Of a stretch of 64,000 nt of DNA, positions 1-64,000 are shown piece after piece. The DNA lies in assembly GCA_921293015.1 (NCBI GenBank), contig OV121083.1:33162908-33226907 (forward strand), in the 5' to 3' direction. The stretch's first letter is position 1, and every line of letters begins with the position of its first letter. The stretch is from Phorcus lineatus. Lineage: Eukaryota; Mollusca; Gastropoda; Trochida; Trochidae. The notes under the pieces were generated by a model. That model searched no databases, was not told the DNA's origin, and was given only the letters and a program-made list of their open reading frames with translations. A program made the translations under genes and the position numbers.

Positions 1-1029
1 TGAATAATCAATAAAGAAGTGTATTGTCATCCCTCTTCATCTATTATGTAAGTACCTTTTTTTAAAAAGACCCAATCAAAACAGTTAATTAGCACTACAA
101 CTTTCAGTCTATCAATTTTTGATTTTATCGATTCTGTTTTGTAAAACTACTCTTGAAATATCAAGTAATAGGTTTGTCTTACAGTTAATCTAACGCCATT
201 CTTGGACGTCTATATAGTTTATACCTACTGTAGTAGGCGGGTTTTCAGTTACAATTCCATTTGATCTATTTTGTAAAATTACATCGTTTTATTTGCAAGT
301 CTCAAATGTGTATGATGGCAATGTAGAGCGTCTATTAAAATCAAACAGATACTCGATATGAAATAAGATACAATGCAATTCTATACAATAATAGAATTAT
401 TGGAAATTTATGTAACTCTGCAACAAATGACATTGGCTAATTGCAACGAAACGTAAGCCTTGAACCATTAAACAGACTGGTTGGCGCACACACCATTTAC
501 ATATATCTCTGTTTCGCTTTTATGTTTCAAATAACCTTTCTTTAATTGGGAAAGAAATTTCACGGATTCAAGTTATAGCAAAACATTCTACGTTTTGATA
601 GCTGATTATGTCAAACTTTAGAGAATCAAGATTAAAAAGTACACTGAAATGCGATGTAAAAGTATGTTACAAGTTTAGATTTCAAGTTATCTGACGTTTT
701 CTCCAGCATCATGGCTGAAGTTTTCTGAGTACCATGCAGATGTTTAATGAGTTTCTAGTACCAAAGACATTTAATGCCTTGGTTTCCGATTTCCTTTACG
801 TATACAATTTACTTATTTCATTGTAAGTGGTTTCTTTTTCATAAAAAAATATTTTGATTAATCTTCAAATATGCGAGACTCTTTTGTTATGTTACAAGAG
901 CTTTTGCCATGTTTAATTTGATATCTTACTGAAAACACTCTGTTTTATCTAAGATTGTCTAATACCTTTCAGATATCTTGGCCTAACGAACATTTTATCT
1001 TATACGAATAATTTCTTACGCATGTCATG
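1..1029. other. AT-rich intergenic sequence, no gene seen
   Basis: No open reading frame of note, no splice-bounded coding stretch and no RNA gene were seen. The sequence is uniformly AT-rich. Isolated copies of the motif that forms the next array (AAAATGTTTTCT-like words) begin to appear after about 1,020. Confidence 0.6.
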
Positions 1030-2060
1030 CAAAATGTTTTCTGGTTCCTCTTCTTAAACTTTTCCGATTTTCTTTCATCTTGCAATTTGTTTCCAGATGT
1101 TTCTTACATTTTGAGAAATATTTTCTGATCTATTTCTCACAGTTCAAAACGTTTTCTATTCAATTCTTACCATTCTAAACGTTTACTAATTTATTTATCA
1201 CTTTTGAAAACGTTTTCTAATATATTTTCATTACAATTCAAAACTTTTTCTAAATTATTTCTCACCATTCAAAATGCTTTCTTATTTATTTTCATCACAA
1301 TTCAAAACTTTCTAAATTATTTCTCAAAATTATTTTTTTCTAATCAATGTCTCACCATTCAAAACAATTTGTAATCTATATCTCCTTGCAAAACTTTACT
1401 ATTTCTCACCATTTAAAACGTTTTCTAATATATTTCTCATAATGCAAAACTCCATCTTATCTATTTCTCACCATTTTTAATATTTCATTTTTATTTCTGA
1501 CCATTCAAAACGTTTTCATATATATTTCTCAACATTAATAACGTTTACTGATTCTCAATATCCAAATGTTTCTAACCTATTTCTCACCATTCAAAACGTA
1601 TAATAATCTACATCTCCATGCAAAACGTTTCTCAACATTGAAAACGTTTTATAATCTATTTACCACCACTCAATACTATTTCTCACCAGTCAAATATTTT
1701 TCAAATTATTTATCACCATGCAAAACGTTTATAATTCATATCGTCAAGTAAAACGTTTTGCAGTGAAATCTAACCATACAAAACATGTTCAATTCTTTCT
1801 ATCGCCATTCAAAAAGTTTACTAATTTATTTCTCACCAATCAGAACGGTTTTTAATTTATTTCTCACCATGCAAAACGTTTACTAATTTATTTCTCACCA
1901 TGCACAATTTTTTCAGGTCAATCTTAAACATCTTGAAATACGTTTTGAAAAACAAATCTTATGACGTTAAAACGTTTCGATTTATCTCCTATCAAGCAAA
2001 ACGTTTTCTGCACACTTTTATCTCTTTCTAAACGTTTTTGATTAATGTAAAATGTAAACG
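1030..2060. repeat. Degenerate ~32-bp minisatellite
   Basis: A unit close to TTTCTCACCATGCAAAACG followed by TTTACTAATTTA recurs about every 30-34 bases for roughly 1 kb, some 30 diverged copies. The most regular copies lie at about 1,855-1,910. The hallmark is a CACCATTCAAAACGTTTT-like core, often containing the palindrome AACGTT. Copies differ by substitutions and small indels, so the array is old. The short frames crossing it are repeat artefacts. Confidence 0.85.
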
Positions 2061-3065
2061 TACATCATAAACGTCTTTAAAATAAATCAACTTATTATTT
2101 TAATCTAGATTGTTGTATTTTGTAGTACCTTGAATATCGTACCGTGTCACTTGTGGTACAGTAGCTTGTTTATAAGTCCGGAAACACAAAGTTTAACCCA
2201 ATATTAATTTTCTGACCACCATACATTTATGATAACGTGTATGTAGTTGTCACACTACGAACATTTGATTATGATTTACTCAAGCTCAATATTTTATAAG
2301 GTATATAAGTTGTTAAACAGAGATTAAATGTCTTAACTGAGTATCCAAATCAATTTACGACCAAGGTCTGTCGTTGTTGAACAAGTGATTTCTTCGATTC
2401 ACAACAACAAAATTATACAAATTCATCACATTCATACACAGCCAAACACGAATACAATACTTGTATCTCAGTGTAAGTATGAAATATATGCTCCACATAA
2501 AAAACTTCTGTCCCGAGGTCCGCTGTATGAAAAAAATGATTGTCCCGTCACAAAGTAACGAGATAATATTACTTTTATTACTTATCTAAATTTACCGTAA
2601 TCTGAATGACCTTGTTTTATTAAGATCATTTCCCCATCACCCGACACGCTGTCAGTGTCAAGTCCCGCTAGTACGGACGTAGTGATTGCTTCACCCCGCT
2701 CTCCATTGAGGAAGGCACGTAGCTGATGGGCTAATTCTTGTGTCATGTTAGCCCAGGGTGGAGTCTGGGTACTCTATGACCTTACTTGGCCTCGTGGTCA
2801 GAGGTCATAGGTTATTTCTACCTTGAATTGAGCATTTATAACATTTTAGAAAGGTTACTTAAGTAAAATCTTACAACTTTCTTAATATATCAATTCTTCA
2901 AAAAATGCAAAATTTTAAAAGGAAACTTTGTCAGGCAATTTTGTTTCTTAAACATTAAATTAAAAAAATCCGCTTAGAACTTCAGTCTTAGAATTCGGAT
3001 TTTAAACTACGATAAATCTATAAAAAGAGTCAAAATATAGATAGTATTTTCTTCTGGATATGGTT
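2061..3065. other. Intergenic sequence with a GC-richer patch
   Basis: No gene is recognisable. A GC-richer patch at about 2,635-2,815 stands out from the AT-rich surroundings and contains the small imperfect inverted repeat TAGCCCAGGGTGGAGTCTGGGTA. It could be a worn repeat or a conserved element; the sequence alone does not decide. Confidence 0.4.
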
Positions 3066-3255
3066 TAAACATATTTATTTCAAGAAGAATTGGATTGGTA
3101 AACAAGCCATAGGCTTATGTGAATACCGCTCCAAGATACAAATGTGATATATGTCATGGTGATTTTACAATATATGTATATACAGAAACGACAGTTCATT
3201 ATAAATACAACAAACGCAATGAGTGCAAAAAATTGAAATATAATCAACCAATAAG

Positions 3256-5385
3256 TCATTTTGCAAATCTGCCTGTTAAATTTATAAATTCGTGCACTGA
3301 TGTTAAAAGTTCCATATTTTTGGTAGCGGAACAATTTATGTTTCCGAATAAAACTGATTTTACATCAAAACCTCTATGAAAGTAAAACATTTTGTGTCTT
3401 ATAGTGCTGTAAAGAGGACATATGAAGAAAAAGTGAGTTGAATCCTCATAACAATGGCCACAAGCACAAACGGGTGATTGTGATATGAATCTTTCATACT
3501 TGTGTGCATTTAAGTCGCTGCATTCAAGTCTTAGACGAGTATGTATTATTTGACAAAATCTGCTGCCATAATTTAGGTCAAAGTTACTGTATGTTTCACT
3601 ATCATGGAGGAGAGCATTTTTGAAAGTCAATAAAGATGGCGAATTTCTATGTTCTATCGGCAATGAGTTCCAAAGTTTAACAGCGTCAGGAAGGAAAGAT
3701 CTCGCATAGTTTACAGATTTACAATCTATAGTCTGGAGTTTCGAATCATCACGAAGATTGTAATCAACGACATCCGATATTTTAGGAGGTACCAAGTTGC
3801 TTAGATAGCTGGGTGTATTATGATTAACCATTTTATAGAACAACGTCATTTTATGAACGTATCGTCTATGACATAATGGTTTGCACTTTGTTTCTTTATA
3901 AATCTTATGATGGCTGGTGCCACGAACGGCACCACAGAAAGTTCTCAGTGCATCAAGATTAAGTTTTTCAAGCATATCCGCTTGCTGCTTTGAACAATTA
4001 TCCCATATATGACAACAGTAGTCGAAAACAGGTAGAATGAACTGTTTATATATGGTTTCCAACGTTTTCCGGTTTAATCGATATTTGAGGCTTCTAAGAC
4101 AATTTACCATCGGGGTTACCTTTTTAACAATGTCATGAATTTGATTACTCCAAGAACAATCATGTTGGAATATAAGGCCTAGGTGTTTATGGCTCTGAAC
4201 TGAGTCAATAACATTGTCATTAATGGTTAGATCTGGCATCTGAATTGGTTGTACTTTGCGGGTAAAACGAATCGATTCTGTCTTATTCGGATTGAATGTT
4301 ACTTGCCATTTTTCTGCCCATTCTGCAATTCGCTTCAAGTCGTCATTTATGTCTATGGCTGTTTCGTAGGGGTCATCAATAATCGCGTATAAAGATGTAT
4401 CATCCGCAAAAAGACGTATGTTGCTGTTTATACCCTCAACTATATCATTTATGTACATAATAAATAGGAGTGGTCCTAAAACTGAACCCTGGGGTACACC
4501 TGCAAGGACAGCTTTTTAATCCGACTGAAATCCATTAATTACAACACATTGTTTTCTATTGTCAAGATAACTCTCAAACCATTTTAATAAATCACCCTGT
4601 ATGCCATATCTTTGTAATTTATATATAATGCCTTTGTGCCAAACTTTGTCGAATGCTTTACTTACATCACAAAAAACAGCTTTGATCTCATTTCCTTTAT
4701 CTACTGCTCTAGCTATGAAATCATATAAATACGTCAGTTGATTAGCAGTAGAGTCTCCTGGGGTGAAACCAGACTGGAGATTTGAAAGTATGTCATTATC
4801 CCTGAAATAATTGAAAACATGTTTAAAAACACACTTTTCTAATACCTTTGCAAGGCAACTCGTAAGTGCAACCGGTCTGTAGTTAGAGCAATCATTAACG
4901 CTACCTTTCTTATAAATAGGGACGACAGACGCTTCTTTCCAAACTTGCGGAAAAATCTTTTTTGTAAGCGATAAATTAAAGATTTCTGAGAGGGGAGCGG
5001 CCAGTAATCTGGCATTCATTTTGAAGAACTTATTGCTTATACCGTCAGGACCAGTTGCTTTTGTCGTATCTAGTGATAAAAGTATAACCTGGACTTCATG
5101 TGTATTGAGAATCAACTCTCTTAAAGGATTATTAATGTTAGGAATATCTTCTTCAATATCTTTATCTGGATGAGAAACTTTGGTTTGATTTGTGAAATAT
5201 TCGTTCATCAGGTTTGCAATTTCTGTGCTATCGTCACACAATTTCTTGTCACAGAGAATTTGTGGAAACGATCTTAATGTAGTTTTGTTTTGATTAAAAC
5301 GTTTAATAAGACGCCACCATATTTTTGTACCATGTTTTTCGTTAATCAGTTTATCAATTTGTTCTGTATACAACTGTTTTGCCAT
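3256..5385 (-). pseudogene. LINE reverse transcriptase region, one in-frame stop
   Basis: A frame of about 710 codons interrupted once. Counting from 5,385, visible reverse transcriptase motifs are KATGPDGISNKFFK (109-122), SVVPIYKKGS then NYRPVALTS (153-175), FCDVSKAFDKVW with the first catalytic Asp (238-249), AGVPQGSVLGPLLF (295-308), LFADD with the catalytic Asp pair (325-329), and HLGLIF downstream. The TAA at 4,518-4,516 lies between QSD and KAVLAGVPQGS, inside an otherwise intact domain, so a single substitution would explain it. The C-terminus holds WNSLP and a CACGHC...FFFICP cluster typical of this LINE group. Position 5,385 is not the natural start; the true upstream linker is missing. 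The complementary frames at 3,119-3,379 and 5,290-5,592 are shadows. Confidence 0.9.
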
Positions 5386-6404
5386 TTGTTAGGTATGTGT
5401 TTATTGCAAAGATTTATCAAAGTATTATTCAGTTGGTCTGCTACTAGATTAACGTCTCGAGATGAAAGAATTTCATTGCAATCAAAGGAACTAATTTCGT
5501 TAGATATGGCATCGATGTCAGCTAATTCATACTCGTATATTTTTCTTTTGTACGTTACAGATTTCCTTACATTTTCTTTAAGAGTGACATAAACAGGACA
5601 ATGATCACTACATATGGGGTCAAGAACACCGGAATCTTGTACAAGGGCAACATGTGAAACAAAGATAAGATCGATCAGAGTACTCGAAGTAGGTGTAATC
5701 CTAGTAGGATCAGTAATGATTTGTGACAATCCATTCAATAGCCCAAGTTGTTCAATTCTGTTTGAATTTGTGTTTAGAACATCTTCATTAAAGTCACCAG
5801 TTACAATCGTAATCAAATCAAGATCAACGGCATTAGAGATGGATTCTTCTATTAAATCCCAATAAGCATCACTTTTGTCTGCTCTGTAAAATGTTCCAAT
5901 AATGTAAGAGCGTTTTTTACATCTACTTTTAACCCATAATGCTTCTAGACCATGTAGGTTTAAATTATTCATACACTCATAAATCAAATAATTTTTAATA
6001 TATACAGCCACTCCTCCACCCCTTGTATGTCTGTCTTTTCTAAGTGGTAAATGATAACCTGGTATTTCTATATCATTACTACCGATGCCTTTGTGTAACC
6101 ATGATTCTGTAATACAAATCACATCATAGGGTTCAAGTTCGGCTTGAATTATATCTAGCTTATCTCTTAAGCTACGTACATTTAAATGTATAATTTTAAG
6201 ATCAGAGGTATGCAATGGTCCTGGATTTGGGTGAACATCACCACAGATCAATAGAAGAAAGGTGATAAGCAAGGACACATGGCTGTTATAAATACATAAA
6301 ATTGAGAAATGATAACATTGTTTTCTAAATTTAAAGGCAGATTTGCTATGAAGATGACAAACAAAAGAACCCACCGCTTGTCTATATTGCACAATATCAA
6401 CCAT
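5346..6404 (-). pseudogene. LINE endonuclease region with N-terminal 2A-like motif
   Basis: From the ATG at 6,404-6,402 the frame runs 352 codons to a stop at 5,346. Residues about 37-54 are hydrophobic and lead straight into GDVHPNPGP (residues 55-63), which resembles the 2A ribosome-skipping signature D-V-E-x-N-P-G-P except that E is H. An exonuclease/endonuclease/phosphatase domain follows with its expected landmarks: HLNVRS (Asn75), ITESW (Glu100), TRGGGVA (~128-133), GDFNED (203-208), LIDLIF (Asp245) and SDHCPV (266-271). In the family this enzyme nicks target DNA to prime reverse transcription. The frame ends prematurely: a few codons after HIPNK it hits a stop where the linker to the reverse transcriptase should continue. 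An earlier non-ATG start is possible but unnecessary. Confidence 0.88.
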
Positions 6405-7500
6405 TGTCAAACAGTAATAAAGATATATCAAGGCGGTAGGGTTCGTACAATGAGCTAAAATGGCAAATGCAACTAATAAATGTTGTTAGTTCACACTCAT
6501 GTGGCATTACCTCATTTTCAAAATTGCAAAGTAATGAGACAAAATATACATTGCAGTCTGTGTTTTGAGAACAAAAACCATATATACACGAAAAAGTGGA
6601 CTTCAGAAAGAAGTCAACATTGAAGTGATTTAGAAAACTGAAAATAAAAAGAAGTAATAATAACAAGTTATGAGTGAGACATTTGGAGAAGTATATATAT
6701 AGTTGTAATAGGTGATGTTTTTATTGCGAATAGACTTATGGAATAGAGCAATGATTTAACTTACTGCCTAGAAAATAAGCATGAAATCATTAAGAATATT
6801 GTTATCTAATTGTGTTTTTGTTTAATTGTATCTGTTACGGTGTTTCATAGGACTTGCTGATGACATCTCATGTTCCGTGTTTAGCAAGATGCACGTGCAA
6901 AGACAGATATTCTGTATAGCAAGGACTTGTGTCGTGTTGGCAATGACAAGTGTAAAATGGATTGGGATTATTTTAACATTCGTAAGTACTTTAACTCTCT
7001 ATATATTATATGAATAGTGCATAAATTATTCTACAGTATGAGAATATATAGTATGATATTTGCTGTTTGGCTAATAATGTTTAAGGATGATAACGGTCCA
7101 TTATTTTGCGAGTTAAATATGTTAACATGTGTTTTATGGGGTACAGTAATAGGTGAGAAATTTACATATTGGAAGTAGCTTAAACAAACCACGTAATGCT
7201 TGAAGATATAGAGGTTCAGTCTTAAACATAATTAAAAGTTTAGAGCAAAAGAGGAAGTTAAATGACCACAAAAATTATAAACACAAATACTACATTCTTA
7301 TTCCAGTAATTCCCTCGTCTATATACAAAGGTATTGGTGTTCGTATATAATGTCTACGCTTTATACCATTTTGTCAAACTTATAAATAAATATACACGTG
7401 TAAATGACTGCTGTGCATATTCTATATTTTGCAAAACATGACATACAATCAAATTTCAATTTTAGATTGTACTAACACACAATTGAAAATCCATCAACTA
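6405..7500. other. AT-rich sequence, possibly LINE 5' leader then unique DNA
   Basis: Directly upstream (minus-strand sense) of the endonuclease start. The first few hundred bases may be the 5' untranslated leader of the LINE, but no promoter motif or duplicated target site was found to set a boundary. Nothing coding was recognised. Confidence 0.35.
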
Positions 7501-8085
7501 GTAGACAGTTTCAAACCCACATCATTCAATACACAATTACACACACACATACATTGATACCAAGATATACTCATTCATGTACATAAAGCTAACAATCTAT
7601 CATGAATAGCATAACAGAAAAATATTGCAGCAGTTTCAAATGACTTACCATGAAAGTACAATTCAGTAAAGCACATACATTTCATCAGTAGATATGTGTG
7701 TATGCAATAGACAGCTCACACCTCTTACATTCTTTCACATGGAGTTTTATACTATGTGCATGTAATACATTGTCGTTTTCGGCAAGCATACGTACTCACA
7801 TACATACATAAGTGCGTACATACATACGTGCATGCACATGTACATGTACATAAATACATATACAAATGCATATATAAAAATACATACGTCGATGGAAGAA
7901 TACACACACACATACCTTCGGACATGCGGACATACATACATACATACACACATACATACACACACACATACATATATACATACATACACATACATACGTA
8001 CATACACACATCCATATATATATATATATCCATGTATACCCATATACATACATACAAACATATTCTTTAATATACATACATCTGA
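7501..8085. repeat. CATA/CA compound microsatellite
   Basis: The densest part, about 7,790-8,080, is made of CATA and TACA tetranucleotide runs mixed with CACA and TATA runs. Sparser CA and CATA words start near 7,530. Because the motif is four bases long with few stops, several frames on both strands stay open for about 100 codons. These give low-complexity YVCM/HTYI peptides and are not genes. Confidence 0.9.
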
Positions 8086-8143
8086 CTTCTAAGCACAAAT
8101 TATGAGATCTTTTGATATTCTTTCCTATTTACAACACTCACGA

Positions 8144-8167
8144 TTCATGCATCAACGCATGCATGAA
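8144..8167. repeat. Perfect small palindrome TTCATGCAT...ATGCATGAA
   Basis: Nine-base arms around a six-base loop (CAACGC). It could form a short hairpin or a paired binding site. It lies just beyond the microsatellite in non-coding DNA. No function is implied by sequence alone. Confidence 0.5.
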
Positions 8168-8432
8168 ATGTGTTTTTACACATGATATATTAAGTCGATA
8201 CTCATGTTTACTGTGCATATTTTTTCCATCCATTCTTCGATTTGAGGTCATGAAAATTTGTATTTAGCGGACAGACACTTTTTTCATGTTAATTCACAAT
8301 AAATCTGTAACATCCGTATACCTTATCACCTGATCACTTGTGTGTACACATTGATCATACATATATCTGCATGTGTTTATATATTGTCACATACATGAAT
8401 ACACTTTTATGGGGACCATTTATGATAGTTTA

Positions 8433-9180
8433 TCAACTACTGTCTTGGCTTAGATTTATGGTCATCTTAAGTCTAGTTGAGTCACACACATCCTGAAATA
8501 TGGATTCATTTGAAACTTTCTTCAGAGAACCGTCTTTCAGTTTGATTAGGATAACCCCTCCTGTGACCCATGAGGACTCAACCCTCTTCTCAGCCACGAG
8601 GGATCTTGCCCTACGAGCAATGTTGGCTCTTATTTTAGTGAGATCTTCATTGATGAAGATTTTAGGCGACGTTGACTGGCCCTTCAGGCGAAACCTTTGC
8701 TTAAGAAGTTTCTGCTTTACAGAATTGTTAGTAAACCTGACTATAATGGGCCTCGCTCTCTCTTGGGGTTGAGGGGGGAACCTAAGGCACACGATGGCTC
8801 ACATCGAGATCCGCAGGTTTAAGTTCTACCCCTATCTGTTTGGCCAATTCAATGACAAGTTTATTTGAGTCTTCAGTCTCATGTTCTGGTAAACCCATGA
8901 TTCTTAAGTTGTTTGAGCGTGAGTGTTGTTCCAATCTATCTAAGGAGATAGCCATAGTGTCAATCTTTAGATCTTTTTCTGCTATAGTCTCCTTGAGACT
9001 CACAATTTCAGCTTGCAATAATTTATTCTGCTCGAGGACTTCATTCATTTCAGCTTTGATTGTAGGCATAATAGCATTTGCAACCGCACTACCTATTAAA
9101 TTTAAGGTCTCGGGTTTTTTTAGGGCTACCAATAGTTGGGATATAAACTGATTTGCCTCGTTATTTTCCGGCTCACTCAT
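8433..9180 (-). pseudogene. Retroelement ORF1-type protein, frameshifted
   Basis: From the ATG at 9,180 the frame gives about 132 residues: an acidic start (MSEPENNE), a heptad-rich coiled coil (about residues 43-86, AEMNEVLEQ...RLEQ), then SNNLRIMGLPE and SHRV. This is the arrangement of the RNA-binding ORF1 protein of many non-LTR elements. The sequence then shifts frame at a CCCCCC run near 8,770-8,785 and resumes as RPIIVRF...FINEDLTKIRANI...GGVILIKLKDGS down to the stop at 8,433, matching the C-terminal half of the same protein. ORF1 proteins coat the element RNA and act as nucleic-acid chaperones. A TGA at 9,319-9,321 closes the frame upstream. No endonuclease/reverse transcriptase follows directly; the nearest, in the same orientation, ends 2 kb away at 6,404. 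Confidence 0.8.
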
Positions 9181-9321
9181 ATTCGACAATTCGATTTGAG
9201 AATCAGAAGAGTCAAAATCAACACTGTCGTAACTCAAATTACAATACCTTTTGTTGTCACTGTCGGTTTCAGGGCTGGTAAAAACCTTCTTCTGGATATG
9301 TTTAATCTTGGTTGTCAATCA

Positions 9322-11150
9322 ACTGACAAAGCTAATCTCTTGCATCTCAAAGGACACACTTGATCAGGAAGCAAACAGTAGAGAAGTTGTATTAATCTTT
9401 ATGAAAGAAATCTCAATGAAAATGATACATTATTTCATCAAAGAAAAGGTACACGTGAGCGAAGGTTGTGAATTATTCCCCACGCCAAATCTTCACTGTA
9501 ATAATCTTTAAAGCATTGCAGCATACCGAAAACCCTTCTCTTGTTTGTTTGCATACATAAGTAAACGTATTCGTTGTGCATTTAGGGGTTCGTTTTACTC
9601 ATACATGCAAATTTACTCCGTAAACATATTTATGCGAAACTGTCAACTGCACGGGAAAAGATTATGACTGTCAGAACTTCTTACCAATAATAGTTATTGC
9701 AATCTAAGAACAAAAACACAAAGAACCGCTTTTCTTTCATCTTTTCTCATAAACAGTCAACGTCGGTTAAATGAATTCGCCTTATGACCATTAGTATGTA
9801 CAAAGCAATTTCCAATCTAGGACCGGTGATGACTCCCGGGTGACCAGAACTCCGCAAACCTGTTCACTCGTTAAACTGACCGCTAACTGTCCCCTCTTCA
9901 ATGATGTGACGATGTTTGATGTTCATAAATCAGGGGTTATCTCCCTTGTAATCAAATGGCCATTTATCTTCCCCAATAAAAATCTGAATTAATTGATTTA
10001 TAAGCATGTTGTACCGGTGAAAACATTTGAGAATTTTATGATGGTTAAACAATTGTAAAAGTAAGCATAGTGGTGGTTTGAAGATACACTTCATTGAATC
10101 GAGTATGGGATTAATAAACGTCTTCATTGGATATAACCTCTGTGCTTACAAGAGATGAAATCAAATAAACGTTATTCGACATCGCCTGAGAGACAAGGAT
10201 TGACATTTCAAAACTAAATATGTACAGCACTTTAAGGCACTTTACACCTTCAAATTAATTAATCTAAAATACATTTCAAATTAATCAAAGCAAATGTAAA
10301 GACGGGATGATCAGTTACCCGCGTGTAATGCAATTTGTGCAAAGGGGTGATGCAAACCAACATAAAGGAAGGAGGGCTCCTGTTACCTGCAAAGTTTGTT
10401 TTAAGTGATTGTTTAACAACGAGTCCTTCTCATGGTTTTATGTACTTATCTATATACAGGCCATTCAGAGTCCGCACACACACAGTGTGACACATGTGCC
10501 CTGAGCCCTTTTGTATTTTCAAAATATATAGATAAAATATAACAGATGTTGAACTTATGCAGTATAATTTGAATTTTCAAATGGACCTACGGAGGCTTAT
10601 TATATGGCAATAAACGGTTATACTATCTAATCCCCCCCCTACAACATAACAAACTGTCTAAACGTTTTGATAGACACTGTAAACAAGTAAAAAAAGGCTT
10701 TGGGGCTCAGGGACAGGGAAGGAATACCCTCTTCGTTCGTGTTTCAAAATGCTCCTACCCCGCCACTTATCGTAAAAGCACGACTGGTAGTGTGAGTCCA
10801 CTATCGACATTACTCGACCACAACAAGAGCGATGAAGAGTGTGACAGCCGCATGTCTGTTCAGTTAGAACACTAGTCGTCACGTACATAGTTTGTTTACT
10901 CCCATCTATTCTCCTGCCTGTTTACTCTGAAGACTACTATTGTTTCCGTAACGCGGACACCACCAGCCTCACGCCGGATACAACCCTTTCCTCCTACATC
11001 CAAACTGTTGACAATTTAAACCAAGCTCATTAAAATTCCAAAGCTCTTTTTAAAATAAGCCCAGTGCAATTAGAACTTATAGACAACTTTCAAAAGCCAC
11101 TATATATATTATATAGAGTTTGCATATTTTACTTACAAATAGCCAGTTTC
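9322..11150. other. Intergenic sequence, no gene seen
   Basis: Short chance frames only. Some GC-richer segments (about 9,820-9,900 and 10,680-10,990) occur, and a small imperfect hairpin TGTCTAAACGTTTTGATAGACA lies near 10,650-10,675. No RNA gene or coding exon was recognised. Confidence 0.5.
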
Positions 11151-12084
11151 GGAGTTCACTCAATCTCATTAAAATAATATCTAACATTGCTGCACTACGT
11201 TACGCAGATTATAGATCTCACTAGACTCCCTTACTGAAGCCGTCAGGTTAACCTTTGCTTCAGTTTGACCTCAAAATCTCATTGGCTTGCCGGAGATACG
11301 TTCAAGCAATCAAAATGTGCGTCTCTTGACGGCCTTCAATGAGATTGCAATTAAATCCTGATGTTGAAGTTAAAACTCTTATAAATATTCGATTTTACAG
11401 AGAACAAGTTGAAGTCATTTGCATATGTCTATTAATACCATTTAACCCAGCAGATCTACTTATAACATTTCAGTCTTTAACAAAACAAGGGTCAATCTCA
11501 TTAGCATATAAAAGTCGCATATGACTAATATATAATTATCAAGAAACTTAGTATTGGTATATATATATATGTTTTGGTTGTTTTTGTTTCTCAGCATGTT
11601 TATGATTAATTTGTTTCACGAAATTTGAAATTATTCAACGATTATTACAAACTAAAAGACGAAACGTTTATTCAACGTAACTGTTTCCAGAATAAGCATT
11701 TGGATTGATACGGTATACTAAAGGATAACGTTGAGGAATGCAGTTTTTGCTTTGCTAAAGATAACTCCATAACTTCGATTTGACTTGTTTGTCCAACAAA
11801 CCAAGCTAGGGTAAATTGAATATACATAAAATACATTAATTTAGGTTTTTAGGCAGTTTGACATTCGGAAAACATTCGAAAATTTTTGGTTTCCGAGATC
11901 TGAAAAGCGTACAAGCGAAATGCAACTCGTCGGCACCAAAGATTACGGGGCGAATTTGCTGATTGGCTGATTTGAATTATGTCAGAGGCAAACCTGACGG
12001 CTCACGTAACGGAGCCTGGTGAGATCTACAGGCGTAATGTAGTGGAGCATGTAGATTTCATTTCAATGAGATTGGGAGTTCACT
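11151..12084. mobile_element. Non-autonomous inverted-repeat DNA transposon with 10-bp target duplication
   Basis: The element spans 11,161-12,074 (914 bp). It begins CAATCTCATTAAAAT and ends, read inward on the complement, CAATCTCATTGAAAT. Similarity between the two arms continues for at least about 95 bases and weakly to about 150-190. Shared words include CACTACRTTACGC, TAGATCTCAC and GCCGTCAGGTT. Both sides carry the identical 10-mer GGAGTTCACT (11,151-11,160 and 12,075-12,084), a perfect target-site duplication. The word AATCTCATTR recurs inside at 11,275-11,284, 11,337-11,346 (inverted) and 11,494-11,503, as expected for subterminal transposase-binding repeats. No transposase frame is present, so movement would need a partner in trans. 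A 9-11-base duplication with long inverted repeats resembles Mutator-like elements, but the superfamily is not established. Confidence 0.85.
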
Positions 12085-13795
12085 CATCGGATATGGGATA
12101 AACGTTTATAGATACGCTTGAAATGGATTGGTCAAGGCAGGTGCTTTACCATTCTGCAAATACACAGCGGAACGATTGACAGTCAATATCCGGCAATCAA
12201 CGTAAAAAAATCATGCTGTCCATGTTCCCCACGTGCGTTCCACCCATTACCTGTCAAATGAAGAACACAGGTTTCGTTCTGACAAACTTACTCTCTCCTT
12301 CTGTCTTCCCGCCGTAGCCCAGTTTATAGAAGCACTGAAGTAAAAATCGGAGGTTGGCATTTTCGAACCTTGACCCACACATTTTCAGAAGTTTACATTC
12401 ATAGTTGAGACGTTTTAGAGTTTTTATACTTGAAGCAAATAAAGCTCACTTTACATTATCAAAAAAAGTTAAAAACCTAACACGCCTCCTGCGGGACAGC
12501 TGATGAGCGTTAGATTATTAGAATTGACCAACTGTTATCATTCGCCGATTTGTACAGAACATGATTGATACTGTGCTATTATCTTTCACTTTAACACATC
12601 CTCCCAGAAAATGTAGTTAATTTATAGCAATATAACATCTTATATCATTAATCGTCGTTAAGCACGTTATTCTATGACAATGAAACCCTTAGACGTTTGC
12701 TTGCTCTACCGGAGATTCTAAAACCCGAGGGACGGTGTAAAAGTTGTACAGGATATCGTGTGTCGGACGTCTTCTTTATCGTACGCCCACTTTTACGTAC
12801 ACATTAATTACTAATGTCAATTTTTTTAAACGTGTAAATTAGATACGATATTTTGACCACTGTTTGAGACTAAGTTAAAACCGTTCTATGTCTACAAGGT
12901 CACTGAATATTCAAATAGCAAAGGTTGCATTTAAAGAGGTGCATGGATTTGAATATGAAATGCCTCTCTATAGAACCTGATGTTTATTAGAAATGTAATT
13001 ACCATTTTTTCCCCGACAAAATTGAAATTAGTTACAAAACATATTTTATAAGAACGTGAAAGTATTTCTCGTTAGCTTTTGGGAACTTAATTGTTATGTA
13101 TTCAAATGAAATGACAAACTCGACGTAATTCAAATTTTAACTTTAAGTTTTACGACTTCAATCTTTTTATAGAAGACATAACAAACTCAGAAAATCTCTT
13201 TTGAGTCTGTCATTGCAGAGACAAGTTTAGATTTCAAACAATCAAATTTGATATTAAATCCTTTCCGAATTTATCGCTACTTCGATTATTATATACAAAG
13301 ATAATAGAATTCCAAATCCTAAAAACTATTAAGATTTTATTTTATTTGCTTTTTCTTTATGAAGAGAAGCAATATAGATTTTCAAAGACGATAACGTAGT
13401 TTAATGTAATCTATTCCCGTCACAGACAGACATGAGTCATGAGTCGGCTATTATCCGGTGGTAGCAGCACTAGTATTAAATCAAGTTGTTGACGAGGGTT
13501 AAGTGTTTATAATGTGTGTTGTAATACTTGTAGCCTGTACAAGGGATTGTGTGTGAGAGCACACAGATAACAATATGGATTATGTGAGAGAGCTCGCAGA
13601 TAACACCATTACATACTAGATGGTTGTTTGGCTTCACTCGTCTGTGAAATACCGATATACGTTGCATGTGTAGCATGAGCTTCTGTAGAGCTTATAAAGT
13701 CGCCAGAGCATTAAAGAATTATGTTCGGTGATATCGTAGCTATAAAAGTATCTCTATTTAACTCATAAATACTTTCATAGGGGAGTGCGTTTCAC
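12085..13795. other. Intergenic sequence, no gene seen
   Basis: Only short chance frames. The stretch 12,120-12,370 is GC-richer than its surroundings. A two-copy ~36-bp repeat (GTGAGAGAGC.. AGATAACA) lies at about 13,550-13,612. Confidence 0.5.
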
Positions 13796-14115
13796 CTTCT
13801 TACATATACATCACAATATATTTTTTTCAAGTGTAACTGTCGTTTAGATTTGCTTCATCCATGATCAAGTTAATCTTCTTACATATACATCACAATATAA
13901 ATGTTTTCCTGTGTAACTGTCGTTTAGATTTGTTTGATCCATGATCAAGATATTCTTGTTAGAATATAAAAACAATATAAATGTTTTCCTGTATATCACT
14001 GTAGTTTAGAACTGTTCGATCAATGATCAGTATTAACTTCTTACATATATATAACAGAGTATAAATGTTTTCATATGTAACTATAGTTTAGAAGTGTTTG
14101 CTTGATAATCATGCA
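13796..14115. repeat. Four-copy ~80-bp tandem repeat
   Basis: Copies start at about 13,796, 13,875, 13,955 and 14,037. Each reads approximately CTTCTTACATATACATCACA, then ATAAATGTTTTCCTGTGTAA, CTGTCGTTTAGATTTG and ATCCATGATCA. The first two are most alike and the fourth decays at its end. No coding potential. Confidence 0.85.
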
Positions 14116-14760
14116 AGCAAATATAGAACATTTCCTAATCAAGTGTACTTTGTTCAAAATTACAACATTTACACAACTATTCAATGTTACATATTTCGTT
14201 GCACGGTACGCTGTTATGTAGATAGTAGGTAAGAAACGGGATACTGGTAATTGATAGAGTCATGTTTTTCCATTACTGATGCAGTTTGAATGTTGCCCTA
14301 CCCTTGCCCCCGTATGATGAGTCGACACCAAGCCTACAGCACGCTATAGCTCGGACTGTTACCATTTAAGTGACAGAACACATCAATATTCTCGCGCAGT
14401 CTCGAGAATAGCATTAGCAGGACCGAGTTGTCTATCTTACCTTTCTCTAAATATTTTAACCAATAAACGATGGAAAAATGGAACGTAAAGCAAAACAATT
14501 GAAGGTATTATAACGAGCCTACGAAGCAAGGGAATGTGAAATAAAATATGGAACTCCTACATTATATAACATGTTGATAGTGTCTATTTACTATATATAA
14601 TGTTCCGTTTGTTGGGATCTCCACTAAAATCATCTCCAACGGCTAAATGATCACATGAATATTTAAGAACTGAGGTAGATAAACTTCAATGTTAAAATAA
14701 ACATCGATGATAAAGTTTTTATCTTTTCAAAATGTTTTGGTTGGGGTTGTTGAAACTCAC
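14116..14760. other. Intergenic sequence with a GC-richer patch
   Basis: No gene recognised. The segment 14,290-14,450 is GC-richer and less simple than its surroundings, including TCTCGCGCAGTCTCGAGA. It is a candidate conserved non-coding element only. Confidence 0.35.
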
Positions 14761-15400
14761 AGTCAAAACAGGCTGAACATGCTAGTTTCTCTGCTGGAAA
14801 CGTTTTACAATGCCAAGGTCACCAAAATACTAGTAAATACTGTTATGTGTCTAACCTAGAAGTTATGACAAGAATTTCCAGCACATTTGTCAGTCACAAA
14901 TCAACTAGGTCTCCTCAATAAGAGGATTAGTGCAAAAGATGAAAAGAGTCTAGTGAACTTTTCTTTGAATATCGCGTTTACAAGCTTAACATGCAGGTTT
15001 TCTAGCTGAAAAATATCCAAGTTTTGTTGTGACCTTGAAAATCACATCAAGGTCAAGTAAAACAACTGGACCAGGCATCTTTCCAATAAGTTTTGTACAA
15101 AATATCCGAAGAGAATCATGAAAATGGTTTTTGGGATATCGCGCTGACAAGCTTAATTAACATGCTCGTTATCCTTGCCGAAAAAGTCAAAACTTCGCTG
15201 TGACCTTGAAATAATGTCATGGTCACACTATCGACTGGGCTCTGCGTCTTCCCCAAGATTAGCTTCTCATAAGATAAGAAGAGATTCCTGTGAATTGTTC
15301 TTGACAAATCATACTGACAAGAGTAAAATGAAAATGTATCGTTGTGACGTCGATATGACGTTCAAGGTCACACACTTCTATGAAGGTAAAGGTCACAAAA
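14761..15400. repeat. Degenerate ~165-bp tandem repeat with TGACCTTGA/TCAAGGTCA words
   Basis: Matching blocks recur about 170 bases apart: ATCGCGTTTACAAGCTTAAC near 14,970 against ATCGCGCTGACAAGCTTAAT near 15,140, then ATACTGACAAGAG near 15,310. Each copy carries TGACCTTGA and/or TCAAGGTCA: 15,030-15,038, 15,047-15,055, 15,201-15,209, 15,217-15,225 (one mismatch), 15,362-15,370, and CCAAGGTCA at 14,813. The 122-codon frame at 15,175-15,543 crosses these repeats and is not credited as a gene. Confidence 0.75.
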
Positions 15401-18400
15401 TTAAACCTCTACTATGTCCTCTGCCTCACGCTAAACGCGCAATACAAGCGCCAGCATGTTGCAAATCAGCCGTACGAGGGTGGATAAACTTACGTTATAC
15501 ATTGGCATTTTACTCTAATCTCACGCTCCCTTCAAAGTTATAACGCACACGGTAGAACAAATTTGAACATTGTCAATAATTTCAAACATTGCCTCAGCCT
15601 CACCCCCTCCCTCAACCCACTCCCCCTAGCGAGGGTGGGGAACACCTGGCTATGTGACAAGACCCCCTCCCCTCGACCGCTGCCCCTGCAAATACTGGGG
15701 GTGAGCCAGGGAGGAAAAGTGTTCAATATCATACAGCAACATAGTTTCTCCTCATTGTCAACGAGACAATGACAACAGCAGTAGCTGACGTAAATATTTC
15801 CCGCTTGAATCTAAACAGCGGCCCGCTCGTTTGACCTTGTCCTTAGCCCAGTTCGCGGCTACTAAGTCCACACTCAGTGTTTGAAGACGGGTTAACAGAT
15901 AAATGTTGAAATGGGGGAGTCAAGAAATGCCTCTTCTTCTCCACTCTAGGGATTAGCTCCTTCATTACACTTAATCTCCTCAGCTTTGTTTAAGATTTTA
16001 TCTCCGCACTACGAGCGTTTCACTTCTTTTCCCACAAAAAGCTAACTTTCTGGGGAGGGAAATAAAAAAGGAATATACTGTTGATTTGGTTATTCTAGAT
16101 TTTTGTGAGTTTTTAAAAGCCTGTAGATAAGGCGTAGACTATTATTAGGTTTCAGATGGAGATCGGTTTACAGGAGCCGAGGACTTACACGTAACCCGGG
16201 TACAGAGCAATGGTTGTTGACGGAGTTGGTGGAGGGTTGAGCTATAACTTGATACACATCTAGATCATATCCACTCACAATGAGGCATATGTTCGTCAAA
16301 TCCTCCTAATATTGGAATAACAGTATTGATTTACTGAAGATTTACAGAAGAGGGTCGGTTGATAGATAGAAGATAGATTTTTTATTTTGTATATAAATAA
16401 CATTCCATAAAACTTTATCTGCCTTGTCTACATTCAAACCATTAAAATATGGGTTTGTGTGAAAAAGAATAACATATCACTGATGATTCAAGTATGTTTA
16501 ATCATTTACATAAAAACATATAATCATTTAAGTGGTAAAAACAACAAAAGCAACGACAACAACAACAACTACAACAGCTACATCTTCACACTTTCATCTA
16601 TTGAGTATTTGTTGTCTTTGGAAACCTTTATGTAAACCCCACATCCAGAGGTGCATACCCATTTAGACCGCAGACTACAACAATGCTGCTTGTTTTCTAC
16701 ACGAGAATACCTCAAAAGCAAATATTTTTACAGTTCTTTGACACCAAAAACTATCAACTGTAAGCATATTCTTTACTCTCTCTTTATGTTTAGTTTGTTT
16801 CATGGCCAAAACACATCACTCCCTTGATAAATCGATATCTTCTATTCTGGATCTCAAGGCCGGTATCGTTCCTTTTATTATCTGAAGCATCCTCAAACTT
16901 CCCTAAAGCCCGGTGGATGTTTCCAAACACTTGCCTGAATCTTCTAGAACTTTCTCTTGGTGCAGCGTTCTGAACTTCCTTTGACGGCAACCCCTAAAAA
17001 TATGAGAAAGGCCTCATGGAAACCAAAGTTAACTACCTGAATTCGGATTGCTACCACTCAATGAATCAACAATTTAGATTTTATTTTCATTCTCCAGGAA
17101 GAAAACCCGAAACTAGTACATAGAGCATTGTGCAATTTCTGACCTCAGAGTTTATCAGTAACGCAGACCCTGTTGATCCGTACATCGGGGGTTGTTATCA
17201 CACGAAGAAGCCGAGATGTAGAACTGAAACATGAACCTATAAACAAAGCATTCCTACCATGTTTATTGAGCTTAATCTGTAGTGGAGAAAGCCATTTACG
17301 ATTTGCAGTGGAATTCCTTCACGGCTTCTGCTAATGATGCCAATGAACTCGTGCATATTCTCACTACTGAATTGATGGATCGGAAAGATTTGCTCAGCCA
17401 AACTGAGACTGATATCTTTGTATTACAGGATGCGAAGAATGCAATACTTTTGCTCAAGTTTACTCTTTATGCCTTATCTGTGTGGCAGATTTGAATTTAT
17501 GACAGCGTTTGATTATTTAATTGCCTTCAAGATTTGCTCACGCACGATTATAGCTTGTTCCGAATTAACCCCATTTTGACGATGTCCTTAGATTAAAACG
17601 AAGAATGTTTCAAAATAGACTGGTTGAAAACACGGAGTCTGAAAAGACTAGAGTAATGCAGATATAGAAAAGGAAAGGAATCATACCCGATATTTATTTG
17701 CGGCTATTTTCGTTTATCTATTTCCACCATTTTCTTATCAACTGGATGACATCAAGGTATAACAAACGAGCCCGATGTTTACCTGACGCTCTCAAAGCAT
17801 GTCCCTATACCTTCAAAGAGCTCCTCTTCAAGAACTCTGTAATTCAAAGCGTTAATAACGCAATTAATAACCTATTTATGTATCCCCTGTAATTTACATA
17901 ACGTTCGTCGAGGGGCGCATGGTGTAATAAATGGCTAAGAATTGTAAAACACAAAACGGGCATTCATCATTAAAATGACCTCGATGACAGTTGGCCATGC
18001 TGATATAGGCCTATTGAAGATCGGCATTGTCTGGGGTTGCGTTATATGCTGGACTGATAGCTCCGCTCTAAGTATATTCATAGCGCTATACAAGACAAGC
18101 TCATTACTGCTAAGACATATAACACTTCTATGAATAGAAGGCTCTTTAACAGCGAGTATTAAATTAAGACACAGTACACCCTTTCTTCCTCCGCATCAAG
18201 CGTCCCAGGATAATTGTAGACACAGATCAGATTTCAATCAACTCCACCCGCTTCTGTATGTAGCATGTACGACAGGGTAGTGTAGAAGAGCATACGGTAG
18301 CCTCCACAACTGCATCCCAAAGGTTTCTTTATATCAAGTGTGAAGGTGCTAACCTAGCATAACTTGCATTTTGGGACTTACGATATGTCGCAGATTGTCA

Positions 18401-21400
18401 ATTACTAAAGTGACACAGAGTATGTTTCATTAATTGTGAATGTGGCTTAAATAAGAGGTTAAATATCGTATCACACGAGCTAAGTTCGTATGGCCTTTCT
18501 AAAGATGCATCTTTGTGTGATAATGCCAAAACTGTGATATTATATTCTTTTCAATTGTAAATGAAACAAGGCCATAATAAATGTTAACAAGTCGAAACTC
18601 TACATCCCTTTTACATGCATATTAGCTAAGCACGACAAACCTGTCGTTGTTTCTCCTGTTAAATTTCAAAAATTATGTTTGAGTCATAGGCGCGCGCTAT
18701 TGTCAGGTTTTCGATCAAATCTCGACTAAAACCTGTTTATCATTTCTATACGGAACTGATAAGCATTGAGGTACTTGACCCCAACCGCATACTCCCTGCC
18801 CCTTTAAAAACTGAGACACATTCATTTATTACACTTACTCTGTTCTGTTTTATATCGGTTGTTCTGACAACTCGTAAAAAAGGCACCTGGTCAAAATTTC
18901 GAAAATTCTATTTCATATGTTCTCTGGTTAATGGACAGCTTTAACAGCTTCGATACTAATGCAATTTTTCAAAATGACAAGGAAAGATTTCCTATTTTTC
19001 CTAAGTAAATTTGCCTGGTCCGTTTATAAACGGATAGTAACATTCATATGAAATAATATATTGCAATATAATGGTCATGAGCAAAATCAAAATACATAAC
19101 CAGAGGATTGAAGAATTGATTATATGATTTATTTAAGTAAGAGTATATGATTTAAGAGTTATATCAATATAGTGTCATAATAAAAGTCATGAAGCGATCG
19201 TCAACCAAAGGATTCAAGGATGGTAAAAATATTTGGTGAACTAACTTGTGGGATGCTGTTTAAATTTAAGAAAGCGGGGCATGAGGTGGTATGGTTTTGA
19301 GAGAGGGACCGTATATCATTTGTCAGATCAACAGTTTTACCGGAGCGCGTTATGCGCTTGAAGTAACCCGACCCTCCTCTCTGATTCCGGGGGTTAGAAC
19401 ATTCCGTGCCAGGGTTCTGTGGGGGGTAGCGGGTGTCGGGTAGCAAGACGCTTCCCGGATTAAGATGTAAATCGGTGTCATAGGACAGCGTGACTCATCC
19501 GGTCACTCGGTGCACGTGGACAAGTGGTCAAGTGTTCAGGCACCATTCACTGCTCCATTGTGTGGGTATCGGGTAGATGTACACACAACTCCTTACAGCG
19601 ATTGAGGATCCGCTTAAAGGTGTTCCGGCATGAGAGGTTTCTTTAGCAAAGGGCGTGAGAATAGATTAGAACTCTCAACAGCGTTGTGAAAAATTTAAAT
19701 TTCTTTGTTGCAGTTGAAAAGGAAGAAGAAGACGAGATAGAAAGATAGAAAGATATAAAGATGATGAGACATCGTGTCGAGTTCAAGTGACTTGAAGCTT
19801 GTATAAGCTGAACACAGAGATGAGGTGTTCAGCGCCAAGTACCGGTACCTCATACAGTCAAGAGACATTGCTTCACCATGAAATTACCACAATTCTTCTT
19901 CCTAAGTACATGTCAGATTATTTCTGTCACGTTTCTCTATAACATTTGATATTTAGATTTGTTTTAATTACTATTTTCTATCACATTAAATATCATTTGA
20001 CATAAAGAAATCAATGAACATTGTTAACAATATAATGTATAATTTCGAAATCGACATCAAATTCTATATCATTTTAATGTATATTTGTTTTTACAATACT
20101 GTATATCATTTTATATCCACATACACCCTCCGTCACTTATGTTTGATATAAACCGCTACTCTTCATACAATTTCTACACAACTTGCATGTCCTTGAGTCT
20201 GGTTATGAACCAATAACCCAATGAGGAGATGAAATAGGTGTTTCGGTTAGCTTGAAACAGTCATTTTTAATCACATATTCGGGATTCAAAGGAACATAGC
20301 CTCTTGATTGGCTGAAACATGAATATGTGCCAGGATGTTCAGAGTGGTAACAAATCTACAATAAAATCTGTTTATCATTTCAAAAATAATATCAACCGTT
20401 TTTGATAATCTTCTGTTATAGGTTCGGCACCAAACGATCTATCAATTAAATCGTTCTGAACCTTTTAGGATAAGCATTTATATAAGGTGATGTAGCCTGT
20501 TTGCTGATCCTTTACCGTTGATTAAATCCTCCTGTATTGCGTAATATGTTATATATATTGGAAATAAAATACTGTTTAAATCAATATTAGCCAAGATCTC
20601 TAACTGAGATCCATTGCGTTTAACACAAAGCCAAAGCTTGTTGTAAGGTGTCTTTTGAGATGTTCGCAGATCCAATTGACTTAGTATAATGGTTGCTTTC
20701 AAAAATCAAGGGCGGGTAAATTTACTTAAACGTTCCTGTCAAAAGTCCAAATGGTGATATAGTATAATATAAAAGTACTGAAACATCAAATCTTTGGTGA
20801 CAAAGGATGTTTGATGTATATATTCTATTTAATACTCTGTAACATTCGCGATAGATATAAAACAGAAAACTGTTTTAACATACATTTTATTATAATGCAT
20901 TAGTATACTTTATATTAATCTATACCAATTGATTAAACAAATAAAAAAAATTTGTTTAAAGATGTTTACATTCACATTGCATATTTAAAATGATAAAGAA
21001 AGTCTTTACCATTTGATATACAGATTAGAGAACGTATACCATTTGATATGATACAGTAACTGTGATATTTTATGCTCATACACAAAACATGTAATACATC
21101 ACCTTAAGTGCGAAATCTACAGGTGTCCATGCATGTTTCCATAACTTAACCACCCACGTAACTACATGCAAATAATATTTATCTAGATTTCTTTAAGATA
21201 TAATGAAATCGTGACTCGTCAATTATTATCAACTTTTGAACTTTCGAATTTATGTGTTTTTGAAAAAGTGCTATTTTGACAAAGTTTATAAATAAAGTAT
21301 GAAAAATAACACCCAATCAAAGAGGAAATATGAACTCATACGTTGTTCCTTCATCGTCTGAATTATTTTTATTCCCATCTCTTGGGTGTAGTTCAAAACT

Positions 21401-22864
21401 GTTTTCTTTTAAAAAATTAACCTTCTTCTATAAAACAAAGTAACTTTGGCAAAGATCAAGGGAGGAATGACATAAGCGAAAGCACAGTCAGCAGTTGAAG
21501 AAACATTTTCATTTGGAATGCTTGTCTCTATGGAAACGTTAAAATACAAACATAAAGCTGGATATCTCGTTTAAATGCAATTACTCCAAGCAAAACAAAG
21601 TGTAAATTCATATGGTGACCATCAACGTCAGCGTTAGATCATTCGTGCTGTCGGATTCCGTGCCAAGTCATTTCCAGAATTCGAAGAATTGTCGCCATCA
21701 GAGCCTCTTTATCGTTCTTCTAGTGCCCTTTTATAATGACGACCACTCACTAAGTGATTTCCCGTACATTCAATCGGAATATGTTGCTCTGGTTCAAACT
21801 AGCAGTTAGTTGATATTCCTGCATGTACGGTATTATGGTTCTCAGTCCATAGTCAGTATTTCCACCGACTTCAGACAGGACACCAACTTTACCATATATG
21901 CTGCGAAATACTGCATACTCGCAAATATAACTTGATAAACATATGCTGTTTTTAAGTTTAAACAATTGTCAATGGACAACAGATAACCATAGTATAATCG
22001 TTTGAACTCTCATGCCGCTTTCAACGTTGTTTCACAACCAGTTTACATTGTAGATATTTCTGTTGTATTTGATTAATTCTAGATGACTAAACTAAGACTA
22101 CATTCACGAGCAAAGGAAACTTCGCCATACATATAACGGGAAAGCAAATCAACGAATGATTAATACGATTGAAACAGGGTTACAGCTCTTCTTCAGAAGC
22201 AGACTACTAGATTTAAAATTCTAAACAAGATCTGTTCACGTTTCTGAATAACATAAATCATCATTTTGGAAGTTCCTTGACTAGACTAGATAAGAGAATA
22301 AAAATGGACGTGTTGGCTTGTTAACGGCGCCCTAAAGTAAAGTTGCATTCACAAATTAATGGCCAAGCAGGTTTTAAATGTTAATAACATCCTTTATTAA
22401 TCAAATTTCTACATTTCATGAAATTTCAACAAATATGCAAAATATTTTGACCAAAAAACATTAAGAAAAAGCGATTTTTGACCCCAAAGATGGACATACC
22501 AAAATATATATAACACTCTAATGTCTAAAACTGTGAGTGCTTCTTGACAAGACATGTGCCTATTCGACATTCGAAGTTTTCTTTCTCTGGCAGCAGATTT
22601 TTCTCTATTTCTCTGTTGAAGTTGTAGAGTCGTTTATTTTGCTCGTGGATATATATTGTACCTCTACAGTTCTTAATCAGCTGGTGCCTTTGGAACAATC
22701 TAATCCTTCATTGCTTAAGAGACTACGTGTTCGTCCAAGAATCGATTGAGTACGGTCAAACCTCTACAATAAATAAAGAACCAGCACAGTCTATGAAACC
22801 ATTGTTTAGAAACTACACACTGTGTTAGTGGCATATAAATCAGCCGCCTATAACCGAATATTCA
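15401..22864. other. Gene desert
   Basis: No convincing exon. Items seen: a C/G-rich patch at 15,597-15,715 with partly complementary CACCCCC and GGGGGTG ends; a GC-richer block at 15,790-16,060; a short CAA-rich run at 16,540-16,580; two short coding-like frames on opposite strands (16,790-16,990 minus, 17,282-17,491 plus) without a gene around them; a perfect 9-bp stem GCTGAACAC/GTGTTCAGC at about 19,807-19,833; and an imperfect hairpin at 20,420-20,463 (AGGTTC/GAACCT with AACGAT/ATCGTT). Confidence 0.45.
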
Positions 22865-23260
22865 ATGAAAAATAACCAAGTCTATAAAGAGGCTAGAAAC
22901 CTGAAAAAAAGAGGTGATCTTGGCTGTCCGTTATTTTTCAGTTTTGATTTTTCACACAGACCTTTTCGCCAGTCTTATACATCTCTCTTTCGAAAACTAT
23001 TCATCAATGCAAGGTTTCTAAGTCTTCTGAGTCGGCGAGAAAGTCTGGGCGAGATATCACGCTGGCAGAAGCACATCGACACTCGGCCTGCAGATGGAGA
23101 GGTCAGTAAGTTTATCTTCTCAGAAGCTCTAACTGGCGAAATAAACGACATGATAAAAAGATACAGCCGCTGTTTCTTTGATGAAAATAGAGATATTTTA
23201 ACGGCAATGATAGAAGCCTACTTGTCGGCAATTTCAGATAAACATCCAATATATTTATAA
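22865..23260 (+). CDS. Unassigned 131-codon open frame
   Basis: An ATG-started frame of 131 codons, the longest non-repeat, non-transposon open frame in the desert. The predicted product is basic at its N-terminus and more acidic and helical-looking toward the end (ALTGEINDMIKRYSRCF, AMIEAYLSAISDKHPIYL). No family is recognised and no signal peptide or membrane segment is evident. The ATG context is poor (T at -3) and no clear promoter or poly(A) signal frames it. At this base composition one such frame could occur by chance in 64 kb, so it is listed as possible only. Confidence 0.2.
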   Translation: MKNNQVYKEARNLKKRGDLGCPLFFSFDFSHRPFRQSYTSLFRKLFINARFLSLLSRRESLGEISRWQKHIDTRPADGEVSKFIFSEALTGEINDMIKRYSRCFFDENRDILTAMIEAYLSAISDKHPIYL

Positions 23261-26200
23261 AAATAGTACAAGTTGTAAAAAAAATCTATTTAGTGTTGAA
23301 CGGCGAATTCCCAGACCACTGAAATGAACATGATGCATTCGGAGATGTAAGCGTTGCACTAAAATAGTCTGACTCAGAGAATGCCCTTTACTGCTTCATC
23401 CTAACTTTATCCCAAGTTGAAAGTTATCGAAATATCAATTTCTCTGAAATTCCATTTAATGTTTTACAAGGTTGTCAATTTGTTACGTCTAAAGCGATTG
23501 ATTATCACACAGAAAATATTTGTCAGTCTAACAAACAATCTCTGTTGGCGATTAATGTTACTAATAGAAACCCGTCTTGGACGAACATTAATTTCTAACA
23601 GCAATATATTTTGGCAAAGAATAAGGATCCTTTCAAATAGCTAATAAAAAATATAAGATTTTTGTCATATTAATAAATAAGTAAAACCAATACTTTTTCA
23701 AAGCTAATTGTTTAAATGAGCATAGTTAGTAGAATGATGTATATAGCTACCAACGAGATGAACACGAGGAAGGCCTTAAAGGCACTAGTGCACGCTTTTA
23801 CGGTTTAATTTGGCTATTTTAAGGTTTAAGAGGACTTATGCATTCACTTCAGCTTTCTATCGATGCAAAGAAATACTTAACATTCTTTACAGTTGACCTG
23901 CAAACAACAATGAACAAGTTTACACAGCCGCTGTCGGCTTGGACTTATACAAAATCTATGGTTAGCTGTGCACAAAACGGATAAATTATGGACAGTTGAA
24001 CGCGGCTGAACTAGTATTATGTGCAGCTATTGAATTTTCCTAAACTCTGAACTGAGAACAAAGAATGAAATATGTTTTATGAAAGCAATGTTGTAAAAAT
24101 AACAGCATTAGCATTGTTATTAGATTGACCAAAGCGGCTGCCGTTTCCGCTTTTCTGTTTATAAGCCAAATTTTAATATTTCCGATATCGTAGTTCATGC
24201 GGATTTAAAGTTACGTTGCATTAAATACTTCCGGCCTTTAAAAATCGACTTTACTACATGAATACGTAGATATTTGTTAAATTACTTACGAGGTAGATTA
24301 CTTGAGTGAGGGTCGTGAGTAATATCGAGAGATATTCAGTATATGTGCATTCGTTGTGTTTACGAAATATTGGTGTGCACTGGTGCGTTTAAGTTGTTTA
24401 GGATCAATTATTAGTTTAATAAATTGATAACATTGTGGATATAAAATCGTTGTTTTGATGAAAATGTTTTCGTATTTCTTCATTGCAAAGATAAACCCTT
24501 CCCCTCAGTAAGGCCGCAATTGGGATAAATACTACAGCTACCTTGGACAGTGTTAAGCGTGCAACGTGGCAGGGAGGTAAACCTTAGGAATGCCTTTCAT
24601 ATCCATAGACAGAGGAATTTAATGCATTCTAGGAATTCATCTTCTAAATGAAAACGTTTTATTACAAAATCATAGGTAAAATGGATTCTTACAAAGCCAA
24701 GTATGTTCGTTAATAGCATATCTTAAAAGACTTTTGAAAGAATGATTTTACATTTCTATTGTTTTCTCAAATAACTAAATAACTAAATACTTTTCCATTA
24801 AAGATAATTAGAATACCTAGTATCCCATTATGATTACATTTCAGATACATCTCAACATATACCTGGATTCAAAGAAATGAGAAAAATGAACCACTTTGGA
24901 AATACGAGGATTGTTCTGCAGCGAGTGAATGATTTGCGGGGTGGTTCTACCAATCGAAAGTGATATACCTAGCCCGGCGAAACCATCCCCTAACAATGGC
25001 GACTACTTAGCTAGGAGCGTGACATCTTAATGTGTGACACAAATTGGTAGATCCATCGTGACATGTCACAGTGTTTTGAGATTCTTTTCGCGTGACTGTA
25101 CGTGTGTAATACACCGTGCACAGTTCACTATGTAGAATACACTAGATCGACGGATGAGTCTTAATGAGAACTGAATCCTCTAGGAATTCAACGAATTGAG
25201 AATCACTTTGAAGGGATGAATTTTATGACCCATAACCAGTTAATTTCATAAACAACTTCACCTTCAGCTAGCTGCTGATAGAAGTAGCGATAAGTCCCCG
25301 CTGCCGATAAGCAGAAATTGATATCTCTGGGCGGCCTGTATGAATTATGACATTTGATATGATTAATACATTCTGAGAGTTTAATCATATACCTGACGAT
25401 GGCTTCCACAATGGGGTGGCATGTGAGTGTCCATTTCAGTCGTGTCACGCGGCGACTGCTCGGCCAGTGGTCAGAGGAGGCTAGGCCGTGAGAAGATGGG
25501 CGATAGACAGATACCCTTAATACTTTCTAAGTAGACCTACCACATAGATAGAATAACACAACAGAAGAATCCGAGCCCTAGGATTCGTGTTGATGCTATC
25601 AGCGATCTTAAACAAAACTTGTAGGTAAATAAACCTGTTATCCAGGTGCCATGTGTTGATTGGGCTTAGAGACAAGGTGTGGGAATCTATTACGGCAAGG
25701 TGATAGCATCTCCAGAATACCACCATAATACCGCCATGACAAAGCAAAGAGCGAACTTTCAAGACGATAACATATAGTCGGCTGGGATCACTGGCTGCAG
25801 GGGACAATCATATTTATATTGTTTGATGTCACTTTTGGGATAATTTGGTAGAAAGGTGTAAAAACGTCAACAATCATTCGCGATTAAGTGATAATTCATG
25901 CAACTGGCTTAGTATGGCATTGCGCGGGTCAATGCACAAAGCGATCACACTGATATGATTATTTGTCATGGTTGAGCCATGACATGGTTCAATTAATGTA
26001 ATGATAAAGCAGACACCATTTATCGTTTGAGAGAAACTTCACTAGAATGTCAAAATTATATGACATAGAAATAGATATAAATTGATTATAATGATCGACA
26101 AATACATGTAATAAGATTTTCTCCAACAATGTAAAACAACAGAGGAGGACAGAAGCGCACATTGATCTTACACAATCATATACATACATTTCCTTCTCAT

Positions 26201-28729
26201 CTTTACTTGTCAAGTCAAGTGTCTTACGTTATAGAAAAAAACCTTATGATCCAACAACAACTTTCTTTAGTGGTTCAAATGTGTCCATTGAACTGTCCAG
26301 CAGCTCTGATTACACCTGTTCAGCTCCTCTGGTGAATGTGTGCAAACCGACCAAGGTTGTTCACCATCCGTGACGTCATTTGAAGACAGCGTTGGCGTTG
26401 GTCTAACGTAAGAAACTGTCGGCTTCACGCATCGCATTCTCTCCCTCTAGAAGTAGCTCGTCATTAATTCCAACCTCGAATTTCTTGGTCTAGAAATGTA
26501 GAACGCTGATTGGATGCAAGTATTGGAGTTAGTTGTGCGATCAGCGACGCCGTTTGAAAAGTTATCATTCACATCGCCTAAGTTGTTTCCGTAAGCTTAA
26601 CAAAAGCTAAACTTTATTCGAATATGCACATTGCACTTTAGGTCGTCTTTACAGAACACAAACGCCTCATTTTGCGACTGTATCATTGCAAAGGTCTGTG
26701 TGACAATTCGTTGTTTTCATTGGCTGAAATATTGCCAGGTAGTTTAAGTTGCAATATTGTGCCGCTAAGGGAAAATGCCAGAAGCCCGAGAAACCTTCGT
26801 ATTAAGACAGAGGTTGTATAGGAATTTATGACGGAGCTACCTCTGTTGGGAGAGAATGCACGCATCGAAGAGACGACAGCTTCTTGTGTTTCATGATAAT
26901 CCATACATTTAGATCAATAGATCTTAAATATAACTTAATGTAAAACTCTCGAGCTAATTTTATCTAGATTGGTTCATGCTTGTCACACAGCCTTTCTGTA
27001 CAGTGACAACCGGTTGCTATTGGAAATTAAGGAAGAATGACGATTCTCTATTAAGGGTAGCCAGTTTTCCTTTTGTAAATTTTGCTATGGCTTTTTGGCA
27101 CCTGTTAGATGTTGACATTGTAAGATGGTTATCAACGTTGTTTTTGGGCGGCTTTAAAACCTACCATCATCAGCTATTTTGACATTTCATAAAAAAACAC
27201 CGTTAGGATTTCAAATATGGCGTTGCGATATTAATTAACATCATCCATTATTTTGTTTTTGGTATTTTAGTTTGGAAAGTGAACAATGATTATAACTTTA
27301 AGTATCACAACGTTTTAAGCTATATAAAAAGTTAATATTCATCAAATAGAAGTACATCGATGATCACAACACAATCATGGCTTTACTGACCTCAAGCTTT
27401 TGGTACTCATATTAAATAATACTAAAATCTCCATTGCAAGGAAGCAAAGTTCAAGTGATATGAAGTAGCTTCTATGTGTTTACAGTCTTTGCCTCCATAA
27501 ATCTACCTGTCCAAGTAGGTGTCCCCCCTGTTCACCCGGGCCGGGTTAGCTTGAACCTCTCCTGCAGTCTACGTGCACATCAGAAATCAGCTGATTTATG
27601 ATGTCCGACATCGAGGTTTGCACGGGGCTCGTGGCGTGATTTGTTGTTAATATCTTGCACGAGACACACGCTTAATGTGAGAATTGTATATTTCAGAGCG
27701 ATATTTTGCGCTGGGAAGACGCTGAATGCGTGTTTTGTTGTTCGTTTCAAAGACGACATTTGCTTAATTCCTGAATTTATTGCTCTTGCCCTACACATAT
27801 GACCATTGTCCAACAAAATTATTTAGATGATTTGACTCCTGAATACGCTAATGAATGGTTTAACTACTTTAAAGAATATGTGAATATTTTGACAGATGAG
27901 GTAAAATCAAACAAGATACACCACTAGTCAGGGTGACCAATAACGTGAACATTGGAAGGGTTCATTCATTATTCAACTCTTGATTTCCGAATTCATTTTC
28001 ACAAATATCTAAACATAATGTTATTTTCATCCAGTGATGTTCATTTCAATATTATCCAGCCCTCGTTGTCCAAGTATTCACAACATATTGGGCTACTACT
28101 GAATTTTGGAATAGCCATCCTTCCAAGATACTGCGGAATAAGTCTTTCTTTCTTAATTTCATTTGCCTCTTGCAACAAAAGAATTATTTGACCAATGCGA
28201 AGGTCACAGCAATGGCTGTTTGGTTATTGTTACGTGTGAAACAGCGATTATCACCATTGTCATAGAATTAAACACACATCAACATCAACTTTGGTCCGAG
28301 GTTTAGACTAATGCGAAGAAATCATACTTTTTGACATCAATATTATACTAAATCTTGAGCGAGGTACCTCATTGGTTCACTTTAACGTCTATATCGACCT
28401 CTTATCAACCCTGTCAGCACTCTCTGATTTAGACTAGTTAAATCTACACATGAAGTGTCTTATAAGTTGAATGTCCCACCCTTTTAAACGATTCCATAAA
28501 CCAAATCATTCAATAACCTCCGATTACACATTATCGGGACATAAAACTTATCTGGTGTATATGAACACAACTGTCGCCAACATATTGAAGCATAATGCAC
28601 TGTATATAAGCTGATTAACGCAACGAGTACACTGCACTGTAACTTTGAGGTCAGAATTCCAATAGAGAGAAAGTACGCGGCTGCTTCACTGTTACTATGG
28701 ATTGAGCGTCACTATAGTCCGTCCGTATA
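23261..28729. other. Gene desert
   Basis: AT-rich sequence with only short chance frames. Slightly GC-richer stretches at 24,930-25,120, 25,440-25,500 and 26,280-26,520 could hold regulatory sequence, but nothing specific was identified. Confidence 0.45.
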
Positions 28730-29050
28730 GTCCATGGTGCCGTTTGCAGCCCGGTCAAATTGTATTCGAGCCAACAAAACCATGTATTGCAGCCATCAAA
28801 ATAATGTATTCGAGCCATTAAAATCATGTATCCGATCCTTCAGAGTCCAGGCTTTAGAGTCATTAAAATCTTATGTAAGAGCCATCAAGATGCTTCATAT
28901 ATCAGAGCTATCAAAACCATGTGTCGAAGCCATAAACATTCATACTTTAGCGTCATGAAAATCTAATATTACAGCCATTAAAATAATAAATTGGAGCTAT
29001 CAAAATAATAAATTGGAGCTATCAAAATCATGTATTCGAGCAGTTAAGTT
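28730..29050. repeat. Degenerate ~24-bp minisatellite
   Basis: Repeated units of the form GAGCCATTAAAATCATGTAT recur about a dozen times with substitutions and small indels. Two nearly identical neighbours (AAATTGGAGCTATCAAAATAAT) occur near 28,990-29,030. A 74-codon frame crossing it is a repeat product. Confidence 0.8.
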
Positions 29051-36189
<7,139 letters not shown>

Positions 36190-36781
36190 AGAGGACAGTC
36201 AGGACAGTGCTTGCAACGGTTTAGACAGGATTGGTAACAGAATGGATAGTACTGGCAACGGTTTGGACAGGATTTGTAACAGAATGGATAGTACTGGCAA
36301 CGGTTTAGACAAGATTGGTAACAGAATGGATAGTACTGGCAACGGTTTGGACAGGATTTGTAACAGAATGGATAGTACTGGCAACGGTTTAGACTAGATT
36401 GGTAACAGAATGAATAGTACTGGCAACGGTTTGGACAGGATTTGTAACAGAATGGATAGTACTGGCAACGGTTTGGACAGGATTTGTAACAGAATGAATA
36501 GTACTGGCAACGGTTTAGACAGGATTTGCAACAGAATGGATAGTACTGCATGGCAACGGTTTGGACAGGATTTGTAACAGAATGGGTAGTACTGGCAACG
36601 GTTTGGAAAGGATTGGTAACAGAATGGATAGTACCGGCAACGGTTTGGACAGGATTTGTAACAGAATGGATAGTACTGGCAACGGTTTGGACAGAATTGG
36701 TTACCGAATTGATGGTACAGGCAACGGTTTGAATGGTATTGGTAACAGAATGGATAGTACTGTCAACGGTTTGGACAGAAT
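36190..36781. repeat. 42-bp minisatellite, about 14 units
   Basis: The word CAACGGTTT recurs at exact 42-base steps with ACG starting at 36,216, 36,258 and so on to 36,510. After a 4-base insertion (ACTGCATGGCAA) it runs from 36,556 to 36,766. Unit: GCAACGGTTTGGACAGGAT then TTGTAACAGAATGGATAGTACTG. Units differ at few positions, so the array is young or homogenised. Because 42 is a multiple of three and neither affected frame has a stop, a 247-codon minus-strand frame (36,165-36,908) stays open. It reads TVASTIHSVTNPVQ repeats, changing to another repeat peptide after the insertion, and is not credited as a gene. Confidence 0.95.
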
Positions 36782-36990
36782 TACCTTCACCGACCAAACA
36801 CCCAGGTTTTGCCTTGGCCATCACGCTCCGATAGAGCATCCATGGGACAATTTGGGAAGACGACTTAGACGTCGCCCACAGCAACCAGTCATCAGCTGGA
36901 ACAAGCACTCACTACACGAAGAGTGGCAACGTATCCCGAATGATCATCTGACGTCTTTCCTTTTCCATGAGAAGACGTGTCTAGCTTGAA
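36782..36990 (+). pseudogene. Tc1/mariner transposase C-terminal scrap
   Basis: In the frame 36,811-36,990 the translation reads APIEHPWDNLGRRLRRRPQQP and, after a gap, LHEEWQRIP. This is the C-terminal catalytic neighbourhood of Tc1-like transposases; the Glu of IEH is the E of the DD34E triad. Just upstream another frame reads VLPWPSRS (36,813-36,836), the segment that normally precedes PDLSPIEH. About 14 bases encoding PDLSP-like residues are therefore missing and the frame is shifted. The two Asp-bearing upstream domains and both terminal repeats are absent. The scrap abuts the 42-bp array directly. It is a dead relic. Confidence 0.8.
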
Positions 36991-39900
36991 TTAACTGTAA
37001 TGGGGTCACACCCGACCCTACCTCCAATATTTATGAAAATCATACAACGTAATGTCGCCTGATCTGTCCATGTAAATTTCAAAATGTACCCCAGTGGACA
37101 CAAACAGATATAGAGAAGTGATGTGTTGAACAAAACACTCCAACATGTCCTTGCAATGTTTGGAAATAGTTCACAATTAATATAAAACATGCTCGAAAGT
37201 TTGTCCTGTTTTTTATAATAACAGAATTTCCTGGAGTTTGTACATAATTTTATCTATTATGATTAAGGAATTACAGAAAGAAGAAAATTGCCGTTTCCTC
37301 TATTTGTCCAATCGTAACCATAGATATATTTATTCACCATTGAAATCATGTGGTATTTTTTTTATCAAGTAGTATCCAATAGATTTAATACTCAAAAGGA
37401 CACTATTTTCTTTGGAAAATATTCCTTAAATTAGAAATTTCAAATATGTCCGAACCGTTAACGTTACCATTTTTCATCATAGCCGTTACTCGAAACCTTT
37501 AACTTAAAGAAACTACACATGTTTCAAAACATTTTGGAACAGTACCTTTATATGCAAGAGCAATTTCAATTCTTCAAGAAATAATAAAAATATTTTCCTG
37601 AAAACATTTCGATATAACTTCATCAGTTTCTTAAATTCGACTAATTCTGTTATGACCGTCGCTGTGCTGTCTTGACCATTATTGTAGAGAACAATAACGC
37701 TTATCACAAGTATAGCACAGTAAGGGAGGTTTGTAAGTATTCAGAAAAAAGAATGGTCCGATTCCAAAAGGATGCCGAAGGACATACTTGCAACCTTTTC
37801 ACTTTCTGAGTAACAAACCCCATTGATGCAGAAAAATCATTTAAATTACAGAAATACAATTTGGTGACGATAATGACGACTGAAGTCGACACAAGAAACT
37901 TATTTGTTGGCGTCATATTCTGCAATATGTGCTGAATCTCGCAATTTCAACTGCTGTCACTTGCAGAGGACATACACGTAGATCTAATAGAAACAGCAAG
38001 TACGATTATTATCCAGCTACAAAATTGTTGCATTTATTTCATACACGGTAACGTCAGGACACAAACTCTCCTCACAATCATAATTATATCCCTTTGCAGA
38101 GGTTTTCTTTTAAATTTAGTTTGAGCATACTTGTCCAATGCTTGTATGAATGATATGTATTTATTTGTTTCATTATGTTCATAGCTACAGCACATATGTA
38201 CAATTATATCGGGACCGCCAGCTTCGGACGGAGTAAATCTGCAAATCGCCCAGGAAGGTTTTTATATGATTTCGAAATGACAAGATAAATGGATAACCAC
38301 ATGAAAATTGTAAATACTTTGAAACCATGTATGAAAACCATGTTAAGACAACCATTCAAAAAGAATATGACAGGAGAGAAATGCTACAAATTTAAAATAT
38401 CACCCATTTTAAAGATTAAAGAAAATTAGAGACATGGGCTCTGTAGCTCACCGGACTTTGTATTTTACATTATGTAAGGTTACGGACTTATATACATATC
38501 GATCTTCAGCAGGATGCAATAACAATCCAAGGGTTTCAGTGCGTTTTGTTCCCTTGCAGAATTTGAAAAATAGCTTTTAGGGAGTTATTTCTTTGATTTG
38601 AAAATACTGACTCAAATCGACACAGTCCCATAATTTGCTCTTTGCTCTCAAACCGTGCATGTTGTGCAAGAATTCTTAACAGTTTTTAGAAACAACCAAT
38701 CAAGAGCCGCCCACACCCACACGTATGCACAATACCACAGATGACGTACAACAACTAGTAACACAAGTCATGGAGTCTTTCGATGCCCTTGGGCATTATG
38801 TAAGCCTTCTTGGCTGTGTCTGTGAGAGCAGAATTGGATTTTATTCTAATTAATATATTTCTCTATTTAAAGATGTTCCTGACGTTTAAATTGGGCTCTT
38901 TTGAAAGCTGGTTACAACACAAATACAATTTCATTGAATTTTTTATCACACCATTACATCAGTGGTGAACCATTCTAAAATGAACCTCTACCTCGCGACA
39001 ATATAATTTACAAATCCTTATTGTCATTCTACAAAAATAATCTTCTCAATATTTTAGACTCCTGTCATTGTTATTTTTTGCAGAGAAGTCAAATAAAGTA
39101 TTTAGGGTGGTAATCCTGCCATGCCTGTATTTGAAAAGGGGTCAAAACGAGATACAAAAATTTCAGTCTCCATGAAACAAATGTTTTATACTGAAAAGTT
39201 AGCTTCCTTCCTTCCAGGGAGAAGAAATCCTTTAATGGTTTCAGGATAATACTGCCAAGTATTGGGAAAAGCTTACGGACGAATTAGGAAGGCACATGCA
39301 ATATGCCGTTTGACCTTTACACCCATACGTTGTGGAGATGAGTGGGTCGTAAAAATTATTAAAGATTAGTTAGAAAAATGATTATGAATTATCCGGCTCA
39401 GTGAAACATATATATTTACAAACAAACGCATGACGTCTTCCGGACGCTACAAATTGAAAATTGATTTTTGTTGAAAATAGTCACGCAAAGACTTTACCTT
39501 GCTGGTATTATTATTTCTAGAAAAAAATTCCATTTCGAAATACATGCCATTTATAGATCTGCAAACTTCCATACGAAATAAATCCTGAAATATTTAATCA
39601 AATATCAATATCTCAAGAAAAGGGTCATCTAGAACAATTTTAATTAGAAATAGAAACAAATCTCTCGGGATTAATTAGGGCTGCGGAACAAAAGTGGCCA
39701 TCGCTGATGTATAGCTCGTTTTGTTTTAGCGGCCAAAAATCAATAACTGAGATGAACCGGAATTATATGAATAAAACACGAGTTAAAACAAAAGCTGTTT
39801 ATAAAGATCCCAATTAGACAGTTTCCGAACTCTCGTGAAAAGAGGCTGGAAATGAATGCTTATTCCCCCCACTCCAGCCTGCAATTTTTATTTTCTATAA

Positions 39901-40469
39901 TGTCATGTTTCAAAGATATAACCTATGAAAACTTTCTTAAAGTACACTGAATTCAAATAATTAAGAGTTCGAATTTTATAGCCCGAATACTTATATGTTT
40001 TTGGGCTAGCAATATTCAAAGTTTTTCATCAGAAAAGTCAGATGAAAATAGCTTTGTTAAACGAAATTTGTAGAGTCGATGTTAGTAATTTCGATAACAT
40101 ACAGTCCAATTAAAATCTACCTTGTTGTTAGATTTCAAAGTTCCACAAGCCAAACAAGGCAATATGGTGGAAATTTTGTTTCTCGCAAATTTTGATCTGA
40201 CTGAATAGAGCCTAATGATTTCATAAGATATGTAATTTAACAATAGCCTCAAATATTCTTCATGGTATCACTGCTGCTTGGTTTTTATGTCATGATAATT
40301 AATAATGAGCGATTCTTCTTCAGTCAAGAACGTTCTAGCAAGTCTAGATTTATAGATAAAGATACATGTATGGAATATTTACCTCAAGAGAAAATCACTA
40401 TGCTCTATACGAAGGAGTAATCATATTCCTGAACGGCACCACTGAACTAGAACTAAATAAACCGTTACT

Positions 40470-40471
<2 letters not shown>
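36991..40471. other. Gene desert
   Basis: No gene seen. A GC-richer, complex block at about 39,660-39,880 with a TAATTA homeodomain-type core looks unlike its surroundings and is a candidate regulatory element. Otherwise AT-rich with chance frames. Confidence 0.4.

Positions 40472-40502
<31 letters not shown>
40472..40502. repeat. (AT)n microsatellite
   Basis: A 31-base uninterrupted AT run in intergenic DNA. Confidence 0.95.
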
Positions 40503-40507
<5 letters not shown>

Positions 40508-42540
40508 GCCCTGGAAGTAGTACTATTGTGATAAAGCGGGCAGTAAGAATGTGTTTAGAAAGAGAGTAATTAAAGATTTTCCATGTAATACCATCTTACA
40601 AGTTAATGATACGCATATCAAACGAGTAATAGTGAGTTTGAAATAAAATATTTTAATTGTTCATTCCTGTAACCTTAGAAACAACAGTAATTGGTATTTG
40701 TAGTGTCTATCATTTGCAATGAATCGCAAAATCGGCGAGCCTTGATCATGACGTTTTTCTTAAGATCTCACTGATCATACCATTGTGACAGTCACTGTTA
40801 TTAACATTCTGGGATCATTAACTATATAATTAAGATACGCGGCATTCGGTAGCTATAGCAAACGGATGTTTTACGTTAAAACAGTAATGTTGGGTTCCAT
40901 TTTCCCCGAGAGATTTTTTCTCGAGAACATAACTTCAACTATCGAGTTACTAGTATATCATGTTCTCTAAAGTTTCGGTTTTCAATCGTTGTGTATTTTT
41001 TCGTTTAACGCACTTATCTCTGCAAACTGTGAATGAATGTGACTTCAAATGAAACCTTTTTAATAACATTTAACAGCTTTTATCTGTTTAATGCAACCTT
41101 TAAGTTGAAAGAAAAAAGATTAAGCATTAATAAGATTATCGACACGTAAGAACTAACTGAATGAAAATTACATGTTGACTTTAGATCAGTGTTAAACAGA
41201 ATGGGTTCGTCTTCATGATGAAGTATGTTTGTTGTTGAAAACAAACATCTTGTGGACAAATCATCTCGAAACTAAACTTTAAACTATCACTATCTCCATC
41301 GACTTGATTTTCCACACTTCACTTGCAGCCACACATAAACGAGTTAAAGTTTGCAATTTAAATGATCGTAGGGGCAAATAATTTGACACGGATGTGTAAT
41401 TAAGTGACGGGATGCGATTACAAGATGAAGCGCACTTATAGGAATGCTGTTACGCGACACACAAGGATGCTAAGCTATACGGCGAGCGCTCAGCGTTTTG
41501 TGGTTACACTACCATTGGTCAACGAGCTTTAAGATCGGTCCGATAAGATTACTAGTATTTCCATTTCGTTCACGCGCATTTCTTGTGTTTACGGAAGTAC
41601 ATGTAAATTAAGTGAGTAAATAGGAATAACGGAACCTGTTTTGGATTTATATTGAATGTTTAATAACAGAGGTTTTGTTAAAAAAACATTAGCTGTAGAT
41701 ACTGAAGGACTCTTACAGAAAGTTTGTAAATCATGGACCCCTTTCCGTTGCCTGTAGTTGTGAAATAGATAACAAAAGTTGACCTACCATCGGTTTCGTG
41801 TCAAATCATGCTTGGAAGTAAAACTATGACTTTTCTCTATAAGTTAAAAGACATTCACAAGAAAAAAAGATGAAAATTAAGATATTTTGGCAATATGCTA
41901 TGAACAGAACGATAAAATTATGTATGTTTTCGCATTTACTGCAATCATGATGCAGACATTAGGAATTTTCCTCTTATGTTGTCGTTAATTTGTTTGTCAG
42001 TGCTACTTATTTAGGTTATATAGAACGTTTTCGTGGGAGATTTAAGTTCATTTTCACGTATGGATGGAATCGCAAGAACGATAATTGAATGATCTGTATG
42101 ATTCAGGTCTGAAATAATGCATCAGAAATAACTGTGGTTATTAAATCATCTGCGAGACTTCATTTGTAAACTATGCGCAAAATAGTGCAACTAATTCACA
42201 CCTACAACTCACATATCTTGCCTCTTACAATACATAACCCACATAACTTCATACTTCATAAGTACTTTATGCAATTATCTCGCACCTTGAATAGCCTCGG
42301 GCCTTTCTCACAAGATATCTCACCGTTTATTCATCCCGTAACAACCTACCACCATGGCAGAGGAAATAGTCCACATATAAACTTGACAGTCCAAAACGAC
42401 ACATTATAAACACTCCAATTTTATTTCCTAAAGGACGGTAGCCCTGAGTCACTGAATTCAGGTGTTTAGAGCTGACACCGCATCTCACAAACCCACACCG
42501 GAAATCGTCTGCTTATTCACTGAGCAGGACGGCACACGTT
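40503..42540. other. 5' flanking region of the ceramide kinase gene
   Basis: AT-rich sequence without coding exons. A GC-richer segment at 41,400-41,560 may contribute distal regulation, but no specific site is claimed. Confidence 0.4.
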
Positions 42541-42558
42541 CAGAAGTATGTCTTCTCT

Positions 42559-42640
42559 GATTGGCTCAGAAAATTGTGATCTCACGCGTCATGACCCGGT
42601 CTCGTATAAAAGGTATTGAATGGGAATTCCCTAGGCAGAT
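42559..42640 (+). promoter_or_regulatory. Core promoter of the ceramide kinase gene
   Basis: An inverted CCAAT box (GATTGGCT, 42,559-42,566) lies about 40 bases upstream of a TATA box (TATAAAA, 42,605-42,611). Initiation would be expected near 42,635-42,642, leaving a 5' leader of about 60-70 bases before the ATG at 42,703. A CG-containing CACGCGTCATGAC lies between the two boxes. The spacing is that of a classical TATA promoter. There is no in-frame ATG between the TATA box and 42,703, which supports the chosen start. Confidence 0.6.
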
Positions 42641-42702
42641 TGCACATTGCTATAGAGAGAGCGCGTACGGATTTACTATCGTCGAATACAACTGCTTTCA
42701 AG

Positions 42703-42814
42703 ATGCAGGTAGAATTGATAAAGGACGGGAGATGTGTGGAAGTAGAGTTGAATGATAACACTCTCACTTACAAATCTAGGAGGACGAGCTGTGCTAAAAG
42801 CACTGAGGAGATCG
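42703..42814 (+). CDS. CERK: Ceramide kinase exon 1 (residues 1-37)
   Basis: Starts at ATG 42,703 (MQVELIKDGRC...) and ends at G|GTGAGT, phase 1. It corresponds to the N-terminal strand region of the PH-like domain in CERK. Confidence 0.8.
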
Positions 42815-45800
42815 GTGAGTTCACTGTGGTTGCTTTACATTCTTCACTGGTGTTTGCATTCAGTAGACAATCTTTATCGATTCGCACTTAGTGCAGTTAT
42901 CATAAACGTGATAGATGTGTTTAAAATAAGTGCTTTTGTCATATATTTACTTATATCTTTTATAAATCTGCAAATTTCATTTATAATTGTGTGAACACAA
43001 TTTAAACTAAAACTCGTTTAGAATTTAATTTGAAAATAAATGTTTCATACTTTTACAAATTAATTTAATTAATTAACACGTCTTTGCGCTTGATTTCGCA
43101 GGTAGTGGCATGTATAGATATAAACAGACCTTGAATGTATAAATGACTCGCTGTCACGCGACGTAAAGCACAAATCTCATGTTGAATGTAATCAGCGAAC
43201 TTGTTAAGAATGTTTGATTCTCTGTTCAAATAGTTTTCACCTTTAAATCTTTTGAAATATGAGGACTACTAGTTTGATTCACTTGCTTATATTGTAACAT
43301 GTTAGTTTTTTGCCTTTGTAGTTAGAACTTTTGTCGAAGCCTCGCGTTTTATGAAGGTATTTAAAGCTTTGACACAGATATGCCTCGCGTGACCGGGCAA
43401 AAGGTTCGCGGTTGTCAAATTTATTTCATTCAGGCACGATATAGTGTTTAATAAATAAAGGAGTTCATGTTATATATTCGCCGTGTTCTTTGATGTTTAT
43501 TGGAAAACATTAAATCAGTTTTAGATCCCTCTAAACTGAATAAACTTCCAGTGAGAATTGATTTTTGTGTTCAAGCTCTTTGTAAATTATTGGATTTTCT
43601 TGTGAATTACCGCAATCAATTAACTTAAGTGTCACAGTTGTCAGTTGCATTTTGCCATAACAGTAGTGAATTAAATTCAAAATTCTGTATGTCTGTAAAT
43701 TCAACATCAAAATATAAAATTTGATCTTAAAAATCAAAATAATTTCTGTTAAAATGCTCTAAAAAGGCACAGGAGTCAGCATCGAAATGGACTCAATTGA
43801 GTGACAATTGCTTCAGTTAAACTTCACACTATAGGTTAAGGGTTTCAACAGCGAGAAGCTTATATTAAACTGGTGAAATATTATTCATATAACAGTTGTT
43901 ATTACGAGTGATAAATCTTCAACTGTCATAAATCTGGCAGACTCGGATAAATTGGATTGTACCAGTTGTGTATTGCAATATATTACCAAGTGGAACGACA
44001 ACCTTAATACAACAGCTTATAGACTTGTGTGGCCTGTTACAGCGGTGTTGTGACTAGAACAGAAGTATACAGCTACCGCTTTCTGAATTATACTTTCGTT
44101 GAGATAGGATCATTCAGCTTTAGGTGTAATTGGTGATCGTTTATGTTGAGTACGTCATGCTCTATTAGTTTTTAGGAATATTAACAATGAATTCAAGAAA
44201 GATTGCAATAGTTATTGCAGATGATACATTCAAATATTAGGATATGACAATTTTAAACTTGCTTTATCAATAATAGAGCAATGATAAATCTTGGAGAAGA
44301 AACACACACCAGGTGCTTGTGCTGCATCAACCTTTGTTGATACCAGAGTTTTGAGTTATGTGACCAATGTTTCAAAATCTTCATCTTTACGCTCTACGAA
44401 AATATACATGCAAGTTATAACGAGATAACTAGCATTTCTCTTGTATTGGTTTGCTTTAGCACAGTTATCAGTTTTAATCGAATTGATATAGGTTCTTTTA
44501 CTGTGATTAAGCCATGTTCAAAAGCCATTGATGATTAATATCCGTTATATTTTGATAGTTGACCACAATATCATTACTGCAAGGATCAAATCAATTTTGT
44601 TTCAGTCAGGTTTTCCTCTCACGTATAATGAAACTTAGAATTCCTTTTAAAACTGTATACAATTTCAGCGTCCTGATGAGGAAATTCTAAGTAACTTGGA
44701 AAGTCTAAGGTTGACCTAAGACATTTAGCTTGTTTTGTGAAACGACCCAAGGTATTACTCGTAGTATTAAATATAATTAGTAAATATAATATTATTGATC
44801 AACATGTCACCGTTTGTTTCTGAACCTTGTCCATTTTTGTGATGACTATACCGTCGTTCACTGTCTTTAAGGTAAGATTTCAGTTTGGACCAAAAGCTCG
44901 TAAACTCATCGTAAATGTTGTTGTTGTTGTTGTAGAAGTGGTGCCCTTGAACAAGCTGTTGTCGCTGAAGCTGGACCCGGCAGAAGCAAACAACAACACG
45001 GCCCAAACAAAGCAGTTCACAGTGTGCTGGGCGCGGGATACTGACAGTACAAACATGAAGGCAGAGAAAAGCACTTTCAAAGGGTCGGACAAGATTTGTG
45101 ATAAAGTGATCGCACATTTAGAGCCCTTTTTGGCAGGTGGGTGAAGACTTTAATCTTGTCTTAAAATCAAATTTGATCACGTGATCGAGACAGTGTGTGA
45201 AATATTCTGCCGTTTTTCTTTGAAGTGACTTTAAGGTAGAAATGCCAGGAGGATTATCGCTGGATGGTGTATGCTCTATGACGTTGGCTTTTTATGAACT
45301 ATTTCACACGTTGTACACACGGGCCCTCGCTGTCTGTGTTTGATCGTAGCTTGCACTGCATCGCGTGCAAATTGGAAATAAACTGCTCTTAAGCATGGGG
45401 TAATGCAAGTGTTCAAGTGAACTTATTTTTCTGATACATTGAGACCGATTTAATCCTCACTGTAATCTTGGTGATTTGCGTTTTATTATTCATACATCTT
45501 TACTGATAGTGATACATGTAATTTTCAATTCATTATTGATATTAAGGTTTCAAATGGTAAATTTCTTAAAATGTCATTTTAAAAGATAATGATTCATAAA
45601 TTTCAGATTAAAAAAAATATTACAATGATTATACGAAAACATGTCCCCTATGTCACAAACCATGTGCCCTGTTCTGTGCGTCTATAAATGTGCAATGTAA
45701 GACAGCACTTTACAACATTTCATTCAAATTGTCAAATATGGCGCTATGCACTAAACATCGCCGAATGACCTTATAAGCTGGGGACGAGGGGCCATAGTTG

Positions 45801-48800
45801 GAATACCATCAGTCGATGGCCTGTCATCTTGTCTTGCATCGGGGCATTACCCGTAGAATATTGTTCATAACTGTTAGCAAACACGTAACGGGTATAGCCC
45901 GGTCTAGTGCGACACACCCGCTTATTGTGGCGAGAGGCAGTCCCCCTGAACTATGATTATCATATTGAATATCGTGAAGCGGCGAGGAAGCAATGTTCTT
46001 AAAGAGCCTCTCATACAGGCGACTAGGTCTTCAGCGTTCATTTGACATAGTACAAAACGCCTAAGAAGAGAGCAGCAAAGACGCCCTTGCCCCCCGCCGC
46101 TTTTAACACGACGCTGAAATTATTCAAAATTCAGCATCCGAGATTAAATGCAAAAGGAGATTCGACACAGAAGCCTAAATAAATTTTCAAAGGTTGCTTT
46201 TACATGGAGGCGCCTCCGCTATCAGAATAACAATAGGTTATTAGAGAGGCTTCACGCCTGAGCGCTTCACTTTAACTTTGTGTTTTGTTACAGAGAAACA
46301 CCGACCCAAACAGCTCTTGGTCATAGTGAACCCCAATAGTGGCAGGCGCCGGGCAAAGAAGATATTCCATAAGAAAGTGGAGCCGTTTTTTCAGATGGTT
46401 GGAATAGCCTGCAAGGTCATAGGTGAGCGAGTACATATTTTGACAACAACCATTTGTCTACTAATTCTTTATGTTTGATTTTAAACTTACCGTTTTGTAA
46501 ATTATTTTCTGGTAATTCAAACGAATTTAAAGTCATCAACTATTGAAGTGTGCTATTACAAGTCTTTCGTTATGTTAAATATCTTTTTGTTTGTCACCTG
46601 AATAATTTGATTGACATGGCTGATAAGTTCGACTTAACAAAGCGACCAAATAAAACGAGGCAAAACATACTGCTGAGGCAAAACATACTGCGATCACACA
46701 TTTGTCGTCAATTGATTCAATTGATTCAATAACAGACAGCGGGTAGTGTTTTGATGATCAACAGGTAATCTTCAAGCCTTGATAATTTTAAGTACACCGT
46801 AGATACCTCTCAGCGACTGGCACTTAAATAAAACATATGTTGGAAATCATGTTTTTTATGTTATCTTGGCCATAAGGTTTGAACATTCAAATAAAATTGA
46901 AATATCGATTAATCACATATTTGTGGTGAGTTGTTTCTATGGATACAAAAATAACATAGACTTGAATTTCTGCAAATCGTGAAGTTTTTAAGTGCACGGA
47001 ACCCAAGAACTTATCACAAGGTTTGACATCCAAAAAAAAATAGAACAGAGAAAAGAAATACGGTAATCAGAGATAATGCACGTGCATGTTTATCTTACGT
47101 ACACATAAACGAGTTTGGATCTGTGTAACCATAGCTGTGCGTATCTCTAGTTGATATACATTACATCAGTCGGGCTAGAGTTTACACCAGCAGTCACCAG
47201 TGTTTAAACCTCGCCCCATGTTGATTCACTGCGCGGGTTATCACTGAGACAGGTGAACTGAAGACCGCATACATTGATGATTACCATGCTCGATGTCCAT
47301 TTCACTTCTCCGCTTGTCAATGTCATCTGATATTGACAATCTTGAAATACAGGAAGAGTTGATAGCTTACAAGCCCGTGTTCATTTCGTGCCGACATACA
47401 TATGCTATGGATTTGTAGTGTAGAGTTTACACATGAGATCTGGTGTGGATTTTCAGACATTGTCAATTACTTGGTGTAGATTTCTCAATGATAATTGCAT
47501 TGTCGTCATAACTTCTGTGCCGTATCAAAGTTACGGATTTTGATATGAATGAAGGATGCCAAAAATATATATCTTTGCAATCACATTGCTAGCCTATACA
47601 ACCAAAATCATCAATGAAATCGTAAAAATAATCTTGTACATTATTAGATGCATTCAACAACGATAAAAAATCATAAAGTTAGTCATAGTGAATGATTAAA
47701 AGAAATACAGACTAATATTCATGCGAAGTCAAGTATCTAATAAACAAAACTATTTTTAAGTTTAGAAATATTTTTAAATCATTAGCGTTAAGCTGTATCA
47801 AGAAAATAAGCTATGCGTTTACCATGGTGGATTTTACTCAATGTCAGGGATCTGCTAGAATTTGATGTGCTTGGGATATAGGCTATGATAATAATTCCAG
47901 CTTCGTCATTAAAGCCTTGTTTATAACCATGTTTTCTTTGCTCAATATCCTTAGGACTTCTACGACTGAAAATTAATCGTTGATATACCGTTATCATAAA
48001 TATTCTGATATTCAGATCAATCGATGTATGTAATGATATTCGAAAAAAATGACATTGGTGATTATTTACGAATCATAAACGCCTATCCGAGTGTTTATGG
48101 CTTTCTTACAGATTAAACAAGCATTGAATCAGCTAATTTGACAAAACTATTCAAAATTGTTCATGTCTTCATGACTTTTACATCAGGATCGAGATAAACG
48201 ATCCGATTTTAGGACAAAATTTAAAGCGTTTTCTTGCAGCATTGGCAGTTTTAGTCCACAGGATAGTATCAAGTTTCTTTATGATAAATCATTCTTACGT
48301 ACTGATTAAGGCAATGCGTTGATACATTACCGTCATATTCACTATTCGTATCTCCAATGTTTAGTATTTGTTTACAGTTACTGAGAGAGCGAAACAGGCA
48401 ATGGAAATACTGCAGGAATACGACCTGAGAGACATTGACGGGTAAGTTACCTGACCCTTTTCTCGTAAAACGTCAAAACAACAGTAAAACACTCGTTAAA
48501 CCATCTCCTACTTCAGATTTGGTCACGTGACTACAATCAATTCTTATCGGCCCAAATGCTTGTAACCATCTATTGGTATCATGTGATCAACATATCGGCA
48601 TAGCGTGACCATTAAGCGGCATCACATGACTTAAATATCACCAACAAAGAGTCAAGACTCACTGGAAAGTGTTACTATTCAGTCACTTCATACATAAGAA
48701 CAGGCTTTTTCTTTTCTTTACGACTCGTTATAACTATGAATTTTCCAAGTGTAGGGACATAACGGTTGACGGCTTGATCCAATTAGATTGGAAGCGTGAG

Positions 48801-50084
48801 CAGTGGTTATATCCTTCGGGTCAAGTCAAATCTACTTGAAGCCCGGAAGCATTTGATACTGGAAGCAACTTGTAATTTATTTTCTTTGAAAAAATATATG
48901 GTTCCTACTTAAACGTATTTCATTATATCTCGGCTTCATCTTATCACTGATCTCATTCTCAAGTATGAATGTCACAAAACCAATTATACGAAAGTAGAAA
49001 GGCTTGACCGTGTGAATATGATAGAATGTTGTCTAATCATAGTTGCAACAGTTTGATATGGTAATTAGTAAATCAAAATCTAATCTACATGACTCGCTGC
49101 TGTTTGAATGCAAATAACAATAATGTATTTGGATGATTACGAACCATAACAACATTTCATTTTTATATCAAAATGCTATTTCATGTATTTCTATTATTTT
49201 TTATAAGAAAGTTTAACGTGAATTATTGTTGTAAATAATCTTCATCAACAAAACAAACTAACGAGGACGCTGAAAAACTAGATTATTTCAAAAGTTTTAC
49301 AAATGAAACTGACAATGCACTGGGAGCATGTGATAATCAAAAGATGTAGATCTCATATTTTAAAGAAGTGAAGTTACAAATTCATAAGGAACTCGGGCGA
49401 AAGAGTTTTAAAATATATAATGAAACGTCAATTATGATACATCATAGAATAAGATAGTTAAATCAGCTTCACCTCGCAGGGTATAACTCAGGGGAAAAAT
49501 GTATCCCTAACAGTTTATAAAAAACCTGTTGGTGCACTCAAAGGCGTCTATGTTCAATGATTCAATAGACATAGCAATACAATTGATATTTAAATCTTCA
49601 GCGTGGTGACTGTTGGAGGAGATGGCTTGTACTGCGAGTGTCTTAGTGGTCTGGTGATGCGCGCGCAAAGGGATGCTGGTATCGACTATAATGACCCGGA
49701 TGCGGAAGTGACCCCAAGCAAAGTTCCCATCGGCATTATCCCCGCTGGTAGGTCACAATGTCACATAGGTTGTGTGGGTCATGAATAAGCTTTATCACTT
49801 AGTGGACAGTAATGAAAACTTAGACTAACTAGTTAGACATGTACGATGGGAATCTTAAATGACGAACCAATTATATAAGATTCTTCCAAATGATGGTGTG
49901 GTGCATAGAATAAATTATTCGTATCAATTTGTTTAATGACCATAATTCTGAATGTTTTTTCAAGACTTGAATGAGTGTTATATTTGCTTCATATCAACAA
50001 TGGTTATGCAACCATACAATACGATTGATGTATGTTGTTTTACTAGATGATCTAGTGGCCTGATTATAAATATAAGACACTTAT

Positions 50085-50126
<42 letters not shown>

Positions 50127-51955
50127 CTACAGGTTCCGGGGACTATGTCGTGCAGTATTTACATGGGACCCGTGACGTAATGACGGCCGCCATACACATT
50201 GCACTAGGTAAGCTTAGAGGTTCAACATTCAAGAATATTTCGAATTCGATTTCCTTTGAGAAAATAGCCGTAATCTAAAATCGATTAATAACATCGGGTT
50301 AAGTTGGTCTTAATGCTCATATCAATTTGTGGAAGTTCAACTACATCATCAGCGAAATATTTGTTATCCTTAGGAAAGAACGGGCCTGTCAACGCAGTTA
50401 GCATCCATCAAGAACGACAACTCTCAGCCTACTCGGGTTTGTTGCTTGGGTTCGGACTGTTCGGGGACATTATGAATGACTGTGAGAAATTCAGATGGAT
50501 GGGAGCCTCTAGATTTAACTGTAAGTAAAAAAAGCTCTTTGGTGATATGTTAATCACTCGAGGATTCAAAGTCAGTTGAAGACCATTGGAGTTGTTATAC
50601 GAAAATTAAAAAAAAGAGCTCTAAAGAGTTATCGCACTTTCAAAGAACTTACGCAAGTGAACGAATATACTCAAATGAAGTTTTGTCATGATGTTCAGTT
50701 GTCATTTACACCTTAAGAAGTAAATGGGCCGAGCTTTTCTCTTTCTAGAGCTCTATGCAAGAGTGTCTTGCTGACCTATTTTCTAATGTAACGAGTTTGG
50801 GTTCCAATCGACTAAAGTATTGATATCTGTTATAGATGTTCACTTGAACATGTACTCTCCTAATATAACCATCCATGCTCATGTTTCTAAAAGTTACATT
50901 CTTGATGTAACCACCTACTCGACTAAATAATAACGTCTTTCGCTTTTCTGTCAGTGATCCCAATTGGAACGGTTCTACGACGCCGTATGTTTGACGTGGA
51001 GGTGGAGTACCTGCCAGACGGAGTGGGCAAGTCCTGGGAACAGACGGAGGCAAAGCTGTACGGCATTGACACGTACGTGATCACACGCAATCCCAAGGGG
51101 GACAAGATGGTGCCATGTTTCGGGGACAACGCGCTGACGCTCTTTCTGACCTCCAAGTGTTCTCTTTCCAAGCACGTGCAGCAGCTCATCAAGGTGCAGG
51201 ACCATCAGACCGGTTGTGTAAGTTCAGGCAGATGTCTTTGTTCGTCTTAGTCTATCCATTTCAGTGAAACCGTTCAAAGAGAAACTGGTAACAACAGTAC
51301 CATGCCATGCATTCGAAACCATCAAATCGAAAGTACCATCAGACAACATCAATACTTGAAACGTAGTAATTTATAATAGGTTTCTTCTGATTTGTACTGG
51401 ATTTTACATTTAGAAAAGGGTGATGTGTAATTTAAAAGAATCAGTTGAAACATGTATCCAAGTATTTTCTGAATGAACTTGTAATTGCCAAAATTATAAC
51501 CTCCCCATTATGAATGACTCTAACAATGACCCTCTTTCTCCTCAGTTCGACTACGAGTTTGTGGAACAACACAGAGTTCAAGGCTACCGTGTGACTTTCC
51601 CACGTGCTCCCGTGTCCTCAAGCGAGGGGGAGGCAACTCTGAATGACAAGTACTACATTAACTGTGATGGCGAAGTTATCTGCTTAACCAAACCTCAGTT
51701 TGAAGTCAGGTAAGATAAAGTTGACAGTTTGCTTTTACAAGTAATCTTACAAAAATTCTTTATCTGAAATTTCGAAACTAACCTATTCCTTAACTTATTT
51801 CAAGGCTACATATTCGAATTTTCAGAATTATCTAAGTTTCTTATTCCAAATCATTTCCTGAGGAAAATCATTTTAGAATTATCTTATATTACAGACTCCA
51901 CAGGAACGTTGTTCCGCTGTTCGGCAGTGTGCGTGACGTCATGCAGTGCTGGTAG
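42703..51955 (+). CDS. CERK: Ceramide kinase family protein, ten coding exons, 453 residues
   Basis: Exons: 42703-42814, 44936-45136, 46294-46422, 48378-48441, 49602-49747, 50133-50207, 50374-50520, 50955-51217, 51546-51709, 51895-51955. All junctions are GT-AG and join in frame; intron phases are 1,1,1,2,1,1,1,0,2. The family phosphorylates ceramide with ATP at Golgi and plasma membranes, or in CERKL has lost or changed that activity. Seen: a divergent PH-like N-terminus (~1-104), RPKQLLVIVNPNSG (108-121), VTVGGDGLYCE (171-181), IGIIPAGSGD (212-221), LLGFGLFGDIMNDCEKFRW (266-284) and NCDGEV (418-423). These match the diacylglycerol-kinase-fold motifs of CERK in order and spacing. The protein is shorter than human CERK (537). 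Most of the difference is the absent insertion between VEYLP (~308-312) and KLYG (~325-328), which in CERK holds CxxxCxxC. In that respect it resembles CERKL. Confidence 0.93.
44917..44933 (+). repeat. (GTT)n run forming the exon 2 acceptor tract
   Basis: The polypyrimidine tract before the exon 2 acceptor is replaced by a GTT trinucleotide run ending GTAG. Confidence 0.85.
44936..45136 (+). CDS. CERK: Ceramide kinase exon 2 (residues 38-104)
   Basis: The acceptor is the TAG that ends a (GTT)n run; the donor is CAG|GTGGGT, phase 1. It encodes the rest of the PH-like region, including KQFTVCWARD (FTVHCVKR-like in CERK). Joining to exon 1 creates GAA (Glu38). Confidence 0.88.
46294..46422 (+). 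CDS. CERK: Ceramide kinase exon 3 (residues 105-147)
   Basis: Acceptor TTTGTTACAG, donor ATAG|GTGAGC, phase 1. It encodes KHRPKQLLVIVNPNSGRRRA, the phosphate-binding motif that opens the catalytic domain. Human CERK has GGKGQGK where this protein has NSGRRRA. Confidence 0.95.
48378..48441 (+). CDS. CERK: Ceramide kinase exon 4 (residues 148-168)
   Basis: A 64-base exon between TTTACAG and GG|GTAAGT, phase 2. It completes KVIVTERAKQAMEILQEYDL, matching the helix before the GGDG motif. Too short to show as an open frame on its own. Confidence 0.92.
49602..49747 (+). CDS. CERK: Ceramide kinase exon 5 (residues 169-217)
   Basis: Acceptor TCTTCAG, donor GCTG|GTAGGT, phase 1. It encodes GVVTVGGDGLYCECLSGL, the catalytic GGDG motif, and ends inside the IPAGS motif. 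Confidence 0.95.
50089..50120. repeat. (AT)n microsatellite in intron 5
   Basis: A 32-base AT run ending 12 bases before the exon 6 acceptor AG, so it covers the usual branch-point zone. Confidence 0.95.
50133..50207 (+). CDS. CERK: Ceramide kinase exon 6 (residues 218-242)
   Basis: A 75-base exon from GCTACAG to CTAG|GTAAGC, phase 1. It encodes GSGDYVVQYLHGTRD. The upstream intron ends in a 32-base AT repeat only 12 bases from the acceptor. Confidence 0.93.
50374..50520 (+). CDS. CERK: Ceramide kinase exon 7 (residues 243-291)
   Basis: Acceptor TATCCTTAG, donor AACT|GTAAGT, phase 1. It encodes LLLGFGLFGDIMNDCEKFRW, the conserved C4 segment with Asp274 aligned to the substrate-binding Asp of sphingosine kinases. 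Confidence 0.95.
50955..51217 (+). CDS. CERK: Ceramide kinase exon 8 (residues 292-379)
   Basis: Acceptor TTCTGTCAG, donor TGT|GTAAGT, phase 0. It aligns without gaps to human CERK up to VEYLP, then lacks the cysteine-rich insertion and resumes at SWEQTEAKLYGIDTY. The exon is GC-richer than its introns. Antisense frames here are shadows. Confidence 0.94.
51546..51709 (+). CDS. CERK: Ceramide kinase exon 9 (residues 380-433)
   Basis: Acceptor TCTCCTCAG, donor TCAG|GTAAGA, phase 2. It encodes FDYEFVEQHRV and INCDGEV, the C5 motif shared by lipid kinases of this fold. Confidence 0.95.
51895..51955 (+). CDS. CERK: Ceramide kinase exon 10 (residues 434-453) and stop
   Basis: Acceptor TATTACAG. 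It encodes LHRNVVPLFGSVRDVMQCW and ends at TAG 51,953-51,955. The LHxxxVxLFG ending matches the C-terminus of CERK and CERKL. Confidence 0.93.
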
Positions 51956-52898
51956 AGCCGGAAGTGACGGGCACGGAGTGCCCGAATGTAGACAAATCTC
52001 AGCCCTCCGTCCCACCGCGCTACCTATAACTTGTATTATAGTGGTGGCAGCAGAGGATGTGAGATGCGCACGCAGACAATCCAAAACGTCTCACGTCATC
52101 ACCCTCTTCACAATTCCTTGTTTATCGTGTCACGGAGGGAATAACTGGAAGTGAAAATCCAAGATGGTGGTACACGGACCTTGGATTAAACATGAACGGT
52201 GCTATGAACTATTGACTAGTTCCGACTGGTGCTGTGGCATTGTTGCCAATGAGTTCTGGACACTACATTGACCAAAGGTGGACACTGGACAGTACATTAA
52301 ATACTCCTCTTCAGGTTGTTGCCTCCAATGTGAGGCGTGTGCATTTAACTCTAAACCGACAACCTCAGAACGTCAGGTGTCTTGACCTCACACACTATTT
52401 ATTCAGAGTTCCTCGCTTTAATGTAGATATTTATACATTATTGTCCCTAACACCAAACATGCTTGTATAGTCCCGTTCATCGGACATGCTGTTGAGAAAA
52501 TGCCTGTGTTTGTTGCTGAAATAGGACCTGTCGTTGAGAGAAATCATCATCATTTATGACAATTTCGTAATGACCTGACTAGCAATCACAAAAGCTGTCT
52601 TCATTATGTATTCTGTAAATACTTGCTCACGCATGTAAAGGACTGTCAATCCATTCGAATCCATATTGTAGAACCATGTCATTGTGAAAACTCCTCCAAA
52701 GCGGTTCAAATTTATTTTGCAATGGTTGCCAAGTAACTCCCAGAGTTGAACGTTGCCATGACAACGCAGGTTTATTACTACTCAAACAACTGTGTTCCTT
52801 AGTCCCTTTCCCTTCGGAAGAAAAAGAGTCATGGGATAGCACGGGCTTACTGTATTATTATTTGTTGACCTCTTGTTGTTGTTATATTTTGTAATAAA
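51956..52898 (+). terminator. 3' untranslated region and poly(A) signal of the ceramide kinase gene
   Basis: AATAAA at 52,893-52,898 is the first strong poly(A) signal after the stop. Cleavage is expected near 52,910-52,920, giving a 3' UTR of about 950 bases. Two RFX X-box-like words (52,725-52,737 and 52,752-52,765) lie in it. A 71-codon antisense frame at 52,627-52,842 is a shadow. Confidence 0.65.
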
Positions 52899-52920
52899 AG
52901 AAATTGAATCACAACAAGGC

Positions 52921-55900
52921 TTTTGTGATTTACCTTGCACTGCCTAGTAATGGCAAGTCCTTGCTTTGAATAACGATGAAACCGTGTTAATGGAAGTTTT
53001 TAATTCGATATTAACTCGTACTCATTACATCATTCTGAATATTTTGATGTAATTCATATTAGGGTTAATTCAGATTTGGCCCTTCCCTTCTCATTCTCAG
53101 TTCATAATCCACGAGTATGAACCATTAAGATGGTGTAAATGATCCCGTTAATATTCTCATTTTAATACACGAACAAACTAAACTCACCCAAGCTGAATCA
53201 AAGGTTAAGAGTCTTACCGCATACATAAATGACAAGCACAGCTTATCTTGAATAGCTGGTGTATAAACGAGGAGTGGTTTGTATTTGTAAATCGCGCAAA
53301 ACGTTACACTTGTAAAGTTGATAAATCATTTGAATGGCCTTGTCGAGTTAAACTTCTACGATTATCGGTCCCTGATAAAGTTTGGCTTGATTTCTATGGC
53401 ACTGAAATTATTCTGAGTTAAGCAATTGACCCTTGTACGAGGGTTTAATGCGATTTACAAACACACTTCACTGTGTAAGCAAAGGTGTGAAACAGGGGTG
53501 ATCCCTACCTCCGTTCTTCTTCAGTCTAAGTGCGGACAACTACTGAGTACACGCACTATTGTAGTTAGTTCATTGAAGATTTGTTTCGCAGCCGGTGTAA
53601 TGATATACACACATTCAACATTGAAACTTGATACTGGTTCAAAAGTGATTTTAACATTCCTCGAATTCAAGTGACCTTCGCAAGTGGACATAGCAAGTGT
53701 TCTCAATTTAATACCAAACATGTCCTAACAAATATGCCATTAGGAATACGTATAATGGAATGGCATTTTTAACTGATCTACATTAAGACGAAATGAGCAG
53801 TTGAGTTTTATTTTTTTTCCTTTTCAGCGAAAAGTCATAAGAAAAACATTGACTAAATGTGCTTAAAACAACATTAATTTGTGTTTTAACTAAAGAAACT
53901 GAACCAACCCGATTGCTAAATGTTTGTGTAATTCCACGACTGACGTATAATCCCTACAACAATAATTAAAGGAACCTCAAAGACTCCTGAACTTCAGAGT
54001 AGCTAGAAGTAAAGCAATCTCTATTTGCCAATATATATTACTTTGATATTGAGAAACAACGAAACGAGCATCTATGCAATGCTCTGAAAACACGGTTTTG
54101 ATTTATTGATAATGTACTAAAATTGATAATTATAAAATCACTTAAAATAAGAAGGCATAATACAATTGCCAGTGGTCCCTTTATTTTTTGGGTTATTCAG
54201 TTAACCAAAATGCTATGTACACACTTTGTATGCGGTCGAATGGACTAACGGAACATGATACACCACGGCTGTTCGTTGAAACATCAGTATGACCGTTTTG
54301 TATAATAGAAAACACGTAACTCGATATAAAAATGTATAAGTATCCTACCAGCTATACTGAACATTTCTTTATATTCACCGTCTCATCTTTGTAACCATGA
54401 CGGTTAGATCTAACGTTCAATTACTATTACGTTATTATTGAGGGGTTTAAGGTGACGTGTCAGTCACGAAGCATGCCTGCATCAAATTTCCCAAAGTTTT
54501 GTTCCTGGGGGATATTACTTATATGACAATATATAAGAATAAATAGAAAAGTATTAACATTTATCATAATAATATATTTTATTCATCGTACGGCCCCAAA
54601 ATCATTCAAATGACTAGTCTTCACACAGTAGCCTTACTTCTTACACATAAGGATACTCTTCGTTTTTGTATTTTACATTAAAATCAGAGAGGAAAAGATA
54701 CGCTTTTGAGATAATTTTTTGCAGCCTTTATGTAAGGTTATGTTATCCAATGAACTTATCTACACATGAAACCCATGTTGATAAATGATATCTCTCTATC
54801 GTATCACATAATAGACAAACGTAATTTAGGGTCTCATATCTTCTATCAAAACATTGATCGTACATTCTGTCATTTCATCGTCAAGATATCTACACTATAA
54901 TTCGGCAGCTAATCCATCAACATTTCTCAACGACAAAGATCGCGCCTGTATACATATATAATTATGCGAACCAAGAGCGACCCTCCGTAGATAACGTTGA
55001 CGGACCGATCAGTGTATAGCTGTGTAGTGCTATCGCATGTGGTGTTATCACCTGAATGTATGATATATAAGCCTTACGTGTCTTTGTCATTGATTGCTTC
55101 TCATGTATGTGGGCAGGTGTTAAGATACAGGTGACATTCTTTAACCTTTGACCTGAGACGTATCTTAAGATCAGTGAGTTTCCTATCATGAGAGAGTCGA
55201 TACCACGTATCAGTTGTGTTGCGTTACTGTGGTTGATTGAACTCGTGAATATTCAATGTTTGTTAGAATATATGCAATCTGATACATTCCCTGACGATTA
55301 TCGGGATTTTGGTCTACGATCTGACACAACCGCTTGCATTTTCAAACGTTCAAAGGCATTGGCAGCATTCAGATGCCGTTTGGTGCCTTCTTTTAGAATA
55401 AAAAGGGCCGCATAAAATGATTTTGATACAAAGTTAAGTTAGTCTTAACATTCCATAAGTTGTATCACAGTTAATCCATTGCGTTCCTACTCGCTGTTAC
55501 AACCTCGGTACAATAGATTACATTACAAGTGAGGTAGTTTTGGAAATGACTTACAAGAAATTTGCACCATTGGCTATTGTTAATGTTACGACTATTGGAA
55601 ATCAGAGTTGTGTGACACCCCTGGTCGTGTGAAAATCTCGAGAGGGAATTGCGGGGATGGCTCGGAAGATGTCAACAATGCCAAATTTGGTCAAAATTGG
55701 TATAGGGAATAAATTCAGGAATCTTAAATGAAACTTGAAATATGAATTAATTTTCTAACAATTTATGGTCACGTGTCGGTATTTACAGGTTACTCATTCA
55801 ATATGTCTCTAAATCATACAAACATACATGTATATGCTATAAGTGACTGTCTGAAGGGGCTTTAGAAGAGCAAACGAGATCATGTAAATAATTGATTTCA

Positions 55901-56590
55901 TATCATAAAATTGATAAGATGATGTCACACATAGGAATAACATTTCCCAGAAAAGTTTGCAAACAAAAGACGTCACATAAACCATATTATATAGTTGACG
56001 GCAGGACATCTTCAATATAGCCAGCAATACAGGAGCATTGATATCGGACAGATTAGACTATGTATCCCTCCTCTGTCAGGATTAGAGTTTAATCAGTTTA
56101 ATCCCGAGTAAAAAAGAGGATCTATTGATGGCTGTCAATATTTGCAATTTTATCAAACACTGGCCACTCCCTGCAATGATAGAGAAGTTTACATTGTGTC
56201 TCATAAAGAGATATCATCATCTGGCTACCGAGTATATTACGTATATATTAGAACATCACTTACTTTCTACTCAATAAGTGCCACTAGATAAGTGACTTAA
56301 AGAATTTAGTGCTTCATATAATAGCCGTCTCTGTAAGTGTGACGCACATGAAAGGGTTTGTTTGTTCCCTTTGGTTGGTGTTTGCACTATATCTTGCTGT
56401 CTTATTGCAATATATGCAAGACCATTTTGAAACCCGATTGTCAAACGACGTTTAAAAGATACTTATTTGCATTATTCCTATCTTTGTGGTATGATACTGG
56501 TTTTATTCTGATTTTTTTTACAATCAATTTGCCATATGTGCGCTACTCGCGGTTTGTGTGACTTTACATTATTTATCTCTGCAAAAAAAC
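52921..56590. other. Intergenic sequence downstream of the ceramide kinase gene
   Basis: AT-rich. Apart from the small candidate frame at 55,188-55,415, no gene is recognised. No RNA gene was seen. Confidence 0.4.
55188..55415 (+). CDS. Possible small secreted-peptide frame
   Basis: An ATG frame of 75 codons. Its N-terminus (MRESIPRISCVALLWLIELV) looks like a signal peptide, followed by a short acidic then basic segment with a lone cysteine. A TATATAA box lies at 55,064-55,070, and an AATAAA overlaps the last codons. Other ATGs intervene before this one and no family is recognised, so chance is a serious alternative. It could also be a first exon with an unseen donor. Confidence 0.18.
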   Translation: MRESIPRISCVALLWLIELVNIQCLLEYMQSDTFPDDYRDFGLRSDTTACIFKRSKALAAFRCRLVPSFRIKRAA

Positions 56591-56599
56591 GTTTGGAAC

Positions 56600-56915
56600 T
56601 TTTATGATTGCATATTTATGTTAAAGAATGGTTTATATTTCACATTGGTTTTTGAAAAAGAAAATGTTGCAATAATAAACATTGCTATTTCACACTTTGA
56701 TCGGAAATGATGTTGGAACACTTTGATATTTTCACAATGGCTTTTGAAGATGGTGGTTGTTTTGATAAACGTTGAAATTGAACGTTAATATTTGACACTG
56801 TTTTAAATTGAAGCTTGATTTGACCAACGTTGATATTTGCAGATTGGTATTTGAACATAATGGTTGCATTGCAAAACGCTGATATTTGAACACGATGATT
56901 GCATTCCTAAATGTG
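56600..56915. repeat. Degenerate ~48-bp tandem repeat
   Basis: About six diverged units of the form GATATTTGCAGATTGGTATT, then TGAACATAATGGTTGCATTG and CAAAACGCT. The clearest pair starts near 56,829 and 56,878. Old and heavily mutated. Confidence 0.65.
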
Positions 56916-59900
56916 TTCCCCACACATTGAACATGTATTTAATGTATCCATGCACATCTTACTCATTGTTCATTCCTTTCTTCATTTATTATTTTTCAAA
57001 ATATGTAAAAAAAGGTGCGTTTCTTTAGAGCTACATTGCACTTAGTCCCCCCTGATGATAACAGTGGCCGTGTATACCGGGGGCCCGGTATCTGTGTCTT
57101 AAATCTGGAGTCAGTGACAGAGTAAGTGGCGCTCTGCTCTGCTTATCACCCAGTCTGAATACACCGGTACTTTAGTACACCCAGTAAGTGATTTACTGTG
57201 TATTTGATTAAGATAATACTTTAATACCAGAAGTGTGCGAGTAGGGGTGACACTTTTACGTAGTGATTGAAACTTATCGCTTGTAGAACAGTTCTTAGTC
57301 ACTGACAGTCATCCAGACCTTAGGGCAATAAAACTGTAGCCTTCTTAGTTCTAGGAAAAATATGGAAATTCTACATATAAAGTATTTAGTGATATTTTAT
57401 TTTGGTATTTATTAGAAGAGGTACCTTGAATATAATATTTTCATAGCCGTCTCTGAAATTTCCTACAAATACATGAGTATTCGCGGAAATATGAAATATG
57501 GTTAAGGTGGTCAATGTAAAAACGTTGAAATAACTCTGTTTTCCCAAATAGGAACATTAAATGGCAGTTTTTAAAAAATAGAATATCTAAAAACCTCTTC
57601 CAAAATTTATGTCACAGTTATCTACGAGTGAGGAGAGAAGTCTGCCGCACTGCCTACACGGCGGTGATATGCCTTTATGGTAGCGTTGTCATCGCAACTG
57701 CACAATTGACAAAGTCATGAATGAACTGAACAACAGTAATTTTTCAGTGCATCAGAAACATACATTTTCATTTTCGATTTATAAAAGATGAAATAGGTGT
57801 GTATCTTGTATCAATAATGGATTATAGTGACTTTAACTAACGATATGGTAGTTCTATTTGTCTTATTACGACCTCTAATAATCACCTAAATAACTGAAAA
57901 TATGATACAAATCTCATGTCGACAAGTTAGATTTACTCTCATATGTGCAAAATAGTGGTAAAAATGATATATAGTCATATGTTGTGTGATATTTCAGTCT
58001 TATATCTATTATCCATTGTCCATTATAAAGAAAATCCCAATGTCAAATTCCTGGGAGATATCTAATCACTACTTACATGACATTGATATCATCAATTGAC
58101 AGTTTAACACACATGCATGCACTTCGCTATTTAATCACCTGTCGAGTGTTCCACTCTGGAAGTAGCGTATTTCCTCTGATACTCGTTATCTCATAATAAA
58201 CGTAAGAGGAAGCAGTAGTGAAGTGATTTGGATTTTAAAAGTTATTCAAAATAAATCATGTATCATTGAAGGAGCAAGGCTCTGATACGATTATGCATTT
58301 GAAGTAAATTTAGAGGTCCGAACAATGACTGGCAATCCACAGAATTTATATGCAATTTTGCATCAAAGGGAAGCCACACATGCAGCAGACGTTAGCTTCC
58401 TCCACATTCATGCAAACTAGCCAGTGAGATACGCCGCCAAACTGGAGAAACAGAATACGATCTATTTGGACTATAGACGTCGGGTTTGGTATATCTCCCA
58501 CCATATGGTTCAAATCATGTAAAAAAAAAATTCAATCGGTACAATTTCTTATAATTTGCCACTGACGCTATAAGAGTTACGTCGATGACTTTTGCAGGAA
58601 ATACGGTACACATTGGTGTATGTTGTGATGTTGTCATGCGGCCGGTGATTGGCAGCTGATATATACAAGCCTTGTTGTGGTTACAGTGTTAGGCGTGTTG
58701 TTTTCTGCTGAACTTATCAATAGCCGATCAGTTGCTAAACATACCCTTTGTGATCAGAATTCTCTTGTTGACAGCTGGCTGGGTGAAATAAACAACGTTT
58801 GACAGCAAGCTACTGAGAGAATAATGAACATCTGAAGACATGGGTATCCGTGCTTCCATTACATAACATTGCTCGCTTTAAACATAATGTAATCGTACGT
58901 TGTATTGTTGTTGTCATAACTTATTGAGTCGAATTTTTTACACTTAGACTCTTTCGTTTGGATATAATGATATGGGTTGCAATTCATTGTCCCCAATGTA
59001 ACATTAATCCAATTAAAGGAAGAAATATCGCATCTCAATATTTAATGGTCAACTTACGGTCAACACAGAGTAAGCAGTTCCAATGTATCGAACTTTCCTA
59101 TGATCGCATGTGTGAATATAAGGCCGGTTTTCACTTTACTTGTCTTTTGTAACATTGCGCCTTACGCAGGAAGAATATTGAGGAGATATGCATTTGACAA
59201 CATGATTATGTCAAACCAGTGTGTAACAAATAGGCATGAAAATATCAATGAAATTTATCAGTAATTGCGATGGCGAAAAATTCAGTTACTATGGCCTTTC
59301 TTTGTGTATGGGGAAAACAATAAATAAAAATAAGAGAAAGTTTATAGGAAATGTTTATTCAACGCAAAATATGTACCACTTTATTTGAAAAAATATTAGC
59401 AAAAATATATCATCCTTGGTCACCAAAGGCTTAGATAAAATGTTGTATAAGCATTCACTGATCACCCTGGGACCTTTCATCAGGTGAATTAGTGTGACTT
59501 AGTAACATAACCCGCTCTTGATTTGTGTTAGCCAACTGCTTCGTCGATTGCTGCTTTGAAAAAGCATCTTACAAACAAGATGCGACGCCACGATGCCACG
59601 ACGCCACGATACGTTATTCAATCTTATAATATCAAGTATTCTAATTTGGGTTTTTTTCAAGGGTGGGCAACTTGTGTACAGGTGTTCTTGATGAAAAGTC
59701 AATGTATGTACAAATTATGGAAAATATGGACTGATTATAATTCTACAAAAATTATATTAATTTTGTTTCATGCAGAAAAATGTGCTTATCAAAATTTAAA
59801 TAGAGCTTCAGAACAACAGGATTTTAGCTAAAATCTATAGATTCTTTCTGGAAGGCTAGAACGAAGTTGGAGTGCATTAGTAAAAGGTGTTGTAGGCTTA

Positions 59901-60880
59901 TGTGTCAATTTGTTTTTCGTAACGTTTTTCAAATTCAGATTCTAGATTCACATAAAATAACTCATGCTTTAAACGAAATGACGTTTTTCCATTGTTAAAA
60001 CACTACACCAATGGAAGGTGTCTAAAAAAATTAAATAAAACTGAATATATGAATGAATAGTAGCTTTGCTATCTATTTCCGCCATTTTTTTTGTAAAAAA
60101 ATACAAATCCTGTTTTCCTGTTTCACACACCGCGGGCTGTTGTTCAATCCACGACTTAATGGAAATGTCCTGTTCATCCATTCACGATTTTCTGTTTCAT
60201 TCATAAACGGTTAGTCTTGGGGCTAGATTAAACGCGATTACGAATCTAAAGCCTCCAGTCTCGTAGCTATAGCCGTGTATGCAATGCTCGAAAATCATGC
60301 TAGATGTCATGAATTAAAGATGTGATAGATCGTCGCTGAGAGCGTTTCCGTCAATTACGCCATGTTACAACTGAATGGAGACATTAAGATCGAGTTGGAC
60401 TGGAACAATCTCTCTCCATCGACCTTAATATTTGTGCACCAAATCCCTGTAATATCAAACAGCTTCATGCACAGTCTAAGTTTTTAAAAAATAAAGAGAG
60501 TCCAGAAATCTATATAAATTATTGTTGTAAGAGAACATAAGTTTTTTTTTCACATATTCATACTTAAACTTTTTGACTGGCTATGAAAGAACCATTTGAA
60601 AATACATCTAGCACCCACATGCTGTGGACAAACCTTTTGCCTCCTATCACAATATGCTAGTTATAATGCTTGTTTCGATGTTCTTTATTTTTTTGATTTT
60701 CTAATTTTTTAGAAATGAGTCCAGAGTTCATATTTCAAAGCAGGCAGTCACTATTTGTAATGTTGTTTTTGTATGTATTTTATATATGACAAACTTAAAG
60801 TTCAGATTTGGATGTAAATACCCGACGCGTCATTACAAGGTTTGAGAGTTAGTGTGAGATGTTGCGATTTGATATTGCTG
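56916..60880. other. Gene desert
   Basis: No coding exon recognised. Blocks at 58,690-58,820 and 60,200-60,430 are more complex and GC-richer than their surroundings and may be regulatory. The other frames are short and unremarkable. Confidence 0.4.
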
Positions 60881-60934
60881 AGGGTCAAGAGAGTGGCCAT
60901 CTCCCAGTGTTACTATGGTCTCACGCGGTCGGGG

Positions 60935-60990
60935 CTCGAACCCTCTTGAAAAGTAAAATGTCATCATGAATCCCCTGAACAAGGAGGCAA
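60935..60990 (-). repeat. Possible tRNA-like SINE head
   Basis: On the minus strand AGGGTTCGAGCCCC (60,938-60,951) matches a Pol III B box (GGTTCGANNCC). TTGTTCAGGGG (about 60,972-60,982) stands roughly 30 bases upstream where an A box belongs, but matches it only loosely. The acceptor stem does not pair, so this is not a functional tRNA. A worn SINE or chance is the alternative. Confidence 0.3.
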
Positions 60991-61019
60991 TTTATACATA
61001 TCTGAGACAATAAAAATTA

Positions 61020-62110
61020 AAACTTATTCTGGCAAATTATCTTTTACGAAAGGGTTAAAATTGTGTTTACAAATATACAATCATTTTAAAAATCTACCTT
61101 TATTTTGTTGATTGGCATATAGGTTCCCTGGCCTCCATTTTTATCTTGACTCGGGTTAAGGTTGAAATGACATTACGGCGGGCGCAGTTCAAGTGGTGAG
61201 AAGGCAAACACGCCAATAACATTAAGACTCGGTAGCTAATCTTTAGAAAAGTCAGTCCTTGATTAATATTTTTAATGAGACCAGGGGGTTAATTAAATAT
61301 CGACGTTAAGATTTTTAATGAAATACTTGATCGCAATGATCTGAATTGTGGTCAAATCCTTTTCTATTACGATTTCTTTTTCAATTTCTTTTCGATTTAT
61401 GATTTTCAAGATTTTTCAGTTATTACTTTGTTATTTCGTGGACATAGCTCGAAAGTCGTTCATTATTTTTCAGTTTCGAAAAACTTCATTACGTTAATTC
61501 AAAATTGTCTTCGTTTATGTCGATTCCGTACCCAAATTGCCATTGTTATTTGGCGTTTGCTTTTCTGGTATTTAATTTCCTTGTGTAAAATTAAACAATC
61601 TCGTTTTAAAAGTAGATTGGCGGGTCTATAAACAGTAGGCTGAGTTTAATTAGAATTGGTTATTCAATGTTTGATTGACTGAAACATATTTATTCATGAT
61701 TTGGTACAAGTTATCCGACTTAGAAAAGCCCTCTCCAGATACTTGATAGAACTATCATATCTGAAATATAGCCATAAGACCACGTTTCGAGTACGCATTT
61801 GAAGTTTCATTAAACAATCCAGTAAATCAGAAAAACTCTCATAGCTCTCATAGTTACTGTTCTTCCAAGATATGCCACCTCAAGTTCATTGAACTGTGAA
61901 ATAGGGTGGGAATTACTTTCCGAGAGGAGGAGGACAAAGGATATTTACATTGTTCTTCAAAAGTCAGAATGGTCTTGCAAACAGGAGGTTCTCTTCGGGA
62001 TTCATTCCCGCCGTTAGTTGGTAGTATAGGACAAGTTACGAGTTACGAAGTCAATTAACTTAGCCAACTATGTTCTCGATTAAGTATTCAACATTCTCTT
62101 TTATTTCATC
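61020..62110. other. Intergenic sequence with a complex block
   Basis: A GC-richer block at 61,110-61,330 contains GCCTCCATTTTTATCTTGAC and GGGGGTTAATTAAATATCGA and looks like a conserved non-coding element. No gene is seen. Confidence 0.35.
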
Positions 62111-62127
62111 ATCAATCGAATTAATTA

Positions 62128-62925
62128 TTGTGGAATGATATTCCCTTAGCAATAAGGAAATGTGAATTTTTTTCTTCATTTCATACGAATAATTATGTGA
62201 AAGAAAATTGTGCGTTTAAGGTCCTGACGAGCACACTTAATCATGATCTCTTTAGAATTTATGTCAGAAAGTATGCTTGTTGCAGTGTGGTCAAAGTGGT
62301 GAAAATGTTATTATTTCACTGAATTTCCCGTATATGTCATACAAAGAAAAAATGTTTAAATCTAAAAATAACATTGTTAGAAACACAGTTTGAATTGATG
62401 TTAATCTTATCTTAACGGCAATGGTCTCACTATTTTCGAAAACCAGAATGTTTTCAAATTTGTTCATATTCATGTCTCTCAAACTTAACGTTGCATATAA
62501 TTTCTCTTGTACATATATCTGTCCGTCTCAGGTAAATGCTGTAAGTAAAAATCTAAATTTTTTTCTGACAATATGTTCGATATGGTGCCAACTCTCCTGT
62601 GACGAGAATGTTTAACCCAAATGTGTATGGAAATCTACTGTTTGAATCCAAATCAATGGTTTCCTCCCATTTCTATAACCTTAGAACTCTCACTTAAAAA
62701 AGCAACTACTAGTATTGAATTTAGCCTCGTGATAATTAAAAAATGATGCGAATCGGTTAATTATCTACAGTTCACCTAGCAAATAATTACTACTAGACCA
62801 TATGCCTATTCACCTTGCTACCTGTAAATACTCTTTATGTACATCTATAAAATGTAAATGATTTGATTTATTCTTTGTTGTAAATCTTCACTATTGGAGG
62901 AAATAAAGAATATATATAATATCAT
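62128..62925 (+). mobile_element. Probable 3' end of a non-LTR retrotransposon
   Basis: The frame from 62,128 opens LWNDIPLAIRKCEFFSSF, resembling the WNxLPxxIRxxxSFxxFK segment at the C-terminus of jockey/CR1-type reverse transcriptases (compare WNSLPIEHRNSPSLLTFK in the copy at 3.2-6.4 kb). The trailing sequence ends with GGAGGAAATAAAGAATATAT at 62,897-62,916, typical of LINE 3' ends with a poly(A) signal and AT-rich tail. No catalytic domain is present and a stop lies just upstream, so at best this is a 5'-truncated relic. Confidence 0.35.
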
Positions 62926-62929
62926 ACTA

Positions 62930-64000
62930 GGCGCACGGTCTGAGACTGTCTCAAGAAAGTTCCAATAATAAATTGTATTGTAAATCCCAGAGTCGATCGT
63001 CTTCCTCGGTCATTCGGAGAATAAATACGGTCTAGTTAGCGTGTACATTTCATCGTGCTGCACGGACTGCACGGGCTGCAGGAATATTTCGAGCTCAGAC
63101 GGATACTCAATTTCTCTGAAGAGCAGAAATAACAACTCATACTATTATATAATATTTATTAAATAACATTTCTATTTACACTCAATTAGTTGATACAAAA
63201 TTCTATAAAACATTACAAACAAACGAAAGGGTCATCGACATTGTCATTTTTTAAACAGATCAATCTAGACTTGCTACATTTGATGAACTTACCTCCGTTC
63301 CAATTTTGATTCGGGCCCTTCGTGATCGATTGTTCATCGAAAAGGATACATGTATGCAATTAAACTTACCAACATGATAACCAAGCGATGGTTCATTTTT
63401 TTATATATCAAACTACACATACAACAGCTTGAATCAACAGATAAATACATAATTTGTTGTCATCTAAAACATTTTCTATTACTTGTTTTTGTTTTACAAT
63501 ACTTTAACAAAAACAAGTTAATAATTCCTAGGTTTCCTATATTATTCAACATCAGCCATTATTTCATTTCAGATAATCTTGTGGTACATAGCACTACATA
63601 GTAAACATATTTTTCTTTCAGAGAACAAAATCACCTCCTTCTTAATAACTTCTCAAACTTTTACCCGTCAGTTATGAAACGCTTCACATCTGTACTTCTG
63701 CCGAACGACTGCGTGCAATCGACATGTGCAATGAACATGCAATGTAATCGTGTACTTAACATCAATGGCACGGGAACAATGCTGGGGATGCGAGTATGAG
63801 ATGCGAGAAACGTGTCTGCGATGATATCAACACCGCATTGGCCAGGCTTCCTGTGTATTCGCCCTTTACCTCCACCCACAGCTTGAAATATTGCTAACTC
63901 AAACAGTTCCTGCCGACGTATTATGAATGTTCAGAGTATGAGATAGGTATGCTCTAAATTAATGAATGGATAGTTTACTATATATACATTTCTTATCTTC
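62930..64000. other. Intergenic sequence, no gene seen
   Basis: AT-rich with short chance frames. A slightly GC-richer patch at 62,990-63,110 and the segment at 63,660-63,880 show nothing identifiable. Confidence 0.45.

Follow-up and report, generated by a model that had tools for sequence, protein, structure and literature searches.

Within a 64,000-nucleotide stretch of the Phorcus lineatus genome (hereafter, the window), 914 bp bounded by similar inverted ends and flanked by a repeated decamer raise the question of what kind of mobile element they represent and which enzyme moves it. A first-pass annotation had described the locus as a 914-bp inverted-repeat transposon with a perfect 10-bp target-site duplication (TSD), and both its coordinates and its description proved exact. 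The features are given below; copy counts refer to the 30 aligned genome copies described in the text.

11161..12074, plus strand: complete non-autonomous element, 914 bp; its ends match those of other genome copies
11151..11160, no strand: left TSD GGAGTTCACT, one half of an exact 10-bp repeat that directly abuts the two element ends
12075..12084, no strand: right TSD GGAGTTCACT, identical to the left copy
11161..11257, plus strand: left terminal inverted repeat (TIR), starting CAATCTCATTAAAAT; its 97 bp pair with the 92 bp of the right TIR
11983..12074, minus strand: right TIR, starting CAATCTCATTGAAAT on the minus strand, delimited by arm alignment; a repeat search gave two gapless arms
11274..11283, plus strand: internal terminus-like motif AAATCTCATT, exact in 16 of 30 copies
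11338..11347, minus strand: internal terminus-like motif, AATGAGATTG on the plus strand; this window form is found in 3 of 30 copies
11493..11502, plus strand: internal terminus-like motif CAATCTCATT, exact in 24 of 30 copies

The first bases of the element are CAATCTCATT and the last AATGAGATTG. Its two TIRs, of 97 and 92 bp, were identical at 78 of 98 alignment columns, and their local score of 88 lay far above the maximum of 25 reached among 2000 controls made by shuffling the left arm in two-base blocks, in agreement with the inverted similarity over about 95 bases or more noticed at first pass. An exact 10-mer repeat at a spacing of 914 was present at 3 of 63,066 window positions, the element's own included. 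The internal terminus-like motifs lie at positions 114, 178 and 333 of the majority sequence of the 912-bp type, and the commonest family form of the second is AAAGAGATTG, carried by 14 of the 30 copies. These three motifs are possibly transposase sites, or else remnants of two smaller elements that fused; fusion is a weak idea only, since the motif near position 187 is imperfect in most copies.

We searched the genome (958 Mb, 74 contigs) with the element and scored 40 copies of the 2411 first-look candidates. Both ends of the 914-bp element were shared by 36 of the 40, the window's own copy included, which ran end to end (from query base 8 or less to 912 or more) at 88–100% identity. A core 40-mer, allowing up to three mismatches, was found at 322 genome places (166 + 156), and its reversed control at none (0 + 0). 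Alignment of 30 copies in one orientation yielded a 912-bp majority sequence, from which the copies diverge by 2.5–6.7%; the closest pair (L014 and L015) is 99.0% identical. Precise ends with TIRs are thus common to dispersed copies, as in a TIR transposon.

Insertion of the copies was examined at 30 loci, with the ends fixed by sequence and duplication lengths of 6–12 bp allowed. Exact duplications were 9 bp long at 12 loci and 10 bp long at eight, and a further seven loci carried duplications with one mismatch (five of 9 bp and two of 10 bp). The first-pass annotation had proposed testing whether flanks of other copies always duplicate 9–11 bases, and a 9- or 10-bp duplication with at most one mismatch was found at 27 of the 30 loci, 20 of them exact. 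Both of its refuting conditions, discordant boundaries in other copies and flanks lacking a duplication, were thus checked with a result favourable to it. Two of the remaining three have duplications with two mismatches, and the third (L021), with an eroded left end, has none. When the left flank of one copy was combined with the right flank of another, none of 870 combinations gave a duplication. Base counts at each position of the 27 duplications revealed no obvious target motif.

A broader collection was assembled from convergent pairs: 55 distinct pairs from loci up to L080, 60–2300 bp apart, were kept for TSD-like flanks of at least 8 bp with at most two mismatches. Their exact duplications were 9 bp long in 20 cases and 10 bp in nine, with no other length, and two of the inexact ones are best read as 8 bp. 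Because these pairs were chosen for TSD-like flanks, they give no rate and may include chance pairs.

Empty sites were sought with 38 joined-flank queries against about 353 kb of genome sequence, and two long alignments across the junction were inspected. The paralogous empty site for L012 lies in a repeat copy (L048/L049, one place) and has a single GAAAACCGG where the occupied site has the duplicated GAAAACCTG, at 82% identity. For L018, the empty counterpart is a repeat copy in L086, which shows CATGAAAAC just once where the occupied site has TATAAAAAC, at 76% identity; the one-base gap at this junction is an artefact of flank joining. Shorter matches across the L012 and L013 junctions were also present. 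A narrow, fixed TSD length and empty sites with one target copy are again what TIR transposons display. Taken together, the copies, their shared ends, the duplications and the empty sites back the first-pass proposal of a non-autonomous inverted-repeat family, and the 914-bp element is itself a member of an abundant family of non-autonomous inverted-repeat DNA transposons.

Elements with sharply defined ends, TIRs, a target duplication and empty sites insert by a cut-and-paste reaction. The family displays all four, with a duplication of 9/10 bp, and is almost certainly a non-autonomous, MITE-like cut-and-paste DNA transposon. Its lack of coding capacity agrees with this. The longest open frame in the majority sequence of the 30 copies is 90 aa, and ten frames compared with Pfam (two of the 912-bp type, the other eight belonging to the like-ended elements L068, L064, L063 and L092) matched no transposase family, giving two weak, below-cut-off matches to DUF5952 and Nodulin_late. 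The frames examined therefore hold no transposase coding capacity, as expected of a non-autonomous element.

Whether the family is new had been raised as a possibility at first pass. The 15-base terminal strings had no match in the literature searched, with Repbase outside that search, and the literature matches listed for the 10-base terminal string together with 'mite' were all on unrelated subjects. Repbase files unclassified non-autonomous families by TSD length. We regard the family, for now, as new but the kind of element as a known one.

The same ends also delimit elements of other sizes. In all, 6339 genome places (3174 + 3165) carry the terminal 14-mer CAATCTCATTRAAA, compared with 69 (40 + 29) for its reversed control. 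Among 100 places listed, convergent pairs lay 72–111, 274, 390, 543, 634, 798–885, 1114–1120, 1443 and 2053 bp apart. A 9–10-bp duplication with up to two mismatches accompanies most of the pairs read; it is absent in L063 (2053 bp), L067 (634 bp), L070 (274 bp), L077 (74 bp) and L079 (101 bp). The 390-bp element is the 914-bp type with its middle deleted, and the 1114–1120-bp elements have the same terminal bases, a different interior and TIRs of about 100 bp. Two 1120-bp copies are 99.6% identical (0.4% different), so this branch moved recently. The smallest elements, from about 72 bp, consist of two family ends back to back and little more.

L033 1501-1572, L074 159-244, L076 162-243 and L078 172-251: very small elements, 72–86 bp

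The duplication is an exact 9/10 bp in L074 and L078, and has one mismatch in L076 and two in L033. These elements make up a large, partly recent non-autonomous family of this genome, to which thousands of short repeats in its annotation would be attributable.

We propose that a transposase made elsewhere would recognise the terminus CAATCTCATTRAAAT together with part of the ~95-bp arms at both ends, excise the element and insert it into a target opened by staggered cuts 9 or 10 bp apart, the 9/10-bp duplication then arising through gap repair. Mobilisation would accordingly be in trans, and we looked for an autonomous partner among eight convergent neighbours lying 1.3–12 kb apart in four partial place listings. 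A 6.5-kb pair (C1:439280, L061) combines the left end of one element with the right end of a distinct copy of 914 bp, and a 5.7-kb pair (C1:12272088, L062) starts with a 95-bp element. The 2053-bp pair was rejected for want of a duplication, and the 1443-bp element (L064) has a duplication with one mismatch and no transposase match. On C7, a 3181-bp pair (L092) with the exact TSD GTGAACAGA is an 1114-type element with two extra stretches and no transposase match; by eye, the two stretches have inverted ends of their own. The pair of about 1.6 kb at C1:46997445 is, over the 801 bases read, a copy of the 914-bp type as far as position 712, followed by unrelated DNA. The two further pairs span 9.2 kb (C2:48470184) and 10.4 kb (C1:13193254).

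We also inspected by eye 1.5 kb inside 16 unpaired ends, and checked one frame with Pfam. That frame, within 1.5 kb of the unpaired end of L043, encodes a Sleeping-Beauty-like (Tc1) helix-turn-helix, which scored 36 bits with PF25787 (cut-off 43) and above the cut-off with PF13551. L062 has a helix-turn-helix frame that is Tc1-like by eye, and a frame in L061, pogo-like by eye, had no Pfam match. Tc1/mariner elements duplicate TA, so we take these frames to be putative separate insertions. A longer terminus pattern had no matches in viral contigs. Altogether, no element combining these ends with its own transposase was found among the pairs and transposase loci read.

Proximity to known transposases provided a weak test. 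Among the ends and arms listed (375 places: 100, 100, 75 and 100 from four partial, partly overlapping lists), one lay within 12 kb of any of 179 listed MULE, KDZ or P-like places, compared with 1.7 expected at random; because the lists are partial, a rare partner could be missed by this comparison. The single near place, C5:52331338, is 5.9 kb from a MULE scoring like the G-ended L084 group.

The first-pass annotation had suggested Mutator-like mobilisation from the duplication length and the long arms. Only these two points speak for it: no transposase turned up between such ends, and the eight MULEs of this genome with resolved ends have different ones. According to PMC6446971, MULE TSDs are in general 8–11 bp long, a range that includes the family's 9 or 10 bp, and TIR length varies widely among MULEs. 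Long TIRs are a common, though not universal, MULE trait, and the family's arms measure 97/92 bp in the window's element and about 100 bp in the 1114–1120-bp elements. Judged by TSD length alone, the enzyme is probably a transposase of the Mutator/IS256 clade.

MULE transposases are plentiful in this genome: all 150 scored candidates (of 521 at first look) matched, many of them open. From these matches, which number at least 150, we read 11 loci of several score classes, one copy each, and worked out ends and TSD in eight (L081–L084, L086, L088, L090 and L093), seven as the best-scoring TIR-plus-TSD pair found by script and L090 by eye. All eight begin with G, with a TSD of 8 bp in six and 9 bp in two; none has a 10-bp TSD or CA...TG ends, in keeping with the first-pass remark that CA...TG is unusual for a MULE. 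Most of their arms start with GG, and single arms of L082, L083 and L088 with GA or GC. Frames of L081, L084, L090 and L093 contain FLYWCH and MULE domains, and those of L082 and L083 a MULE domain. The other three loci (L085, L087 and L089) showed no convergent pair of family ends in the 4 kb read. Two candidates were set aside as partners: L090 has CAATCTCATT inside its arms, its true ends lying further out (GG..., with the 8-bp TSD CCTACCTC), and in L088 an exact AATGAGATTG is internal, not terminal. The MULE arms of L090 (about 1101–3123) also carry a near-tandem CCCCTACAnTCTCATTA motif, including the internal CAATCTCATT.

The G-ended MULEs of this genome are therefore, like the family, TIR elements, with an 8–9-bp duplication, but they carry a transposase frame and their ends are unlike the family's CAATCTCATT. 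Against the Mutator reading stand the CAA (CA...TG) ends of the family, the different ends of the sampled MULEs and the failure to find a partner; among the 11 loci read of at least 150, no MULE-encoding element shared the family's ends. We do not claim MULE membership for the family, although the class may still apply, as the sample covers 11 of at least 150 matches. The lineage of the enzyme would appear to differ from that of the G-ended MULEs sampled here, and our best guess at the mobiliser is a MULE from a lineage outside the sample. The partner may lie among the other MULE copies, be rare, or be extinct.

Published animal MULEs, for which mixed TSD lengths are documented, are among the closest parallels. 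According to PMC3169594, the MITE-like Tm1 elements (Phantom MULE) of root-knot nematodes resemble the family in being non-autonomous and in having many sizes on one set of ends, inverted arms, and duplications of 8–10 bp, mostly 9, without a target consensus; they differ in their foldback-type composite arms and MULE-encoding member, whereas the family has simple arms, CAATCTCATT ends and no partner found. In PMC5225508, the Aedes aegypti MULEs Muta1 and Muta5 likewise have duplications of mixed length (8 or 9 bp, reported for Muta1), arms of 145 and 151 bp and, for Muta5, more than 200 derivative elements; unlike the family, they have subterminal tandem repeats, a transposase gene and duplications of 8/9 rather than 9/10 bp.

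The same transposon could instead be mobilised by another known superfamily, KDZ (Kyakuja-Dileera-Zisupton), P or hAT, although we think this unlikely. Ends of hAT and P elements also often start with CA, and KDZ and P-like transposases exist in the genome, the former as 18 matched stretches and the latter at 11 places, five of which share one score and an open frame of 872 aa. Kyakuja ends are CA..TG, as in the family, but its duplications are 7–8 bp and it is described as being without TIRs in PMC12730594. Duplication length argues against all three superfamilies: it is 7 or 8 bp in KDZ (PMC12730594) and about 8 bp in P and hAT (PMC3706591), whereas the family's exact duplications were 9 or 10 bp in 20 of 20 cases at the 30 loci, with 6–12 bp allowed, and in all 29 cases of the wider set, whose selection shut out 7 bp. 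Nor did the one P-like copy read (of 11 places, over 6.7 kb, in which its own ends were also not found) contain convergent family ends. This copy (L091 with L094 and L095, C2:65238300-65245000) holds an 872-aa P-like frame with three TNP-like domains, on which a second frame of 384 aa, with no Pfam match, converges.

An undescribed superfamily whose transposase combines CA...TG ends with a 9–10-bp stagger would account for a combination present in no group compared here, and for the failure to find a partner among the MULE and P-like copies read. We give this little credence: the search for a partner did not go deep, covering 11 of at least 150 MULE matches and one P-like copy, and TSD length alone already fits MULEs. 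We think it equally unlikely that an undescribed transposase lineage, whether a deep branch of the MULEs or a new superfamily, cuts with a 9/10-bp stagger, recognises CA...TG ends and moves the CAATCTCATT-ended elements, which number in the thousands and go down to ~72 bp. That the inverted repeat arose by chance, or that the element's borders are uncertain, could be entertained when only one pair of similar arms was known, but the copies, shared borders, duplications and empty sites refute this reading and leave it a negligible probability.

With a Mutator-related transposase as the preferred mobiliser, the family poses a clear question, namely which transposase gives a 9/10-bp stagger with CA...TG ends, and its copies are enough to answer it.

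Three other features of the window were recorded. A non-LTR retrotransposon in pieces occupies positions 3256–6485 on the minus strand, in which PF03372 marks an endonuclease frame and PF00078 two reverse-transcriptase frames. Positions 36202–36782 hold 13.7 copies of a 42-bp tandem repeat, with one overlapping open frame per strand, and positions 31273–31443 a perfect (GA) array of 85.5 copies.
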